The position numbers and the translations under genes were made by a program. DNA of 64,000 nucleotides from Chitinophaga pinensis (GTDB lineage Bacteria; Bacteroidota; Bacteroidia; Chitinophagales; Chitinophagaceae). Location of the stretch: the NCBI RefSeq assembly GCF_007896845.1, contig NZ_VOHS01000003.1, positions 248,001 to 312,000 of the forward strand, given 5' to 3'. Shown here piece by piece: positions 1 to 64,000 of the stretch (positions within the stretch are counted from its first letter, which is position 1; the number at the start of each line of letters is the position of its first letter). The notes under the pieces are model-generated. The model saw only the letters and a list, made by a program, of their open reading frames with translations, made no database searches and was not told the DNA's origin.

Positions 1-113
1 TCCGGGAGCAGGAACCGATTTTATATCTGTCAGCACATGCCCGTTTCCTTATCTTTGCCGGAGAAGATTGAATTAAGGGTGCAAGTTAATACAATCTCAA
101 ATCTTTAAACATT

Positions 114-488
114 ATGCAGGAAAGCAAAAGACAGAAACAAATAGGACAGCTATTACAAAAGGAACTGAGTGAAATATTTCAGCGGATGGGATTCAACGTG
201 GTGGATGGAGGGATGATCTCCATCTCTTCCGTAAAGTTGACCCCGGATCTGCTGGAGGCAAGAGTATATCTGAGCATGTTCAAAATAGCTGATTCCCATG
301 AAATGGTGAACCGGATCAAGGAAAGAATGGGTGAAATCAAGAAAGACCTTGGTAACCGTGTGGGCAAACAATTACGCCGTATACCTGAACTCTCACTGTT
401 CCTCGATGATACACTGGAATACATCTTCAAAATGGAAGAGCTGTTCAAAAAGATCAAAGAAGACGACGCAGGGAGGGAAAACAAATAA
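114..488 (+). CDS. rbfA: Ribosome-binding factor A
   Basis: This 124-residue protein has the size and sequence character of RbfA, a cytoplasmic factor that binds the free 30S subunit and helps mature the 5' end of 16S rRNA. The N-terminus (MQESKRQKQIGQLLQKELS) and the stretch around residues 36-75, rich in alternating hydrophobic residues and containing EARVYLSMF, match the single KH-like fold of the family. The C-terminal tail is charged, as usual. The ATG is chosen because it gives the normal family start. It lies 12 nt before the next gene and probably shares its transcript. A TATCTTTG -7-like element lies at 50-57. Identification is by family resemblance and length. Confidence 0.93.
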   Translation: MQESKRQKQIGQLLQKELSEIFQRMGFNVVDGGMISISSVKLTPDLLEARVYLSMFKIADSHEMVNRIKERMGEIKKDLGNRVGKQLRRIPELSLFLDDTLEYIFKMEELFKKIKEDDAGRENK

Positions 489-500
489 AATAGCTTCACT

Positions 501-1730
501 TTGATCTGGCAGTTCGCATCCCGTTATTTCAGGGCTAAAAAAAGTACCAATGCCATCAATATCATTGCCTGGGTAAGTGTTTCGGCTATTGCGGTAGGTG
601 CAGGCGCGCTGATTGTGATTCTCAGCGTTTTCAACGGATTTGAAGGGCTGGTAAAATCCTTATACTCTACTTTCTATCCTTCTGTAAAAATCAGTGCAGT
701 AAGTGGAAAAAGTATTACCCTCACGCCGGCGCAATTAAAAAAGATTGCCGGTGTGAAAGGTGTTGCCTATATGACAGAGGTGATAGAGGAAAAGGCGGTA
801 TTGCGTTACGGACAGGGAGATCAGACAATAGCCATCCTCAAGGGCGTAGACAGTAATTACAATAAAGTGGCTGCTGTCGATAAAAGTATGTCCCGTGGCA
901 AGTTTGATACCGGTAACGAGCACGATGGTTATACGGCTGTGCTGGGCATCGAACTGGAAATGGCCCTGGGCGTGGATGTGGAAAGAGATCTGACGCCTGT
1001 CAGCGTATATCTGCCCCGCCGGAACGTCAGTAGTGTCACTACCCCGGAAGATGCACTCGGAAGTGGTATTCTGTACCCGGCCGGCTCTTTCGCCATTCAG
1101 CAGGAGTTCAACAGCAAATATGTTATTACCAATATAGCGTTCATGCGTGGACTGCTTGGGATGAATGAAGATGAAATGTCGGCGCTGGAGGTAAAAGGTA
1201 GTCCGGGACTGGATGACAAAGTACTGAAGCGCAGATTGCAGGATGTTCTGGGGGCTGACTATAATCTTCAGACCCGCTATGAGCAGAATCAGGCTTTGTA
1301 CGCTATTATGCAGACGGAAAAATGGGCTGTATATGTGATCATGAGTTTTATCCTTGTGATTGCGGCGTTTAATATGATCGGTAGTCTGTATATGCTGGTG
1401 ATGGAAAAACAAAAGGATATCACGATCCTGAAAGCGATGGGCGCCCGTCCACAGCTGATCACCCGTATCTTCCTCGCAGAGGGTATGATCATAGCAGCTA
1501 TCGGTACCGCTATTGGTTTTGGTATCAGTATCGGGTTCTGTCTGTTACAGCAGCATTTCGGGTTGATCAGGTTAGAGGAAGACTCTTTTCTGGTGAATGC
1601 CTATCCGGTTAGTATGCATATTTCCGACTTTATGCTGGTAAGTGTGACCATTATTATTATCGGTGGAGCAGCCAGCTGGTATCCGGCCAGAAGAGCCGGG
1701 AAACAGGGGATCGAATTAAAAGCAACCTGA
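501..1730 (+). CDS. ABC transporter permease of the LolC/LolE (FtsX-like) family
   Basis: The 409-residue protein has the MacB/FtsX permease layout: one membrane segment near residues 17-45 (IIAWVSVSAIAVGAGALIVILSVFNGF), a large extracytoplasmic domain, and three more segments in the C-terminal 150 residues, including the conserved LYMLVMEKQKDITILKAMGA motif that contacts the ATPase. Family members extract lipoproteins from the inner membrane or work as mechanotransmitters. In Bacteroidota this gene commonly follows rbfA. The start is the TTG at 501; no better ATG exists and the resulting N-terminus (IWQFASRYFRAKKS) is typical. The ATP-binding partner is not in this window. The terminator that follows marks the end of the unit. 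Confidence 0.88.
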   Translation: MIWQFASRYFRAKKSTNAINIIAWVSVSAIAVGAGALIVILSVFNGFEGLVKSLYSTFYPSVKISAVSGKSITLTPAQLKKIAGVKGVAYMTEVIEEKAVLRYGQGDQTIAILKGVDSNYNKVAAVDKSMSRGKFDTGNEHDGYTAVLGIELEMALGVDVERDLTPVSVYLPRRNVSSVTTPEDALGSGILYPAGSFAIQQEFNSKYVITNIAFMRGLLGMNEDEMSALEVKGSPGLDDKVLKRRLQDVLGADYNLQTRYEQNQALYAIMQTEKWAVYVIMSFILVIAAFNMIGSLYMLVMEKQKDITILKAMGARPQLITRIFLAEGMIIAAIGTAIGFGISIGFCLLQQHFGLIRLEEDSFLVNAYPVSMHISDFMLVSVTIIIIGGAASWYPARRAGKQGIELKAT

Positions 1731-1759
1731 TTATCAGTATGATATAATTAATGTAAAGG

Positions 1760-1784
1760 GCCTCTGTATGACGGAGGCTTTTTT
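1760..1784 (+). terminator. Intrinsic terminator after the LolC/E-like gene
   Basis: A 5-bp GCCTC/GAGGC stem (1760-1764 with 1774-1778) is followed by six T residues, 30 nt after the stop codon. The stem is short but GC-rich. Confidence 0.6.
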
Positions 1785-1796
1785 ATGCATGATGAT

Positions 1797-1839
1797 AAAT
1801 ACAAGAGGCGGTCACCATAAGGGACCGCCTCTTGTATTT
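1797..1839. terminator. Bidirectional terminator between convergent genes
   Basis: A perfect 17-bp inverted repeat (1797-1813 and 1823-1839) encloses a 9-nt loop. The A-rich left edge and T-rich right edge give a U-tract on both strands, so it can stop the permease transcript and the transketolase transcript. Confidence 0.85.
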
Positions 1840-1909
1840 TATTCGAAGTTTTTGTGGTGTTATGCAGACCACATCGATCTATCATTTGTAATTGCCAGAT
1901 TCTTACAGA

Positions 1910-2752
1910 CTAGTAATCACCCAGTTCTGCTGGTTCTGGTAACTGCTCCAGCGCTTTAGCCAGTTGCTCATCGCTTGGCGCAATACCGTGCCATTCGTGG
2001 TGACCTTCCATGAAGTCAACACCTTTACCCATTACCGTTTTCATCAGAATCACGATTGGCTGGCCCTTACCGGTCAGGCTAACAGCCTTATCCAGAGTAG
2101 CTACCACTTCATCCATGTTGTTACCATCCATGTGCAATACTTTCCAACCGAAAGCAGCAAATTTAGGTTCGAGGTCGCCCAGACCGCCTACCTGCTCAAC
2201 AGTACCATCGATCTGCTGACCATTCCAGTCAACAGTTACGATCAGGTTGTCAACTTTATGGTGAGGAGCGAACATGATCGCTTCCCAGTTCTGACCTTCT
2301 TCCAGTTCACCATCACCATGGAGGGAGAATACCAGACGATCATCATTATTTAATTTCTTGGAGAGTGCAGCACCGATAGCTACGCTCATACCCTGACCGA
2401 GGGAACCTGAAGCAACCCTGATACCTGGAAGGTGTTCGTGGGTGGTTGGGTGACCCTGAAGGCGGGAATTGAGTTTGCGGAAAGTGGCCAGTTCTGACTT
2501 GTCAAAATAGCCTGCATGGGCTAAAGTGCTGTAGAATACTGGAGAAATGTGCCCGTTGGAGAGGAAAAACAGATCCTGATCTAAACCATCCATTTCAAAA
2601 GGCTGCGGCTTATGCTGCATCACTTTGAAGTAGAGCGCAGTAAAGAAATCTGCACATCCTAAAGAACCGCCTGGATGACCGCTTTGGCAGCCATGCACCA
2701 TACGAACTATATCCCGTCTTATTTGTGTTGCTATGTCTTTCAACTGAGGCAT
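1910..2752 (-). CDS. Transketolase, N-terminal (thiamine diphosphate-binding) subunit
   Basis: The 280-residue protein is the N-terminal half of a split transketolase of the pentose phosphate pathway. It shows the family landmarks: GHPGGSLGCADFFTALYF near residues 21-40, the SNGHISPVFYSTLAHAG segment, GSLGQGMSVAIGAALS near 116-131, and the thiamine-pyrophosphate/Mg motif GDGELEEGQNWEA around 145-158. The pyrimidine-binding and C-terminal domains are missing, so it should need a separate C-subunit. That partner is not adjacent: the gene is followed immediately by the 1797-1839 terminator and no C-half occurs in the window. The protein ends in normal family fashion (…LAKALEQLPEPAELGDY), so this is a split enzyme and not a truncation. 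Confidence 0.9.
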   Translation of the reverse strand: MPQLKDIATQIRRDIVRMVHGCQSGHPGGSLGCADFFTALYFKVMQHKPQPFEMDGLDQDLFFLSNGHISPVFYSTLAHAGYFDKSELATFRKLNSRLQGHPTTHEHLPGIRVASGSLGQGMSVAIGAALSKKLNNDDRLVFSLHGDGELEEGQNWEAIMFAPHHKVDNLIVTVDWNGQQIDGTVEQVGGLGDLEPKFAAFGWKVLHMDGNNMDEVVATLDKAVSLTGKGQPIVILMKTVMGKGVDFMEGHHEWHGIAPSDEQLAKALEQLPEPAELGDY

Positions 2753-2865
2753 GATAATTGCAAATTTTGAGATTGCTAAATTAATAGAATTTAGATAGAA
2801 TCTGGCATATTTAGTCTCTAAGCTAATAGTTTTTAGTGACTAAGACTCAATTCTTTTTAATTTCC

Positions 2866-2873
2866 TATTTTTG
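2866..2873 (+). promoter_or_regulatory. Bacteroidetes -7 element before the glycosyltransferase gene
   Basis: TATTTTTG matches TAnnTTTG and lies 55 nt before the ATG. No convincing TTG -33 partner was found at the usual spacing. Confidence 0.45.
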
Positions 2874-2927
2874 TGATACACATTTGATTGAAATTAATAT
2901 CTTTGTAATAATCAAGCCCCTCCCAAC

Positions 2928-4082
2928 ATGGAGAATGTTTTAATTGCGACTGTCCTGAGTTTTGTTATAACCTATTTTGCAATCCCCGTACTAATCAGGG
3001 TTGCAGAGTTGAAACATCTTTATGACGAACCGGACGAACGGAAATCTCACAAGGCACGTATACCAACTTTAGGGGGTATAGGTTTCTTCTCTGGATTTGT
3101 GATGGCATCTGCGGTATGTGTACCAGCTTTTGCCGATTCTCCATTTCAGTACATGGTCGCTGCTTTTATAGTTATTTTTATGGTTGGAATGAAAGACGAT
3201 ATCGTTGGTCTTTCCCCACTAAAGAAACTTATTGGCCAGTTAATGGCTTCTTTTGCTGTTATATACCTCGGTAATTTACAGATCAACAGCATGTATGGTA
3301 TCATGGGTATTGAAGCCCTGCCTCCTTACATCAGCCTGATGCTCACCTATTTCACCTTTCTGGTAATCATCAATGCATTCAACCTGATAGACGGTATCGA
3401 CGGTCTGGCAGGTAGTATCGGTATGCTGGTTTCCGGTGTGATGGGTACCTACTTCCTGTATACAGGCGAATTGCTGTATGCGGTAATGGGTTTTGCAATG
3501 TCAGGTGGTCTGGCAGCGTTCCTGATCTACAACATCTCTCCTGCCCGTATCTTCATGGGCGATACCGGTTCACTGATGGTGGGACTGGTGAATGCGATCC
3601 TTGTGATCAAGTTTATTGATGTTGCAGGCAATCCTGCAGGAAAACTCCCCGTAAACTCAGTACCTATTGTGGCAATTGCTATTCTGGTAATGCCGCTGTT
3701 CGATACATTACGTGTTTTTGCGATCCGTATGATGCATGGAAGGTCTCCTTTTTCGGCTGACCGTAACCACATCCACCACTATTTTCTCGAACTGGGCCTG
3801 ACCCACAGACAGACAACCGTGGTAATGGTATCTATCAACGCCGGCTACATCGTACTGGCATTTGCACTGCAAAATATCGGATCTGCTTACCTGTTAAGCG
3901 TGATTCTGGGTTCCGCCCTGTTGCTGACTGGTGTTCTCTACCAGATGAAGAAAAGAAAGGAAGCGATGTTGCGTGCACTGGCAGTTTCTGCTATCAGTGA
4001 CGCAGCAAACGAAGCACAGGCTGCTATTAACCATCCAAAGATTTTGCGCGTAAGTACAAAGGGTATCCTTCAGGACAAATAA
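2928..4082 (+). CDS. Polyprenyl-phosphate HexNAc-1-phosphate transferase (WecA/TagO/MraY family)
   Basis: This 384-residue, about 11-helix membrane protein belongs to glycosyltransferase family 4. It should move GlcNAc-1-phosphate (or a related sugar phosphate) from UDP-sugar to undecaprenyl phosphate, the first step in O-antigen, capsule or teichoic-type polymers. Visible motifs are GMKDD (residues 87-91, Mg binding), NAFNLIDGIDGLAG (149-162), FMGDTGS (209-215) and the cytoplasmic loop with SADRNHIHH (276-284), whose histidines are diagnostic of WecA/TagO and not MraY. The C-terminal 40 residues are a soluble extension of unknown role. No other polymer-assembly genes are beside it, so the exact product cannot be told. 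It stands alone, with frr about 100 nt downstream. Confidence 0.88.
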   Translation: MENVLIATVLSFVITYFAIPVLIRVAELKHLYDEPDERKSHKARIPTLGGIGFFSGFVMASAVCVPAFADSPFQYMVAAFIVIFMVGMKDDIVGLSPLKKLIGQLMASFAVIYLGNLQINSMYGIMGIEALPPYISLMLTYFTFLVIINAFNLIDGIDGLAGSIGMLVSGVMGTYFLYTGELLYAVMGFAMSGGLAAFLIYNISPARIFMGDTGSLMVGLVNAILVIKFIDVAGNPAGKLPVNSVPIVAIAILVMPLFDTLRVFAIRMMHGRSPFSADRNHIHHYFLELGLTHRQTTVVMVSINAGYIVLAFALQNIGSAYLLSVILGSALLLTGVLYQMKKRKEAMLRALAVSAISDAANEAQAAINHPKILRVSTKGILQDK

Positions 4083-4183
4083 TTTCAGGCCCGGTCATCC
4101 TGTACCGGGACCTTCCCCTCCGTTCCCCCTTTCCAAATTCAGATAAATCCTGTAGGTTTGCAGGCACTTAATTATTTTTTGCT

Positions 4184-4747
4184 ATGCAAGATGATCTAAC
4201 GTTAATAATAGAAGATGCCACCGCAACCATGCGTAAGGCTATCGGCCACCTGGAATCGGAACTCACCAAGATCAGGGCCGGTAAAGCCAATCCGCAGATA
4301 CTGGACGGAATTACGGTAGACTACTATGGTTCACCTACTCCCCTCGCGCAGGTAGCTAACATCACCGTGGCAGATGCCCGTACCCTGACAGTTCAGCCAT
4401 GGGAAAAAAATATGCTCCAGCCAATTGAAAGGGCTATCATCGCCTCTAACATCGGTATTAACCCACAGAATGACGGTATCATTATCCGTATGTTCCTGCC
4501 ACCACTGACAGAAGAGAGAAGGAAGGAATTTGTTAAACGTGCATTGAATGAAGGTGAGCAGGCAAAAATTGCGATCAGAAATATCCGCAGAGATGCGATC
4601 GAAGGTATCAAGAAACTGCAGAAAGATGGTTTAAGTGAGGATACTGCAAAAGATGCAGAAGCTGATGTACAGAACCTGACCAACAAACATATTGAACTGG
4701 TAGATAAACACACCGCTCAGAAAGAGAAGGAAATCATGGTTATCTAA
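4184..4747 (+). CDS. frr: Ribosome recycling factor
   Basis: The 187-residue protein is a full-length RRF. With EF-G it splits the post-termination ribosome in the cytoplasm. The family features are all present: an N-terminal helix with MRKAIGHLESELTKIRAGKANP (residues 17-38), the domain II segment beginning ILDGITVDYYGSPTPLAQVANI, the EERRKEFVKRALNEGEQAKIAIRNIRRDA stretch around 106-136, and a long C-terminal helix. It has its own intergenic leader of about 100 nt and ends at a terminator shared with the convergent EamA gene. Confidence 0.96.
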   Translation: MQDDLTLIIEDATATMRKAIGHLESELTKIRAGKANPQILDGITVDYYGSPTPLAQVANITVADARTLTVQPWEKNMLQPIERAIIASNIGINPQNDGIIIRMFLPPLTEERRKEFVKRALNEGEQAKIAIRNIRRDAIEGIKKLQKDGLSEDTAKDAEADVQNLTNKHIELVDKHTAQKEKEIMVI

Positions 4748-4774
4748 CAGCACTTCTTATATATAAGAACTTTG

Positions 4775-4807
4775 GCAAAACGCTGACCCATCGGATCAGC
4801 GTTTTGC
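4775..4807. terminator. Bidirectional terminator shared by frr and the EamA gene
   Basis: A perfect 12-bp stem (4775-4786 with 4796-4807) has a 9-nt loop. Its right arm overlaps the last codons and stop of the convergent EamA gene, and U-rich sequence follows on the plus strand (tttatt). Confidence 0.8.
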
Positions 4808-5665
4808 TTTATTGACAGTATATACACTGGCCAGAATGATAAAAAGACAAACTACCTGCAACCATGAGATCTGTTCTCCCGCCACCAGTCCCCAGCCAAT
4901 AGCTACTACCGGCAAGGCATAAGTTACCATCGAAGCAAACATAGCCCCTGCTTTATTGATCAGTATATAGAATAATACGGAAGCCACACCACTACCCAGA
5001 ATACCCAATGTGACACTGGCTGCCAGAGAGCTCCATGGAATAGAAGGCCCTGAGAGAATGCCGAAGAAACCACTAAAAAGCAGTACAGGCAAAGCGAAAA
5101 CCGCGCAGAAGAAAAGCGCAATAGATCCGAGTTGCAGGGAGCTGTATCCTTTCAGGTGATGGTGTACCAGAGCAATATTCAACCCATAACAGATGGTAGC
5201 TACCACGATCCAGAGGCCATAATACCAATAGCCGGCATCCACCCCTTTCACGACAAACAGCATGACTACACCCAATAATCCCACACAGATACCCAGCAAC
5301 TGCTTTTTTACAATGGGTGCACGAAACAGGAAGAACCCTGCCAGCAGAGACATCAACGGCACAAGGCTGTTGAGTATACCCGCCAACGCACTGTCTATAC
5401 GTGTTTCTGCAATACAGAACAGATATGCGGGTAACAGGTTACCCAGCACCCCAGACAGGATGATCATAGGTATTTTGTTCAACGGCGTCTGACGGATGAA
5501 TTTTATAAAGAAAGGCAGCAAGGCAATACCGGCGCTGAGCAGGCGTAAGCTGGCTACCTGATATGGTGAAAGGGCCTGCAGACCGATTTTCATCAGTATG
5601 AAGGAACTGCCCCAGGTGAGTGATAAAAGAAGGAAAATACTCCAGTGAATGGCACGGTTGTTCAC
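4796..5665 (-). CDS. EamA/DMT-family membrane transporter
   Basis: The 289-residue protein has ten predicted membrane segments arranged as two repeats of five, the drug/metabolite transporter (EamA) fold. Recognisable segments include WGSSFILMKIGLQALSPYQVASLRLLSAG near the N-terminus of repeat 1 and the corresponding region of repeat 2 ending in PVVAIGWGLVAGEQISW. Such proteins export metabolites or amino acids across the inner membrane. The substrate cannot be deduced. The gene is transcribed alone, divergently from the PPK2 gene across a 120-nt gap. Confidence 0.85.
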   Translation of the reverse strand: MNNRAIHWSIFLLLSLTWGSSFILMKIGLQALSPYQVASLRLLSAGIALLPFFIKFIRQTPLNKIPMIILSGVLGNLLPAYLFCIAETRIDSALAGILNSLVPLMSLLAGFFLFRAPIVKKQLLGICVGLLGVVMLFVVKGVDAGYWYYGLWIVVATICYGLNIALVHHHLKGYSSLQLGSIALFFCAVFALPVLLFSGFFGILSGPSIPWSSLAASVTLGILGSGVASVLFYILINKAGAMFASMVTYALPVVAIGWGLVAGEQISWLQVVCLFIILASVYTVNKAKR

Positions 5666-5785
5666 AATTGGTTGATTTAAGGGTGCAAGGTCCGAATATT
5701 TTGCTACACGGATAAGTAGAATTTCGTGCTACCGCAACACTTCGGATTGTATTTTGTTACAAATACATGAACTAACCCTTTCAGC

Positions 5786-6532
5786 ATGAGTAAGATCAGA
5801 TTATCAGATATTAGTACGACCCCTCCCGAGGGAATGGATAAGGAAGCTATCAAGTTAATGACCAAAGAATTTGTCAAGGAACTGGATGAATTACAAAACT
5901 TGCTATATGCAGAACATAAGCACTCGGTGCTGATCGTATTACAGGGAATGGATGCCAGCGGTAAAGATGGTCTGATACGTAAGGTACTGGGAAATATGAA
6001 TCCGCAGGGTGTTAACGTGAAGTCTTTCAAAGGGCCAACTGATGAAGAGAAAGACCACGACTTCCTATGGCGTATTCACCGGCACGTTCCGGCAAAAGGA
6101 ATGATACAGGTGTTTAACCGTTCTCATTATGAAGATATTCTTATACAGCGCGTACACAAATGGATAGATGATAAAACTGCTGAAAAAAGGATGCAGGCGA
6201 TCAATAATTTTGAGCGTTTACTAAGCGAAGACAACAACACAACCATTCTTAAATTCTATCTGCATATTTCACAGGAAGAACAGTCGAAAAGATTGCAGGA
6301 AAGATTGGAAGATCCCCGTAAAATGTGGAAGTACAACAAGAGCGATTCTGTAGAGGCCAAACTCTGGAAAGAATACAAAAAGATGTACGAAGATGCTTTT
6401 GAACATTGCAATGAAGTGAAATGGAATATTGTACCGGCTGATAAAAACTGGTACAAAGAATACGTGGTGGCACAAACGTTGAGGGATACACTGCGTTCGT
6501 TTGAAATGCAGTATCCTAACCTGGAGCAGTAA
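5786..6532 (+). CDS. Polyphosphate kinase 2 family protein
   Basis: The 248-residue protein is a single-domain PPK2, a P-loop kinase that uses polyphosphate to phosphorylate nucleotides (AMP, ADP or GDP according to class). The Walker A motif GMDASGKDG is at residues 54-62, the Walker B-type NRSHYED at 111-117, and the lid region with EERLEDPRKMWKYNKSD follows around 170-190. Length and the short N-terminus agree with one-domain PPK2 enzymes. Nucleotide preference cannot be decided by eye. The gene has its own upstream region and stands between a divergent transporter and mscL. Confidence 0.88.
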   Translation: MSKIRLSDISTTPPEGMDKEAIKLMTKEFVKELDELQNLLYAEHKHSVLIVLQGMDASGKDGLIRKVLGNMNPQGVNVKSFKGPTDEEKDHDFLWRIHRHVPAKGMIQVFNRSHYEDILIQRVHKWIDDKTAEKRMQAINNFERLLSEDNNTTILKFYLHISQEEQSKRLQERLEDPRKMWKYNKSDSVEAKLWKEYKKMYEDAFEHCNEVKWNIVPADKNWYKEYVVAQTLRDTLRSFEMQYPNLEQ

Positions 6533-6611
6533 ATATCATGTGAATGAATGTTATAACTTATAATAGTTATCTTAGCAACTGATTGTCTTCACCCTTAAAA
6601 AATAGTTGTAT

Positions 6612-7043
6612 ATGTCTTTCTTCAAAGAGTTTAAAGAGTTTGCCACCCGTGGTAATGTAATGGACCTGGCTGTCGGTGTGATCATTGGTGGTGCATTCCA
6701 GAAGATCGTTACTTCACTGGTAGACAATATCTTCATGCCGATATTGGGTATAGTAACTGGTGGTATCAATTTCAAAGACAAGTTCTACTTGCTGAATACG
6801 AGTAAGGGCACTGATTTTCCTTCATTAGAGAAAGCGAAGGAAGCAGGCGCGCCGGTATTTGCCTATGGCGCATTTATACAGAGCATCATCGATTTCGTAC
6901 TGATCGCCTTCTGTATATTCCTGCTCGTGAAGTTCATGAATAGTATGCGTAAGAAGAAAGAAGAAGCTCCAGCAGCCCCACCAGCACCAACTAATGAAGA
7001 AAAACTGCTCATGGAAATCCGTGATGCACTGAAGAATAAATAA
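6612..7043 (+). CDS. mscL: Large-conductance mechanosensitive channel
   Basis: This 143-residue inner-membrane protein opens on membrane tension to vent solutes during hypo-osmotic shock. The N-terminus [37 protein letters not shown] contains the amphipathic S1 helix and TM1 pore segment. A periplasmic loop follows, then TM2 ([23 protein letters not shown]), a charged cytoplasmic segment, a Pro/Ala linker and the C-terminal helical bundle [15 protein letters not shown]. The ATG at 6612 is preferred over an upstream in-frame TTG because it gives the conserved [11 protein letters not shown] start. A hairpin terminator follows the gene. Confidence 0.95.
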
Positions 7044-7054
7044 ACTTATCATAG

Positions 7055-7084
7055 CAGCCGGATTGTGAAACCCGCATCCGGCTG
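7055..7084 (+). terminator. Hairpin after mscL
   Basis: A 9-bp CAGCCGGAT/ATCCGGCTG stem (7055-7063 with 7076-7084) with a 12-nt loop is followed by a weak pyrimidine tail (ttcttcc). Confidence 0.6.
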
Positions 7085-7121
7085 TTCTTCCAACTCCGAA
7101 AGAAATTCTCTTTTAGTTTCC

Positions 7122-7129
7122 TATTTTTG
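7122..7129 (+). promoter_or_regulatory. -7 element before the DUF3078 gene
   Basis: TATTTTTG matches TAnnTTTG, 88 nt before the start codon. No clear -33 element was seen. Confidence 0.45.
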
Positions 7130-7216
7130 CGGCCGCGTTCGATTGACGCGGCATGTTCGTAACGCCCATATAACGGCAATCATATTATCCATAGCATTAA
7201 ACAACTTTTTAAACTG

Positions 7217-8167
7217 ATGAGAAAATCCGTCCTGACTATTATTTGCTTTTTGGTATGCTTCCAGGTGCTGCACGCACAAAGCGACTGGATGAAAACATCC
7301 AGAGAAGAAGCCAGCGGAAAAATCAAGAAAGACGCCAACGATACGGTGCCAGCCGTGTGGAAAAAAGGTGGCATCTTCAACCTGAACATTAATCAGGGAA
7401 GCCTTACCAACTGGGCTGCGGGTGGTGATAAATTCTCCTTCTCCGTCGCATCCAATCTGAATGCTTATGCATTTTACAAGAAAGGAAAGAACAACTGGGA
7501 TAATGTACTGGACCTCGCGTATGGTTACGTAAATACGACCAGCCTTGGCGGCCGTAAAAGTGATGACCGTATCGGTATCACCACAAAATATGGCTACGAG
7601 ATCGGTAAGAACCTATATCTGAGTGCCCTGTTGGACCTCCGTACACAGTTTACCGATGGTTATCTGTATTCCAGTGTGGACTCAGTTAAACCTACATTGG
7701 TGTCCCGCTTCTTCTCCCCTGCATATGTATTGTTGTCTCCGGGTCTTGACTACAAACCAAGCGACCAGCTGTCCGTATTCTTCTCTCCTGTTACCGCGCG
7801 TTATGTAGTGGTGATGGATGATCATCTGGCTGCACAGGGTGCATTCGGAGTAGATACCGGCAGACATGTAAAGAGTGAGCTGGGTGCTTATCTGACTGTC
7901 AACTGGGTAAAGACGCTTGCGAAAAATATAGTATATAAGACAAGGATGGATCTGTACTCCAATTACAAGAATAATCCGAAGAATGTCGATCTGTTCTGGA
8001 CCAATAGCCTGAATCTTCAGGTGAATAAATACATCTCAGCAAACATATCTCTGGATATGATCTATGATGATGATGTGCGTGTATTCGAAAATCCCAAAAC
8101 AGGCGTTTTAGGGCCGCGATTGCAGGTCAAGCAGGTGATCGGGGTCGGATTCACCGCCAAATTCTGA
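7217..8167 (+). CDS. DUF3078 family secreted/outer-membrane protein
   Basis: The 316-residue protein begins with a signal peptide (MRKSVLTIICFLVCFQVLHAQ). The core contains repeated aromatic, alternating strands (WKKGGIFNLNINQGSLTNWAAGGDKFSFS, residues 48-77, then LYLSALLDLRTQF) typical of the DUF3078 family, which is largely confined to Bacteroidota. The pattern suggests a small outer-membrane beta-barrel. No function is established for the family. It stands upstream of scpA in the same direction, but the 94-nt gap and different role make co-function unlikely. Confidence 0.75.
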   Translation: MRKSVLTIICFLVCFQVLHAQSDWMKTSREEASGKIKKDANDTVPAVWKKGGIFNLNINQGSLTNWAAGGDKFSFSVASNLNAYAFYKKGKNNWDNVLDLAYGYVNTTSLGGRKSDDRIGITTKYGYEIGKNLYLSALLDLRTQFTDGYLYSSVDSVKPTLVSRFFSPAYVLLSPGLDYKPSDQLSVFFSPVTARYVVVMDDHLAAQGAFGVDTGRHVKSELGAYLTVNWVKTLAKNIVYKTRMDLYSNYKNNPKNVDLFWTNSLNLQVNKYISANISLDMIYDDDVRVFENPKTGVLGPRLQVKQVIGVGFTAKF

Positions 8168-8261
8168 TGAGCGGGAATTTTTGTTATTTTTGATGGCTTT
8201 CACTTGATAATACTGTTGCCCGTTTGGTGCCGGAATACAAGTGAAAGCCATACATAACATT

Positions 8262-9044
8262 ATGAATGACAACTCCTACAAGATAAAATTACCCCAGTTT
8301 GAGGGGCCGTTTGACCTGCTGCTTTTCTTTATCGAGAGGGACGAGCTGGACATTTATAATATCCCCATCACTACTATTACCAACGATTTTCTTGATTATA
8401 TCCATCACCTCGAATCGCTCAATATTGAGTTGGCCAGCGAATTTATCCTCTTCGTATCAACCCTGATGCGTATCAAGGCTAAAATGCTGCTGCCCCGTAA
8501 AGAGTTGGATGAACAGGGTATAGAAATAGATCCCCGTCAGGAGCTGATTGATAAGATATTGGAATACAAGCGTTTCAAGCAGGCTGCCGCCGAACTCGCA
8601 GAACGCGAGGCAGAACGTATGCTGCAGATCAAACGTGGAAATATAAAGAAAGAACTTGCCAGCATCGGAGAAGAGACCAGCGAGGGGACGGAAATACAGA
8701 CCCTGACCCTGTTCAAGCTGACCCAGACCTTCGAAAAGGTGATGCAAAGAATAAAACAGCGGGAAAACAAGCCTCAGCACGTTGTATACAAATATGAATA
8801 CACCATGGAGGAATCCCGTGAATATATGATAGACCTCGCCGCCAAAGAAAAGACGCTCGCTTTTGAGAAGATCTTTGACCTTTGCCGCGACAGAGTACAC
8901 GCCATCTTCCTGTTTCTCGGTATGCTGGAACTGGTGCAGATGAAATATCTGGGAATTATGGTGGGAGAAGGCAGGAATAACTTTATTATTGACTACATTG
9001 AGCCTGAGGACCGGGAAGTAGAAGTCGCCGGTACATTTGAATGA
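8262..9044 (+). CDS. scpA: Segregation and condensation protein A
   Basis: This is the ScpA kleisin, which with ScpB and SMC forms the bacterial condensin complex. The start MNDNSYKIKLPQFEGPFDLLLFFIERDELDIYNIPI carries the family signature (F-x-GPFDLLL…I-x-x-x-x-DIY-x-I-P). The middle region is charged and helical (residues about 95-150) and the C-terminal winged helix includes VHAIFLFLGMLELVQMKYLGI. The ATG at 8262 is preferred over the upstream GTG at 8241 because it places the signature at the usual distance. The stop overlaps the next start by 4 nt (ATGA), so translation is probably coupled to the AraC-type regulator. scpB is not in the window. Confidence 0.92.
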   Translation: MNDNSYKIKLPQFEGPFDLLLFFIERDELDIYNIPITTITNDFLDYIHHLESLNIELASEFILFVSTLMRIKAKMLLPRKELDEQGIEIDPRQELIDKILEYKRFKQAAAELAEREAERMLQIKRGNIKKELASIGEETSEGTEIQTLTLFKLTQTFEKVMQRIKQRENKPQHVVYKYEYTMEESREYMIDLAAKEKTLAFEKIFDLCRDRVHAIFLFLGMLELVQMKYLGIMVGEGRNNFIIDYIEPEDREVEVAGTFE

Positions 9045-9940
9045 GTGATAAACGTGCACATATAGAAATAGTGTCTTTACCAAGGTACGCACAGGCGGAT
9101 CCGAAATTTGTCGTGTCCGGATTATGCGAATTGGGAGACGGGTTCTTTTCCAGTAATGGCATTCCCCACAGACATGATTTCTATACCGTTTACTGGATCA
9201 AAAAAGGGCAACTCATTAATACCATCGACACCGTCACACATGCGGTAAAGAAGAACACCCTGTTCTTCCTGGCACCCGGACAGGTACACAAGATGGAATT
9301 CAGCGATAAGATAGAAGGGTATATGATCGCCTTTCAGGATGCGTTTATGTGTCTGAAAGATCAGGCAGCCACCCTGATGGGGATCAACTCCTCCCTCTTC
9401 TTCAATAATCAGTTCAGCAGCGTCATTACCCTCAGTCCGGAGCAGGAAAAAGACTTCGAGATGGTGGTTCATATGATGATGAAGGAAGTACAACAACAGG
9501 AAGCAGACTATGAGACCGCTTTTCATGGGCTCCTGCGATATTTTCTGGTATTGGCCTCCCGTATCAAAGGTAGCAGTATGCTGGCAGCTCCTGAACAACA
9601 TGCTACGCATAACAGCTCACTGTTCCTGCAATTCAAAAACCTGATCGAAGAGCAGTATATCACCCTGAAAAATGTTTCTGATTATGCTGAAATCCTGCAT
9701 ATCAAACCGGTTTTATTAAACGAGATCAGTAAACAGTTGTCGGGCATTACCGCCGGAGAACACATCCGGAACCGGGTTATTCTGGAAGCACAGCGTTATT
9801 TATATAATACAGACCTCTCTGCAAAAGAGATCGCTTATAAACTGGGTTTTGAAGATCCCCACTACTTCAGCCGCTTTTTTAAGAAATATACCAACCAGAC
9901 CCCCTCTGAGTTCAAAGAAGCTTCCCGCGCAAGTATCTGA
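9041..9940 (+). CDS. AraC-family transcriptional regulator
   Basis: The 299-residue protein has an N-terminal cupin-like sensing domain (HRHDFYTVYWIKKGQL near residues 42-57, APGQVHKMEF near 77-86) and a C-terminal double helix-turn-helix: the LKNVSDYAEILHIKPVLLNEISKQ segment and the signature KEIAYKLGFEDPHYFSRFFKKYTNQTPSEFK at about 264-294. It should bind DNA as an AraC/XylS-type activator. Inducer and target are unknown. It overlaps scpA by 4 nt, a translational coupling that says little about function because the partners are unrelated. Confidence 0.9.
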   Translation: MSDKRAHIEIVSLPRYAQADPKFVVSGLCELGDGFFSSNGIPHRHDFYTVYWIKKGQLINTIDTVTHAVKKNTLFFLAPGQVHKMEFSDKIEGYMIAFQDAFMCLKDQAATLMGINSSLFFNNQFSSVITLSPEQEKDFEMVVHMMMKEVQQQEADYETAFHGLLRYFLVLASRIKGSSMLAAPEQHATHNSSLFLQFKNLIEEQYITLKNVSDYAEILHIKPVLLNEISKQLSGITAGEHIRNRVILEAQRYLYNTDLSAKEIAYKLGFEDPHYFSRFFKKYTNQTPSEFKEASRASI

Positions 9941-10020
9941 TAATTAGTGTTTTTTGTAATCGGCAAAAAAAGTACACCGATTAAGTCATTTTATCCATTC
10001 CTAACATTTGTTGCAACATG

Positions 10021-10028
10021 TAATTTTG
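10021..10028 (+). promoter_or_regulatory. -7 element in the yceI leader
   Basis: TAATTTTG matches TAnnTTTG. It would give a 5' leader of about 165 nt for the YceI gene. No -33 element at normal spacing. Confidence 0.35.
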
Positions 10029-10157
10029 TATTGTCTTAATGAAACGGATATAACAAACAAAAGAACGGGCAGACATAAAGAAGAGAAAGGATGAAGTGAA
10101 GTAACAGCGAATTTGTTCATCAGCCGGTAATAAGACAAAACGAATTAACAAAGCAAG

Positions 10158-10189
10158 ACTTAAAAAAACACTAAACTTAAAAAAACACT
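10158..10189 (+). repeat. Tandem 15-mer in the yceI leader
   Basis: ACTTAAAAAAACACT occurs at 10158-10172 and 10175-10189 (period 17), ending 7 nt before the YceI start codon. This may be a replication-slippage duplication or an A-rich translation enhancer. A-rich leaders take the place of Shine-Dalgarno sites in this phylum. Confidence 0.6.
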
Positions 10190-10196
10190 TAAAGTT

Positions 10197-10724
10197 ATGG
10201 CAATCTGGAAAATCGACGCATCTCACAGCGATGTAGAATTTAAGGTAAAACACCTGATGATCTCTAGCGTAACTGGATACTTTGGTAAATATGAAGGAAC
10301 TGCAGAAAGCAGCAGCGATGATTTCACTGATGCAAAGATCACTTTTGAAGCAGATGTAAACAGCATCAGCACCAAAAACGAACAGCGTGATCAGCACTTA
10401 CAAGCAGAAGATTTCTTCCACGCTGCACAGTATCCGAAGCTTAGCTTTGTATCTACCGGTGTGAAGAAAGTGGACGATGAGAATTATAAAGTAACTGGTG
10501 ACCTGACTATGCGCGGTGTTACCAAACCAGTAGAACTGGCTGTAGAATTCAGCGGTATTGTGAAAGATCCATATGGTCAGACAAAAGCTGGTTTCGATAT
10601 TAAAGGTAAAATCAACAGAAAGGATTTCGGCGTTTCATTCCATGCTGTAACTGATAATGGCGGTCTGGTGCTGGGTGATGAAGTGAAATTACAGGCAAGT
10701 GTACAGCTGGTGAAACAGGCTTAA
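10197..10724 (+). CDS. YceI-family lipid-binding protein, cytoplasmic form
   Basis: The 175-residue protein is a YceI domain, a lipocalin-like beta-barrel that binds isoprenoid or amide lipids. The start MAIWKIDASHSDVEFKVKHLMISSVTGYFGKYEG is the classical N-terminal strand pair, followed by the DITGDLTMRGVTKP-type motif (VTGDLTMRGVTKPVELAVEF) and NRKDFGVSFHA. It has no signal peptide, unlike most YceI proteins and unlike the second copy at 51359, so it is probably cytoplasmic. It opens a run of small stress-related genes (OsmC, pirin, Dps), each with its own terminator. That suggests parallel regulation and not a single operon. Confidence 0.88.
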   Translation: MAIWKIDASHSDVEFKVKHLMISSVTGYFGKYEGTAESSSDDFTDAKITFEADVNSISTKNEQRDQHLQAEDFFHAAQYPKLSFVSTGVKKVDDENYKVTGDLTMRGVTKPVELAVEFSGIVKDPYGQTKAGFDIKGKINRKDFGVSFHAVTDNGGLVLGDEVKLQASVQLVKQA

Positions 10725-11027
10725 TCGGATATAGACTGGCAAGTGCCATTGCAATAATGAAACGATGCTAATCAGTCTGGAATAAAGAATTCAGGATAGG
10801 GGAAACAGTGGCGGCAATGGACAGTAGAAAGATGTTTTTTTGAGGATGATTGCCAGCAATAGTGTGAGCCGGATGAAGTGATTCATCCGGCTTTTTGTTG
10901 TATATATGCTTGTAGAGAAAAATCTACGTGTGGCAAGGTCTTTGGAAACAAAAAAGAATAGTAATTTCAGGAAGATTAACCACTTAGGTCATTCACATAT
11001 TCATTCATCTAATCAAACGTATTTATC
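10725..11027. other. Gene-free stretch between yceI and osmC-like genes
   Basis: This 303-nt gap holds the terminator at 10867-10897, well downstream of yceI, and the unresolved promoter region of the OsmC-family gene. Nothing else was recognised. Confidence 0.6.
10867..10897 (+). terminator. Strong intrinsic terminator after yceI
   Basis: An 11-bp perfect stem (10867-10877 with 10882-10892) closes a GTGA tetraloop and is followed by TTTTT. It lies 142 nt after the yceI stop, so the mRNA has a long 3' UTR or a second transcript ends here. Confidence 0.9.
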
Positions 11028-11438
11028 ATGAAAAGAACTGCATCCGCTAACTGGAAAGGTACCGGTAAAGATGGAAAAGGTACAGTAAGTTCACAGTCAG
11101 GTGTACTGGACAATACAGCATATTCCTACAAAAGCCGTTTTGAAGACGGTACCGGCACTAATCCTGAAGAGCTGATAGCAGCTGCGCATTCAGGTTGCTT
11201 TACCATGAAGCTCAGCTTCCTGCTTTCCGGCGCTGGTTTTACCCCTGAAAATATTGATACCAAAGCGACTATTACACTGGAGAATGGCGCTATCACCAGC
11301 AGTCACCTCGAGTTGAAAGCAACTGTTCCTGGTCTGGATAATGCCAGGTTCCTTGAGCTGGCAGAAGAGGCAAGAACAAACTGCCCTATCTCCAAACTGT
11401 TGAATACAGAGATCACACTCGACGCTCAACTGGCTTAA
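11028..11438 (+). CDS. OsmC-family peroxiredoxin
   Basis: The 136-residue protein is an OsmC/Ohr-type thiol peroxidase that reduces organic hydroperoxides in the cytoplasm. The two redox cysteines are visible: Cys57 in [10 protein letters not shown] and Cys119 in ARTNCPISK. The N-terminus ([25 protein letters not shown]) matches the OsmC subgroup more than Ohr. The gene is monocistronic, with a terminator directly after it, and lies in a stretch of oxidative or general-stress proteins. Confidence 0.92.
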
Positions 11439-11460
11439 TTAATAAGCAAAAGTCATTAAT

Positions 11461-11499
11461 AAAAGAGCCGTGCTGTTATACACTGCACGGCTCTTTTTT
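11461..11499 (+). terminator. Strong intrinsic terminator after the OsmC gene
   Basis: A 13-bp perfect stem (11461-11473 with 11485-11497) has an 11-nt loop. Its 3' arm runs into a T6 tract. Confidence 0.9.
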
Positions 11500-11591
11500 A
11501 TCAGCATAAATAGTCCACTCTTTTCAACAAGCTATCCATTTCCCGGCCTTTATTTAATGAGGATATTTGTATTGTAAAGGAGACAAGATAT

Positions 11592-12302
11592 ATGGACAAG
11601 ATCATTCACAGAGCAGATTCACGCAGCTTCTCAAACCACGGCTGGTTACAGAGTTATCATACCTTCAGCTTCGCAGGTTATTACAATCCTGAACGCATTC
11701 ATTTCGGTGCATTACGTGTACTCAATGACGATATAGTAAAAGGTGGAATGGGTTTCGGTACTCACCCGCACGATAATATGGAAATCGTTTCCATTCCTTT
11801 AAGCGGATCGCTTGAACACCGTGATAATACAGGCAGACATGAGATCATTCGTAGCAATGAAGTACAGATCATGAGTGCAGGTAGCGGTATCGCACACTCT
11901 GAATTCAATGCTTCTAAAACAGATCCGGTAAACTTCCTGCAGATATGGGTATTCCCTAAACTGCGGAACATTACGCCGCGTTATCAGCAGAAAGCATTTG
12001 ATGTAGCTGAAAGACAGAATAAATTACAGGTAGTTGTTTCTCCTGAAGCAGACAGCGACGCATTGCTGATTAATCAGGACGCATGGTTTTCATTGGGACA
12101 TTTTGATGAGGGACAAAGTGTGGAGATTACACCAAAAATGGCACAGCAAGGCAGTTATCTTTTTGTGCTTGACGGAGAGGTAGAAGTGGCAGGAGAAGTG
12201 CTGAAAGCACGTGATGCGATTGGCTTGAGCAATTACGATAGTGCTACTATAAAGACACTTAAAGCGGCAAACTTTTTGTTGATTGATGTTCCTATGAGTT
12301 AA
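11592..12302 (+). CDS. Pirin family protein
   Basis: The 236-residue bicupin is a pirin. The N-terminal cupin keeps the metal-binding set: HPHDNMEIVS (histidines near residues 58 and 60) and GIAHSEFN (His and Glu near 102-104). The opening RADSRSFSNHGWLQSYHTFSFAGYYNPERIHFGALRVLNDD is the conserved pirin start. Bacterial pirins act as quercetin dioxygenases or as redox-responsive regulators; which applies here is not visible. The gene is followed after 26 nt by dps, so the two may be co-transcribed, in line with a stress role. Confidence 0.92.
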   Translation: MDKIIHRADSRSFSNHGWLQSYHTFSFAGYYNPERIHFGALRVLNDDIVKGGMGFGTHPHDNMEIVSIPLSGSLEHRDNTGRHEIIRSNEVQIMSAGSGIAHSEFNASKTDPVNFLQIWVFPKLRNITPRYQQKAFDVAERQNKLQVVVSPEADSDALLINQDAWFSLGHFDEGQSVEITPKMAQQGSYLFVLDGEVEVAGEVLKARDAIGLSNYDSATIKTLKAANFLLIDVPMS

Positions 12303-12328
12303 TTACCATTACCCAAAAACATAACGAT

Positions 12329-12805
12329 ATGAGTACTGCAACTACGAACATCGGTCTTGAAAAGAAAACATCCAAAGAACTTGCAGAGAAACTGAATATA
12401 CTGCTGGCTACTTACCAGTTGTTTTATATGAACGTACGTGGATTTCACTGGAACATACGTGGTGACAAGTTCTTCACCCTGCATGTGAAATTTGAAGAGT
12501 TATATACAGATTCGTTGACGAAGATCGACGAAATCGCGGAAAGGATCCTGACATTGGGATTCACTCCTACGCATGCTTTCTCTGACTATATAGAACAATC
12601 TGTTATTGCAGAAGTGAAACATGAAAGCAAAGATGTGGCGTGTGTACAACATGTGTTGTCCGGCCTGCAATCATTAATAGAGATCGAACGTGAAGTATCT
12701 GCGCTGAGCGATGAGGTGGGTGATGACGGTACAAACGATCTGATCACTACTTATATCCGTGAGCAGGAGAAGATAGTCTGGATGTACAACGCTTATCTGA
12801 GATAG
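12329..12805 (+). CDS. dps: Dps family DNA-binding ferritin-like protein
   Basis: The 158-residue protein has the Dps four-helix ferritin fold. The ferroxidase ligands typical of Dps are present in FYMNVRGFHWNIRGDKFFTLHVKFEELYTDSLTKIDEIAERI (residues 33-73), with the conserved His of FHWN and the D-x3-E pair of KIDEIAE. Dps dodecamers store iron, consume peroxide and coat DNA. It lacks a long lysine-rich tail, so DNA binding may be weak. It lies 26 nt after pirin and ends at a very strong terminator shared with tRNA-fMet. Confidence 0.92.
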   Translation: MSTATTNIGLEKKTSKELAEKLNILLATYQLFYMNVRGFHWNIRGDKFFTLHVKFEELYTDSLTKIDEIAERILTLGFTPTHAFSDYIEQSVIAEVKHESKDVACVQHVLSGLQSLIEIEREVSALSDEVGDDGTNDLITTYIREQEKIVWMYNAYLR

Positions 12806-12837
12806 AACGCATGCAGCTATAGACAGTGACGTGATAA

Positions 12838-12875
12838 AAACACAAAAGCCGAAGATAACTTCGGCTTTTGTGTTT
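12838..12875. terminator. Terminator between dps and tRNA-fMet
   Basis: A perfect 17-bp stem (12838-12854 with 12859-12875) closes an ATAA loop. The right edge is T-rich for the dps transcript and the left edge gives a U-tract for the tRNA transcript on the minus strand. Confidence 0.9.
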
Positions 12876-12880
12876 CTGTG

Positions 12881-12952
<72 letters not shown>

Positions 12953-12961
12953 ATGAGGGTG

Positions 12962-12991
12962 CAAATATAGGTATTATTTTCTAATGACAAA
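12962..12991 (-). promoter_or_regulatory. Consensus Bacteroidetes promoter for tRNA-fMet
   Basis: On the minus strand TTTG (complement of 12988-12991) is followed after 18 nt by TATATTTG (complement of 12962-12969). This fits the TTTG-N19-TAnnTTTG consensus closely and puts the start site a few bases before the mature tRNA. Confidence 0.8.
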
Positions 12992-13344
12992 ATCTTTATT
13001 ATATAATTTATCTGCCATCGACCCCTGAAAACTCACTTAAAGTAGATGTATTGTACGCTGGTAGCGGTATACAAGCTGAAATAGCTGTTTTTATTATATA
13101 ATATCCTGCTGATGTCCCATTGCCTGCAAAAAGTATAAGCAGTTAACAGTCAGTTAGGCTATTGTATTTCGAAGAAAATCTGATGAAAATATGATAGGTC
13201 AGATATGCCTGAAAATGGCTCGTATGGCGGATTATAGGCAGGTGTTTATTTCCTGCTGCCTATGTGAAAAAAGGTTTGTACCTTAGAAATATGTAACGGA
13301 CGAATATTGTATTGCTTAATTATTTCACGTTAAAATCAATACAC
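12992..13344. other. Gene-free stretch upstream of the coiled-coil gene
   Basis: About 350 nt of AT-rich sequence without a credible ORF or strong hairpin. It holds the divergent control regions of tRNA-fMet and the 13345 gene; no clear promoter for the latter was found. Confidence 0.5.
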
Positions 13345-13719
13345 ATGGAAGTTTCCGCACAAACCTCAGACATCGAACAGATCAGTAACTGGAGAGACGA
13401 AGTGATTGCTACCAGGGAGTCTATCCGGTCTATGCGTAGTCAGTTAGAGCAACTTGCCCGTCACAAAACTGATGACGAATCCCTGGCACAGATCGAGCAT
13501 TTTCAGAACCAGTTTATTTGTCAGGAAGAAAAAGCAGATGAATTGCGACATGATCTGAAGCAATCTTCAAAGAAAATCTCCAATAACGGTCAGCCAGCCA
13601 TATTACATGATGACCGCCCGGTTGATGATTATGATGTACTGCATGACCGCATGAATACATTCAGGAAATTGTATAACGAATTACAGGATGAATTTGAGAA
13701 ATTCAGGTCTTTCTCGTGA
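13345..13719 (+). CDS. Hypothetical coiled-coil protein
   Basis: This 124-residue protein was not recognised. Its sequence is strongly helical and charged, with heptad-like leucine and methionine spacing in SIRSMRSQLEQLARHKTDDESLAQIEHFQNQF and again near the C-terminus (MNTFRKLYNELQDEFEKFRSF), so a cytoplasmic coiled-coil is likely. It has no signal peptide or membrane segment. The ATG at 13345 is chosen over an in-frame TTG at 13312. It stands alone between tRNA-fMet and the convergent reductase gene, from which it is separated by 16 nt. Confidence 0.6.
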   Translation: MEVSAQTSDIEQISNWRDEVIATRESIRSMRSQLEQLARHKTDDESLAQIEHFQNQFICQEEKADELRHDLKQSSKKISNNGQPAILHDDRPVDDYDVLHDRMNTFRKLYNELQDEFEKFRSFS

Positions 13720-13735
13720 TCCTGTCATCAGGTAG

Positions 13736-14788
13736 TTATAGCTCTATCACTACCTCTGCACTCGCCGCGTAACCGGTGCAGGTGAGGACGAAGCCCTGTT
13801 CTACCTCTTTGTCCGTTAATACTTCATTCAGGGCCATCCACACTTTACCTTTTGTACAACGGGCCGTGCAGGATCCGCAAACACCTCCTTTACAGCTGTA
13901 AGGTATCGCTATGCCTTGCTCAAGTGCTGCCGCCAGTATATTATGATTGCCGGGTACGGAAAGCTGATGCATTCCCCCACGAAAATGTATTGTTACATCT
14001 TTCAGGGACGCATCATCTGGTACGCCTATTCTTGCCAGTTGCGGGGCCGTATTAACGACAAAATTCTCCTTATGCAGCTGTTCCTCTTCAAAGCCCATAA
14101 AAGTGAGCGTTAAGAGCGCCATACGCATATATTCAGGTGGTCCGCATACAAAGAATTGGGCATCCTGTTTATTATAACGTAACTGTTGCTGTACTAATGG
14201 CTCCAGCGAAAGGTTGCCCAGCCGGCGTATAATATGATCAGGCGGTTCGCTGCTGTATAGATGTATGATATGCAGCTGTTCAGGAAACTGTGTCGCAAGC
14301 GTCTGTAGCTGTTGATGGAAGATCGTCCGCTGTTCTGAACGATTGCTGTATACTAATTTGACATGCGCAGTGGGCTCATGATACAGCACATCTTTCAGTA
14401 TTGCATACAAAGGCGTAATACCACTACCGGCGCCCAACAGAAAGATATCTCTGGGAATCTTGCTGCGGGAGGATAATGTAAAACGTCCGGAAGGTAAAAG
14501 AGCCGTGATCTTATCGCCGGCTTTCCAGTTGCGCAGGATATGACGGGAGATTTCTCCGTTCTGTTTTTCACGGACTGTCACCGAAGGATAAGGGTCTATA
14601 CCGGGTGTGGAACTGAAGGAATAAGACCTTCTGTATTCCGTACCATGCAGGTATATCAGAAATGTAATGAATTGCCCCGGCAGATAGTGCAATGGCTGTC
14701 CGTCAACAGTTTCCAGTCTGTAAGTAAATGTATCCGCTGTTTCTGCTATGACCTCCCTGATGCGGAGGTGTATATACAATTCATCCAT
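13736..14788 (-). CDS. Flavin/2Fe-2S ferredoxin reductase (PaaE-like)
   Basis: The 350-residue protein has three domains in the order of phenylacetate-CoA epoxidase reductase and related electron-transfer proteins. An FAD-binding beta-barrel comes first with the RRSYSFSS motif near residues 53-60, then an NAD(P)-binding domain (GAGSGITPLYAIL near 117-129, FVCGPPEYM near 214-222), then a C-terminal plant-type ferredoxin domain with the ligands in YSCKGGVCGSCTARC and, further on, LTCTG. It transfers electrons from NAD(P)H to an oxygenase or other acceptor. No oxygenase lies nearby, so the partner is unknown. It is downstream of dxs but separated by a terminator. Confidence 0.88.
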   Translation of the reverse strand: MDELYIHLRIREVIAETADTFTYRLETVDGQPLHYLPGQFITFLIYLHGTEYRRSYSFSSTPGIDPYPSVTVREKQNGEISRHILRNWKAGDKITALLPSGRFTLSSRSKIPRDIFLLGAGSGITPLYAILKDVLYHEPTAHVKLVYSNRSEQRTIFHQQLQTLATQFPEQLHIIHLYSSEPPDHIIRRLGNLSLEPLVQQQLRYNKQDAQFFVCGPPEYMRMALLTLTFMGFEEEQLHKENFVVNTAPQLARIGVPDDASLKDVTIHFRGGMHQLSVPGNHNILAAALEQGIAIPYSCKGGVCGSCTARCTKGKVWMALNEVLTDKEVEQGFVLTCTGYAASAEVVIEL

Positions 14789-14799
14789 ATTATAAAAAT

Positions 14800-14844
14800 A
14801 AGAAAGCCACCTGTATGAGCAATGTCATAACCGGTGGCTTTCTT
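14800..14844 (-). terminator. Terminator downstream of dxs
   Basis: A 12-bp perfect stem (14800-14811 with 14833-14844) with a 21-nt loop. On the minus strand its 3' arm is followed by a T-rich run (TATTTTTAT), fitting termination of the dxs transcript before the reductase gene. Confidence 0.8.
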
Positions 14845-14870
14845 GTTATTTTGCTGTTTCAGCCTTTTTA

Positions 14871-16796
14871 TCAGGCAGTAACAGTGATCTTTTCTTTCAG
14901 CATAGCACGTGCGGCAGCAGCGATGCCAGTCGCATCATAGCCACATTCGCGGTGCAGTTCTTCTGGTTTACCATGTTCAACGATACGGTCAGGAATACCC
15001 AGCAGACGTACATCCGCTTTATATCCGTGTGCTGCCATGAATTCCAGTACGGCGCTACCAAAGCCACCTGTTACAGCAGCGTCTTCTACAGTGATGATCT
15101 TGTCAAACTGACTGAATATTTCGTGCAGCATCGCTTCATCCAGTGGTTTTACAAAACGCATATCGTAGTGCGCTGGTTGCAGACCGTCTGTCAGCAGTTC
15201 CTTGCAGGCTTCAGTTACAAAATTACCGGGATGACCGAGGGAAAGGATCGCAATATCTTTACCGTTACGCACTTTACGGCCGGTACCAACTTTGATCTCT
15301 TTGAATGGCTGTTTCCAGTCAGGCATAACACCTTGTCCTCTTGGATAACGAATCACAAAAGGATATTCCTGAGCAGGCAGCTGGGAAGTATACATCAGGT
15401 TGCGCAGTTCCTCTTCGTTCATTGGAGAACTGATGATTACGTTTGGTACGCAACGCATGAAAGCGATATCATAAGCGCCATGGTGTGTAGGTCCATCCTC
15501 TCCTACCAGACCGGCACGGTCCAGACAGAAGGTAACCGGCAGTTTCTGGATAGCCACATCATGTAAAGCCTGATCATAGGCACGCTGCATGAAGGAAGAG
15601 TAGATGTTACAGAATACGCGCATACCCTGCGTTGCCAGACCGGCAGAAAGGGTAACGGCATGTTGCTCACAGATACCAACGTCGAAGGCGCGATCCGGCA
15701 TTTTTTCCATCATGAATTTCAGCGAAGAACCGGAAGGCATCGCGGGAGTGATACCCATGATGTGCTTGTTTTGTTCTGCCAGTTCGATGATCGTATGACC
15801 AAATACGTCCTGATATTTCGGCGGCTGTGGTTTATCCACCGGTTTTTTAAAGATTTCGCCGGTGATCTTATCAAAGAGTCCCGGAGCGTGCCAGGTGGTC
15901 TGGTCTTTCTCCGCCAGTGCATAGCCCTTACCTTTGGTGGTAACGATATGCAGCAGTTTTGGCCCGGGAATGTCTTTCAGGTCCTGCAGGGTATCTACCA
16001 GTTTCACGATATTATGACCATCGATCGGGCCGAAATAACGGAGTTTCAGTGATTCAAACAGGTTGCTGGAGCTGGAAACAACACCTTTCAGACCTGCTTC
16101 CAGTTTGGAAGCCATGTCGCGGGTGAAGCGTTTACCAACCGGGAGTTTACCCAGCAGGTTCCATACATCGTCGCGCAGTTTATTATAAGTAGGAGAAGTC
16201 GTAATGTCGGTCAGGTATTCTTTCAGGGCACCTACATTCGGGTCAATAGACATACAGTTGTCATTGAGAATGATCAGCACATTAGCATTGGCCACACCTG
16301 CATGATTGAGTGCCTCAAATGCCATACCTGCTGTCATGGCGCCATCACCGATTACAGCGATATGCTGACGATCGGTTTCCCCTTTATATTTGGAAGCCAT
16401 CGCCATACCCAGAGCCGCTGAGATGGAGGTAGAGGAGTGACCCACACCAAAGGTGTCGTACTCGCTTTCGTCCCTTTTCGGGAAACCACTGATACCGTGA
16501 TATTTTCTGTTGGTATGGAAAACGTCTCTTCTGCCGGTCAGGATCTTGTGACCATATGCCTGGTGACCTACGTCCCATACCAGCTGGTCATAAGGGGTGT
16601 TAAAAACATAGTGTAGTGCGACAGACAGCTCCACCACTCCGAGGCTTGCTGCAAAGTGGCCACCGTGCACACTGACAACATCAATAATGAACTGGCGGAG
16701 TTCTTCACTTACTTCGTGCAGTTGCTCTTTACTGAGATTCCGCAGATCAGCAGGGGTTTCGATCTTGCCCAAAAGAGGGCCCGGCGTAATATTCAT
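14871..16796 (-). CDS. dxs: 1-Deoxy-D-xylulose-5-phosphate synthase
   Basis: The 641-residue enzyme condenses pyruvate and glyceraldehyde 3-phosphate, the first step of the MEP isoprenoid pathway, using thiamine diphosphate. It shows GGHFAASLGVVELSVALHYVF (residues about 45-65), the ThDP motif GDGAMTAGMAFEALNHAG (around 151-168) followed by ILNDNCMSIDPNVG, and the second-half motif CLDRAGLVGEDGPTHHGAYD. Length is normal. A TACTTTTG -7-like element lies 27 nt upstream on the minus strand. GGGP synthase at 18868 uses an isoprenoid product, but the two genes are not in one operon. Confidence 0.96.
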   Translation of the reverse strand: MNITPGPLLGKIETPADLRNLSKEQLHEVSEELRQFIIDVVSVHGGHFAASLGVVELSVALHYVFNTPYDQLVWDVGHQAYGHKILTGRRDVFHTNRKYHGISGFPKRDESEYDTFGVGHSSTSISAALGMAMASKYKGETDRQHIAVIGDGAMTAGMAFEALNHAGVANANVLIILNDNCMSIDPNVGALKEYLTDITTSPTYNKLRDDVWNLLGKLPVGKRFTRDMASKLEAGLKGVVSSSSNLFESLKLRYFGPIDGHNIVKLVDTLQDLKDIPGPKLLHIVTTKGKGYALAEKDQTTWHAPGLFDKITGEIFKKPVDKPQPPKYQDVFGHTIIELAEQNKHIMGITPAMPSGSSLKFMMEKMPDRAFDVGICEQHAVTLSAGLATQGMRVFCNIYSSFMQRAYDQALHDVAIQKLPVTFCLDRAGLVGEDGPTHHGAYDIAFMRCVPNVIISSPMNEEELRNLMYTSQLPAQEYPFVIRYPRGQGVMPDWKQPFKEIKVGTGRKVRNGKDIAILSLGHPGNFVTEACKELLTDGLQPAHYDMRFVKPLDEAMLHEIFSQFDKIITVEDAAVTGGFGSAVLEFMAAHGYKADVRLLGIPDRIVEHGKPEELHRECGYDATGIAAAARAMLKEKITVTA

Positions 16797-16822
16797 ACTT
16801 CTTGATGCAGGATTTAAGTAAG

Positions 16823-16830
16823 CAAAAGTA
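16823..16830 (-). promoter_or_regulatory. -7 element of the dxs promoter
   Basis: On the minus strand TACTTTTG (TAnnTTTG) sits 27 nt before the ATG. A -33 TTG was not found at the ideal distance. Confidence 0.45.
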
Positions 16831-16911
16831 CAAATTCTGTGCTAATGTACAGTGATTCCATACATCAGCACATTTCGACATTCTGCAATGCAAGGTCCCC
16901 ACTCATAACAT

Positions 16912-16947
16912 TTAGCCCCGGACGGGCTAAGCACATCGGTATTTTTG
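16912..16947 (+). promoter_or_regulatory. Promoter and inverted repeat upstream of the lytS-type gene
   Basis: TATTTTTG (16940-16947) matches the -7 element, 33 nt before the ATG. A 7-bp inverted repeat, TTAGCCC/GGGCTAA (16912-16918 and 16924-16930), lies where the -33 element should be, so it may be an operator, possibly for the neighbouring response regulator. Confidence 0.5.
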
Positions 16948-16980
16948 AAATGTAGCAGTAGTTTACTAATTTTCAGATAG

Positions 16981-18021
16981 ATGTTTAAACGAATATCAAG
17001 ATATTGGTGGTGTCAGATCCTTGGCTGGACGGCTTATTCAGTAGTTAATCTGTTTTTTGCCTATTCCTTTGCCGGTTCATTCGGATCTTACTTCCTGGTA
17101 AACCTGCTGGTCATTATGTTTTTTGGCATGCTGGCCACACATCTGCTGCGAAGCATCATCAAGCGTCTGAACTGGTTCCAGTATAGCTTTGAGAGCCAGA
17201 TGCTGCTTTTTTTCGCATTGACGGTGAGTTCCGGGGTGATAATTTATGTAGGGAATACCATTGCTGGTAATCTTTACAGGTATTCGTGGCAACAAAGAGA
17301 GCTGACAGACCAGACAACACTGACCTTTTTGTTACCGATCTTCCTGATTACCTCCATCTGGTGGCTGATTTACTTTGTATGGCATTATATAGAACGCAGC
17401 AGGAACAGTCAGGTAGACAAACTGAAACTGGAAAGTACGGTGAAGGAGCTGGAACTGAAAACGATCAAATCCCAGCTGAATCCACATTTTATATTCAATG
17501 CGTTGAACAGTATCAGGGCACTCGTAGATGAGAATCCACAGAGGGCCAGAACGGCCATTACGGAACTTTCTAACATCCTGAGAAGTTCCATGCAGGTGGA
17601 AAAAGCAGAAACTGTGAATCTGGAAAACGAGTTGGATATAGTAAAAGATTACCTTGCACTGGAGAATATCAGATTTGAAGAACGCCTGCGGGTGCAATAT
17701 GATATTGATCCTGAAACACTCGAGTTGCCTATTCCCCCTATGATGCTGCAGACCCTGGTAGAAAACGCCATTAAACATGGTATTTCCCGGACAGTCAGTG
17801 GCGGAACAGTGATAATAGGGTCTCATGTAAGGGACACGCACCACGAAATTACTATTGAAAATACGGGACAGATCGGAGGAGCTGCAACCACCGGACATGG
17901 TTTTGGACTCCAGAGTACCAGACAGCGGTTGAGCCTGTTGTACGGAAATAAGGCATCATTTAACATTTATAATAAAAATGAGGAAACGGTGGAAGCCATA
18001 GTGCTTATGCCGTTGTTCTGA
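16981..18021 (+). CDS. LytS-type sensor histidine kinase
   Basis: The 346-residue protein has four membrane segments in the first 130 residues and a cytoplasmic kinase of the His_kinase (LytS/YehU) family. The phosphoacceptor His169 is in LKTIKSQLNPHFIFNALNSI, and the ATP-binding domain shows PPMMLQTLVENAIKHGI (N-box, about 250-266) and GHGFGLQSTRQRLSLLYG (G-box). It has no separate sensor domain, so stimulus detection is presumably in the membrane part. The cognate LytTR regulator follows 37 nt downstream, so the two form a two-component pair. Confidence 0.9.
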   Translation: MFKRISRYWWCQILGWTAYSVVNLFFAYSFAGSFGSYFLVNLLVIMFFGMLATHLLRSIIKRLNWFQYSFESQMLLFFALTVSSGVIIYVGNTIAGNLYRYSWQQRELTDQTTLTFLLPIFLITSIWWLIYFVWHYIERSRNSQVDKLKLESTVKELELKTIKSQLNPHFIFNALNSIRALVDENPQRARTAITELSNILRSSMQVEKAETVNLENELDIVKDYLALENIRFEERLRVQYDIDPETLELPIPPMMLQTLVENAIKHGISRTVSGGTVIIGSHVRDTHHEITIENTGQIGGAATTGHGFGLQSTRQRLSLLYGNKASFNIYNKNEETVEAIVLMPLF

Positions 18022-18058
18022 TTATTGTATTTCGCGCCAAGTTTAAAAGTAGTTGCTC

Positions 18059-18787
18059 ATGAAAAAAGCATTGATAATCGATGACGAACGCCTGGCCAGA
18101 AGCGAGCTGAAGAAATTACTGGCTGACCACCCTGAGATAGTCATTGTGGGAGAAGCCGTAAATGCAAAGGACGGACTGGAAAAAATTGAAACGCTGCATC
18201 CTGACCTGCTTTTCCTGGATATACAAATGCCGGATAAGACGGGCTTTGATTTGCTGGCCGAATTGGAAAAAGCACCACAGGTGATCTTTACCACCGCTTA
18301 TGATGAGCATGCGCTGAAAGCATTTGAGTATAATGCGCTGGATTACCTGCTGAAACCTGTTGAGCCGAAAAGGCTGGCAGACGCTATTCACAAACTGCAT
18401 CAACAGGAAGAAAAGGAAAGACAGGCAGAAGCCGGTACGATCCGGACGATCCTTTCTGAGAATGATCAGGTATTTGTAAAGGACGGCGACCGCTGCTGGT
18501 TTGTAAAACTGCAGGAAATACGCCTTTTTGAGAGCGTAGGTAACTATGCAAGGGTGTATTTTGAAGGTAATAAACCATTGATCCTGAAGTCATTGAATGC
18601 GTTGGAAGAGCGTTTGGACGAACGTACGTTCTTCAGAGCTAACAGAAAGCACATCGTGAATCTGCGGATGATAGAGAAAATAGATACCTATTTCAATGGT
18701 GGCCTGCTACTGGAAATGCGTGGTGGAGAGAAAATAGAGGTGAGTCGCAGACAGGCGGTTAAGTTCAAGGAAATGATGAGTCTCTAA
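18059..18787 (+). CDS. LytTR-family response regulator
   Basis: This 242-residue regulator has a receiver domain (KKALIIDDERLARSELKKLL, phospho-acceptor Asp in LLFLDIQMPDKTGFDLL, then FTTAYDEHALKAFEYNALDYLLKPV) and a C-terminal LytTR DNA-binding domain (about residues 140-242, with VGNYARVYFEGNKPLILKSLNALEERL and FFRANRKHIVNLRMIEKID). The ATG at 18059 is preferred over an in-frame TTG at 18053. It pairs with the upstream LytS-type kinase. A candidate binding repeat lies in front of the kinase gene. The target genes are unknown. Confidence 0.92.
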   Translation: MKKALIIDDERLARSELKKLLADHPEIVIVGEAVNAKDGLEKIETLHPDLLFLDIQMPDKTGFDLLAELEKAPQVIFTTAYDEHALKAFEYNALDYLLKPVEPKRLADAIHKLHQQEEKERQAEAGTIRTILSENDQVFVKDGDRCWFVKLQEIRLFESVGNYARVYFEGNKPLILKSLNALEERLDERTFFRANRKHIVNLRMIEKIDTYFNGGLLLEMRGGEKIEVSRRQAVKFKEMMSL

Positions 18788-18799
18788 AGCCAGATAAGC

Positions 18800-18858
18800 T
18801 TAAAAAGCGAAACGCTGATTACCGTATTCTCTACGATGATCAGCGTTTCGCTTTTTAA
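18800..18858. terminator. Bidirectional terminator between lytT-type gene and GGGP synthase
   Basis: A perfect 20-bp stem (18800-18819 with 18839-18858) with a 19-nt loop. U-rich on both strands, between convergent genes. Confidence 0.9.
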
Positions 18859-18867
18859 AAAAATTTA

Positions 18868-19626
18868 TTATTTCAACACAGGAGCAGCTGCGTGCACTGC
18901 GTCGGCCATTTCTTTGATGAGTGAAGTTTCCTTCTCAATAGCATTACCTACTACGATGATATCGGCACCTGCTTTACAGTTCAGGTAAGCCTTTTCTGCA
19001 TCACGGATACCCCCGCCAACGATAATCGGAGCTGATACCTGACTGGCTACACGGGAAATCATACTTTCCGTGATCGGCTTCCGGGCACCGCTGCCGGCGT
19101 CCATAAATACTACTTTCATGCCCAGCATTTCGCCTGCCATAGCTGTACACATGGCAATGTCGTCTTTATCTGAAGGAATGGGAGTGGTATTACTAATGTA
19201 AGATACAGTAGTCGGCGCGCCGCCGTCAATTAAGACATAACCGGTAGAAATAACCTCCAGGCCGCTCTTTTTAACAGCAGGAGCAGATAGTACATGTTGC
19301 CCTATCAGCAATTCGGGGTTACGTCCTGATATAACAGACAGGTAAAGCAATGCGTCGGCATAACGGGAGACCTGAGAGGGGCTGCCAGGAAATAACACTA
19401 CAGGAATATCACAGAGTGTTTTGAACTGTTGTACGCATTCATCGAGGTGGTTGGTGATCACAAGACTACCGCCAAGGAATATATAATCCACCTTAGCTGC
19501 TGTACATTTCGCCGCAAGGTCTGCTATGTCAGCAGGAGTTACCTTATCCGGATCAATCAGTACTGCGAACGACTTTATGCCCTTCGCTTTCCTATCGATA
19601 AAAGAATTGTATATTTTATTGTGCAT
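18868..19626 (-). CDS. Geranylgeranylglyceryl phosphate synthase (PcrB/GGGPS family)
   Basis: The 252-residue TIM-barrel protein belongs to the GGGP synthase family, which joins a polyprenyl diphosphate to glycerol-1-phosphate in an ether bond. Features include the N-terminal AVLIDPDKV motif (residues 21-29), FLGGSLVITNHLDECV, LFPGSPSQVSRYADALLYLSVISGRNPE with the phosphate-binding region, GYVLIDGGAPTTVSYI, and the C-terminal IIVGGGIRDAEKAYLNCKAGADIIVVGNAIE. Such enzymes are known in several Bacteroidota, where their role in ether lipids is less understood than in Archaea. It is a single gene with a TACATTTG -7 element 26-33 nt upstream. Confidence 0.88.
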   Translation of the reverse strand: MHNKIYNSFIDRKAKGIKSFAVLIDPDKVTPADIADLAAKCTAAKVDYIFLGGSLVITNHLDECVQQFKTLCDIPVVLFPGSPSQVSRYADALLYLSVISGRNPELLIGQHVLSAPAVKKSGLEVISTGYVLIDGGAPTTVSYISNTTPIPSDKDDIAMCTAMAGEMLGMKVVFMDAGSGARKPITESMISRVASQVSAPIIVGGGIRDAEKAYLNCKAGADIIVVGNAIEKETSLIKEMADAVHAAAPVLK

Positions 19627-19651
19627 TAAAATAGCATTGTTCCGGTTGTCG

Positions 19652-19659
19652 CAAATGTA
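19652..19659 (-). promoter_or_regulatory. -7 element of the GGGP synthase promoter
   Basis: On the minus strand TACATTTG (TAnnTTTG) lies 26 nt before the ATG. Confidence 0.45.
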
Positions 19660-19912
19660 TAAATTTTTCGGTAATAAGCCACATTGTTAAATGAATATGC
19701 ATATTATTCATTTTCTATTCGACCAAATTCCCATCCAGTAAGGGTTCTGTCCGTTTATAGAGCAATCTTCAGGCCATATATTCGTTCTAAAGAAATGGAA
19801 ATAAAAAGATTAAAACACTATCATATCAAATAAAAATATACTTTTTTAACCTTCCGGTCAAGTACTTAAATGAGCGGATCCCCGATGTCACGGAAACTGG
19901 TAAGACGATAAT

Positions 19913-19934
19913 TCTACATACAATCTACATACAA
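19913..19934 (+). repeat. Tandem duplication of an 11-mer
   Basis: TCTACATACAA occurs twice head to tail. The 11-bp period equals that of the long palindromes at 21972 and 61208, but no inverted partner is present here. Confidence 0.7.
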
Positions 19935-20115
19935 AAAGACTCTTTGGTGGACAGGCCCATCAATAAGTTCTGAGCGGTTTGTTAACGAATTTAGCAAAAA
20001 AGTATGAATAAGCGGAAATCAATACTGTTAAGGGATTGAGGCATTGTGAGATTGCTGCCTTTGTTAATGATTTGTTATTGTGGCTTTAAAATTTCAAAGA
20101 AAAATAACATGCCCT

Positions 20116-20190
20116 TACATTTGTATTCAAATAGGGTTTTCATAGGATAGTAACAAATTGAGGGCGCCTTTCCAGGTGCCCTTACTATTT
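20116..20190 (+). ncRNA. Candidate short RNA unit (promoter plus terminator)
   Basis: A TACATTTG -7 element (20116-20123) is followed 38 nt later by a 9-bp hairpin with one G:T pair (20161-20169 with 20174-20182, loop TTCC) and a T-rich tail. A transcript of about 55-60 nt would result. No ORF is inside. It shares ATTCAAAT…GTTTT and GAGGGC blocks with the unit at 40041-40122. Confidence 0.4.
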
Positions 20191-20495
20191 TTACTCAGTG
20201 CCGTTCTCACGGTTTTTGTTCCTTAAATGTTAATTTCTCCCGTTATCTACCCGTTTTAGCATACACACGATCGGTTTTTTCACACAGTTTTACAGTTGGC
20301 TTTATTATTTCATCAACGTGTACCCTTGTCATGCTTTCAGGGTCATTTTAGTTTTATTTATATATATCCGTAAAAAGTCTTGTTTCGGATTTTTAACAAT
20401 CCTTTATGTTTTTTACCAGCTTTGCAAAAATGCCGTTGGTAAATTGAAGAATTTCAAATATTTATGGTCACATCTATCTTGCAATAAATATTTAT

Positions 20496-20630
20496 TATAT
20501 TTGTTATTGTATTAATTTTATTATGGTTACTGTCCTATGAAGAACCAATTATTTCCTACAGGCGTGAATCATCATGCAATGTAAAATGACTCTCGAAAGC
20601 AATGGTTTATCCATTGCTTTTGTTTTTTGA
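20496..20630 (+). ncRNA. Candidate small transcript with terminator
   Basis: A TATATTTG -7 element (20496-20503) and a 10-bp terminator hairpin (20596-20605 with 20611-20620, tail TGTTTTTTG) bracket about 118 nt. The transcript would carry the 15-codon ORF at 20537. It could be a small RNA, a small mRNA, or both. Confidence 0.45.
20537..20584 (+). CDS. Possible 15-residue peptide
   Basis: The ORF encodes MKNQLFPTGVNHHAM and is the only ATG-started frame of note in the predicted small transcript. It has no recognisable family. Size alone makes chance occurrence quite possible; it is listed because promoter, ORF and terminator are in a sensible order. Confidence 0.25.
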   Translation: MKNQLFPTGVNHHAM

Positions 20631-20716
20631 CCCCTTATCCCTCCCTTCCGCCGGACAATTAGTTTGGGATTTATAATTTGGATTTTGTATTTTTAGTCTT
20701 ACAAATTTTTTACACT

Positions 20717-21295
20717 ATGAAGAAGCTGTTGTTCCTGCTGTTGGTTTCCGTTGCCTCAGCAGCATCAGCAAGCGCAAATAGCGAAAAATGGAAGGACGAG
20801 GATAAAACCAAAGCCGGTAAAGAGAAAGAGAAGGAGAAAGACAAAGAGAAAGAAGGCGATAAGACCGGAAATAAGAATGCTAATTGCGACGAGAAGACGG
20901 TAACTGTAACCAAAGTAACCCGCCCGGCCAGGGTGGAAGAATACGTGTGGATGTTACCTAAGGATCAGGATGGTGATAAAATGTATGAGGAGGAGCTCAA
21001 AAAAGGTATCCTTGATCTGTATAAATGGTACCTGCAGAACGAATCCCGGATCAATAACAATGAATTGTCCAAACTGACCGGCAATGAGCTGGCCTTTCCT
21101 TTCAAAGTCGATCCGAAAACCTTGCAGCAGTATTTTCAGTTCGTAAAGAATAATTTTCCGGGTTTAAGTGAGGATGACCTCTCCGACGGTTCCTCCACTA
21201 CTGTTAAAAAACCTGTTGCCAACCGTAAAAAATACGCACCTGTCAGCCGTAGAGATGATATGGAGAGTCAGATGACACTCCCTGTTAATAAATAA
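20717..21295 (+). CDS. Hypothetical secreted protein with Lys/Glu-rich region
   Basis: The 192-residue protein starts with a clear signal peptide (MKKLLFLLLVSVASAASASA). A low-complexity Lys/Glu/Asp stretch of about 30 residues follows (KAGKEKEKEKDKEKEGDK), then a region with VTVTKVTRPARVEEYVWMLPKDQDGDKMYEEELKKGIL and a helical segment. It was not recognised as a known family. It probably resides in the periplasm. The ATG at 20717 is chosen over an upstream TTG because it begins the signal peptide. It lies 18 nt before a YcxB-like gene and may share its transcript. Confidence 0.65.
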   Translation: MKKLLFLLLVSVASAASASANSEKWKDEDKTKAGKEKEKEKDKEKEGDKTGNKNANCDEKTVTVTKVTRPARVEEYVWMLPKDQDGDKMYEEELKKGILDLYKWYLQNESRINNNELSKLTGNELAFPFKVDPKTLQQYFQFVKNNFPGLSEDDLSDGSSTTVKKPVANRKKYAPVSRRDDMESQMTLPVNK

Positions 21296-21313
21296 AAAGT
21301 TTGCCTTGCCATA

Positions 21314-21793
21314 ATGCATTTGGAGTTTAATTACAATAAGGAGGAGGTATTGAATGCATTACGCTATCATTTTTTGCAGCTGGGAGAAATAAAAGTATTC
21401 CGCAACACACTCTTCATCCTTTTGGCCTTTACACTGGCCGGATTTGCTTTCAAAATCGTCACAATAGGCGCCCTGATAGGGATTGTCTCCATGGTGGTAC
21501 TCATCATTATGGTGTTCTGGTTCCTGTTGCCCGTATCCATCTATAATAAGGCCGCTACCTTTAAAGATGATATCCACCTGAAATATTCAGAAGAAGGTAT
21601 CACCATCTCCACCCGTAATAGCGAACAACAACGCCTGCTCTCATGGAACACTTTTACCCGGGTCGTAGAAGCAAAAAACTTCTTCTTCCTCTATCGTGGT
21701 AAAAAGAACTTCTTCCTCGTACCTACCAGCGCATTTAAATCCGCTGACGCACATGAGGAATTCAGCCGTCTGGCAAATGATCATATCAATTAA
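21314..21793 (+). CDS. YcxB-like membrane protein
   Basis: The 159-residue protein has two membrane segments (about residues 27-46 and 51-75), followed by a soluble domain. The soluble part has the pattern of the YcxB-like family: HLKYSEEGITISTRNSEQQRLLSWNTFTRVVEAKNFFFLYRGKKNFFLVPTSAF, where the W-x-x-F-x-x-x-x-E and LVP-x-x-AF parts are characteristic. The function of this family is unknown. It probably follows the secreted protein gene in one transcript and is convergent with the SusD gene. Confidence 0.7.
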   Translation: MHLEFNYNKEEVLNALRYHFLQLGEIKVFRNTLFILLAFTLAGFAFKIVTIGALIGIVSMVVLIIMVFWFLLPVSIYNKAATFKDDIHLKYSEEGITISTRNSEQQRLLSWNTFTRVVEAKNFFFLYRGKKNFFLVPTSAFKSADAHEEFSRLANDHIN

Positions 21794-21971
21794 CTTTTAC
21801 TGTTAAACATACCCCTCATAACAGAGACCCGGATACCTGTGTCCGGAAATGCCGCTATGTCAACAAATAAGCCCCTATATACCCCTTAATATCTCCCGCT
21901 GATCTTACGCCTTCCCTCCTGTTGTTCAATTCCGGAAACCGGGTTTTATCTCAGGTGGACTATTAATATGG

Positions 21972-22064
21972 TCTGACTATACTCTGACTATACTCATCCT
22001 ACGTTAATGCTACCTTATAAACGTAGCACTAACGTAGGATGAGTATAGTCAGAGTATAGTCAGA
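21972..22064. repeat. Long palindrome built from 11-bp units
   Basis: Arms 21972-22006 and 22030-22064 are perfect 35-bp inverted copies. After one mismatch (22007 with 22029) the pairing continues to 22013/22023, giving 42-nt arms around a 9-nt loop. Each arm starts with two copies of TCTGACTATAC, and CTA (left) or TAG (right) recurs every 11 bp through the element. It lies between the ends of convergent genes, apart from the proper terminator at 22086. A similar design occurs at 61208. Confidence 0.9.
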
Positions 22065-22085
22065 GCTTCCTGTATACATGGAAAA

Positions 22086-22108
22086 AGCCCCGGCTTGTGG
22101 CCGGGGCT
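22086..22108 (-). terminator. Terminator of the susCD operon
   Basis: A 9-bp AGCCCCGGC/GCCGGGGCT stem (22086-22094 with 22100-22108) with a 5-nt loop. On the minus strand it is followed by TTTTT, 28 nt after the SusD stop. Confidence 0.9.
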
Positions 22109-22135
22109 CAGGATTTATGAGGATAGTTGTGTTCC

Positions 22136-23596
22136 TTAGTGTATATCCCACCAGCTTTTACGGTTTTTAGTATCACCTCCGATTGCATCTGCTGCTTTCT
22201 GGTAAGATGCCGCATTTTGTGTACGCTCACCTAATGGATAGGTCAGACGGGATGGCACATACGGTACGTTCTGGTCCAGAGAACCGGAATAGGGTGCTAT
22301 AAACAATGAATCCCCATTCGGTTTTTTAAAGTCAAGACGCAGGCGCTCAAACCATGCCTGAAATCCCTGTGGATACAATGCCAGCCATTTCTGGGTGCCG
22401 ATCACATTTTTCCAGTCACCGGCATTATATGGAACAGATGCCACATATTCATCTACACCTGTTGTTATATCCCAGTACTCCATAGATGCACGGATACCTT
22501 TTTCATAAAGTGCAGGTGCCGCTTCTCCTACGTTCCAGGTTCTGGCCGCAGCTTCTGACAGTATAAATGCTACTTCCGGATATGTCATCAGGATACCCGG
22601 CATTGTAGCTGAATAAATTCTGGTACCCGGATAAGAATAATTGTCCGGAGACAGTCTGCCAGGATCATTGGCGCTTCTGCCATACTCAAGACCGTTGATC
22701 AGACCTGATCCTTTTGCTGGTCTTGCATATATTGGCAGACGAGGGTCATTAGTGCTCTTCATGTAGTTCACTAATGTGGTACTCACAAAGAAGTCAAGTA
22801 CCTCCCTTTCTGAATCGTTCAACGGAAATTTGTTAGGAGCTGTGGACAGATATGCAAATTCTGCGTTATCTGCATTACTCTGCATAGCTGCTGCATAATT
22901 AGCCTCAATGATCGTTTTTGCCCTATCCGGCGCTACATCTGCAATACGGATCGCCAGTCGCAACATCAGTGAATGCGCCAGTGTTTTCCATTTTGTCACA
23001 TCGCCATTATAAATCACATCACCTCCATCAAAAGTAGGTTGGGACGGATCAAGTGCAGTAATCTGTTTATTCAGTGTATCAATCAGAGAAGTGTAAATAG
23101 CCTGTTGATTGTCATAGGCAGGTGTAATATTATCACCTTCTTTTAATGCCTGTGAATAAGGAATATTTACATATGAATCTGTCAATACCTGATACAACCA
23201 CACTTTAAGAATACCCGCAATGGCATTCTGGTTCTTAGCAGCTGGGTTATTACCCCGCTGGTTATTGATAGTTATTATTCTATCAAGACTGTGTAAGGAT
23301 ACATACAGCGAATTCCAGAAAGCTGTGTTGTTATTTTCATCAATCGCATACTGGCTGTCATTCACTCTTGAATTGGCAGACCAGTACTGTGCATAGTGGC
23401 TACCAATGTATCCATTCTGCAAAGTGCTATACATATAATCCATCGCATTTTTCTCAGCGCTGGTCAGCAGATACGCCGGCTCTGATTCTGTGGGTTTGGT
23501 CGGATCATGGTTGATCTCATCGAGGTCTTTACATCCTGCCATCATCACAAAGATGAATAATACCGGCCATGCGTATATTAAGAATCTTTTCAACAT
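22136..23596 (-). CDS. SusD/RagB-family outer-membrane lipoprotein (SusD-like 2 type)
   Basis: The 486-residue protein starts with a lipoprotein signal (FIFVMMAGC, lipid-modified Cys22). The remainder matches the SusD-like glycan- or peptide-binding family, with its tetratricopeptide-like helices: LDRIITINNQRGNNPAAKNQNAIAGILKVWLYQVLTDSYVNIPYSQAL (about 110-160) and KWKTLAHSLMLRLAIRIADV (about 205-224). It sits on the cell surface as a lid on the SusC channel encoded 11 nt upstream. No enzyme gene accompanies the pair, so the substrate is open. A related subgroup binds peptides and not glycans. Confidence 0.9.
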   Translation of the reverse strand: MLKRFLIYAWPVLFIFVMMAGCKDLDEINHDPTKPTESEPAYLLTSAEKNAMDYMYSTLQNGYIGSHYAQYWSANSRVNDSQYAIDENNNTAFWNSLYVSLHSLDRIITINNQRGNNPAAKNQNAIAGILKVWLYQVLTDSYVNIPYSQALKEGDNITPAYDNQQAIYTSLIDTLNKQITALDPSQPTFDGGDVIYNGDVTKWKTLAHSLMLRLAIRIADVAPDRAKTIIEANYAAAMQSNADNAEFAYLSTAPNKFPLNDSEREVLDFFVSTTLVNYMKSTNDPRLPIYARPAKGSGLINGLEYGRSANDPGRLSPDNYSYPGTRIYSATMPGILMTYPEVAFILSEAAARTWNVGEAAPALYEKGIRASMEYWDITTGVDEYVASVPYNAGDWKNVIGTQKWLALYPQGFQAWFERLRLDFKKPNGDSLFIAPYSGSLDQNVPYVPSRLTYPLGERTQNAASYQKAADAIGGDTKNRKSWWDIH

Positions 23597-23607
23597 TGAA
23601 CTCAGTT

Positions 23608-26600
23608 TTAGAATGATACATTCAGGTTAATACCATAAGAACGCAGTGATGGTAATGCACCACCTTCAATCCCCTGTATATTGGAGGAGGAGTTGATAAT
23701 GTTCGAAGGGTCTACGTTTGGAGCGTTGGATTTGATCAGCCAAAGGTTACGTCCGTAGAGAGACAGTCTTGCTGACTGCGCACCTACTTTTTTAAACCAT
23801 CCTTCCGGCAGATTATACCCCAGTTTTGCTTCACGCAGATAGATGTAGCTCGCATCATACAGATTTGCTCTGCTCAGGTTTTTACCTTCATTATTCTGGA
23901 AATAAGTAGCTGCATCCAGCACTACATCATTTGGTTTACCATCTTCAGTTACTCCATCCGCAATGATACCTTTCTCTCTTATACCATTTGCAGCAGTGAT
24001 ATCCAGTAAACCGGAACCTTTACCATACATATTGGTGTAGGAGAAGAAGTCGCCTCCATGCTGAAAGTCAACCAGTGCAGACAGATAGATACCTTTATAG
24101 GTAAAGCTGTTTGTCACACCGCCTACGAAGTCAGGATATGCGTTACCGATAGGAACAGGGTTGTCAGTAATTTTATACAGACCATCAGGCCCTACAATCT
24201 TACGTCCCTGTGCATCGTATACATAATCAGTTCCGAGCAGGGTACCCATTGGTTTGCCTACATAAGCTGCTACAGAGACTTTAGTAGTTCTGCGGTCTGT
24301 ACCGATCAGCAATACAGGCAGTGAGCTATTGTATTGTGGAATATCCAGATTCAACAGTTTATTACGGTTACGTGCAATGTTGGCATTGATATCCCAGCGG
24401 AAGCCATTTTTCAGGCGGATCGGATTCAGATTCAATCCGATTTCCAAACCACGGTTTTGCACAGAACCACCATTTACGATAGTGCTGGTAAAGCCACTTG
24501 CAGAAGAAATAGGCAGCGGAATGATCTGATCTTTTGTGATCCTGTCATAGTAAGTAAAATCCAGTCCGATATGATCATCCAGGAATTTCAGGGAGATACC
24601 TGTTTCATATTCTCTGGTACGTTCTGGTTTCAGTGTCTGATTATATTTAATAGAAGTCAGCTGTGTAGCCGGAAAGTTACCGAATGGAGGAATGAACTGA
24701 TAGGTATCATAAATCTGATATGGATCAGTATCACTGCCTACCTGTGCAATACTTGCACGCACCTTACCAAAGCTCAGCCATTTCCAGTCTTTCAGCAGAT
24801 CTGAGAACACGAAGGAAGCAGATGCTGAAGGGTAGAAATATGGATTGTTTTCACTGGCGAGTGCAGAGCTCCAGTCAGCACGTCCGGTTAATTCGAGGAA
24901 CAGATAGTTTCTATAACCGAGTGATGCAGTTGCAAAACCGGAGTTGATCTGTTTCTCGTAGAATTCATCAATAGGCTGTGCAGTCTGCAAAGAGTTGTTC
25001 AGATTATATACGCCCGGAATAATCAGACCACCTACGGTGCTGCCGCCGGTAGTCGTCCATTTACGGTGCATGATGTTGCCACCTAATACTGCATTCAGTT
25101 TAAAGTCTTTACCAAAGTCTTTATTGATATTGGCAGTTAACTGATAGTTCATCTCTCTGGATGTACGTACTCTTTTGATATAACCGCCGATCAGATAATC
25201 TTTCGCGCTTCTTTCCTCTTCAAGGGTATTATAATCATCCATGAATACACGACCACTGATAGTCAGCCATTTTGCAGCATCCCAATCAAGTCCGGCATTA
25301 CCAAATAAACGGTTACGGCTATCAGTTTCATAGTCCATATAACGGTTCCAGTATGGACCATTACTGGAAGCTACAGCAGGGTCATCCCATGATTTACGAT
25401 TCCACGTGATCTGTGATCCGTCGTCATACTGATATTTTTTCTGACGCTCCATATCCAGTTGACGTTGTCCGTACATGGTGAACTGCAATGTCGGGTTAGG
25501 GCCTGTGAAACCAGTACCCGGACGTGCATTTGCTTTTGTCGCACTGTAGTTGATGGAGGCCACACCTTTCAATCCTTTTGCTACATCATATCCCCCGTTG
25601 AATGAGAAATTATTACGGCGCATTTCTGCGTTTGGCAGGATAAAGTTTTGCGTCATATTACCATAAGACAATCTGAAATAACCTTTATCATTGTTACCAG
25701 CCATGGCAATATTGTTGGTGAGCGTGAACCCCGTTCTGTAGAAATCCCTCACGTTATTAGGATTCGCTGACCATGGCGCCGTTTTACCAAAGTCAGGATT
25801 ACCTTTGTTCTTGTCCCATGACCAGTAGTGACGTACTTGACGACCATCTAATTTTGGTCCCCATGAAGCGTCATCATAATATCTGACAAGCAGGTCATAA
25901 CGGCCCAGACCGTTATTGTCATCGTACGTTGCTGCACCTTCATTCAGGAATCCTTCGGGATGCTGGTTGTAGTAGAGTGTATCGAATTTACCACCGGTAC
26001 CGCCACCATATTCGTTCTGATATTTAGGCAATACAGATACTTTATCTACCTGTGCATTGATGCTGTATGTAACGCCAATACCACCAGATGTTTCAGGGCG
26101 TTTTTTAGTAGTGATCAGCATCACACCATTAGCACCACGGCTACCATACAGAGATGTTGCCGCGGCTCCCTTCAGTATAGAAATATTGTCGATATCTTCA
26201 GGATTGATATCCTGCAGGGAGCTACCATAATCGTAACCACCACCACCATTGAGCTGGCCGCCCTGATTGGTGTTGTTATTGATAAATGGTGTTCCGTCTA
26301 CTACAACAAATGCGTTGTTATCACCAAGGATCGATTTTACACCACGGATGGTGATCTTGGTAGAACCACCCATAGAACCCGTATTGCTATTGACTTGCAG
26401 ACCAGGTACTTTACCTGTCAGTGCATTTACAAAGTTCACTTCTTTCGCTTCCTGTACAGCACTACCATTTACTTCTTCCACTGCATAACCTACAGCGCGT
26501 GTATTTTTTTGTATACCGAGTGCAGTCACGACAACTTCTTTCAACTCTTTCTTACCAGATGAGGCAGGAGCAAGATTCACTGCCAGTGGCTCTTTTGAGT

Positions 26601-27312
26601 CAAGCGGGATAGATTGTTCTGCGAATGTCGGAGCAGAAATTTTGATGGTATCTTTCAGAGAAGCCTTTATTGTAAAGCTGCCATCGGGCCCTGCTGCCAC
26701 TCCCTGTTTTGTACTGAGGTTGACAACCTGCGCACCGGGAACCGGTGAGCCGCCTGCTTCTTTCACGCTACCTTTCAGGCTGAACTGACCAGCTTCCTGC
26801 TTCAATGTATTGGCATCAGCGGGTAAGATAAGTGCAGTATCGCTCTTTGGTTTTGCAGTAGTGTCTTTAGCTGCAGCAGTACGCGTACTGTCAGTACGGG
26901 ACGCTGCGGATGAATCCTGCTTAGGCTTGCTGGTATCGGCATTTGGTGTGATCACAGCAGGAGATGCAGTAGCCGGAGCACTTGTATCTTTTGTCTGTTT
27001 GCCGGAAGTATCTTTCGCAGCAGAGTTTGGCGTGATCACTACAGGTGATGTAGCAGCCGGTTTTGCAGGCTCTTTTGTCTGCTTGCCAGACGTATCCTTT
27101 GCCGAAGACGAAGGTGTAATAACTACCGGACTGGTAGTGGGTTTTACAGTGGTATCTTTCTGTTGAAAGGCTGTAATTGCGGGCTGATATTTTCTTATCT
27201 CAGCGCTGGTCTCGTAAAAGGAGTGGTTAACGCTTGTGTTTGCCTTCGTGGGTTTTACGCTACAGAAAAAGGCAAAGCACAGCCACAACCAGTTGAGTAC
27301 ATGGCTTCTCAT
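23608..27312 (-). CDS. SusC/RagA TonB-dependent receptor with repetitive N-terminal linker
   Basis: The 1234-residue outer-membrane receptor has an N-terminal signal or anchor (residues 1-24) and then an unusual 110-residue Thr/Ser/Pro/Lys-rich stretch. Within it are two complete 28-residue repeats (61-88 and 89-116, each beginning SPVVITP and containing AKDTSGKQTK) and a decayed third copy. A carboxypeptidase-regulatory-like domain follows (FSLKGSVKEAGGSPVPGAQVV, about 177-197), then the TonB-plug (VVVTALGIQKNTRAVGYAVEEV, GSMGGSTKITIRG) and the 22-strand barrel ending in NLNVSF. The receptor imports a ligand captured by the adjacent SusD. No STN domain is present and no sigma/anti-sigma pair is nearby. 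The linker may span the periplasm toward TonB. Confidence 0.92.
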   Translation of the reverse strand: MRSHVLNWLWLCFAFFCSVKPTKANTSVNHSFYETSAEIRKYQPAITAFQQKDTTVKPTTSPVVITPSSSAKDTSGKQTKEPAKPAATSPVVITPNSAAKDTSGKQTKDTSAPATASPAVITPNADTSKPKQDSSAASRTDSTRTAAAKDTTAKPKSDTALILPADANTLKQEAGQFSLKGSVKEAGGSPVPGAQVVNLSTKQGVAAGPDGSFTIKASLKDTIKISAPTFAEQSIPLDSKEPLAVNLAPASSGKKELKEVVVTALGIQKNTRAVGYAVEEVNGSAVQEAKEVNFVNALTGKVPGLQVNSNTGSMGGSTKITIRGVKSILGDNNAFVVVDGTPFINNNTNQGGQLNGGGGYDYGSSLQDINPEDIDNISILKGAAATSLYGSRGANGVMLITTKKRPETSGGIGVTYSINAQVDKVSVLPKYQNEYGGGTGGKFDTLYYNQHPEGFLNEGAATYDDNNGLGRYDLLVRYYDDASWGPKLDGRQVRHYWSWDKNKGNPDFGKTAPWSANPNNVRDFYRTGFTLTNNIAMAGNNDKGYFRLSYGNMTQNFILPNAEMRRNNFSFNGGYDVAKGLKGVASINYSATKANARPGTGFTGPNPTLQFTMYGQRQLDMERQKKYQYDDGSQITWNRKSWDDPAVASSNGPYWNRYMDYETDSRNRLFGNAGLDWDAAKWLTISGRVFMDDYNTLEEERSAKDYLIGGYIKRVRTSREMNYQLTANINKDFGKDFKLNAVLGGNIMHRKWTTTGGSTVGGLIIPGVYNLNNSLQTAQPIDEFYEKQINSGFATASLGYRNYLFLELTGRADWSSALASENNPYFYPSASASFVFSDLLKDWKWLSFGKVRASIAQVGSDTDPYQIYDTYQFIPPFGNFPATQLTSIKYNQTLKPERTREYETGISLKFLDDHIGLDFTYYDRITKDQIIPLPISSASGFTSTIVNGGSVQNRGLEIGLNLNPIRLKNGFRWDINANIARNRNKLLNLDIPQYNSSLPVLLIGTDRRTTKVSVAAYVGKPMGTLLGTDYVYDAQGRKIVGPDGLYKITDNPVPIGNAYPDFVGGVTNSFTYKGIYLSALVDFQHGGDFFSYTNMYGKGSGLLDITAANGIREKGIIADGVTEDGKPNDVVLDAATYFQNNEGKNLSRANLYDASYIYLREAKLGYNLPEGWFKKVGAQSARLSLYGRNLWLIKSNAPNVDPSNIINSSSNIQGIEGGALPSLRSYGINLNVSF
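26965..27132 (-). repeat. 84-bp coding tandem repeat in the susC linker
   Basis: Two in-frame copies of an 84-bp unit encode 28-residue Thr/Lys-rich repeats (SPVVITP…AKDTSGKQTK). Codons differ between copies, so the repeat is not a recent duplication. A third partial copy follows downstream in the protein. Confidence 0.8.
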
Positions 27313-27743
27313 CTTATATAGTAAGATTTGGTTACAAATTTTTTTGAAGCAGGGGCAGCTGCTTCTATCTATATTGCTATGATAACTTCGATATCTTCTC
27401 TGCTAACTATAATACAACGCAACCGCCTTTCACAATGAGCCCGCAGCTGATTTATTTCTGATCTGAAAAGAAACAGCGCTCATTCATCTCGTCAGTTGGC
27501 AGTCCATACCCATGCCTGCATTGCGTAGGTATAGCCATCCGGCGTACATTGTACTTGTCTTTTTCTAGTTTGGATGAAATAGAGGATGCAACAGCCATTC
27601 ATCAATTGTCCCTTCCCTGTATTATACGGCACGACATGCCAGGGCACGGCCTTCCGCTACAAGAGCAATCCCTTCTATTGCGCTGTATATCAAACACCTT
27701 GCCAATGGCATACTCTAAAAAGAGTGAGTGGTAATGAGTATTA
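27313..27743. other. Gap between the PRPP synthetase and susC
   Basis: This 431-nt gap must hold the susC promoter on the minus strand, yet no good TAnnTTTG element was found. A 51-codon minus-strand frame (27492-27647, GTG start) is present but not credible enough to call a gene. A small ACTCT/AGAGT hairpin lies near 27712-27725. Confidence 0.45.
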
Positions 27744-28661
27744 TTAGTTAAAGTAATCTGCGATAAGCTTATCTACAGATTTAATGGTGAGCATTTCATC
27801 ATTAATAGTGAGTGCATTGGGGTGTGTATCAGTACATACTACTCTCTTGATAATACCGCTTTGTTTGATCTTATTAAAGCCATTTCCGGCAAAAATTCCG
27901 TGGGTGGTAATAACAGCTATCTCTGAAGCTCCTGCCTGTAAATAGGCTTCTGCTGCGTTTATAAGCGATCCTCCTGTGCGGATCATATCATCATATATGA
28001 TAACAAGTTTATCCTGTACATCGGCACTGATAGCAGTGATATGAGTTTCTTCTCCGGAGAGACGTTTTTTAAATACGAATGCTGCTGATACATGAAGATC
28101 ATTGGCCAGTGACTCCACCCATTTCGCACGGCCGGCATCTGTGCTGGCCAGCACAAAAGGTCTGTCGCCTGCTATTTCAAGTGCTGCTTCCTTTACAAGG
28201 TCTTTACCATAAAGATGTACAGGACGTATGCTATTCTCAAAGTAGTAAGTAATGCCATCCACATGCAGGTCCAGCATCAGTATTTTATTCCCCGATGTGG
28301 TGGGCGGAAGTGTTGAAAACAGAATCGCTCTGGTTTTTGCCTTCACAATCTCTCCCGATTTTACCGCTCTTTCCATCGTGGAATAACCGAAAAACGGAAT
28401 GACAATATTAACTGCACAAGCGCCTTCCTGAATACAACCATGAGCAATATCAAAAAGTTCTAATGTTTCCTTATCATCGATTGTACCACCCAGCAATATC
28501 ACTTCTTTATTTGTGACATTGGAATTGATGCGGTGATAATGTTCTCCATCAGGAAAATCCCGGATATCCAGTTTTCCTTCTTCCCATTCGGGAACAAGTG
28601 TCAATAATCTATCTTTCAGATACTGATAACGTTGAGTTGCAAACAAGATCCTGTGAGGCAT
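27744..28661 (-). CDS. Divergent ribose-phosphate pyrophosphokinase (PRPP synthetase-like)
   Basis: The 305-residue protein has the PRPP synthetase fold: two phosphoribosyltransferase-like halves. Seen are FPDGEHYHRI (residues about 35-44), IPFFGYSTMERAVKSGEIVKAKTRA (catalytic-loop and ATP region), MLDLHVDG (Mg/ATP site) and the PRPP-binding loop VIIYDDMIRTGGSL (about 219-232). It differs from housekeeping Prs: STDAGRAKW replaces the usual SPDAGG-type flag and R-x-T-GG replaces D-T-A/G-GT. It may therefore be a class II-like enzyme or a paralogue with altered regulation. It is transcribed alone, divergently from the frameshifted gene at 28882. Confidence 0.8.
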   Translation of the reverse strand: MPHRILFATQRYQYLKDRLLTLVPEWEEGKLDIRDFPDGEHYHRINSNVTNKEVILLGGTIDDKETLELFDIAHGCIQEGACAVNIVIPFFGYSTMERAVKSGEIVKAKTRAILFSTLPPTTSGNKILMLDLHVDGITYYFENSIRPVHLYGKDLVKEAALEIAGDRPFVLASTDAGRAKWVESLANDLHVSAAFVFKKRLSGEETHITAISADVQDKLVIIYDDMIRTGGSLINAAEAYLQAGASEIAVITTHGIFAGNGFNKIKQSGIIKRVVCTDTHPNALTINDEMLTIKSVDKLIADYFN

Positions 28662-28881
28662 AATCTTTGAAATAAGGATTAAAGATAATAATATAGTTTT
28701 TATATACAGATTATCAGGCCATATGAGGAGGAATTTATTGTCAATTCATAAGGAAGAGACTGTTTATTAGAAATAAAAATCCTAAGTTTATTGCTTGTTC
28801 CTACAACTGTGGGACTATATTCTGTCGATCGGGAACTATTTTTTAACTTTTCATTTGCGCTGGGAAAATTAATTTTGAGCG

Positions 28882-29642
28882 ATGCCTAGACGATTTATAC
28901 AACTTTCCGGTAGCATCGGAGCACTGTTTTTATACCTGTTATTCTTTCTGCAGCACGCCAGCGCGCAGGTCAGGGTATCGGGTATGGTAGCTGAAGCTGA
29001 TAGCAGAACGGGCGTACCGGGAGTTACCATTATCAATAAAATTTCACGTTCGGGCGTTGTCAGCAACGAAAGCGGCCGTTTCGCCATAGATGCGATGCCA
29101 GGTGATACACTGGAATTCTCTATGTTGGGTTATTACAAAAAGATATTACAGTTCCTACTACATCCATGTTCATCAACGTCTACATGACCCGTCAGGTGAT
29201 CGGACTGACTGAACATAAGGTAATAGGAAAGGATTATAAAAGGGATTCAATTGCCACACGTGAGGAATATGGTAAATATTTTAATTACCATAAACCGGGG
29301 GCTGTGGATGTACTCAAAACATTGCCTTCCAATCCGATAACTGCGCTGACTTATCTTGTGCCCAGTAAAACGCGTAAGCGTAAAGAGCACTTTCAGGAGC
29401 AGCTGGTATACTGGGAAAAAGAGAAATATATTGACGACAGATATAGCCCTGAGCTGGTAGAAAGAATGACAAAGCTGAGCGGAGATGAACTGGATACTTT
29501 TATGCTGCGTTACAGACCGGGTTATCAGTTCTTAAAAGAAGCTACTGACTATGATCTGATGTTGTTCATTAAGGAAAATTTCAAGCATTATCAGTTGGAT
29601 AAATCGACGCCTCCACCGGCGAAAAAGCCTGACGAAGAATAA
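28882..29642 (+). pseudogene. Carboxypeptidase-regulatory-like secreted protein, frameshifted
   Basis: The reading frame begins with a signal peptide (FLYLLFFLQHASAQ) and a carboxypeptidase-D regulatory-like domain (VRVSGMVAEADSRTGVPGVTIINK…SGRFAIDAMPGDTLEFSMLGYYKK), typical of Bacteroidota surface proteins. It is broken after YYKK: adding one A to the A5 run at 29137-29141 gives YYKKDITVPTTSMFINVYMTRQVIG and continues for another 150 residues to a normal stop. Without it the first frame ends at 29187. The downstream part (residues about 100-253 of the repaired protein) is helical and charged and of unknown function. This may be a sequencing error, a real mutation or phase variation. Confidence 0.7.
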
Positions 29643-29671
29643 CAAACAAGCTATTGATTGTATAAATGGAA

Positions 29672-29709
29672 AGAGGCTGTCCTCCATATGGCGGACAGCC
29701 TCTCTTTTT
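29672..29709 (+). terminator. Terminator after the frameshifted gene
   Basis: An 11-bp perfect stem (29672-29682 with 29693-29703) is followed by TCTTTTTT-like sequence. It lies 30 nt after the stop, convergent with the TolC gene. Confidence 0.9.
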
Positions 29710-29771
29710 TGAGACGCCGGTCGTTTTTATTCCGGCATCTTCGTTTTTATAGTGTTACGCATCCACTCTTT

Positions 29772-31085
29772 TTATTTCACCAGCATACCGTTTAATCTCA
29801 GTAGCTGTGTTTCCGCCAGCTTGATATTATATCGTGCATTGATCAGGCGGTTGTAAGCATCTTCTAAGCTTTGCTGTGCTTCTTTCATTTCTATCACCGT
29901 ACTGACGCCTTGTCTGAAGCGTTCCATTGCTACCATCACATTTTCTCTCGCCAGCCCTAAGTTCTCGTCTTCCAGCGTTACTGCCGTTTTATAATATTCA
30001 TAATCCTTAAAGGCGCTGATCAGAGAAAGATCAACCAGTGTACGGGTATTATCCAGTGCCAGCTGCTGATAATTCACATTCAGTCTCGCCGCATTTACCT
30101 GTCTTTTTACATTCAATCCGTTGAAGATGGGAATCGTTGCAGAAAAGCCATAGCTTACCACACCATTCTGGTTATATACCGGACTGAATGAGTTGGTGGC
30201 CGCATTCGAATTAACACGAGAGTAGTTATATGCTGAGTTGAAGTTGATAACAGGGAAATAATCACCTTTACTTTCTTTCAGCTGTAGTTGTGATACTGTC
30301 AGGTTCTGTTGTGCTACTTTGATACCGGTATTTTTCTCCAGTGCCTGTTGTCTTAATCCACCGTAAGAAAGATCCATATTCAACGGAATCGTATCCATCA
30401 CATCATATTGCGTATTACCTGCTTCCAGTGCCATCAGCTGATTCAGAGTCGCCTTACTTTGTTCGATCAGGGTTTGCTGACGCAGATAGGAAGCCTTGAG
30501 CGCGTTGTAGTCTACCTTCGACTGCAACCAGTCTGTTTTAGGTCCCAGACCTGTCTGGAATTTAGCATCTGACAGCTTTACTCTTTCTTCTGATATAGAT
30601 AACTGTTCTGAAAGATTACGTAACTGTTGTTTCTGTTGTACAACATTGTAATAACCCGCAATGACATTGGCGACAGTATTGATCACCTGATCTTTTACAG
30701 CCAGTTCACCGAGATCGCGCAGCGACTCCAGTTTCTGTCTTGTTGCAAACATTTTCAGACCGTCAAAAAGTGTCCATGCAAGACTCACGTTTGCACTTAA
30801 GGTACTGGCACGGATACCGGAGGTATCACGTTTGGTACCATTGGCAAATTCCTGTTTTGTTTGCGTAGCATTCCATACTTTATTCGCGGTTCCGTTCACA
30901 CGTGGTGCAAAAGCGAGATTAGCATATGCATAATCATTCGCAGTGATGGCTGCATCATTTTTTGCGAGACGGATATCATAGTTGTTCTTCAATGCGACAT
31001 CTATTGCCTGTTCCGGCGTCAGTATCTGCTGAGCATGTGCAGCAGTACAAAGCAGCAAAGAGAGATATAAAAGTGTTCGTTTCAT
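29772..31085 (-). CDS. TolC-family outer-membrane efflux protein
   Basis: The 437-residue protein has a signal peptide (MKRTLLYLSLLLCTAAHA) and the two-repeat outer-membrane efflux family structure, with long helices such as LRNLSEQLSISEERVKLSDAKFQTGLGPKTDWLQSKVDYNALKASYLRQQ and its second-repeat counterpart ending in MERFRQGVSTVIEMKEAQQSLEDAYNRLINARYNIKLAETQLLRL. It forms the exit duct of the tripartite pump. It is the last gene of the operon, 15 nt after the RND pump gene. Confidence 0.93.
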   Translation of the reverse strand: MKRTLLYLSLLLCTAAHAQQILTPEQAIDVALKNNYDIRLAKNDAAITANDYAYANLAFAPRVNGTANKVWNATQTKQEFANGTKRDTSGIRASTLSANVSLAWTLFDGLKMFATRQKLESLRDLGELAVKDQVINTVANVIAGYYNVVQQKQQLRNLSEQLSISEERVKLSDAKFQTGLGPKTDWLQSKVDYNALKASYLRQQTLIEQSKATLNQLMALEAGNTQYDVMDTIPLNMDLSYGGLRQQALEKNTGIKVAQQNLTVSQLQLKESKGDYFPVINFNSAYNYSRVNSNAATNSFSPVYNQNGVVSYGFSATIPIFNGLNVKRQVNAARLNVNYQQLALDNTRTLVDLSLISAFKDYEYYKTAVTLEDENLGLARENVMVAMERFRQGVSTVIEMKEAQQSLEDAYNRLINARYNIKLAETQLLRLNGMLVK

Positions 31086-31100
31086 GTAGTTGCTGATAAT

Positions 31101-34100
31101 TTATGCATGCACAGTGGCTGTCTCCTCTTCTTCTTCATTTTTTCTTTCTGCCACAGGTTTTCTTCTGGACAGGAAAGTATACATCGCCGGAATTACGAAT
31201 AAGGTAAGGATCAATGAGAATACGATACCACCCACTATCACGATACCCAGCGGGATACGGCTGGTAGCCGCAGCTCCGAGTGACATGGCGATTGGTAGTG
31301 CACCAAGGGCCATGGCAAGGCTGGTCATGAGGATAGGACGCAGACGCATCGCAGATGCTTCCACAGCTGCTTTGGCCTTAGACATACCTTCATCGCGTTT
31401 GTGGTTGGCAAATTCCACGATCAGGATACCATTCTTTGTAACAAGCCCTATCAGCATAATTACACCGATCTGGGAGAAGATGTTCCAGGTCTGACCAAAT
31501 ATCCACAACGACAGCAAAGCACCTGCGAAAGCCAGCGGTACTGTCAGCATGATGATAAACGGATCGACCCAGCTTTCAAACTGTGCGGCCAATACCAGAT
31601 AAATCAGTACCAGTGCCAGTATCAGTGCGAACATGGTGTTGGATCCACTCTCTGCATAGTCACGGGATGAACCGGCCAATGCAGATACGTAGTTGTCATT
31701 CAGTACGCCCTGCTGTTTCAGTTTGTTATAGATATCATACATCGCATTGATACCATCTCCGATCGTTTTGCCGGGTGCAAGACTCGCGGAAACAGTAGCG
31801 GATTTATAACGGTTGAAGTGATAGATGATCGGCGGACTGGTCTCCTCATCGATCGTTACCACGTTGTCAAGCTGAATAGCTTCGCCACGACTGTTACGTA
31901 CATAGATATTCTGCAGATCAGTTGGTTTATCACGTGCACCACGGAATACCTGTCCCATTACCTGATACTGCTTACCATTACGGATGAAATAACCGTAGCG
32001 CAGGTTACTCAGCGCGAGCTGTAATGTTTGTGAAATATCATCAACAGATACACCCAGTTCACTTGCTTTTGCACGGTTGATCTGGATACGGAGTTCTGGT
32101 TTGTTGAATTTCAGATCCACGTCAATAGCAGCAAAAGTCGGGTTGTTATTCGCTTCTTCAAGGAACTTAGGCAGTACAGATGAAAGACTGTCAAAGTTGA
32201 TATGTTGTAATACGAATGACACCGGCAGACCGCCACGACGACCAACCTGTATGGTCTGTTGTTCGATCGCAAATACTTTACCTTCCGGGAAGCGGAACAT
32301 GTTCTTGTTCACCATGTTTACAATCTCCTTCTGCGAACGATGACGCTCGTTAGGCTCAGTGAGTACAACGTTGGCAAAACCAGAGTTAACAGCGCCTCCG
32401 CCAAAGCCCGGAGAGGTCACTGAAATGAGGATCTTCTTCTCAGGGATCGAGTCTACCATGAACTGTGTGAGACGGTTCATATAGGTTTCCATATAGTCAA
32501 AAGACGTTCCTTCAGGAGCGCTGATGGACAGACGGAACTGGCTACGGTCTTCAATGGGTGCCAGTTCTGACTGGAGATTCTGAAAGATGAACCAGATCAT
32601 TGCAAGACACGCCAATACGATCAGTGTTGCCATCCAGCGGATCTTCATAAATGCTTCCAGCGCACGCTCGTAACCAGATTCCATTCCGGTGAAGAATGGT
32701 TCTGTTTTCTCGTAGAACCACGAGTGCTTATGTGTTTTACGACCCAGTTTTACGTTGAGTACGGGTGTGAGCGTCAGAGATACGAATGCGGAGATCAATA
32801 CAGCGCCTGCTACTACGATACCGAATTCCCGGAACAATCGTCCTACGAAACCCTGAAGGAATACGATCGGGAGGAATACGAATGCGAGTGTGATAGAGGT
32901 GGCGATTACCGCAAAGAAGATTTCTTCTGAACCTTCTTTGGCCGCTTTCATACGTGGCATGCCGGCTTCAATCTTTTTATAGATATTTTCAGTGACCACA
33001 ATACCATCATCCACCACAAGCCCGGTAGCCAGTACGATAGCCAGCAATGTCAGGATGTTGATGGTAAACCCGCAGACATACATGATAAAGAATGCGGCGA
33101 TGAGTGATACAGGTATATCCACTAATGGACGGAAGGCCATGAGCCAGTCACGGAAGAAGAGATAGATAATGATGATTACGAGACCGAGTGCGACGATCAG
33201 CGTTTCTTCCACCTCTTCGATGGACTTACGGATGAACTTAGTATTATCGATGGCGATATCAGTAGTGATATCGTCCGGCAGATCCTTCTTTAACTGTTCA
33301 TAACGTTTATAGAATTCGTCTGTGATCGCTACATAGTTGGAACCTGGCTGTGGCGTGAGCGCTAATGCGATCATCGGTACGCCTGATTCTTTCAGGATGG
33401 TTTCTTCGTTTTCAGGTCCGAGTATAGCCTGACCGATATCACGGAAGTGGATCACATTTCCGTTTTCATTTTTGATGATCAGGTTATCAAAATCTTCTTC
33501 TGTATTCAGACGACCGAAAGTACGTACGGTCAGTTCGGTTGCGTTACCGGCAATCTTACCCGAAGGCAGTTCCACGTTCTCACGGGAGAGAGCGGCCTGT
33601 ACATCATTTGGTGTAAGACTATAGGCGGAGAGACGGGCAGGGTCCATCCAGAGGCGCATGGCAAATTTCTTTTCACCAAGGATACGGATGGAGCTGACAC
33701 CGGGAATGGTCTGCAATCTTTCGAGCAGGACGTTATTAGCATATTCGGTTACCTCGAGTTGATTACGGATGTTACTCTGTACTGTCATAGACAGGATATA
33801 ATCAGAGTTGGCATCTTCTTTAGATACAACCGGAGGAGCATCGATATCGGGCGGCAGGCTGCGCAGTGCCTGTGATACTTTATCACGCACGTCATTAGCC
33901 GCAGCTTCGAGATCAATACTTAGTTCAAATTCAACGGTGATGTTGCTGGAACCCTGGCTGCTGCTGGAGGATATATTTTTGATACCCGCGATACCATTGA
34001 TGGATTTCTCCAAAGGCTCGGTGATCTGGGTTTCGATAATATCGGAATTGGCGCCGGCGTAGGAGGTGCGCACGTTCACAATAGGCGGGTCAATAGCGGG

Positions 34101-34211
34101 GAAGTCCCTTACCCCCAGGAAATTGAATCCCACCAGCCCGAATATCACGATAATGATATTCATCACGATAGCAAATACGGGACGTTTAAGAGAGAGTGAA
34201 GGAAGGCTCAT
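31101..34211 (-). CDS. RND-family efflux pump permease (AcrB/MexB superfamily)
   Basis: The 1036-residue inner-membrane pump has 12 membrane segments and two large periplasmic loops, typical of hydrophobe/amphiphile efflux proteins. It starts MSLPSLSLKRPVFAIVMNIIIVIFGLVGF. The proton-relay pair is in LATGLVVDDGIVVTENIYKKIE (about residues 400-420), next to a PLVDIPVSLIAAFF segment. The second half has LALVLIYLVLAAQFESWVDPFIIMLTVPLAFAGALLSLW and a C-terminal charged tail. The pump exports drugs, bile-like detergents or metabolites; the substrate is unknown. The gene is 25 nt after the membrane-fusion protein and 15 nt before tolC, a standard three-gene operon. Confidence 0.95.
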   Translation of the reverse strand: MSLPSLSLKRPVFAIVMNIIIVIFGLVGFNFLGVRDFPAIDPPIVNVRTSYAGANSDIIETQITEPLEKSINGIAGIKNISSSSSQGSSNITVEFELSIDLEAAANDVRDKVSQALRSLPPDIDAPPVVSKEDANSDYILSMTVQSNIRNQLEVTEYANNVLLERLQTIPGVSSIRILGEKKFAMRLWMDPARLSAYSLTPNDVQAALSRENVELPSGKIAGNATELTVRTFGRLNTEEDFDNLIIKNENGNVIHFRDIGQAILGPENEETILKESGVPMIALALTPQPGSNYVAITDEFYKRYEQLKKDLPDDITTDIAIDNTKFIRKSIEEVEETLIVALGLVIIIIYLFFRDWLMAFRPLVDIPVSLIAAFFIMYVCGFTINILTLLAIVLATGLVVDDGIVVTENIYKKIEAGMPRMKAAKEGSEEIFFAVIATSITLAFVFLPIVFLQGFVGRLFREFGIVVAGAVLISAFVSLTLTPVLNVKLGRKTHKHSWFYEKTEPFFTGMESGYERALEAFMKIRWMATLIVLACLAMIWFIFQNLQSELAPIEDRSQFRLSISAPEGTSFDYMETYMNRLTQFMVDSIPEKKILISVTSPGFGGGAVNSGFANVVLTEPNERHRSQKEIVNMVNKNMFRFPEGKVFAIEQQTIQVGRRGGLPVSFVLQHINFDSLSSVLPKFLEEANNNPTFAAIDVDLKFNKPELRIQINRAKASELGVSVDDISQTLQLALSNLRYGYFIRNGKQYQVMGQVFRGARDKPTDLQNIYVRNSRGEAIQLDNVVTIDEETSPPIIYHFNRYKSATVSASLAPGKTIGDGINAMYDIYNKLKQQGVLNDNYVSALAGSSRDYAESGSNTMFALILALVLIYLVLAAQFESWVDPFIIMLTVPLAFAGALLSLWIFGQTWNIFSQIGVIMLIGLVTKNGILIVEFANHKRDEGMSKAKAAVEASAMRLRPILMTSLAMALGALPIAMSLGAAATSRIPLGIVIVGGIVFSLILTLFVIPAMYTFLSRRKPVAERKNEEEEETATVHA

Positions 34212-34236
34212 AATCTATAGCTTTAATTGTCCGGGC

Positions 34237-35325
34237 CTATTTAACGTCATTGTATTTTAATACCAGTCCTGGTTTGATCTGCATAATACCGCTGGTGATC
34301 ACTGTGTCACCTACGTTGAGTCCGCTGGTGATCTGTACATTATCCGCATTACGAATGCCTGTTTCTACTATTACAAATTTCGCTTTTCCGCTGTCAGCGA
34401 TAGCTACTTTTTTATCACGCGTACCAGGTATTACGGCCTGAGTAGGGATCATAATAGCGTCGGGCATATTTTTCAGTGAGATGAGTACCCGGGCAAAGGC
34501 GCCTGGCAGTAATTTGCCGGCGTTAGGAACGATCGCCCTGATCTTGATAGTACGGGTTGACAGGTCAATTTTCGGATCGATGGCATAGATGTTACCCTTA
34601 TACGTTTGGTTATCGCCGGCTACTTTAAAGTCAACCATATCACCCTGACTGATGGCTGTGCGATACTTTTCCGGTACGGAGAAGTCAACTTTCAGGGGAT
34701 CTATCTGCTGGAGGCTGGTAATTACTGTGGTAGGAGTTACGATAGCGCCGAGGCTGACATTTCTGAGGCCGAGACGACCGGAGAACGGAGCACGGAGTTC
34801 AGTTTTCTGTAACTGGGTACGTGTATATTCAATATCGGCACCATAGGCGCTCACCTGATTACGGGTAACGTCTACATCCTGACGGCTGATACCGTTAATT
34901 TTAAGGAGATTTTCCTGTCTTTCGAGTGTGGTTTTAGCCAGTTCACGTTGTAATTCCAGTTTCTGCAGCTGTGCTTTCAGGTCTTCATCATAGATTTTCA
35001 CCAGCAGGGCTCCTTTAGTCACCTGGGTACCTTCTTTAAAGAAGAGGCCTGTAACACGACCGGTAATTTCTGCCTGTACCTGCACTTCTTCATTGCTTTG
35101 CAGGGTTCCGCTCGCTTCTATTGTTTCGTTCAGAGAGCTGGTCTTTACAACATAGTAATCTACGAGGAGGTTTTTGGGGCCTCCGCCGCCTTTAGCGTTT
35201 GATTTTTCAGGAGCGCTTTCCCCTTTTTTCCCTGGTGCATTCACTCTGTTAATGATAAAACCGACAATGACAGCAGCCACTATCAGGAATAAAACAGTTG
35301 TCAGGATCTTCTTATTGCCAGCCAT
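34237..35325 (-). CDS. RND efflux periplasmic adaptor (membrane-fusion protein)
   Basis: The 362-residue protein bridges the RND pump and TolC. It has an N-terminal anchor (KKILTTVLFLIVAAVIVGFII), a Lys/Gly linker, the lipoyl-like domain (IEASGTLQSNEEVQVQAEITGRVTGLFFKEGTQVTKGALLVKIYDEDLKAQLQKLE), a helical hairpin, and beta-barrel and membrane-proximal domains (PFSGRLGLRNVSLGAIV). The ATG at 35325 is used, not the longer frame from 35367, because the -7 promoter element (35365-35372) overlaps that upstream codon. It is the first gene of the operon. Confidence 0.92.
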   Translation of the reverse strand: MAGNKKILTTVLFLIVAAVIVGFIINRVNAPGKKGESAPEKSNAKGGGGPKNLLVDYYVVKTSSLNETIEASGTLQSNEEVQVQAEITGRVTGLFFKEGTQVTKGALLVKIYDEDLKAQLQKLELQRELAKTTLERQENLLKINGISRQDVDVTRNQVSAYGADIEYTRTQLQKTELRAPFSGRLGLRNVSLGAIVTPTTVITSLQQIDPLKVDFSVPEKYRTAISQGDMVDFKVAGDNQTYKGNIYAIDPKIDLSTRTIKIRAIVPNAGKLLPGAFARVLISLKNMPDAIMIPTQAVIPGTRDKKVAIADSGKAKFVIVETGIRNADNVQITSGLNVGDTVITSGIMQIKPGLVLKYNDVK

Positions 35326-35364
35326 GAGCTTGTATTGGTTTAATATAGACGGGATAAATCCGGG

Positions 35365-35372
35365 CAAATTTA
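35365..35372 (-). promoter_or_regulatory. -7 element of the efflux operon
   Basis: On the minus strand TAAATTTG matches TAnnTTTG, 40 nt before the chosen ATG. It settles the start-site choice for the adaptor gene. Confidence 0.5.
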
Positions 35373-35706
35373 ATAAATGGGATTGCTGCGACGATGGCCG
35401 CAGTGTTAATTAAAGTTAATTGTGTTTTATCGGTATATAGATGGCAGATTAGGCTGTTGAGTGGCAATTTGTGATTATTGTGCTGTCAACTGCATATATA
35501 TAGGTGTGTGTCTGTGCGACAGGGGCGGCTTTTGGGGAGGAAAATGACTTTTACCGGTTTAAATAATAGGGTACGGAATCCTTTATGGTAGGGCGTTTTG
35601 GGCGTATACAACTAAAGTATAGGGCGTAAAATTTGCATGCTTTCTTGTCAATTCAATAAAAATTATATTTTTGCACTCAAGTTTTAAACCAAAAACACTT
35701 AAAATT
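35373..35706. other. Divergent control region between the efflux operon and acpP
   Basis: About 330 nt without a gene. The acpP promoter lies at its right end (35645-35673). The middle is AT-rich without visible operator or hairpin. Confidence 0.5.
35645..35673 (+). promoter_or_regulatory. Promoter of acpP-fabF-rnc
   Basis: TTG (35645-35647) and TATTTTTG (35666-35673) are separated by 18 nt, close to the Bacteroidetes sigma-A consensus. The start site would be near 35680, giving a leader of about 27 nt. Confidence 0.75.
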
Positions 35707-35943
35707 ATGTCAGACATTGCATCAAGAGTTAAAAAGATCATCATTGACAAATTGGGCGTTGACGAAGCTGAGGTAACTCCTGAAGCCAGCTTTACCAACG
35801 ACCTGGGCGCTGACTCTTTGGATACGGTAGAACTGATCATGGAATTCGAAAAAGAATTCAACATCTCCATTCCTGACGAACAAGCTGAAACTATTACTAC
35901 TGTTGGCCAGGCAGTTGCCTACCTGGAAGAACATGTGAAATAA
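35707..35943 (+). CDS. acpP: Acyl carrier protein
   Basis: The 78-residue acidic protein is the fatty-acid carrier. Phosphopantetheine is attached to Ser37 in [11 protein letters not shown]. The helices [22 protein letters not shown] and [32 protein letters not shown] are those of a standard ACP. The ATG at 35707 is used because the promoter overlaps the longer frame that begins at 35671. It precedes fabF by 24 nt, a conserved bacterial order. Confidence 0.97.
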
Positions 35944-35967
35944 TCCTACTTAATCAGATTTGTTTTA

Positions 35968-37221
35968 ATGCAACCAAGACGAGTAGTCGTTACAGGTTTA
36001 GGCGCACTTACACCGCTCGGCAATTCCATATCCGACTTCTGGAAGGGATTGACGGACGGTGTATCCGGTGCCGGCCCTATTACACATTTTGATGCTGCCA
36101 AGTTCAAGACCCGTTTTGCTTGCGAACTGAAGAACTTTGACGCTACCAATTTTCTGGACAAAAAGGATGCACGCAAGATGGATCCTTTTACTCAGACCGC
36201 TGTAATTGCTGCCGACCAGGCAGTACAAGACGCCGGGATTAACCGCAATACTGTCAATATTGACAGAGTTGGGGTGATCTGGGCTTCCGGTATTGGTGGA
36301 ATGATCAATTTCTGCCAGGAAATGAAAGAATTTGGCCAGGGTGATGGAACTCCCCGTTTCAGTCCTTTCCTGATTCCCCGGTTAATCCTTGATATTGCCG
36401 CTGGGCATATCTCCATACGTCACGGCTTCCGAGGTCCTAACTTCTCAGTTGTCTCTGCCTGCGCTTCTGCTACCAATGCTATTATTGAGGCTATGCTGTA
36501 TATACAGTTTGGTAAGGCTGATGTGATGATCACCGGAGGGTCAGAAAACGTTATTAACGAAGCCTGTATAGGCGGTTTTAACGCGATGAAAGCCCTGTCT
36601 GAGAGAAATGATGACCCGGCAACCGCTTCCCGCCCCTTTGATCTTGACAGAGATGGTTTTGTCATGGGGGAAGGCGCTGGCGGACTGGTGTTAGAATCCT
36701 ATGAACATGCGACGGCAAGAGGAGCCAAAATTTACGCTGAATTGGCCGGAGGCGGCGCTACTGCCGATGCCTATCACCTTACAGCACCACATCCGGAAGG
36801 ACTTGGCGCAATGAATGTAATGCGGTTGGCTTTAGCAGAAGCGGGAATGCAACCCCATGATATTGATTATATTAATGTGCACGGAACGTCCACACCTCTG
36901 GGTGACATTGCGGAAGTAAAAGCTATCCAACAGGTTTTCGGGGAACATGCTTACAATCTGAACATCAGTTCCACGAAATCTATGACCGGGCACCTTTTAG
37001 GCGCTGCCGGAGCAATTGAGGCCATCGCTGCTATTATGTCTATAATACATGGTATTGTACCTCCTACCATCAATCATTTCATGAAAGATCCCGAACTGGA
37101 TCCCAAATTAAATTTTACCTTTAACGTCGCACAACATAGAGAAATCAACGCTGCATTAAGTAATACTTTCGGTTTCGGAGGACATAATGCATCTGTTATT
37201 TTCAAAAAATTTGTTGCTTGA
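35968..37221 (+). CDS. fabF: 3-Oxoacyl-ACP synthase II
   Basis: The 417-residue condensing enzyme elongates fatty acids with malonyl-ACP. The catalytic triad is visible: Cys165 in VVSACASATNAI, His305 in INVHGTSTPLGD and His342 in STKSMTGHLLGAAGAIEA, with Lys337 in the last motif. The start MQPRRVVVTGLGALTPLG and the C-terminal FGFGGHNASVIF are standard for FabF. It is co-transcribed with acpP and its last 35 nt overlap rnc, so expression of the two is probably linked. Confidence 0.97.
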   Translation: MQPRRVVVTGLGALTPLGNSISDFWKGLTDGVSGAGPITHFDAAKFKTRFACELKNFDATNFLDKKDARKMDPFTQTAVIAADQAVQDAGINRNTVNIDRVGVIWASGIGGMINFCQEMKEFGQGDGTPRFSPFLIPRLILDIAAGHISIRHGFRGPNFSVVSACASATNAIIEAMLYIQFGKADVMITGGSENVINEACIGGFNAMKALSERNDDPATASRPFDLDRDGFVMGEGAGGLVLESYEHATARGAKIYAELAGGGATADAYHLTAPHPEGLGAMNVMRLALAEAGMQPHDIDYINVHGTSTPLGDIAEVKAIQQVFGEHAYNLNISSTKSMTGHLLGAAGAIEAIAAIMSIIHGIVPPTINHFMKDPELDPKLNFTFNVAQHREINAALSNTFGFGGHNASVIFKKFVA

Positions 37222-37948
37222 TTGTGTGAAATTACTGCCAGGATTTTTATACCGATTTGTTCCTAAGAAAAGGAGCCTTTACAAGGACCTTTATAATTTG
37301 CTGGGATTTGCCCCGGGCAACTTCTCATTGTATGAAGTGGCGCTAAGCCATCGTTCCAGCAAAGAGAAGTTCCTCGAAAGCAACGAGCGCCTCGAATATC
37401 TGGGCGACGCAATCCTTGGCGCCATTATAGGAGACTACCTTTTTAAAAAGTATCCCTACAAAACGGAAGGATACCTGACCGAAATGCGGTCTAAAATCGT
37501 TAACCGTCAGCAGCTCAATGATATCGCTATCAAAATGGGCCTGCGCAAACTGACCATCTACGATAAATACAACAGCTTCCTGAAAATCAGCCAGATCTTT
37601 GGTAATACACTCGAAGCTCTCGTGGGCGCCGTGTACCTTGATAAAGGTTATAACAGGACAAAACAGTTTGTACACCAACGTCTGATCGTTCCCTACATTG
37701 ACCTCGAACAGCTGGAAAATGTGGAAATGAACCATAAGAACAAACTGTACGGCTGGGCGAATAAACACGGCAAAACCCTTGAGTTTGACCTGTTGGAAGA
37801 ACAAATGGATAACGGTCGTCGTATCTTCACTGTCGGTGCTGTCGTAGATGGTGAGCTGATCTGCAGTGGTAAGGCTTTCAATAAGAAAGATGCCAGCCAG
37901 ATAGCTGCACAACAAGCTATAGAACTACTGGGCCTCGGCGAAAAATAA
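37187..37948 (+). CDS. rnc: Ribonuclease III
   Basis: The 253-residue enzyme cuts double-stranded RNA, including rRNA precursors. The catalytic domain has the signature NERLEYLGDAILG (residues 66-78, acidic ligands in ERLEYLGD) and a second acidic cluster in FGNTLEALVGAVYLDKGY. A dsRNA-binding domain occupies the C-terminal 70 residues (KNKLYGWANKHGKTLEFDLLEEQ…ASQIAAQQAIELLG). The ATG at 37187 lies within the fabF coding sequence, preceded by GGAGGACATA, an unusually good Shine-Dalgarno-like stretch for this phylum, although it is also fabF coding sequence. Confidence 0.94.
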   Translation: MHLLFSKNLLLDCVKLLPGFLYRFVPKKRSLYKDLYNLLGFAPGNFSLYEVALSHRSSKEKFLESNERLEYLGDAILGAIIGDYLFKKYPYKTEGYLTEMRSKIVNRQQLNDIAIKMGLRKLTIYDKYNSFLKISQIFGNTLEALVGAVYLDKGYNRTKQFVHQRLIVPYIDLEQLENVEMNHKNKLYGWANKHGKTLEFDLLEEQMDNGRRIFTVGAVVDGELICSGKAFNKKDASQIAAQQAIELLGLGEK

Positions 37949-37956
37949 TCACTTGA

Positions 37957-38556
37957 TTATTTTACCGGCTGCCGCAAAATGGTCTTCATTTTAGCTGGTG
38001 ATGTCTTGCGGGGATCTGACAAATAGATCTCGTGATGTCTGCCATTATAGGCCAATCCTTCCTTTCTGATAAACTCCTCCATTATCGCTAACGTGGCCGG
38101 TTCTTCCGAGTAGGGACCCGTATGTAATACCTGTACACTTTTTCCTTCCGCCAGTGCAATCAGTGATACCTGTTGCAGCAATGGCAATTGCTTTTTCACA
38201 AAAGCGGCTTTCAGCGCCTGTTGTACGACAGAGTTGACCACATAATCAGGCATGCGTATCAGTAATTGCCAGCACCATTCCGAACGGGGCACATCTAATG
38301 GATACCCCTCCTGCTCTACCCACCAGGTGCCTTCCAGTTTACTGACAATAAAATCCTGTGCAGACTGTTTATAGATATTCTTCACACTATAGGCAGCGGT
38401 ATACAGGGTCTGGGTACTTTCAGCAAATACAGGCCCATCAGGATCTCCTTTGCCGGTGATGCCCAGATAATGACCGGCAGGTACGAATATCAGTGCAGGC
38501 TGGACTTTGGCCGTATACAGTTCACGGTGTACTTTGGTAAGATCTGTTTTAGACAT
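37957..38556 (-). CDS. GyrI-like small-molecule-binding domain protein
   Basis: The 199-residue protein resembles the GyrI-like (SOUL/Rob-type effector-binding) family, where the domain is free-standing. It opens MSKTDLTKVHRELYTAKVQPALIFVPAGHYLGITGKGDPDGPVF, as in the family of stand-alone GyrI-like proteins, and has VQVLHTGPYSEEPATLAIMEEFIRKEGLAYNGRHHEIYLSDPRKTSPAKMKTIL at the end. The ATG at 38556 is preferred over the upstream frame (38694), which has no family resemblance. Members have been linked to drug or cyclopropanoid binding. It lies beside a YafY-type regulator, a pairing that suggests joint control. Confidence 0.8.
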   Translation of the reverse strand: MSKTDLTKVHRELYTAKVQPALIFVPAGHYLGITGKGDPDGPVFAESTQTLYTAAYSVKNIYKQSAQDFIVSKLEGTWWVEQEGYPLDVPRSEWCWQLLIRMPDYVVNSVVQQALKAAFVKKQLPLLQQVSLIALAEGKSVQVLHTGPYSEEPATLAIMEEFIRKEGLAYNGRHHEIYLSDPRKTSPAKMKTILRQPVK

Positions 38557-38601
38557 AACGCTTGTTTTAGTTTTGCATGGATCATAAACACGTTTATTCT
38601 T

Positions 38602-38617
38602 ATGCGTGATAACGCAT
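38602..38617. promoter_or_regulatory. Perfect inverted repeat upstream of the GyrI-like gene
   Basis: ATGCGT-GATA-ACGCAT has 6-bp arms and lies about 46-61 nt before the GyrI-like ATG (minus strand). It is a candidate operator for the adjacent WYL regulator; this is inference from position. Confidence 0.4.
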
Positions 38618-38762
38618 GATTGATCAGACATTGTAAACTGGTGCACGATACCAATGATCAGCAATAGCCAGTGGCACCATAAGTGTAGCTTCATTCAGTA
38701 ATGATTTATCGTTACTGATACAAAGTAAAAAAGGGGAAGTGACAGCCTTATGTCAGGAGGGA

Positions 38763-39719
38763 TTACAGATAATGTGCTTTTATTTCGAGGGCCAGTTCCT
38801 GCATCTTTTCAGTCAGGGCTACCGGCGTAACGATCTCCGGAATGGCGCCCCATATCAGTAGCCAGCGGCCAAACCAGTCCAGGCAGGGCGCGAGGAAGGT
38901 CATTTCTATACATTCGTCATTGATGAGCTGTTCTTCTACCAGCCCATAATAGTATTTCTGGTCGCCAATACGACGGGCATGTATTTTCGGGAAACGTATT
39001 TTTACCATGTGTGCCTGTGCCTCGTATTCCCCATACCTGTCCATATATTCTTTGAGCGTAATATGACGGTTCCTGTCATAGCTGTCGGGCAATACAGTGA
39101 CATTTTTAATACGGTCCATCCGGAAATCCCGGTATCCATGGCGCAGACGGCACCAGGCAATGAGGTGCCAGTATCCACTCATAAACACGATACCAATTGG
39201 TTCTACATCTCTTTTGGTGTGAGTTTCATTATGCAGGGCAAAATAGTCCAGCTGCAGAATCAGCTGTTTACCCAGTGCATGTTGTATGTCTGACAGAAAG
39301 CGGTTGGGAAACTCCTCTCCTACAGGTGGTCGCCTGCTGACAACCGCGATATTGTCTTCCAGTGATTCAAGGAAATCTTTTTCACTACCTCTCAGTACGG
39401 CTTTAATCTTCTGCATGGCATTGCTGAATTCCTTTTTATTGGAATGATCGCTGAGGTTAGCCATGAGTTTTTCTCCTGTGAGCAAGGCAGCAGCCTCTTC
39501 CCTGCTGAACATGACAGGGGGCAGATGATAACCTTCTACAAGGTAATAACCGGTACCGGCTTCCGCGCCGACAGGTACGCCTGCTTCCTGCAAGGCCCTG
39601 ACGTCCCGGTATACAGTACGAAGGCTGATGTTAAAACGTTCGGCTATTTCTGCAGCCTTCACAATTTTCTTGCCCTGTAACTGAATGAGAATGGCGGAGA
39701 GACGGTCTATCCTGTTCAT
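38763..39719 (-). CDS. YafY-type HTH/WYL-domain transcriptional regulator
   Basis: The 318-residue protein has an N-terminal helix-turn-helix (MNRIDRLSAILIQLQGKKIVKAAEIAERFNISLRTVYRDVRALQEAGVPV) and a WYL ligand-sensing domain (LILQLDYFALHNETHTKRDVEPIGIVFMSGYWHLIAWCRLRHGYRDFRMDRIKNV, about residues 155-213), then a WCX-type C-terminal part. Regulators of this type respond to nucleic-acid or small-molecule signals. Its gene precedes the GyrI-like gene on the same strand with a 206-nt gap, so control of that gene is plausible. Confidence 0.9.
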   Translation of the reverse strand: MNRIDRLSAILIQLQGKKIVKAAEIAERFNISLRTVYRDVRALQEAGVPVGAEAGTGYYLVEGYHLPPVMFSREEAAALLTGEKLMANLSDHSNKKEFSNAMQKIKAVLRGSEKDFLESLEDNIAVVSRRPPVGEEFPNRFLSDIQHALGKQLILQLDYFALHNETHTKRDVEPIGIVFMSGYWHLIAWCRLRHGYRDFRMDRIKNVTVLPDSYDRNRHITLKEYMDRYGEYEAQAHMVKIRFPKIHARRIGDQKYYYGLVEEQLINDECIEMTFLAPCLDWFGRWLLIWGAIPEIVTPVALTEKMQELALEIKAHYL

Positions 39720-39801
39720 ATCAGCAGCAAGTTAGAATAAAATTGAAAAAATTTTTCGCAGCGATTAAACTTCGGTTATAATAAGTAGTCTTAGATACAG
39801 T

Positions 39802-39957
39802 AAATATTTGAGGGCAGCACTTTTAGCGATTGATAATTGTGATGACAGACTAATCTAAAATGTTAGCGCCCTGTAAAATATTTGAAAATTTGATGCTACA
39901 GTACAGAATATAGGTTAAATGGTAAGCCCCTGCAATTTCTTGCGGGGGCCTTTTTTT
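39802..39957 (+). ncRNA. Candidate structured RNA ending in an intrinsic terminator
   Basis: The segment 39802-39883 folds on itself: AAATATTT (39802-39809) with its copy at 39876-39883, AGGGC (39811-39815) with GCCCT (39868-39872) and CTTTTAG (39820-39826) with CTAAAA (39855-39860), all nested. A strong terminator follows (10-bp stem 39926-39935 with 39940-39949, one G:T pair, loop TTTC, then T8). No ORF of note is inside. The long imperfect hairpin with internal loops is reminiscent of 6S-type RNA, but identity is not claimed. No promoter was recognised upstream. Confidence 0.45.
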
Positions 39958-40040
39958 TGCCCCTCCTCATACCCTTATTTTTATCAGAAATAATTTGAAA
40001 TCATTAACTTATGATTAACAGATGGCCGATAGAATCCGCC

Positions 40041-40122
40041 TATTTTTGGTACAGCAAAATTCAAATGAGTTTTTTTAATGGTTAATTTGGGGAGGGCCTG
40101 ATTTTTATCAGGCCCCTTTTTT
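40041..40122 (+). ncRNA. Candidate short RNA unit (promoter plus terminator)
   Basis: TATTTTTG (40041-40048) is followed by about 45 nt and a 9-bp GGGCCTGAT/ATCAGGCCC hairpin (40094-40102 with 40107-40115, loop TTTT) and a T-tract. Expected RNA about 65 nt, no ORF. It resembles the unit at 20116-20190 in having ATTCAAAT, a G-T4 block and a GAGGGC terminator base. Confidence 0.45.
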
Positions 40123-40190
40123 ATTTTGTGCACCGTATCATTTTATTTTATAGCTTGTAGTTCAAAGGCAATAGCTTTAAACGAGGTAAA

Positions 40191-40739
40191 TTGGCGGGGT
40201 CCGAAAATATCAACCAGGTAACCATAGCGGACCACGAGCTATGGACTGCTTTCAAACAGGGGAATGTACAGGCTTTCAGTGAAATGTACCGGCTTCATGC
40301 AGGTACCCTGTACAACTATGGCTATCATCTTGTACCCGATGCAGCCCTTGTAAAAGATGCCATGCAGGACCTCTTTGCAGACCTCTGGCGCACCCGCAAT
40401 AATCTTTCCGATACCAACTCTATCAAATATTATCTTTTCCGCTCACTCAGACGTCGGCTGTACCGGCTGGCAGATATAAAGCCAGTACCTGTTATCAGCC
40501 CATTACAGACCGAATCTATTGAAGACCTGAAGATCCGTACAGAAGAAGATCTGTTGCAGCTACAACGGTTGCAATACCTGATGTCGCAATTACCCGAAAG
40601 ACATCAGGAAGTGATCCGCCTGCGCTTCTATGATAATTTCAGCTGGGAGGAAATTGCCGGCATCCTTCAGATCAATGAACAATCTGTACGTAATCTCGTT
40701 CAGCGGGCCATTGTCAAACTACGCGAAAACTGGAAATGA
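40191..40739 (+). CDS. ECF sigma-70 factor
   Basis: The 182-residue protein has regions 2 and 4 of an extracytoplasmic-function sigma factor: FKQGNVQAFSEMYRLHAGTLYNYGYHLVPDAALVKDAMQDLFADLW (region 2) and LMSQLPERHQEVIRLRFYDNFSWEEIAGILQINEQSVRNLVQRAIVKLREN (region 4 helix-turn-helix). It should direct RNA polymerase to genes of the adjacent polysaccharide locus when released by the FecR anti-sigma factor encoded downstream. The TTG at 40191 is the most upstream plausible start and no ATG precedes the conserved region, so the exact N-terminus is uncertain. Confidence 0.9.
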   Translation: MAGSENINQVTIADHELWTAFKQGNVQAFSEMYRLHAGTLYNYGYHLVPDAALVKDAMQDLFADLWRTRNNLSDTNSIKYYLFRSLRRRLYRLADIKPVPVISPLQTESIEDLKIRTEEDLLQLQRLQYLMSQLPERHQEVIRLRFYDNFSWEEIAGILQINEQSVRNLVQRAIVKLRENWK

Positions 40740-40831
40740 CAGCCTTTAAAAATTTTTTTTCCTAAAAGTGAGTTAAAACGAAACTCACCTGCCTTTATTA
40801 TTACAACTACTGTCGGAAGGCACATAATGCT

Positions 40832-41923
40832 ATGGATTATTCAGTTTACGATACAGCAGATTTTGTCTGTGACGATTCTTTTGTGGCATGGGTGAAAGAA
40901 GGAAGGGATGAAGCGCACTGGAAAGAGGTAATCGCACGGTATCCCGCACAACGGGAGGCGATGTTGCAGGCCAGGGCCATCATCCTGGCAGCGGCACAGT
41001 TACCCGCTTTTCAACTGAAGGAAAAGGAACAGCAGCTGATGTGGGAGAATATCCAGGGAACGATGGAACCGGCAGAAAAGACAGTAGTAAAATTATCACG
41101 GAACTATTACTGGTATTGGGCTGCTGCCCTCTTATGTATAGTTGCCGGCGCCACCATCTGGTGGATGCGCCCTGCACCTGCTCCGGCTATGTACAGTCGC
41201 TTGCTGCAGGAGGCAAAACTGGAAGGAAAGAAACGGATAGAAGAAATAAACGAAGAGAAACACCCGAGGACAATAAGTCTGCCCGACGGTAGCTCCGTTG
41301 TACTGCAACCCGGCGCAAGGATCAGTTTTCCTGCCTGCCCGGACCATAAGTGCAGCCGTGAAGTATATCTGTCGGGAGCCGCTTTTTTTGAAGTATCACG
41401 CAACACAATGCAACCTTTCATTGTGTATGCAAATGAAATGGTGATCAATGTGCTGGGGACAAGCTTCAATGTAAAAGCATATGAACAGGATAGCCTGGTA
41501 GAAGTGCACGTTAGAACAGGAAAAATAGCAGTGTCAGTGAAACCATTGGGAAACAAAGTTGTCGCCAATCTTTCTGCCAACCAGCAGGCCGTATTAACAA
41601 GAAGTACTCTGGCCGTAGCGGTATTGCAAACCATTCCACAGGTCAATACCCGGAAGATGGACGAAGCAGTCGTTTATTCATTTGAATTCAGTGATACGCC
41701 GGTTGATAGTGTGATGACAACAATAGAGAATGCTTACGGGGTACACATTAACTATGACCAGGCTTTATTGGCTGATTGCAGGCTGACCGCCTCGCTGACT
41801 GATGAACCACTAATTGAGAAAATTCGCCTGATCTGTAAGGCGCTGGAGGCAGGATGTATCATCGAAGGTGATGAAATAACGCTGACAGCAAAAGGATGTC
41901 GCCCAAATGTTATTGAAAACTAA
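40832..41923 (+). CDS. FecR-family anti-sigma factor
   Basis: The 363-residue protein spans the inner membrane once (YYWYWAAALLCIVAGATIWWM, about residues 91-111). The N-terminal cytoplasmic part would hold the sigma factor. The periplasmic part has the FecR domain (RTISLPDGSSVVLQPGARISFP, VYLSGAAFFEVSRNTMQPFIVYANEMVINVLGTSFNVKAY, VEVHVRTGKIAVSV) and a C-terminal DUF4974 domain (YSFEFSDTPVDSVMTTIENAYGVHINYD…LTASLTDEPLIEKIRLICKALEA). It relays a signal from the STN domain of the SusC receptor to the ECF sigma factor. The gene is 92 nt after the sigma gene and 165 nt before susC. Confidence 0.93.
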   Translation: MDYSVYDTADFVCDDSFVAWVKEGRDEAHWKEVIARYPAQREAMLQARAIILAAAQLPAFQLKEKEQQLMWENIQGTMEPAEKTVVKLSRNYYWYWAAALLCIVAGATIWWMRPAPAPAMYSRLLQEAKLEGKKRIEEINEEKHPRTISLPDGSSVVLQPGARISFPACPDHKCSREVYLSGAAFFEVSRNTMQPFIVYANEMVINVLGTSFNVKAYEQDSLVEVHVRTGKIAVSVKPLGNKVVANLSANQQAVLTRSTLAVAVLQTIPQVNTRKMDEAVVYSFEFSDTPVDSVMTTIENAYGVHINYDQALLADCRLTASLTDEPLIEKIRLICKALEAGCIIEGDEITLTAKGCRPNVIEN

Positions 41924-42088
41924 ACCACGATTATTGTAACATGAACCGCAGTACTTAGTGAAAAATAGCCAGCGGTATGGCCGTACCACTGGCTAACAAC
42001 CAAAGTCACATCTGACTTAAACCCGCTCCACTGGGTTTGAGACAGCCATTCTATTTCCCAATATTTATTAAGGAACACAATCCAAGTT

Positions 42089-45000
42089 ATGAAAAAAAGA
42101 TTACGAATCCGTGATTTAATCTTCCACGTTATGCGTACTTGTGTTTACCAGCTGCTGGTGGCCCTGTCGTTTACCACCATCGTATTTGCCAGGTCCGGCA
42201 AAGCCCAGGAAGTATTACAGCAAAAAATCTCCCTGGAAGTAAAACAACAACCTGTAGGTAAAGTCCTCAGCCAGATCGAGAAAATGGTGGACGTCAAATT
42301 TCTCTACAGTTCCTCTCTTATCCAGTCTGACCGTAAGGTGGACGTACTGGCAGACAATGAAACACTGGCTGCCATTCTGGATGAATTGCTCCTTCCTTTG
42401 CAACTCCAGTACCATGTCTCTGGTCGTCAGATTGTGCTAAATCGATTACGCGCACCTGCTGAATCCGGACAACAACAACCTGTACGCATCACTGGTCAGG
42501 TGATTGACCCGAAAGGCGTGCCGTTGCCGGGTGTAAGCGTTAAGCTGAAAGGTACCTCCACCGGCGCCACTACCGATGCGAATGGTAATTATGGTTTCAA
42601 TGTACCTGCACTCAGCGGTATCCTCATCTTTACCTATGTAGGTTATGCGCCTAAAGAGGTTGAGATCAATGGTAAGCATACTGTGAACGCTACACTGGAA
42701 TCATCGTCTACCGCACTGGGTGACGTTGTTATCGTCGGATATGGTTCACAACGTAAAGAATCATTGACCGGCGCTATCTCTTCTGTAACAAGTAAAGACC
42801 TCAACGGCGTACACGCCGGCTCTACTGTGAGTGCTGGTCTGGCAGGAAAGATCGCTGGTGTGTCTTTTCGTATGTCTGATGGCCGTCCCGGCGCCAGCGC
42901 TTCCATACAGATCAGAAACATGGGTAATCCACTGTATGTAATTGATGGTATCCAGCAGGATGAAGGACAGTTCAACAATATCGCCCCTAATGATATTGAA
43001 AGCATTACTGTACTGAAAGACGCTTCCGCGGCTATCTACGGTATGAGAGCTGCTAACGGCGTTGTTGTAGTAACTACCAAACGCGGTAAACTGGGCAGTC
43101 GCAACACGATCAACGTAAACGTTTACAGAGGATGGCAGAACTGGACCCGTTTCCCGAAAACAGTGAACGCTTATGAGTGGATGGTAGGTAAAGCCGATGC
43201 AGATGTGAATCAGTCAGGTCATACTGCTATTACACAGGCAGAACTGGATAAATGGCAGGCTGGTACCGAAACCGGGTATAAAAGTTTTGACTGGTATAAG
43301 TTTATTGTGAAAGGTAATTCCCCGCTGACACAGGCGAACCTCAACTTCACCGGTGGTTCTGAACGTATCAATTACTATGTATCAGCTACTCATCTGGATC
43401 AGAACTCCGTACTTGGCAGAGAATTTACTTTTAGAAGATCCAACGTACAGAGTAATATTGATGCCCGTGTATCCGATCGTTTTAAAATTGGTGCGCAGAT
43501 CAATGGTCGTGTGGAAACACGTGATCAACCGGGTGTACCGGGGGGGGATGATTATTGGGCAGCACGTTTTGCGATCCTGCGTAACAGACCAACAGAACGT
43601 CCTTATGCTAACGATAATCCGAACTATCCGAACGATATCGGTCACAACACAGAGAACTGGGCCCTGCAGAATAAAAAATTGTCCGGTTACTGGAGAAGCG
43701 ACTGGCGTGTAGTACAATCCAACCTGACTGCAGAATATCAATTCCCTCTGGAAGGGTTAACTGCAAAGGGTCTGTTCTCTTATTACTATGCAAATGAAAT
43801 AATGAACGGACATGAGTATACCTATAAAGTGTATACCTACAATCCGGCAGATGATACATACAACGTAACAGGCGGTAGTTCCAACCCTTACCGCGAAAGG
43901 CGTAACAGAACGATTCTGTCGCCTACATTACAGGCTCAGCTGAATTATAATAAAACCTTTGGTAAACATATAATAGGTGCTACACTGGTAGCTGAAAGGA
44001 TCAAGAGAAGAGACCTGAGCACTTATGTACACTCCGTACCAACGCTTAACCAGTTACCATTGATCTATTTTTCAACAATGGACACTTACAATGACTATGA
44101 TAACACAGAGGCAAGACTGGGTTATATCGGTCGTGTGAACTATAACTACGGTGGTAAGTACTATATTGAACTCTCCGCACGTCGCGATGCTTCGTGGAAA
44201 TTTGCACCGAATAAAAGATGGGGTACCTTCCCATCCGTATCCGGTGGATGGAGAGTGAGCGAAGAGAAATTCTTTAGCGGCATCAGTAAGAAAGCTATCA
44301 GTGAACTGAAACTCCGTGGTTCCTTCGGTAGAATGGGTGATGATGATATCGGTATCGGTGCATACGATTATCTGGCAGGTTATAACTATAACTCATCTAC
44401 TGTTATACTGGATGGTAATGCCGTGATCGGTTCCCGTAACAAAGGCGTACCTGTCACCAATATCTCCTGGTTCGTGAGCCAGACACTGGATGTCGGTCTG
44501 GACTATGCATTGTTCAATGACAAGATCACTGGTGCGATCGACGTATTTAACAGAAAAAGAACTGGTTTGCTGGGGTCTAAATATGACATTCTGGTGCCTA
44601 GTGAACTCGGTTACAATCTGCCATCTGAAAACGTGAACAGCGATCAGGTAGCTGGTTTCGAAGCATCTATCGCCTACTCCGGAAAAGTAAAAGAAGTAAG
44701 CTTTAATATCGGTGGTAACTTCTCTATCGCACGCCCAAAAACGCTGCACACTTATAAGCCGGTATTCAACAACTCACTCGACCATTATTTCAATTCCCGC
44801 GAACAGCGTTTTGTAAATGCTTTCTGGGGATTTGAATCAGCAGGACAGTTCCAGTCACAGGAACAGATCAATAAATATCCTGTGAACGTAGATGGTTTTG
44901 GTAACAAAACTTTATTACCGGGCGATATCATTTACAAAGACCTCAACAATGACGGTATCATCAATGATCAGGACAGACGTCCGATCGGTTATGGTACCGG

Positions 45001-45517
45001 CAGGAACCCGATCCTGAACTTTGGTCTGAGTTTCTCTGCAAGCTGGAAAGGTTTTGACGGCCGTATCGACTTCTCCGGTGGTGGCGGTTATTCCTTCAAC
45101 CGTAACTGGGAAACACGTAACCCATTCCAGAATGGTGGTAACCTGTTTGCCGACCTGTATAACGATCGCTGGCACAGAGAGAATCCGCTGGACGTAAACA
45201 GCCGCTGGATTCCGGGTAAATACCCTGCACTCCGTTTCAATGACGGTGGCCATAGCAGCTACGGCAGGGATTCTGATTTCTGGCTGACCAATGTTAAATA
45301 TCTGCGTGCCAGAACGATGGAGCTGGGATATACTATTCCGAAAAATGTGCTCAGTCGTGTGAAAATAGAAAGAGCCCGTTTCTACGTGAATGCGAATAAC
45401 CTCTTCTCTATTGACAATCTTAAAAACGTCGGTATAGATGCAGAGATCGTAGATGATAACGGTCTTACCTATCCGCAAAGCAGATTTGTAAACATTGGTT
45501 TTGAACTTTCTCTCTGA
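42089..45517 (+). CDS. SusC-family TonB-dependent receptor with STN signalling domain
   Basis: The 1142-residue receptor has an N-terminal signal, then an STN (secretin/TonB short N-terminal) domain (ISLEVKQQPVGKVLSQIEKMVDVKFLYSSSLIQSDRKVDV, about residues 47-86) that contacts FecR. A carboxypeptidase-regulatory domain follows (VRITGQVIDPKGVPLPGVSVKLKGTSTGATTDANGNYGF), then the plug (LGDVVIVGYGSQRKESLTGAISSV, GRPGASASIQIRNMGNPLYVIDGIQQDE) and the barrel ending NIGFELSL. It imports a glycan fragment, probably arabinose-containing judging from the GH43 enzyme in the operon. With sigma and FecR it forms a trans-envelope switch. Confidence 0.95.
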   Translation: MKKRLRIRDLIFHVMRTCVYQLLVALSFTTIVFARSGKAQEVLQQKISLEVKQQPVGKVLSQIEKMVDVKFLYSSSLIQSDRKVDVLADNETLAAILDELLLPLQLQYHVSGRQIVLNRLRAPAESGQQQPVRITGQVIDPKGVPLPGVSVKLKGTSTGATTDANGNYGFNVPALSGILIFTYVGYAPKEVEINGKHTVNATLESSSTALGDVVIVGYGSQRKESLTGAISSVTSKDLNGVHAGSTVSAGLAGKIAGVSFRMSDGRPGASASIQIRNMGNPLYVIDGIQQDEGQFNNIAPNDIESITVLKDASAAIYGMRAANGVVVVTTKRGKLGSRNTINVNVYRGWQNWTRFPKTVNAYEWMVGKADADVNQSGHTAITQAELDKWQAGTETGYKSFDWYKFIVKGNSPLTQANLNFTGGSERINYYVSATHLDQNSVLGREFTFRRSNVQSNIDARVSDRFKIGAQINGRVETRDQPGVPGGDDYWAARFAILRNRPTERPYANDNPNYPNDIGHNTENWALQNKKLSGYWRSDWRVVQSNLTAEYQFPLEGLTAKGLFSYYYANEIMNGHEYTYKVYTYNPADDTYNVTGGSSNPYRERRNRTILSPTLQAQLNYNKTFGKHIIGATLVAERIKRRDLSTYVHSVPTLNQLPLIYFSTMDTYNDYDNTEARLGYIGRVNYNYGGKYYIELSARRDASWKFAPNKRWGTFPSVSGGWRVSEEKFFSGISKKAISELKLRGSFGRMGDDDIGIGAYDYLAGYNYNSSTVILDGNAVIGSRNKGVPVTNISWFVSQTLDVGLDYALFNDKITGAIDVFNRKRTGLLGSKYDILVPSELGYNLPSENVNSDQVAGFEASIAYSGKVKEVSFNIGGNFSIARPKTLHTYKPVFNNSLDHYFNSREQRFVNAFWGFESAGQFQSQEQINKYPVNVDGFGNKTLLPGDIIYKDLNNDGIINDQDRRPIGYGTGRNPILNFGLSFSASWKGFDGRIDFSGGGGYSFNRNWETRNPFQNGGNLFADLYNDRWHRENPLDVNSRWIPGKYPALRFNDGGHSSYGRDSDFWLTNVKYLRARTMELGYTIPKNVLSRVKIERARFYVNANNLFSIDNLKNVGIDAEIVDDNGLTYPQSRFVNIGFELSL

Positions 45518-45536
45518 TCATTTAACTACATGCAGC

Positions 45537-47438
45537 ATGAAAAAATATTTGCTGATACTGACAGCTGTCATCTCAATTATAACAACAGGATGCTTAAAGG
45601 ATGATGAATTCCTGACGACTGATCCTACCAATTTGCTTACTGACGACGCAGTATGGAAAAGCTCCGATCTGGTGCTCTCCGTACTGGCTGATCTATACGA
45701 CCGTTATCCGGAACAGCAGACCATTACCAACTGGGCTGAGTTTACCAACTTTGATGAGGCATTCCCTTCAGAAGCGGGTCAGTACTGGAGAACCAAACAA
45801 GTAGATTATCCTACCGGATGGTGGTCTTTGTGGGACTATGGTTATATCCGCGATCTGAACCTGTTCGTGCAGAAATGCCAGGCAGCTAATGAACTGGGAG
45901 CCGATGCACGTGCCCGTTTTCTGGCAGAAGCCCGCTTCCTTCGCGCAGCTATCTACTTTGAGGAAGTAAAACGTATGGGTGGTGTTCCATTAATCCTCGA
46001 GCCAATGGAATATAACTTCAGCGGTGATCCTACTTACCTGCAGCATGCACGCGCAAAGGAGTCTGAAATATATGATTTTGTAATTAGCGAATTGGATAGC
46101 GTGAAGAACGTATTACCTGATGATGCAGGTATCAAATCACGTGCGACCAGAGCAGCCGCATTGGCCATGCAATCAAGGGCAGCTTTATATGCGGGTTCTA
46201 TTGCGAAATATGGTGGCGCTACACCATTGGTAAGTTTACCGGGGGGTGAAGTTGGTATTGCTGCTGACAAAGCCAATGCTTATTTTACAAAAGCACTGGA
46301 AGCCTCACAGGCAATTATTACCGGTGGTAAATATTCTTTGTACAAAAAGAAGGCAGAAGATCTGCAGGAAAATTTTGCTGCGCTCTTCTATGATAAATCA
46401 AACAATCCGGAAGTTATTTTCGTACAGGACTTCAAACTGAAATCAGGTAAGACACAGGACTGGACACTGGCGAATCAGCCATGGTCTTCCGCGGAAGAAC
46501 AACAAGGTGGCAGAGTAAATCCATCCCTGAACCTTGCTTTGCAATACGAGAAACTGGATAACACATTTGCACCATTCGCTACTAATAACGGGAACGATTA
46601 TGTGTATTATGAAAATCCGGGTGACATTTTCGCGGGAAGAGATGCCCGTCTTGGTGGCACGATCATGTTACCGGGTAGCCGCTTCAAAGGTGTACCATTG
46701 GATATCTGGGCTGGCGTAATGTACTGGAAAGATGGTAAATACAACATCATCTCCGGTGATAACTTTGGCGACAGAGACAGTATTCCGGTAGCAGGAGCTC
46801 CCAGAAGTTCACAGGTGGTTGGTACAGACGGTCCTGTGGATGGGTTGCAATACAGTGCGCAGAGTGGTTTCTTTGTACGCAAATTCATGGATCCTACTGT
46901 AGGATCTGGTCAGATAGGTACCCGTAGCGATGTATGGTGGGTACGTTTCCGTTATGCAGAAGTATTATTAAATGCAGCAGAAGCTGCTTTTGAGCTCGGT
47001 CAGACCGGTCTTTCATCCACTTATATTAACCAGCTGCGTGAGCGTGCAGGCTTTACCACACAGCTTACTGATGCACAGATGACCTTCGACAGAATCGTTC
47101 ACGAGAGACGTATCGAACTGGCCTTTGAAGGACATGAAATGTTTGATAACAAACGTTGGAGGATCGCGCATAAAGTATGGAACGGAGAGAATATCTCTGC
47201 GGCCGATGTGACGGCCAATCTGGGTAAGGCAGATAGAGTAAATACCATGATCTACGCGATGTGGGGTTACAAGATCTATCATCCGGGTAATGCCAATGAT
47301 GGCAAATGGGTGTATAGAATTGTAAAACCATCCAATGTAACAGCCGCGCACCGCTTTAATCTGGGTAATTACTATTCCGTTATCGGATCAGATATCCTCA
47401 GTAACAACCCTAAGCTGGTGAAGAACCCTAATCATTAA
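45537..47438 (+). CDS. SusD/RagB-family glycan-binding lipoprotein
   Basis: The 633-residue surface lipoprotein follows susC by 19 nt. The ATG at 45537 gives a clean lipoprotein signal (KKYLLILTAVISIITTGC, modified Cys19). SusD family features include the N-terminal KDDEFLTTDPTNLLTDDAVWKSSDLVLSVLADLYDRY and the C-terminal RYAEVLLNAAEAAFELGQT…INQLRERAGF…IVHERRIELAFEGHEMFDNKRW. It captures the glycan at the cell surface for the SusC partner. Confidence 0.94.
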   Translation: MKKYLLILTAVISIITTGCLKDDEFLTTDPTNLLTDDAVWKSSDLVLSVLADLYDRYPEQQTITNWAEFTNFDEAFPSEAGQYWRTKQVDYPTGWWSLWDYGYIRDLNLFVQKCQAANELGADARARFLAEARFLRAAIYFEEVKRMGGVPLILEPMEYNFSGDPTYLQHARAKESEIYDFVISELDSVKNVLPDDAGIKSRATRAAALAMQSRAALYAGSIAKYGGATPLVSLPGGEVGIAADKANAYFTKALEASQAIITGGKYSLYKKKAEDLQENFAALFYDKSNNPEVIFVQDFKLKSGKTQDWTLANQPWSSAEEQQGGRVNPSLNLALQYEKLDNTFAPFATNNGNDYVYYENPGDIFAGRDARLGGTIMLPGSRFKGVPLDIWAGVMYWKDGKYNIISGDNFGDRDSIPVAGAPRSSQVVGTDGPVDGLQYSAQSGFFVRKFMDPTVGSGQIGTRSDVWWVRFRYAEVLLNAAEAAFELGQTGLSSTYINQLRERAGFTTQLTDAQMTFDRIVHERRIELAFEGHEMFDNKRWRIAHKVWNGENISAADVTANLGKADRVNTMIYAMWGYKIYHPGNANDGKWVYRIVKPSNVTAAHRFNLGNYYSVIGSDILSNNPKLVKNPNH

Positions 47439-47454
47439 GTATTGATCGTAAAAC

Positions 47455-48174
47455 ATGCACATGAAAAAAACATTCGTATATATAGCTCTGGCACTGACAG
47501 CTTTTGCCTGTAAGAAAGATAATTATGATCCACCTTCCTCTTCCCTTTCCGGTCATATTACCTATCAGGGAGTGCCAATTAACGTCAGTTCAAAAGACGT
47601 AACTTTCGAATTATGGGAACCCGGATGGGGAAAGAACGGCGCAATTACCGTTAACGTAAAAGAGGATGGTTCTTATTCCGCCTTGTTATTTGATGGTAAT
47701 TATAAGCTGATCATCCCTCCTTCACAGGGGCCATTCCGGTCTATTACCAATGCCGAAACTAAAAACGACACGATGCTGTTGACAATAAGAGGCAGCCGTG
47801 ACATGAATATTGAGGTAATGCCGTATTATATGATCAGGGATGCTAAACTGACATTGAATGGTACAACCGTTAACGCGAACTGTAAGCTCGAAAAGATCAT
47901 CACAGACGTAAATGCCAGAAATATCGAATCCGTGTTTTTGTACCTGAACCAAACCCAGTTTGTAGATGGAACTAACTACCTTGCGCGTACGGCGTTAAAT
48001 GGTGGTGATATCACAGACCCGGCTAACATCAATATGAGCGTTAACGTGCCGGATAACCGTTCCGGTAATGGTGCCAGCGGTGATCAGGATTATGTATTCG
48101 CCCGTATCGGTGTGAAAATCAGCGGTGTGGAAGACCTCTTGTTTTCCGAAGTCCAGCAGATTAATCTGAAATAA
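47455..48174 (+). CDS. DUF3823 family lipoprotein
   Basis: The 239-residue protein has a lipoprotein signal (TFVYIALALTAFAC) and two beta-rich domains: SSLSGHITYQGVPINVSSKDVTFELWEPGWGKNGAITVNVKEDGSYSALLFDGNYKLII and a C-terminal domain with IESVFLYLNQTQFVDGT. It matches the DUF3823 family commonly encoded after susCD pairs, presumed to be an extra surface glycan-binding protein. The start may be ATG 47455 or 47461. It sits 16 nt after susD and 4 nt before the GH43 gene, so it is part of the same operon. Confidence 0.85.
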   Translation: MHMKKTFVYIALALTAFACKKDNYDPPSSSLSGHITYQGVPINVSSKDVTFELWEPGWGKNGAITVNVKEDGSYSALLFDGNYKLIIPPSQGPFRSITNAETKNDTMLLTIRGSRDMNIEVMPYYMIRDAKLTLNGTTVNANCKLEKIITDVNARNIESVFLYLNQTQFVDGTNYLARTALNGGDITDPANINMSVNVPDNRSGNGASGDQDYVFARIGVKISGVEDLLFSEVQQINLK

Positions 48175-48178
48175 AAAT

Positions 48179-49201
48179 ATGATAAGATCACTTATTTGCT
48201 TTTTGCTACTATTCGCGTCTGCTGTACATGGACAGCAGACGTTTAAAAATCCGGTATTGCCGGGTGGACCTGATCCGTGGTGCGTATATAAGGACGGATA
48301 TTATTATTATATGCATACGATGGGGAACCGCCTGGAACTGTGGAAGACCAAAAACATCGCTCAGCTGAAAGATGCGCCACATAAAACGATCTGGACGCCT
48401 CCGGCGACCGGTCCCTACTCCAAAGATATCTGGGCCCCTGAGATCCATTATCTGAAGGGGAAGTGGTATGTATATTTTGCTGCCGATGGTGGTGATAATC
48501 AGGACCATCGCATTTATGCGCTGGAAAATAGTTCTCCTGATCCTATGCAGGGTACCTGGGTGTTTAAAGGAAAAGTAGCTGATCCGGAAGATAAGTGGGC
48601 TATTGATGCAAGCGTATTTGAACATCACGGAAAATTATATATGATCTGGTCAGGATGGGAAGGTAATAAGAATGGCCGGCAGGATATTTATATCGCCGCT
48701 ATGAAAGACCCACTGACGATACAGGGGAAAAGGGTAAAGATATCAACACCCCAATATCCATGGGAAACCAAAGGAGATCTGGGAGATCCTGATTTGAAAC
48801 ATATAGACGTTAACGAAGGGCCGCAAATGTTGCAACACAAAGGGTTACTTTTTATCATCTATTCAGGATCTGCTTGCTGGACAGACGATTACGCATTAGG
48901 GATGTTAGTAGCTAGTGAAAAGCAAGATCTGTTGAACCCGGCTTCATGGCAAAAGCATGACCAGCCGGTGTTTAAGCAATCCGCTGAAAATAAGGTATAT
49001 GCACCCGGACACAACTCATTCTTTACATCTCCTGACGGCAAAGAATACTGGATCTTATACCACGCCAACGACCATCCGGGAGATGGTTGCGGTGGAAAGC
49101 GATCCCCCAGAATACAGCAATTTAGCTGGAATAAACTGGGCTGGCCGGTATTCGGAACACCGTTAAAAACAGATACTTTGTTAAAAATCCCCCGTTCCTG
49201 A
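48179..49201 (+). CDS. Glycoside hydrolase family 43 enzyme
   Basis: The 340-residue secreted enzyme (signal MIRSLICFLLLFASAVHG) folds as a GH43 five-bladed propeller. The three expected acidic residues are visible: base Asp32 in PGGPDPWCVYKDG, the pKa modulator Asp143 in WAIDASVF and the acid Glu213 in DVNEGPQML. Such enzymes remove arabinofuranosyl or xylosyl units from plant cell-wall glycans. It is the only enzyme in this locus, which is therefore a small one aimed at arabinose- or xylose-decorated material. It is the last gene of the operon and its stop codon lies in the loop of the terminator. Confidence 0.9.
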   Translation: MIRSLICFLLLFASAVHGQQTFKNPVLPGGPDPWCVYKDGYYYYMHTMGNRLELWKTKNIAQLKDAPHKTIWTPPATGPYSKDIWAPEIHYLKGKWYVYFAADGGDNQDHRIYALENSSPDPMQGTWVFKGKVADPEDKWAIDASVFEHHGKLYMIWSGWEGNKNGRQDIYIAAMKDPLTIQGKRVKISTPQYPWETKGDLGDPDLKHIDVNEGPQMLQHKGLLFIIYSGSACWTDDYALGMLVASEKQDLLNPASWQKHDQPVFKQSAENKVYAPGHNSFFTSPDGKEYWILYHANDHPGDGCGGKRSPRIQQFSWNKLGWPVFGTPLKTDTLLKIPRS

Positions 49202-49213
49202 CGGGGGATTTTT
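49183..49213 (+). terminator. Terminator of the polysaccharide-utilisation operon
   Basis: A perfect 13-bp stem (49183-49195 with 49201-49213) has its loop on the GH43 stop codon. Five C and five G at the core and a T5 run at the end make it strong. Confidence 0.92.
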
Positions 49214-49653
49214 CTTTATGGTAGCGGATTTGCAGAGAAATTAAACGATCGTGGTATTGTCAGAGTCGCAAAGCTGTGTTAACTTTTGTTAACGAAATTA
49301 TACTTATGTCAGGTAATTAATAGGACTGCCGTATATTTTCCACCTGTTTTATGTAGATTTAGATACAACAACAGTATAACAATTAGTGTAGTACTTATTC
49401 AGCTTTATCATCATGCCGTCAATCGTTTTACATTACGTTATCATTGCGTGCATTACAGTTATGTTTGTATTAGTGAACAGATTCTACGGTCACAAGACGA
49501 GCGTTAACTGGAAGGAGAACAATGAACAACTTTAAGCGCCACGCATAAGGTAACCCCACCTACATACTTTGTCAGATGCCTTTGTACCAGATGGTCAGGA
49601 TAGTTTGCCACGTACTATCTTATTCAGGTACAGGGATTTCCATGTTTATTTTG
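49214..49653. other. Gene-free stretch upstream of the redox operon
   Basis: About 440 nt with no convincing gene. It contains GTTAAC twice with a TTTT spacer (49278-49293) and an 8-codon frame MNNFKRHA at 49522-49548, which may be chance. Confidence 0.5.
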
Positions 49654-49680
49654 AATAGTCTATAAAATTTATAGACTATT
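49654..49680. promoter_or_regulatory. 27-nt palindromic operator A
   Basis: Arms AATAGTCTATAAA and TTTATAGACTATT are perfect inverted copies around one central base. The core AGTCTA-N9-TAGACT has the same spacing as the element at 62086-62112. It ends one base before the -33 box of the promoter below, a place where a repressor or activator could bind. Confidence 0.8.
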
Positions 49681-49681
49681 A

Positions 49682-49713
49682 TTTGGAAAATAAAATCAGC
49701 CATTCTATCTTTG
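49682..49713 (+). promoter_or_regulatory. Promoter of the redox/TonB operon
   Basis: TTTG (49682-49685) and TATCTTTG (49706-49713) are 20 nt apart, close to the Bacteroidetes consensus. Transcription would begin near 49720, giving a leader of about 230 nt before the TlpA-like gene. Confidence 0.8.
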
Positions 49714-49781
49714 TTATCACCACCCTAATTAAGCCACCATTAATTAGTTGATTTTTTAAAAATTAACTAACACTTTTGAAC

Positions 49782-49832
49782 ATGAACAACTTCCTTCGTT
49801 CTTCCGGCTGTATGCCTTGTTGTTGTCGCTAA
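49782..49832 (+). CDS. Cysteine-rich leader peptide (16 residues)
   Basis: The ORF encodes MNNFLRSSGCMPCCCR with Cys at positions 10, 13, 14 and 15, three of them in consecutive TGT codons. It lies about 60 nt into the predicted leader of the redox operon and ends 4 nt before a terminator-like hairpin. Runs of codons for one amino acid directly before a hairpin are the hallmark of attenuator peptides, and polycysteine leader ORFs before sulfur genes are known in actinobacteria. Here the peptide would sense charged tRNA-Cys, or act through its thiols. Too short for a homology claim. Confidence 0.6.
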   Translation: MNNFLRSSGCMPCCCR

Positions 49833-49835
49833 TCT

Positions 49836-49865
49836 GCCTTTTGTCCAAAGGCGCTCTCTTTTTCC
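49836..49865 (+). promoter_or_regulatory. Attenuator-like hairpin after the Cys-rich ORF
   Basis: GCCTTT (49836-49841) pairs with AAAGGC (49847-49852) around TGTCC, followed by a pyrimidine run CTCTCTTTTTCC. AAGGC (49848-49852) can alternatively pair with GCCTT inside the leader ORF (49814-49818), so mutually exclusive structures are possible. The direction of control cannot be predicted. Confidence 0.5.
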
Positions 49866-49953
49866 ATCGTCATATACTGACTACAAATGACCGATAAACG
49901 GAAAGAGATAGCTATACCCTGAACTATCAACCACTCAAATCAAATCTACTCTC

Positions 49954-51237
49954 ATGAACACAATTGCCCGTATCGGAGTAAAAGGCCTGTTGGCCACTGT
50001 ACTATTCGGCAGTACTGTATTTGCAGCTGAGAAAAAGCCCCTGTTTTTAAAAGAAGGTGTATGGCGTGGTGTTTTTACTGTGAATGAAGCCAATGTGCCA
50101 TTCAACTTCGAATTCAAAGGAAAAGACCCCGAACATGCCGTGTTCTCATTGATAAATGGTACACGCCGTGATGAATTTAAAGTAAAGCGTATCGGAGATG
50201 ATTCGCTGTTTATAAAAATGAATACCTATGATGCTGCGCTGTTTGCGAAGATCGAAACAGATGGCCGTATCACTGGTGAATACAGAAGTCTGGTACCTAA
50301 TTTCCGGGGGAACGCCCTGCCTTTTGTGGCGGAAGCCGGTAAGAAATACCGCTTTGTAGAACCGGGAAAAGATGTCAAACCCGCAGTGAATCTGTCAGGT
50401 AAATGGGAACTACAGATCTATAGCAAAGAACCTACTCCTAACAGAATCGGATTGCTGAAGCAGGATGGTAACCGTCTCACAGGCGTAATCATGTCCGTCG
50501 TAGGTGATAGCCGTGAACTCGAAGGCACTGTACAGGGCAATGAATTTGAACTGTCAGGTTTCACCGGACCAAGCCCGATATACATCAAAGGTCATATCAA
50601 TGATGACCAGTCCTTTACAGGAGAACTAAGTCTCGGTATCTATAACAATGTGAAGTTTGACGGTAATAAAAATGCCAATGCCGAACTCCCTGATCCTTAT
50701 AAACTGACATACCTGAAAGAAGGATATAAAAAGCTGGATTTCTCCTTACCGGATCTGAATGGTAAACAGGTATCACTGAGTGATGCCAAATACAAGGGGA
50801 AAGTAGTGATCGTTGAAATCATTGGCACATGGTGTCCTAACTGTACTGATCAGACAGCATTTCTCGCTCCCTGGTTCAAAAAGAACAAAGACCGTGGTGT
50901 AGAGGCTATCGCCATCGGTTTTGAGCAGAAAGATGATTTAGAATATGCACGGTACACATTAGGTAAATTAAAAGATAAATACGGTATTGAATATGATATT
51001 CTTTTTGGTGGCATTGCTGATAAGAAAGTGGCTTCGGAAAAACTTCCGGCACTCAACCGTATGATGGCATTCCCTACAACTATTATTATAGATCGTAATG
51101 GTGATGTGCGTCAGATACATACGGGTTACACCGGTGAGATTACCGGTAATTATTTCAACGACTATGTAAAGAAGTGGAACGACGATCTGGATGCGCTGAT
51201 CGCAGAACCTGTCCGTCAGGACGTGGCCATCCGCTAA
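49954..51237 (+). CDS. TlpA-like thioredoxin-fold protein with N-terminal beta domains
   Basis: The 427-residue secreted protein (signal MNTIARIGVKGLLATVLFGSTVFA) has about 240 residues of beta-rich sequence with GVWRGVFTVNEANVPFNFEF and a second similar block (LSGKWELQIYSKEPTPNRIGLLKQDGNRLTGVI), then a TlpA/AhpC-type thioredoxin domain with the redox motif WCPNC (Cys294, Cys297) and the cis-proline region AFPTTIIIDRNG. It should reduce disulfides in the periplasm or on c-type cytochrome substrates. It is the first gene after the Cys-rich leader, and is followed 121 nt later by YceI. A 3-nt-loop hairpin (51247-51265) lies just after its stop. Confidence 0.88.
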   Translation: MNTIARIGVKGLLATVLFGSTVFAAEKKPLFLKEGVWRGVFTVNEANVPFNFEFKGKDPEHAVFSLINGTRRDEFKVKRIGDDSLFIKMNTYDAALFAKIETDGRITGEYRSLVPNFRGNALPFVAEAGKKYRFVEPGKDVKPAVNLSGKWELQIYSKEPTPNRIGLLKQDGNRLTGVIMSVVGDSRELEGTVQGNEFELSGFTGPSPIYIKGHINDDQSFTGELSLGIYNNVKFDGNKNANAELPDPYKLTYLKEGYKKLDFSLPDLNGKQVSLSDAKYKGKVVIVEIIGTWCPNCTDQTAFLAPWFKKNKDRGVEAIAIGFEQKDDLEYARYTLGKLKDKYGIEYDILFGGIADKKVASEKLPALNRMMAFPTTIIIDRNGDVRQIHTGYTGEITGNYFNDYVKKWNDDLDALIAEPVRQDVAIR

Positions 51238-51358
51238 ACTTATTGTTATCATCCGCAGGATGATATCCTATGTCTTCTCGTCTATACATGTTGTTCTCTG
51301 TTGTAATACCTGTGGGGTCGTATGGCTCGACCCTGCAGGTTGCTAAAAACAAACTCCC

Positions 51359-52018
51359 ATGAAAATTTTTCAACACGCCGCATCTTTTGCTTCAATAGGC
51401 GTGATCGCTGTGATCACTGCTTTCACTGTACAGGTTCAAAATACAGCGCCTATACCTGCAACTGTCAAAACCGTTACTGCCGCTAATAAAGTCACAGCTT
51501 TTCAGGTAGACAGTAAAAATAGCAAGCTATTATGGACGGCCCGTAAGGTGACCGGCACACATACCGGTACTATCAATATCAGCAGTGGTACGCTGAAGGT
51601 GGAAAACAATGCGCTCCAAAGCGGCAGTTTTAAACTCGATACCCGCAGCATTGCTGTAACTGACATAAAAGATGCTGGTGGTAATGCGAAGCTTACCGGC
51701 CATCTGAAGAGTGACGATTTCTTTGCAGTAGAGAAATATCCTGCAGCTGATTTTGCAATCACCGGTATTAAGCCACATGGTAACAATCAGTATGATCTGC
51801 TTGGCAAACTGACTATTAAAGGTATTACCAACGACGTCAGCTTCCCTGCCACTGTGGTTATCGAAAAAGGCAAACTGACGGCCAATGCCAAGGTGAAAGT
51901 AGACAGAACGAAATATGATATCAAATTCCGTTCAGCAAACTACTTTGAAAACCTGGGCGATAAGGCTATCTACGATGATTTCGATCTGGATATAACACTG
52001 CTCGCTAATGCTCAGTAA
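51359..52018 (+). CDS. YceI-family periplasmic lipid-binding protein
   Basis: The 219-residue protein has an N-terminal signal or anchor (FASIGVIAVITAFTVQ) and a YceI beta-barrel: FQVDSKNSKLLWTARKVTGTHTGTINISSGTLKVENN, LTGHLKSDDFFAVEKYPAADFAITGIKPHG, LLGKLTIKGITNDVSFPATV and KVDRTKYDIKFRSANYFENLGDKAIYDDFDLDI. YceI proteins carry isoprenoids such as quinone-like molecules in the periplasm. The stop overlaps the start of the peroxidase gene by one base (TAATG), so translation is coupled, and YceI is often found beside cytochromes. Confidence 0.9.
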   Translation: MKIFQHAASFASIGVIAVITAFTVQVQNTAPIPATVKTVTAANKVTAFQVDSKNSKLLWTARKVTGTHTGTINISSGTLKVENNALQSGSFKLDTRSIAVTDIKDAGGNAKLTGHLKSDDFFAVEKYPAADFAITGIKPHGNNQYDLLGKLTIKGITNDVSFPATVVIEKGKLTANAKVKVDRTKYDIKFRSANYFENLGDKAIYDDFDLDITLLANAQ

Positions 52019-52953
52019 TGAAAAAGTGGCTCATCATAGCTTTGTTAGTGACCGCATGTACTCTGCTGGCTTTTCATTCAGAAGAACCGCTGACGCGGGC
52101 AACCCTCGGAGAAAAATTGTTTTTCGATCCGGTATTATCGCTGGACAGAACTATCAGCTGTGCTTCCTGCCATAGGCCACAGTTTGCGTTTGCCGATACC
52201 TCAACCTTCAGTAAAGGCATTCATGACAAACTCACCAAACGAAATACCCCTGCGCTTACCAACCAAAGTGGCCGGCCCAGTTTCTTCTGGGATGGACGGG
52301 CCGCCACATTGGAGGAACAGGCAAAACAACCGATTATCTCTCCGGACGAAATGGGCCTGCCGATAGAAGAAGCCGTGAGGCGCCTCAATGCAGACAGTAA
52401 CTATACACAGGCATTCAGAAAGATTTTTAACAGTGCGCCTACTGAAAAAAATCTGCTACAGGCACTGGCAGCCTTTGAACGTACACTGGAAACAGCCAAC
52501 AGTCCTTACGACAGATACATCAACGGTGATGATCATGCAATCTCTGCCGCAGCTGCACGGGGACGCCTGTTGTTCATAGGAAAAGCCAATTGTAACAACT
52601 GCCATTCAGGTGAAGACTTCACAGCAGACCGCTTCAAAAATATAGGACTATACAATGGCACTACATTAAAAGATGCAGGTCGTTTTGATATCACACATGA
52701 CAGTGCGCAGTTAGGATTCTTCAAAGTACCCAGTCTGCGGAATGTTGCCGTTACAGCGCCCTATATGCACAACGGTATGTTCAGAACACTACGTGAAGTT
52801 ATTGTATACTACAACACACCAGATGCATTGATCCATGACGGCATAAAAAGGGACTTATCGTTAAATACACCATTAAACTTAACTGACACAGAAATAGACG
52901 AACTCGAAGCTTTTCTTAAAACACTTACAGACGACCGTTTTATCAACCAATAA
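52018..52953 (+). CDS. Di-haem cytochrome c peroxidase (CCP/MauG family)
   Basis: The 311-residue secreted or membrane-anchored protein carries two CXXCH haem c motifs: CASCH at residues 48-52 and CNNCH at 192-196. The order LGEKLFFDPVLSLDRTISCASCHRPQFAFAD, FFWDGRAATLEEQAKQPI, LAAFERTLET and FKVPSLRNVAVTAPYMHNGMFRTLREVIVYYN is characteristic of bacterial di-haem peroxidases. It would reduce hydrogen peroxide or oxidise another periplasmic substrate. Translation is coupled to yceI. Electrons could come from the TlpA-like or quinone-carrying partners encoded beside it. Confidence 0.92.
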   Translation: MKKWLIIALLVTACTLLAFHSEEPLTRATLGEKLFFDPVLSLDRTISCASCHRPQFAFADTSTFSKGIHDKLTKRNTPALTNQSGRPSFFWDGRAATLEEQAKQPIISPDEMGLPIEEAVRRLNADSNYTQAFRKIFNSAPTEKNLLQALAAFERTLETANSPYDRYINGDDHAISAAAARGRLLFIGKANCNNCHSGEDFTADRFKNIGLYNGTTLKDAGRFDITHDSAQLGFFKVPSLRNVAVTAPYMHNGMFRTLREVIVYYNTPDALIHDGIKRDLSLNTPLNLTDTEIDELEAFLKTLTDDRFINQ

Positions 52954-52995
52954 TCAAATCCCGCCACAGGCGGACAGTCTCTTCAACACTATAAC

Positions 52996-55548
52996 ATGAG
53001 AATCTTTACTATCATTATTCTACTGCTGTTGACAGGCTACTACGCGCCGGCACAGTCGCAGGAAAGGGACTCCCTAACCCTGCGGCGGCTGGGTGAAGTA
53101 CAGATAGTAGGTTCCCGCAGTGTGACGCGTACACGTCTGAATGCGCCTGTACCAGTAGATGTTATTGACCTCAGATCTTTACAGGAAAACGCCCCACAGA
53201 CCAGTCTGACGCAGTTGCTGCAATATATCTCCCCTTCATTTCACTCTGTGAATGGCAGTAACGCCGGCGATGCAGGATCTGCACTCAATCTCGCACAATT
53301 AAAAGGATTGGGTGTAGACCAGCTGCTGGTCCTTGTGAATGGTAAAAGAAGACATAAAAGCTCCAACGTTAACTGGGGTGGCCTTGGTAACGGTGCTACC
53401 GGTTACGATCTGAATGCTATTCCAGCCGGCGCAATAGAACGTATAGAAATACTCAGAGATGGTGCTGCCGCGCAATATGGCTCAGATGCAATTGCCGGTG
53501 TGATCAATGTGGTGCTTAAAAAATCAACCGATGATATTACACTCAGCACTACCGCCAGTGTACGCCGGAGAGGCGATGGATTAACCACACGCACCAGTGC
53601 AGGCTATGGTTTTAAGCTGGGTGATAATGGCGGCTATCTTCGTCTGACCGCAGAATTTGCCACACAGGCTATCGCACTACCTGCCGGTAAAACAGATGCA
53701 GGATTGTACAATGGTCCTATTTACGGTGGTGGTGCCAACACCCGGGGCTATGATGCGATCTATACAAAAGAAATAGATGACGCCATATTGGCCAGCCGTG
53801 GTATTGACCGGCATTACTTCGATCAGCGTGGTGGCGGCGCTAATAAGGCAAAAGATGCACTGTTGTCATTCAACGCCGCTATTCCCCTCAAAGAAGGCGT
53901 AGAGCTATATACATTCGGTGGTATCAGTCATCGTAACTCTGAATTTACAGCGGTATACCGCCTGCCGGGATGGACAGAAAGAAATAACGCCTTCCTCTAC
54001 CCTGATGGCTTTTTGCCCGAAATGGACAATACCATCACAGATAAATCGATCGCTATCGGCGTAAAAGGAAAGATAGGACAGTGGACAACCGATCTTTCAA
54101 ACGTATATGGGAAGAATGATTTCGGGAACGTCATTGACAACTCATTGAATGCAAGCTACGGACTCAAAAGTCCGACCACTTTCGATGCCGGCCGGTATAA
54201 CGCATCCCAGAATACCGCCGGTCTTGATATCTCCCGGTATTTTGAACATGCTTTGCATGGTGTCAATGTGGCTTTTGGCGGACAGTATCGCGTGGAGACC
54301 TACCAGATCATTGCCGGAGAAGAAGCTTCTTATGCGAAGGCTGACCTGCGGACGATCTACAATATAGATACAACCGCAGCCGGTGTGCCTTATCAGTCTG
54401 CCGCAGGACTGATTGCCTTAAACAGCCTCTCCCCCGGTTCCCAGATCCATGCAGGTTTTCGTCCCGCAAATGAAGTAAATGTCAACCGTGCTGTAACCGC
54501 CGGTTATGTAGATATTGAGGCCAACATCACCCGTCGGTGGTTGTTGTCTGCCGCCGTAAGAGCAGAGCATTTCTCTGACTTCGGTAATGTTACTACCTGG
54601 AAAATAGCCAGTCGTTATAGCCTTGCTAAATGGCTGGCTTTCCGGGGAGCCTATAACACCGGTTTCCGTGCCCCTGATCTTGCACAGTTCTATTACACAG
54701 AAACGTCTACCACTTTTCAGCAGGGACGTGCAGTAGATCTGGTAACAGCTTCCAATAAAAGCGCAGCGGCAAGAGCATTGGGTATCCCTTCGCTGACGCC
54801 TGAGCGTTCAAGAGGATTCAGTGCCGGCATCACTTCAGAACCTGCACCAAGAGCGGAACTCAGCATAGACGCCTATCATGTGGAAATAGATAACCGCGTG
54901 GGTAACACAGGTAATTTCTCTGCACTGGATACGAATCTGCCGGAGGATGTAAGAAATCTGTTACTGCAAACAGGCACCACACAGGCAAAATTCTTCTACA
55001 ATGCTTTCAGTACCCGCACCAAAGGAATTGAGTTCACCGGTAGTTATAAAGTGCTGCTGAATAAAGCTTCCTTATCATTTCTTGCAGGTGCGAATTTCTC
55101 AAAGAATGAAGTCACCGGTGTGAATACACCCAAAGGGCTTGAAGCCTATCGTTATGTCATCTTCAGCGAAGCAGAAAGAGCCCGGGTAACCACAAATATT
55201 CCGCAGCAGAAAGTCACCCTGCAGGGTGTTTATAATTCACGCAAATGGAACCTGTTATTGCGTACCGTTTATTTCGGCACTGTCACTACGGCTACAGCGT
55301 TGAATGCTACCTTTCCCCGCCCGGATTATTTCTTCCAGAAACTGCCTGCTATATGGGTAACAGATATTTCGGCCGGTTATCATATTACACCACAGTTGCT
55401 GGCAAGCATTGGCGTCAACAATGCATTTAATGCATTGGGAGATTACACCGCGCCGGAGATTGCCGGACTGCGTAACCCTACGGTAGTAGGTATTCAGAAT
55501 GGCAGCGCCGGTATTCAGCCTTTTGCCAGACTACTGGCTAAATTTTAA
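52996..55548 (+). CDS. TonB-dependent outer-membrane receptor (non-SusC type)
   Basis: The 850-residue receptor has a short signal (MRIFTIIILLLLTGYYAPAQS), a plug domain (GEVQIVGSRSVTRTRLNAPVPVDVIDLRSLQENAPQTSLTQLLQYISPSF, then LVLVNGKRRHKSSNVNWGGLGNGATGYDLNAIPAGAIERIEILRDGAAAQYGSDAIAGVINVVLKK) and a 22-strand barrel with NTGFRAPDLAQFYYTETSTTFQQG. It has no carboxypeptidase-regulatory or STN domain and no SusD partner, unlike the other two receptors here. It probably imports a small chelate, cofactor or organosulfur compound. Operon position supports a redox-linked ligand. Confidence 0.9.
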   Translation: MRIFTIIILLLLTGYYAPAQSQERDSLTLRRLGEVQIVGSRSVTRTRLNAPVPVDVIDLRSLQENAPQTSLTQLLQYISPSFHSVNGSNAGDAGSALNLAQLKGLGVDQLLVLVNGKRRHKSSNVNWGGLGNGATGYDLNAIPAGAIERIEILRDGAAAQYGSDAIAGVINVVLKKSTDDITLSTTASVRRRGDGLTTRTSAGYGFKLGDNGGYLRLTAEFATQAIALPAGKTDAGLYNGPIYGGGANTRGYDAIYTKEIDDAILASRGIDRHYFDQRGGGANKAKDALLSFNAAIPLKEGVELYTFGGISHRNSEFTAVYRLPGWTERNNAFLYPDGFLPEMDNTITDKSIAIGVKGKIGQWTTDLSNVYGKNDFGNVIDNSLNASYGLKSPTTFDAGRYNASQNTAGLDISRYFEHALHGVNVAFGGQYRVETYQIIAGEEASYAKADLRTIYNIDTTAAGVPYQSAAGLIALNSLSPGSQIHAGFRPANEVNVNRAVTAGYVDIEANITRRWLLSAAVRAEHFSDFGNVTTWKIASRYSLAKWLAFRGAYNTGFRAPDLAQFYYTETSTTFQQGRAVDLVTASNKSAAARALGIPSLTPERSRGFSAGITSEPAPRAELSIDAYHVEIDNRVGNTGNFSALDTNLPEDVRNLLLQTGTTQAKFFYNAFSTRTKGIEFTGSYKVLLNKASLSFLAGANFSKNEVTGVNTPKGLEAYRYVIFSEAERARVTTNIPQQKVTLQGVYNSRKWNLLLRTVYFGTVTTATALNATFPRPDYFFQKLPAIWVTDISAGYHITPQLLASIGVNNAFNALGDYTAPEIAGLRNPTVVGIQNGSAGIQPFARLLAKF

Positions 55549-55579
55549 ACGCACCTGATGGTGCATTAAAAGATGCGAC

Positions 55580-56392
55580 ATGAAAAAGAAGCCTTATCTC
55601 CATCATACGATCATGTTGTTGTTGTTTGTCTTACTGACAGCCTGCAACAAGGCAGACTATCTTGATGTAAATGCGGGGGAAAGACCACCGCTCAATGCGC
55701 AGATCAGTTTCGTCAATGCGCGCCCGGCAGATGTGCCCTTACAGTTCTGGATATTTACGACGCAGGTAACAACAACGGCGGTTGGCATCAATCAGGCATC
55801 GCCTTATTTACCTGCTTTATTCGGTAACGTACAGATCAATTTCACAGAAGGTACCGGCACCAGTTATAAGTTATCCCGTCAGTTTGGTAATCAGGCTACT
55901 TTCTCTGCGAATGGTGGCCCTAATGGTCCTATTGCCGGTTATTATCACACGGTGTTTGCTGCGGGCGCCAAAACAGATATTACCAAAGATACCCTCATAC
56001 TATTCTATGACAACCCGCAGGCACCCGCTGCAGGTAAAGCTAAACTACGCTTCGTGCATCTCGCGCCGTCCATCGCTGCCGTACAGGTGTCATTACAGCA
56101 GGAAGGACATGAACGCCTGCTGTTTGACACGGTGGATTACGGCCGTGCCGGCGGATCGGTATTAACAGGCGAGGGCCTGAATGCATGGTCGCTGAGCCCT
56201 TTTGTAGAAGTGCCAGCGGGTGCTTCCTCATTGGCGATCAGTACCGTAGCAGATCGTCAGCCACTGGTAATCGATAAAGAAGCCTTTTCCCATCTTTTGC
56301 TGGAAGCAGGTAAAAGCTATACCGTCTTCCTGCATGGCGTACCGGGCAAAGCAGCGACAGGAGGCGCTATCATCACTCATTTTGAGAACTAA
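55580..56392 (+). CDS. DUF4397 family lipoprotein
   Basis: The 270-residue protein has a lipoprotein signal (IMLLLFVLLTAC, modified Cys22). It contains a DUF4397 beta-sandwich: AQISFVNARPADVPLQFWIFTTQV near the start, LRFVHLAPSIAAVQVSLQQ, and SPFVEVPAGASSLAIST followed by LEAGKSYTVFLHG. The family is secreted and of unknown function. It follows the TonB receptor by 31 nt, so it may be a surface accessory protein of that receptor. Confidence 0.75.
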   Translation: MKKKPYLHHTIMLLLFVLLTACNKADYLDVNAGERPPLNAQISFVNARPADVPLQFWIFTTQVTTTAVGINQASPYLPALFGNVQINFTEGTGTSYKLSRQFGNQATFSANGGPNGPIAGYYHTVFAAGAKTDITKDTLILFYDNPQAPAAGKAKLRFVHLAPSIAAVQVSLQQEGHERLLFDTVDYGRAGGSVLTGEGLNAWSLSPFVEVPAGASSLAISTVADRQPLVIDKEAFSHLLLEAGKSYTVFLHGVPGKAATGGAIITHFEN

Positions 56393-56406
56393 CAATAAAA
56401 TATATC

Positions 56407-57276
56407 ATGCATCTGAAACCTGTAACAGCCATCAGTGGGTACACCCGGGAACAGTTCACGACAGCATATCTTGAACCCGGTATTCCGGTATTGATCAAAG
56501 ATTTTATTGAACCGGACAGTGTAGCCCTGCAAAAATGGAACTATGATTACTTCCGGCAGGAAGCGGGAGCAGTAATGGTAGGTGTACATAGTGAAGAAAA
56601 TGCACATCTGGACAAGGCAACAAGTCAGCCGGGCGAGAAGATGAAGTTTGGCGACTACCTTGACCTGATAGAATCGCGGCCTACGGTGAGAAGGTTATTC
56701 CTCTTCAACCTGTTGCGGGAGCGACCGGATATTAAAAAGGAACTGAAGGTCCGGAAGATCGCCGATAATCTGTTGACGTGGTTACCTTTTTTATTCTTCG
56801 GAGGAGAAGGTTCTTCTGTCAGGTATCACTATGATATCGATATGTCACACGTATTCCTGTCACAGTTTCAGGGCGTGAAAAAGGTGTGGTTATTTCCGAA
56901 TGAGCAATCCGATCTCTTATACCGTTTACCATGGAATTTCCACGGTATTGCCGATCTGCGGAATCCGGACTATGAAGCCTTCCCGGCATTGCGGCAACTC
57001 AGTGGATGGGAATGTACCCTGCATTTCGGGGAGACCTTGTATATCCCTTCCGGATACTGGCATTACATCCAGTATGAAACAGCAGGCTATTCCGTGGCAT
57101 ACAGGGCCTTACCGGTCTCTATGCTGAAACGCGCTGTAGGTGTCAGGAATATCTTCATCACCCGTCGTTTTGATGACGCGATGCGCAGGATACTCGGTAA
57201 GAAATGGTTTGATTATAAGATGAAAACTGCTTACAGAAGAGCAGCACGTGCCGTGGAAAGAGGAAACTCAAGGTAA
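56407..57276 (+). CDS. Cupin-8/JmjC-like protein
   Basis: The 289-residue cytoplasmic protein has the cupin-8 (JmjC-like, 2-oxoglutarate- and Fe-dependent hydroxylase) fold. Seen are PVLIKDFIEPDSVALQKWNYDYFRQEAG (residues 27-54), the metal-binding RYHYDIDMSHVFLSQFQGVKKVWLFP (His and Asp near 139-141) and LYIPSGYWHYIQYE (His near 218-222). Such enzymes hydroxylate proteins or small molecules. The C-terminal 50 residues are basic. It is 14 nt after the DUF4397 gene and ends the operon. The substrate is unknown. Confidence 0.8.
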   Translation: MHLKPVTAISGYTREQFTTAYLEPGIPVLIKDFIEPDSVALQKWNYDYFRQEAGAVMVGVHSEENAHLDKATSQPGEKMKFGDYLDLIESRPTVRRLFLFNLLRERPDIKKELKVRKIADNLLTWLPFLFFGGEGSSVRYHYDIDMSHVFLSQFQGVKKVWLFPNEQSDLLYRLPWNFHGIADLRNPDYEAFPALRQLSGWECTLHFGETLYIPSGYWHYIQYETAGYSVAYRALPVSMLKRAVGVRNIFITRRFDDAMRRILGKKWFDYKMKTAYRRAARAVERGNSR

Positions 57277-57426
57277 AGGACTATCAGGATATTGCCGGTG
57301 GAACTCTGCTGACAGCGAAGACTGTCTGACCGATTTAGTGGTGGAAAATCGGAAGGAGTACGTATTGCCAGTAGGGTTCCATTGCCGGTAAACAATAACG
57401 TTTTATACTATCTGCTGAATGATGAA

Positions 57427-58131
57427 TTATTTTACGTTGAATACAAAGCCTATCCCGTATACGTTCTTAATACTGATACCCGGATTCTGCTGGAAATATT
57501 TTCTGAATCTGGAGATAAATACATCCAGACTACGACCAACGAAATAGTCATTGGAGCCCCATACCTTGGTCAGTATCTCTTCACGTTTAATCACGCGGTT
57601 GACGTTATGGAAGAATAATACCAGCAGATCACATTCTCTTGGTGTGAGCACGATCTCATCTCCCTGTTCGGTGACGAGTTTCAGTGAGTCTACGTACAGC
57701 TGTGTATTACCGATGGTAATAACGTTCTTTGCCTGTACGACTTCCGGCGCAGTAGCAGGTTGTTTACGTTTGATGATATTACGGATACGAAGTACAAGTT
57801 CGTCGATATCAAAAGGTTTGACCACGTAGTCATCCGCTCCTATTTTCAAACCGTTGAGACGATCGGTTTTTTCACCGCGTGCGGTAAGGAACAGGAAAGG
57901 TACCTGGTTATTGATTTTCACGATATGTTCGGCCAGTTCAAAGCCATCCATACCGGGGAGATTGACGTCAATCAGGAGAATGTGGTATAGTTCAGGTGCT
58001 CTCTTGAATTCTTCCAGTGCGTCACTGCCGTTTGGCTGCCAGTTTACTTCGAAGTCCATTAACTCCAGGTATTGCTTGACTACATTACCCAGATCAGCTT
58101 CATCTTCGACCAATAAAATTCGGTGTCTCAT
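57427..58131 (-). CDS. OmpR/PhoB-family response regulator
   Basis: The 234-residue regulator has a receiver domain (RILLVEDEADLGNVVKQYLEL, phospho-Asp in ILLIDVNLPGMDGFEL, KIGADDYVVKPFDIDEL) and a C-terminal winged helix (LTPRECDLLVLFFHNVNRVIKREEILTKVWGSNDYFVGRSLDVFISRFRKYF). It binds DNA when phosphorylated by the kinase encoded 58 nt upstream on the same strand. Targets are not evident; no neighbouring operon has a clear repeated site. Confidence 0.94.
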   Translation of the reverse strand: MRHRILLVEDEADLGNVVKQYLELMDFEVNWQPNGSDALEEFKRAPELYHILLIDVNLPGMDGFELAEHIVKINNQVPFLFLTARGEKTDRLNGLKIGADDYVVKPFDIDELVLRIRNIIKRKQPATAPEVVQAKNVITIGNTQLYVDSLKLVTEQGDEIVLTPRECDLLVLFFHNVNRVIKREEILTKVWGSNDYFVGRSLDVFISRFRKYFQQNPGISIKNVYGIGFVFNVK

Positions 58132-58189
58132 AGCTGCAATTTTTAATTTGAAGCAGGCGACATTGTCTACGTCAGAATGTTTACTATTG

Positions 58190-59686
58190 TTATTGAGGAA
58201 TTACAATTACAAATGTAGTTCCATTTCCTACTTCGCTGTCTACCTTTAGTTTCCATTTGTGGGCATCTATGCATTGTTTTACATAGTGTAACCCGAGTCC
58301 CAACCCCTTTGTGTTTTGTGTTAGATCTTTCTGATATCTGTAGAATTTCTCAAAGATGTGTTTAAGCGTATCTTTTGACATGCCGATACCATCATCTGTT
58401 ATTGTGATATAGATGTGCTCATTATCATTGTTGATCATTACCACCAGTTCTTTTACCGGGTGTGCATTATACTTTACGGCATTGTCAAGGATATTCAGCA
58501 TCAGGGTCGTGAAATGGAAGCTATCCAGTTCTACTACCATATCTGTTTCTGCCGGTTTAAAATCTATCTGCACATTGGATGCCGAAAACCTGATACTGAA
58601 ATCTGTCAGTATCTCGCTCACTCTCATGTTAAGATGCTGTGGCGTTTTCTGTACAAATAATTTATCTACCGTCGCAAGATCAAGTACTTGTCCGAAGAGT
58701 AATTTCAGCCGGTGTGACTGCCGGTCGATAATCTCTGATAAAGAGCGGATGGCCACTTTGTTATCCAGTATTTTTTCATTCTGGATATTTTTATTGGCCA
58801 CCATAATGGCTGATAATGGTGTATGAAATTCGTGCGTAATATTATTGATAAAATCAGTTTTTACATCTGAAAGATGTTTCTGCTTTATCCAGTTCCGCAT
58901 CGTGATGAAAAATAATATAATTATCGCAAACATTGATAAAAGAGACATTGTCAGCATCAGCCGCATCTGCCGGAACACCATTTCGCGTCTGTTATAAGGC
59001 TCGGCATGAAGACTGAACTGCATGGCATAAGTGTAGGGTACAGGTGTGCTGACATTGAGTCCCAGTACCTGACTGCGGTCATCCGGATCTTTCAGATCAC
59101 CGAATATGCGTATACCATCTGACCACTGCATGGAATCATCTATCAGCTTGTATTTGCGCCGGCTATTGTAGATATTGATATATCTTCTGTCACCGGTCAT
59201 GATATCTATTTTGAGAATAGTAAGTGCATAACGTAGTGAGTCTGTGATGTTATTCCGTTGACGGATCACGCGCATCAGACTATCTGTAGTGGATTGTGCT
59301 TTGAGTTTGTGAAATACATCATTCAATAATTCCTGTGAATAGGTCTGGAACTTTGTAGTATCGGTCTGATACAGCGCTTCCAGATTTTTCACCTGCGGCA
59401 TCAGTATAGAGTCTACAATTGCCTGTCCGCCAGGAAATAATTTATCATTGGTGATAGCTTTCGAATATTCTTCGTTAATCTTGTTTTTCTTTTCGTAGTA
59501 GAAACGACGGTTAAGCAGATCGTAGGTATTATATACCAGAATGAACTGCACGAGCGCCAGTACCAGGAAGCAAATGACAGATGTGGTGATATAGATTTTG
59601 AAAGGATGCCGCATGAAAAAATTCCTGAAGAACAAATATATCCTTTCAGATGGCAGTTTGCGCAAACTCCATAATTTTCTAATCAT
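58190..59686 (-). CDS. Sensor histidine kinase (HisKA/HATPase type)
   Basis: The 498-residue membrane kinase has a membrane segment near residues 33-55, a large periplasmic sensor (about 60-240), a second segment near 250-270 (LMLTMSLLSMFAIIILFFI) and then the kinase core. The phosphoacceptor is in FINNITHEFHTPLSAIMVANKNI, with the N-box LDNAVKYNAH, GIGMSKDTLKHIFEKFYRY and the G-box NTKGLGLGLHYVKQC. It pairs with the downstream OmpR-type regulator. The sensor domain is not recognised. Confidence 0.93.
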   Translation of the reverse strand: MIRKLWSLRKLPSERIYLFFRNFFMRHPFKIYITTSVICFLVLALVQFILVYNTYDLLNRRFYYEKKNKINEEYSKAITNDKLFPGGQAIVDSILMPQVKNLEALYQTDTTKFQTYSQELLNDVFHKLKAQSTTDSLMRVIRQRNNITDSLRYALTILKIDIMTGDRRYINIYNSRRKYKLIDDSMQWSDGIRIFGDLKDPDDRSQVLGLNVSTPVPYTYAMQFSLHAEPYNRREMVFRQMRLMLTMSLLSMFAIIILFFITMRNWIKQKHLSDVKTDFINNITHEFHTPLSAIMVANKNIQNEKILDNKVAIRSLSEIIDRQSHRLKLLFGQVLDLATVDKLFVQKTPQHLNMRVSEILTDFSIRFSASNVQIDFKPAETDMVVELDSFHFTTLMLNILDNAVKYNAHPVKELVVMINNDNEHIYITITDDGIGMSKDTLKHIFEKFYRYQKDLTQNTKGLGLGLHYVKQCIDAHKWKLKVDSEVGNGTTFVIVIPQ

Positions 59687-59996
59687 ATTTAAATATCGGA
59701 AATTTAAATTTCATTCACAATTCGTTTAAGATTGTTTACACTTTGTTTGCTTTCCATTTACAACTTTTCTGCTGCGCCTTTTTTAATTTCGGTTGTCGTT
59801 CATCCATTTTTAGCATACTAGTATCAACCAATACTGTTTAACTGTCACAACAAAGCGTCTCAGACCTTTGTGCTAATTACCACGATCACGTACTCAGCTG
59901 TTTTAGAGAAAAAAGTAACAACTACAGGCTGTACTCCTGTACGGCTTGTAGCTTGTTTGTTAGTTAATCACATCTTAAACCCTAATTTCAGATTCC
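59687..59996. other. Divergent control region between kinase and metalloprotease genes
   Basis: 310 nt without a gene. A 13-bp hairpin (59922-59951) lies in the probable 5' leader of the metalloprotease gene. No TAnnTTTG element was seen on either strand. Confidence 0.5.
59922..59951 (+). promoter_or_regulatory. Hairpin in the metalloprotease leader
   Basis: A 13-bp RNA stem (59922-59934 with 59939-59951) with two G:U wobbles closes a UCCU loop, 46 nt before the start codon. T-rich sequence follows (TTGTTTGTTAG), so it may be a weak attenuator. Confidence 0.35.
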
Positions 59997-60929
59997 ATGA
60001 AAAAGAGCCCTCAATTAATCGTTCTGTCAGGCCTGTTGGCATCCACGTTTTTATTGGGAAGTTGTAAAAAAGACAATGACCCCCTTAAAGCAAAAAAGCC
60101 GGTGACCGAAGAAGTAGCGGCAGAAATACCGCCTGCAACCTGGCAGGAACACTGGTTTGAACACGTACAACTCCTAAAGCGTGTTTATTACAATGATCAC
60201 ATTGCGGTGTATTATGATAATGATATGCCCACTAATGTAACGTGGCCTTATCGCCGTCTGGATAGCATCTGGCGCTATACAAAAAGAACATACGGTGAAT
60301 TCGGTCCGGATAAACGCCTGTTCGTAATCCTGCATGAAAATAAGTATAGTGGCGGACATCCTTCAACTTATTTTGATGCCAGCCATGATTTCCGCAATGT
60401 TATTGATGTGGGATTAAACGGCTCATGGGCTGACAGTACCGGACAACCACTCCATATTACCGCCCATGAAGTTGGTCATATCGTGGAAGGCGCATCAAAA
60501 GGATTTCATAATTCACCTGCATTCCCGCTGTGGGGTGACAGCAAATGGATGGAAATTTATCAGTATGACGTGTACAAATCATTAGGCTGGACCACCATCG
60601 CAAATGCATGGTATAACGACATGTGGAACAAAGTAGATAACTTCCCGGTAGCAAATACCCGTTGGTTCAGGAACTGGTTCTACCCTATTTATAACCAGCA
60701 CGGAGGCACAGCTACACTGAACCGCTTCTTCACATTATTAGCGCAGTATTTTCCTAAAAATGGTACCAACTATGCCCGTAATATGAACTGGGGAGAGTTT
60801 GTACATTTCTGGAGTGGCGCTGCAGGTGTCAACCTGAAAGCACAGGCTACCATCGCCTTCGGATGGCCCGCCAGCTGGGAAACACAATTCCAGCAGGCAA
60901 GGCAGACTTTCCCGAATATCACGTATTGA
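59997..60929 (+). CDS. Lipoprotein zinc metalloprotease-like protein
   Basis: The 310-residue protein has a lipoprotein signal (LIVLSGLLASTFLLGSC, modified Cys23). Residues 153-166 (HITAHEVGHIVEGA) contain the zinc-protease motif HExxH (His157, Glu158, His161). Upstream lies LFVILHENKYSGGHPSTYFDASH, and downstream WGDSKWMEIYQYDVYKSLGW, which may supply the third ligand and active-site edge, as in gluzincins. It is probably an outer-surface peptidase. It has not been assigned to a named peptidase family here. It is monocistronic with a terminator after it. Confidence 0.72.
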   Translation: MKKSPQLIVLSGLLASTFLLGSCKKDNDPLKAKKPVTEEVAAEIPPATWQEHWFEHVQLLKRVYYNDHIAVYYDNDMPTNVTWPYRRLDSIWRYTKRTYGEFGPDKRLFVILHENKYSGGHPSTYFDASHDFRNVIDVGLNGSWADSTGQPLHITAHEVGHIVEGASKGFHNSPAFPLWGDSKWMEIYQYDVYKSLGWTTIANAWYNDMWNKVDNFPVANTRWFRNWFYPIYNQHGGTATLNRFFTLLAQYFPKNGTNYARNMNWGEFVHFWSGAAGVNLKAQATIAFGWPASWETQFQQARQTFPNITY

Positions 60930-60995
60930 TGCAGAGAAACATATGGGTTACGGTTTGATCACCTGTCAACAGATCATTAAACTGTAGCCTCGATG

Positions 60996-61024
60996 AAATG
61001 CACCGGCTATGTTCCGGTGCATTT
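60996..61024 (+). terminator. Terminator after the metalloprotease gene
   Basis: An 11-bp perfect stem (60996-61006 with 61014-61024) with a 7-nt loop and a T-run tail. Confidence 0.9.
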
Positions 61025-61585
61025 TTTTTATGCCCGCACGTCAGATAAAACGCTATCCGATTGCACCTGATATTCTTTCATTGTAAAACGCCGGCTGAAA
61101 ACAATTGCTTCCCTGTAAAGCTAATCCTGCATTCAATACACCAGATGTAAAATTTTTAGGTACCAGGACATTCGATGTAAATGGCATTGTATCTCGTCGG
61201 TAAGTGGTAGATAAGCCGTAGATAACCCGTATATAAGCCGTATATAAGGCATTCCTATAGGTACGGCTTATATACGGGTTATCTACGGCTTATCTATGTT
61301 TTATCTATGGCTTGTTTTGCCGAATGTATCGATACTGCAGGCCCGGATAACACCGTTGATCTGGTGGCTGCCATGAAGCTAGTTTGTAAAGTATTTTCTA
61401 ACTAATTGATAATCAATATAATTTTATTCCGCAGATCTCCTCATACCCCAATTTTCCGGCTATATCCCCTTAAGAATTAGGACTTTGGGAGTATTATTCC
61501 ACACCCGGCTGCTAAGAACATACTGGCAGATATTTTGTTCTATTTAGTATGTCAGCTTTTAACTAACCCATTAAAATGTGAGATT
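61025..61585. other. Gene-free stretch with a long palindrome
   Basis: About 560 nt without a credible gene. It holds the 11-bp-unit palindrome at 61208-61296 and a short ACATACT/AGTATGT inverted repeat near 61518-61554. Confidence 0.55.
61208..61296. repeat. Long palindrome built from 11-bp units
   Basis: Arms 61208-61242 and 61262-61296 are perfect 35-bp inverted copies around 19 nt. The left arm reads as 11-mers TAGATAAGCCG, TAGATAACCCG, TATATAAGCCG; the right continues past its arm with TATGTTTTATC and TATGGCTTG. The design equals that of 21972-22064 but the sequence is different. Confidence 0.9.
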
Positions 61586-61705
61586 ATGAAGACGTATTCA
61601 ATCAGGGGTCAAGAGACGGTGACAAGAGGAGCGAAGGAAGCAAAAGCAGATCGTTCATCAAACAGTGATAATCGATACTCTCCCCAGGCAGTCAGCAGCC
61701 AATAG
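61586..61705 (+). CDS. Possible 39-residue hypothetical protein
   Basis: The ATG frame encodes a hydrophilic peptide beginning MKTYSIRGQETVTRGAKEA and ending DNRYSPQAVSSQ. No family is recognised. It has no signal or membrane segment and its composition (Lys, Arg, Ser, Asp, Gln) looks unstructured. It precedes the 61782 gene by 76 nt in the same direction. The preceding 22 nt (AACCCATTAAAATGTGAGATT) are A-rich, as often in this phylum. Confidence 0.4.
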   Translation: MKTYSIRGQETVTRGAKEAKADRSSNSDNRYSPQAVSSQ

Positions 61706-61781
61706 CAATATATCAACAGATTCTCTCCAACTTTATCTGCTGCGGAATATCCCGCAGTAGCACCCCTCTTAATTGTTTGTT

Positions 61782-62033
61782 ATGGAAAGGCGTACTATTA
61801 CAGTTTATATTGAAGGACGATCTTATCAGCTTGCAATCACCGTAGATGACGTAGCACAGGAAACCACTTACGAAGTCATCACCAGCGGCGATATCCTGAG
61901 GGATTTTATGCCGGAAGCAATAGACTGGCAGGATGACCGTATGATCACGCCGGAAGAGCGTGTCAGAACCATTGAAAGTGAACAGATCGCCCGCATCATC
62001 TGGACAGACATTCTGGATATGATGGAACATTAA
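61782..62033 (+). CDS. Hypothetical 83-residue protein
   Basis: The small acidic protein (MERRTITVYIEGRSYQLAITVDDVAQETTYEVITSGDILRDFMPEAIDWQDDRMITPEERVRTIESEQIARIIWTDILDMMEH, written here only by its ends and motifs: RTITVYIEGRSYQLAI at the start, IARIIWTDILDMMEH at the end) is not recognised. The first half is predicted beta and the second helical. The ATG at 61782 is preferred to an in-frame TTG at 61773. A CTGCGG/CCGCAG hairpin lies about 20-45 nt upstream. Confidence 0.5.
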   Translation: MERRTITVYIEGRSYQLAITVDDVAQETTYEVITSGDILRDFMPEAIDWQDDRMITPEERVRTIESEQIARIIWTDILDMMEH

Positions 62034-62085
62034 TACTATCCCCCCTCTTTTACTACTTAAAAGAGCAAAAAAATACCGTTCAAAT

Positions 62086-62112
62086 AAAAGTCTACACAAA
62101 TAGTAGACTTTT
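62086..62112. promoter_or_regulatory. 27-nt palindromic operator B
   Basis: Arms AAAAGTCTAC and GTAGACTTTT are perfect inverted copies around 7 nt. The core AGTCTA-N9-TAGACT matches the element at 49654-49680 in sequence and spacing. It covers the place of the -33 box of the downstream promoter. Confidence 0.8.
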
Positions 62113-62126
62113 AAATTTCTACTGTA

Positions 62127-62134
62127 TATATTTG
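62127..62134 (+). promoter_or_regulatory. -7 element of the cytochrome c/SoxC-like operon
   Basis: TATATTTG (TAnnTTTG) begins 14 nt after operator B. The start site would be near 62140, giving a leader of about 100 nt. Confidence 0.6.
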
Positions 62135-62169
62135 CATCAGATTATTATTGTGCTCCCACCAAGAGACCA

Positions 62170-62204
62170 AATGCAGTAGCCACTATGGCTACACTCTGCG
62201 CATT
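62170..62204 (+). promoter_or_regulatory. Leader hairpin before the cytochrome c gene
   Basis: TAGCCA (62177-62182) and TGGCTA (62186-62191) pair around CTA, extended by GCAG/CTGC after a 4-nt bulge. A 7-codon frame with one Cys (MATLCAL, 62185-62208) lies in it. No U-tract follows, so it is not a plain terminator. Confidence 0.4.
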
Positions 62205-62239
62205 GTAATCAACCAGAAGAATCCAAGTCTCATTATCTG

Positions 62240-62815
62240 ATGTTTAAGCTACGAATGCCTTATTGGGCCTGCGTTGCAGGTATTGCTATGATTTCATGTG
62301 AACGCCGTGTCAACACCGCGCCAACACATTTCGGCTATGGTCGCCCTGCTACAAAACAGGAGATCGCAGCAAAAGCAATAGCCATTCGTCCCGATGGGAA
62401 AGGATTACCCGCAGGTAGCGGTACTGTGCAGCATGGTGCTGTTATCTATGCAGGCAAGTGCGCATCCTGTCATGGCGTTACCGGCACAGAAGGACCGTTC
62501 AATGTACTGGTCGCACCGGATACCGCAGACGCTGTTCCTTTTGATCGTGCTCCGCAACGTATAAAAGCCATTGGGAACTATTGGCCGTATGCTACGACGG
62601 TATTCGATTACGTGCGTCGTGCCATGCCTTTTAATGCACCGGGCTCTTTATCAGATAATGAAGTATATAGCCTGACAGCATATCTGCTGTATGCTAACAA
62701 ACTGATAGACAGTTCTACTGTCATGAATGCGAAAACCTTGCCCGGCGTCATAATGCCGGCCCGGAAATACTATGTCACAGACAACAGGAACGGAGGGGAC
62801 GGGCCATATGAGTAA
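62240..62815 (+). CDS. Mono-haem cytochrome c lipoprotein
   Basis: The 191-residue protein has a probable lipoprotein signal (CVAGIAMISC, Cys20) and one haem c site, CASCH at residues 74-78, in GAVIYAGKCASCHGVTGTEGPFN. The later MPFNAPGSLSDNEVYSLTAYLLYANKLID segment supplies the likely methionine ligand and the conserved cytochrome c C-terminal helix. It should accept electrons from the SoxC-like dehydrogenase encoded 43 nt downstream, as SoxD- or SorB-type cytochromes do. The gene is first in an operon controlled from the 62086 operator region. Confidence 0.88.
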   Translation: MFKLRMPYWACVAGIAMISCERRVNTAPTHFGYGRPATKQEIAAKAIAIRPDGKGLPAGSGTVQHGAVIYAGKCASCHGVTGTEGPFNVLVAPDTADAVPFDRAPQRIKAIGNYWPYATTVFDYVRRAMPFNAPGSLSDNEVYSLTAYLLYANKLIDSSTVMNAKTLPGVIMPARKYYVTDNRNGGDGPYE

Positions 62816-62858
62816 ACATATGTGTCGTATAAAACTGTAATTCTTAACAGAACATAAT

Positions 62859-64000
62859 ATGAGCCAGAAGATGACGCGTCGTCGCCTTTTGCTCGGAGGT
62901 GCCGCCACAGCTGCTGTAGCTATGGTAAAGTCATCCTTTGGCAAAATGGTACAGACAGGTATTCCTGAAGCTGCTATGGATCCTACCAGACAGGTGGGGC
63001 CACTACCCGGCGTTTTGGGTACGAGATCTCCGTTTGAACATCCGCAGAGAAAAGCATCTCTTACTTCATCGCAGACGCCTCTGCAGGATCTCTACGGTAT
63101 TATCACGCCGTCCGATCTGCATTTCGAACGTCATCATGCCGGTGTGCCTGCCATAGATCCCAATACCTATGAACTCACTATTCATGGTATGGTAGACCGG
63201 CCGACAGTCTTCTCCCTCGCCGATCTTAAACGATTCCCCGCTGTATCAAGAATCTGTTTTATAGAATGCTCGGGTAACTTTCGCAAGCCCGATAAAGAAA
63301 CTATTACACCGCAGGATATCTGCGGACTCACCAGCCAGAGTGAATGGACCGGCGTCATGCTATCTACTATTTTCAGGGAAGTCGGTGTTGATCCGAAGGC
63401 CACATGGTTCCTCGCAGAAGGATCAGACGCCGCCGTGATGACACGCAGCATTCCTGTCAGCAAAGGATGGGATGATGCTATGATCGTTTATGCACAAAAT
63501 GGGGAGGCCATTCGCCCCCAGCAAGGGTACCCGGCCCGGCTGCTGTTACCGGGCTGGGAAGGCAATACCAGCATCAAATGGCTACGCCGTATTGAGTTGT
63601 CAGACGGCCCTTTTATGACGCGTGAAGAAACATCGAAATACACAGAACCGATAAAAGATGGAAAGATCCGTCAGTTCAGTTTTACAATGGATGCCCGCTC
63701 TATTATTACCTATCCCGCTTATCCCGTCCAGCTGCAAAAAGGTTGGGTGGAAATAAGAGGTATTGCATGGAGCGGACGTGGAAAAATAACAGGTGTGGAG
63801 ATCAGCACCAATGCCGGTAAAAGCTGGCAGGCCGCCCGGCTGCAGGAGCCAGTCATGGATAAAGCGCATACCTGTTTCAGGTATTTATGGCAATGGGATG
63901 GCGATACAACAGAGATCATGAGTCGCGCAATTGATGAAACGGGCTATATACAACCCTCACTGAAAGAGCTGATCACAGCCAGAGGTATAGGCACCGGATA
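62859..64000 (+). CDS. SoxC-like molybdenum sulfite/sulfane dehydrogenase (cut by window end)
   Basis: The first 380 codons are present; no stop occurs before the window end. The start MSQKMTRRRLLLGGAATAAVAMV is a twin-arginine export signal, as expected for a molybdopterin enzyme. The core shows ITPSDLHFERHHAGVP, the catalytic Cys137 in RICFIECSGN, LAEGSDAAVMTRSIPVSKGWDDAMIVYAQNGEAIRPQQGYPARLLLPGWEGNTSIKWLRRIE, FMTREETSKYT, and the dimerisation domain (VEIRGIAWSGRGKITGVEISTNAGKSWQAARLQEP, SRAIDETGYIQPS). This order matches SoxC of the thiosulfate-oxidising system and sulfite oxidases. No SoxXYZAB gene is visible. ATG 62859 or 62871 may be the start. Confidence 0.88.
   Translation, partial: MSQKMTRRRLLLGGAATAAVAMVKSSFGKMVQTGIPEAAMDPTRQVGPLPGVLGTRSPFEHPQRKASLTSSQTPLQDLYGIITPSDLHFERHHAGVPAIDPNTYELTIHGMVDRPTVFSLADLKRFPAVSRICFIECSGNFRKPDKETITPQDICGLTSQSEWTGVMLSTIFREVGVDPKATWFLAEGSDAAVMTRSIPVSKGWDDAMIVYAQNGEAIRPQQGYPARLLLPGWEGNTSIKWLRRIELSDGPFMTREETSKYTEPIKDGKIRQFSFTMDARSIITYPAYPVQLQKGWVEIRGIAWSGRGKITGVEISTNAGKSWQAARLQEPVMDKAHTCFRYLWQWDGDTTEIMSRAIDETGYIQPSLKELITARGIGTG

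Follow-up and report, generated by a model that had tools for sequence, protein, structure and literature searches.

Polycysteine leader ORFs of actinobacteria have reportedly been tested by Canestrari (2020). In the accessible parts of the literature, such ORFs are predicted for actinobacterial cys operons (PMC1262725; Cys-run leaders also in PMC9094748) and described for the mycobacterial cysA2 and nirA leaders (PMC4633059). For the actinobacterial leaders, no clear terminator is noted behind the ORF, and Rho was proposed (PMC1262725). Cys codons are also part of the uORFC-8-2 motif of cysS in Rhodobacterales (PMC8632094, main features). In Bacteroidota, leader-peptide candidates, short ORFs of 5' UTRs proposed to be attenuation leaders, are mentioned for amino-acid operons of Flavobacterium psychrophilum (PMC9723704) and Bacteroides thetaiotaomicron (PMC7366714). 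Supplements aside, the accessible text of the last two reports describes no cysteine leader and no stacking with a SAM riboswitch. Among the literature matches listed, which were main texts mostly outside subscription journals, neither a Bacteroidota Cys leader nor a stack of one with a SAM riboswitch appears. The first-pass annotation of the DNA studied here had likened one of its ORFs to the known polycysteine leaders of mycobacteria, in agreement with what is accessible of PMC4633059. It had also called the device apparently undescribed, which holds for Bacteroidota among the matches listed but not for Cys leaders as such, given those published for actinobacteria and Rhodobacterales cysS.

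The window is a 64,000-nt stretch of Chitinophaga pinensis DNA. In the region of interest, a GH43 gene is followed by an inverted repeat, a promoter, a 5' hairpin, the leader ORF, a short hairpin, a pyrimidine tract and a TlpA/ResA-like gene, in that order. The features are as follows:

49654-49680, no strand: candidate operator, a 27-nt inverted repeat with perfect 13-nt arms and the core AGTCTAT-N7-ATAGACT, just upstream of the promoter
49682-49713, + strand: putative promoter read from the sequence, TTTG (49682-49685) and TATCTTTG (49706-49713)
49725-49747, + strand: 5'-UTR hairpin CTAATTAA-GCCACCA-TTAATTAG with CCACCA in the loop, found in Sphingobacteriaceae leaders too
49782-49832, + strand: leader ORF MNNFLRSSGCMPCCCR, 16 codons plus TAA, from the sequence and comparison with relatives
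49835-49853, + strand: short hairpin, 2 nt past the stop codon, with the stem TGCCTTT/AAAGGCG, followed by CTCTCTTTTTCC up to 49865
49854-49915, + strand: second predicted hairpin (minimum-free-energy fold), with the pyrimidine tract (49854-49865) on one side of the pairing and GGAAAGAG, near 49900, on the other
49954-51237, + strand: TlpA/ResA-like thiol-disulfide protein (AhpC-TSA, PF00578, 1.2e-16; PRK03147, 4.6e-18, under its cut-off)
51359-52018, + strand: YceI, after the TlpA-like gene
52018-52953, + strand: MauG/MbnH-like di-haem protein, after YceI
52996-55548, + strand: TonB receptor, after the MauG/MbnH-like gene
55580-56392, + strand: DUF4397 protein, after the TonB receptor gene
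62089-62109, no strand: the operator core again, as a second and exact copy (AGTCTAC-N7-GTAGACT), ahead of the gene at 62240 for a c-type cytochrome

Cys codons occupy positions 10, 13, 14 and 15 of the leader ORF. The last three form the TGT-TGT-TGT run (49818-49826) near the end of the ORF, already pointed out in the annotation, and the extra Cys codon lies at 49809. The device had been placed 230 nt ahead of the TlpA-like gene; the actual distances to its ATG (49954) are 121 nt from the stop codon and 172 nt from the start codon. The genes from tlpA-like to DUF4397 (49954-56392) would be co-transcribed, judging by their spacing. They form a redox and uptake set, tied to cysteine only indirectly and not plainly devoted to cysteine synthesis. 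Among the matches listed, the closest orthologue of the TlpA-like protein is that of Chitinophaga sp. YR627, with 98% identity. We consider it likely that the ORF of the window is a cysteine-codon leader peptide controlling this sulfur/redox gene set.

The productive route to the leaders of relatives was to search by downstream gene rather than by peptide. A scan for upstream short ORFs (ATG start, 8-45 codons, CC within the last 16) identified CC-bearing ORFs at 53 of 69 TlpA-orthologue loci and CCC at 39 of them. At other gene starts of these loci, it gave CC in 7/141 cases and CCC in 1/141, keeping in mind that the upstream stretches were longer for TlpA (mean 626 vs 345 nt) and that the 69 loci include close relatives. 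The lone CCC case, in locus L037, resembles another leader, and on the antisense strand upstream of TlpA the scan yielded 1/69. The bodies of the leaders differ between genera (MKNLKFCCCMCM, MKTLKLQNSCCCK, MKLRRQPQPNSLINFSGRYNCCCR, MKKLKYLPTHQLSSSAIMRCCCCAYCAFWF, MNAKLFACNARCCTCCC), and what persists is the Cys codons ahead of the stop. On the sequence side, the refutation test set out in the annotation came out in favour of a Cys-codon leader.

In Chitinophaga, a close TlpA orthologue (>600 bits) is encoded in 34 of 79 genomes. By eye, 21 of the 30 loci fetched, the window included, have a Cys-bearing leader, some with a single terminal Cys; at least three Cys in the last 12 codons were found in 15/30 loci, against 0/30 on the antisense strand. 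Of the nine loci devoid of a convincing Cys leader, eight have no Cys ORF listed and one, L210, has an uncounted ORF with one terminal Cys. Because these nine loci still keep the operator, the leader appears dispensable for the operon. The core SSGCMP-x-CC is retained in 10/10 fetched genomes of the window's clade. However, nucleotides vary too little in that clade to separate peptide from RNA constraint, and the conservation argument therefore rests on the wider comparison. Cys13 is replaced by Tyr in the neighbour L182 and by Ser in some others, so that this position is not essential. Relatives with one Cys only (ASRC-stop, SFRC-stop) would have weak sensors. Locus L016 keeps the leader and continues behind it with a completely different sequence.

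We also searched 294 genomes of the family for CxPCCCx-stop, following the annotation, which had proposed to look for such strings. The exact peptide is not widespread: 36 places in 32 genomes were obtained, compared with 3 for the pattern in reverse, and 29 of the 30 loci inspected are not leaders of the window type, none being alike by eye. Many of these matches are part of longer frames that have no ATG close by, and several seem to represent one conserved gene. In the window's own genome, CCCR-stop has 8 matches against 2 for the control; besides the window's own, one of them (L009) also gives a 16-codon ATG frame, but it was rejected as a second leader because visual inspection placed it within another gene. 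Some Mucilaginibacter loci harbour a second or third Cys-rich short ORF further upstream (e.g. L055:1990-2049 and 2306-2386; L045:988-1062), one such ORF lying behind its own SAM-I riboswitch.

Rfam searches identified SAM-I riboswitches next to the TlpA leader in 6 of 12 scanned loci, from Mucilaginibacter, Pedobacter and Siphonobacter, and in 1 of 4 scanned Chitinophaga loci (L192). The leader of the window has no RF00162 match above the gathering score, and a relaxed threshold returned weak Rfam matches only (E 1 or worse). In a riboswitch-first survey (SAM-I in 7 genomes, 35 matches, 30 loci fetched), a CMCCC-type leader was present 3' of the riboswitch in 5/6 metY units, and leaders with at least three Cys near the end in 0/4 metH and 0/5 cysteine-desulfurase units; gene names were assigned by eye from N-termini, metY being backed for L145 by TIGR01326 (6.4e-201).

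Surveys starting from metY, which codes for O-acetylhomoserine sulfhydrylase, used a strict criterion of at least three Cys in the last 12 codons. Across the phylum (118 genomes, 30 loci fetched), such ORFs were present in 10/30 loci on the sense strand and 0/30 on the antisense strand, and SAM-I matched in 18 of 20 loci scanned. Cys/Met-rich ORFs are located some 300-380 nt before metY in L164, L166, L172, L179 and L180; in the first two, both scanned with Rfam, the ORF is upstream of the riboswitch, not downstream. In the family of genome G395 (81 genomes, 30 loci, 28 of them new), the proportions were 20/28 sense and 2/28 antisense, with an inside-gene control at 0/28 sense and 2/28 antisense, and SAM-I was found in 15 of 16 scanned loci. 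We drew 19 leaders from these 28 loci, omitting nine whose Cys run was weak or not clear. Among the 19, the last four codons are Cys in 18, 17, 15 and 15 cases, and at any single position between codons 10 and 29, counted back from the stop, Cys occurs in no more than 2/19. Their Cys codons are split 53:49 between TGC and TGT, which points to selection on codons; the free third position argues against an RNA-level motif, which would fix it. Many bodies of metY leaders are unrelated even within one family, while their position and Cys run persist. The core idea of the annotation, a cysteine leader ORF, is upheld by this conservation before both TlpA and metY genes, and on these comparisons the notion of a Cys-codon leader is well supported.

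Elsewhere in the window's genome, two candidate leaders precede TonB-receptor genes. One, ...SGCCPGIFYSSCSCM, lies behind an operator-like palindrome with 1 mismatch (L118/L241), and the other, MDTSLRCC, behind CACCACC (L242). Both were picked by eye among the 12 of 74 gene starts, taken from the window and five chosen stretches, that have a short upstream ORF with two Cys near its end, the window's leader being one of the 12. They represent weaker evidence than the family-level comparisons. Neither of the two SAM-I riboswitches of this genome is associated with a CC-bearing leader, and one has a weak CAC-bearing ORF.

Upstream of the leader, the promoter elements announced at 49682-49713 were found in place. 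We take TTTG / TATCTTTG to be a candidate Bacteroidota-type promoter, going by the consensus of that phylum. Its TCTATCTTTG is conserved in 9/9 aligned Chitinophaga leaders, and transcription would start at about 49720. The operator core is present upstream of the TlpA gene in 30/30 fetched Chitinophaga loci, with a pattern composed after some of those loci had been seen. The idea of a shared operator, also put forward in the annotation, fares well in this respect and with the exact copy at 62089, but the third site, before the Cys leader and TonB gene, has 1 mismatch; at that stringency the pattern is no commoner in the genome than its control, with 9 sites each. The 62089-62109 copy precedes a promoter-like stretch, and the 5' UTR of the cytochrome gene (62240) has a more stable predicted fold than most of its shuffles (z -2.39) and no Rfam match. 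An Rrf2-family gene is found directly upstream of cysH-cysD-cysN in the same genome (L245:11123-12653), and its product is a candidate operator-binding regulator. An operator-like palindrome before cysH has 2 mismatches and is not taken, alone, as exceeding chance.

The 5'-UTR hairpin is single-copy in its genome, as searched to 3 mismatches. In Sphingobacteriaceae (L030-L078; e.g. L034:2472-2580, L032:2586-2700), an element of ~100 nt with inverted-repeat ends lies upstream of the TlpA promoter. It contains ATGGTGG, the exact reverse complement of the hairpin's CCACCAT (window 49734-49740), a string constant among the elements because they were retrieved by it. The element has a 7-bp consensus stem with little covariation and no Rfam match at gathering score. 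Its covariance model gave 4 strong matches in 60 sources (L129, L133, L137, L138), all of them from genomes that had contributed TlpA loci to the search. Pairing of ATGGTGG with CCACCAT in cis, or a trans-acting RNA, is possible. Chitinophaga loci without Cys leader (L017, L018, L191, L193-L195 and others) keep the operator and have several CCACC repeats in the TlpA 5' UTR. A 40-residue hydrophobic frame, MPSIVLHYVIIACITVMFVLVNRFYGHKTSVNWKENNEQL, at 49413-49535 of the window is near-identical in 7 Chitinophaga loci, with a diverged end in L016.

As in amino-acid attenuators, a short ORF with a codon run is present, its Cys run conserved and its translation predicted; the intrinsic terminator that such systems have between leader and gene is not conserved. 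The annotation had proposed that the hairpin at 49835-49853 and its U-run terminate transcription unless GCCTT of the ORF (49814-49818) pairs with AAGGC. This classical scheme is the alternative that survives best, and we nevertheless find it unlikely. The predicted fold of 49716-49990 is more stable than that of shuffles (z -2.55, 3/200), and a terminator scan of the 142-nt tail from the second half of the ORF gave a match in the window and in 0/60 shuffles. Across the 800-nt region 49200-50000, however, the one terminator found compares with 0.5 +/- 0.7 in shuffles, i.e. chance level. Terminator-like matches were detected in 3/9 Chitinophaga (the window, Chitinophaga sp. YR627, L010, and C. 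rhizophila, L068) and 2/14 Mucilaginibacter leaders, against 0/4 and 0/3 other TlpA leaders and 0/8 metY leaders. The stem GCCTT/AAGGC is retained in close Chitinophaga (90% of cells) and never covaries; the U-run is mostly lost, and L016 has a leader without a hairpin of this type, by eye. The alternative pairing exists in the window and is kept in 87.5% of cells, but one of its five pairs is a C-A mismatch in 5 of 8 aligned Chitinophaga leaders, the window being among the 8, and these leaders provide no covariation support. Furthermore, the switch would run in the wrong direction, since stalling at 49818-49826 would leave the antiterminator strand (49814-49818) hidden under the ribosome. The terminator hairpin is thus locally unusual in the window, but neither it nor the switch is supported as a general device, and an intrinsic terminator in that role is unlikely.

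RNA structures of another kind are found behind the leader. A 7-bp hairpin located between leader and gene in 14 loci of Mucilaginibacter has 22 compensatory cells against 7.0 +/- 2.1 in shuffled alignments; four of five measures of covariation gave 0/500 shuffles and the fifth 37/500, the structure being derived from the same alignment and such scores being inflated by kinship. An RNA structure distinct from an intrinsic terminator is therefore well supported by covariation in these relatives. In Chitinophaga, the upper stem of the 49854-49915 hairpin has one compensatory pair (GTCAT/ATGAC to GTCAG/CTGAC) among 8 sequences. A GGA-N4..10-TATGYC motif occurs ~50-95 nt before the TlpA start, after the leader hairpin, in L034, L036, L029, L069 and others. 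Downstream of the leader, 19 sequences have C/G ratios of 1.0-5.0, values that are compatible with Rho and are not evidence for it.

Less probable still is a metal- or redox-sensing arrest peptide. For CruR/CutF-type uORFs, arrest by a Cys-rich nascent tail has been proposed; here, a nascent CxxCCC or CCCMCM tail would bind copper or become oxidized and arrest the ribosome. Cys/Met-rich tails such as CCCMCM are consistent with this scenario, and the TlpA, di-haem MauG/MbnH-like and TonB genes would suit metal or redox biology. Nevertheless, the richest leaders precede metY and come with SAM-I riboswitches, which points to sulfur amino acids, and the variable number and spacing of Cys residues does not define a fixed metal motif. 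An even lower probability attaches to the peptide itself being active, metallothionein-like or modified, the ORF then not being a cis regulator. The C-terminal ...FWF of 14 Mucilaginibacter leaders and the SSGCMP core in Chitinophaga reveal constraint beyond Cys, on peptide or RNA, but bodies are unrelated across genera and among many metY leaders of one family, with only the position and the Cys run persisting. Lastly, a chance ORF in a structured UTR, to which one-CC short ORFs at 7/141 other gene starts and two-Cys ORFs at 12/74 own-genome starts lend some credit, is refuted at the family level by the TlpA counts, the strict metY counts and the terminal Cys positions of metY leaders; from these comparisons, MNNFLRSSGCMPCCCR is a genuine leader, of a widespread kind, rather than a chance string.

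Through the cysteine-codon leader, the cell can probably detect when cysteine runs short. At low levels of charged tRNA-Cys, a ribosome translating the leader would stall on its Cys codons, and the stalled ribosome would alter the fold or the protein occupancy of the 120-160 nt spacer between leader and gene, turning expression on. With ample Cys, the ribosome would complete the leader and expression would be damped, for which Rho-dependent termination, translation control or RNA decay are candidates.

On a broader scale, we see even chances that Bacteroidota have a phylum-wide, previously undescribed stack in one 5' UTR, combining a palindromic operator, perhaps bound by Rrf2, a SAM-I riboswitch and a Cys (often Cys and Met) leader in either order, with modules independently gained or lost and no intrinsic terminator behind the leader. 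The metY and thiol/TonB genes would then jointly read SAM and charged tRNA-Cys. If true, cysteine would join the amino acids sensed via leader translation in a major phylum. Bacteroidota are a phylum with unusual translation initiation. The stack would constitute a natural RNA gate with two inputs, SAM and Cys, in many variants, and a SAM-I riboswitch with Cys codons ahead of a nearby stop could serve as a marker to place unknown TlpA/TonB operons in sulfur physiology.

Compared with the known systems, the SAM-I riboswitch (RF00162) adjoins TlpA and metY leaders in relatives and is absent from the leader of the window. Like uORFC-8-2, as far as the accessible text on that motif goes, the Bacteroidota leaders have Cys codons in a short upstream ORF and stems downstream. 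The motif has two tandem Cys codons, usually at positions 14-15 and within a stem, and an intrinsic terminator with a U-run, whereas in the Bacteroidota leaders the stop is typically preceded by two to five Cys codons and a terminator is not conserved. According to the accessible parts of the reports on them, mycobacterial polycysteine leaders are leaderless, a form that the promoter-like elements of the window speak against; these lie ~70-100 nt upstream of the ATG, with a presumed start site and a conserved 5' hairpin between. With the actinobacterial polycysteine leaders, as described in the same parts, those of Bacteroidota share a short ORF before sulfur genes, a Cys run near the stop and the lack of a clear terminator, the link to a sulfur operon being direct for metY and by association for TlpA. 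They differ from them by their unrelated peptides, by the genes that they precede (metY, TlpA and TonB), by their stacking with SAM-I riboswitches and by their occurrence in another phylum.
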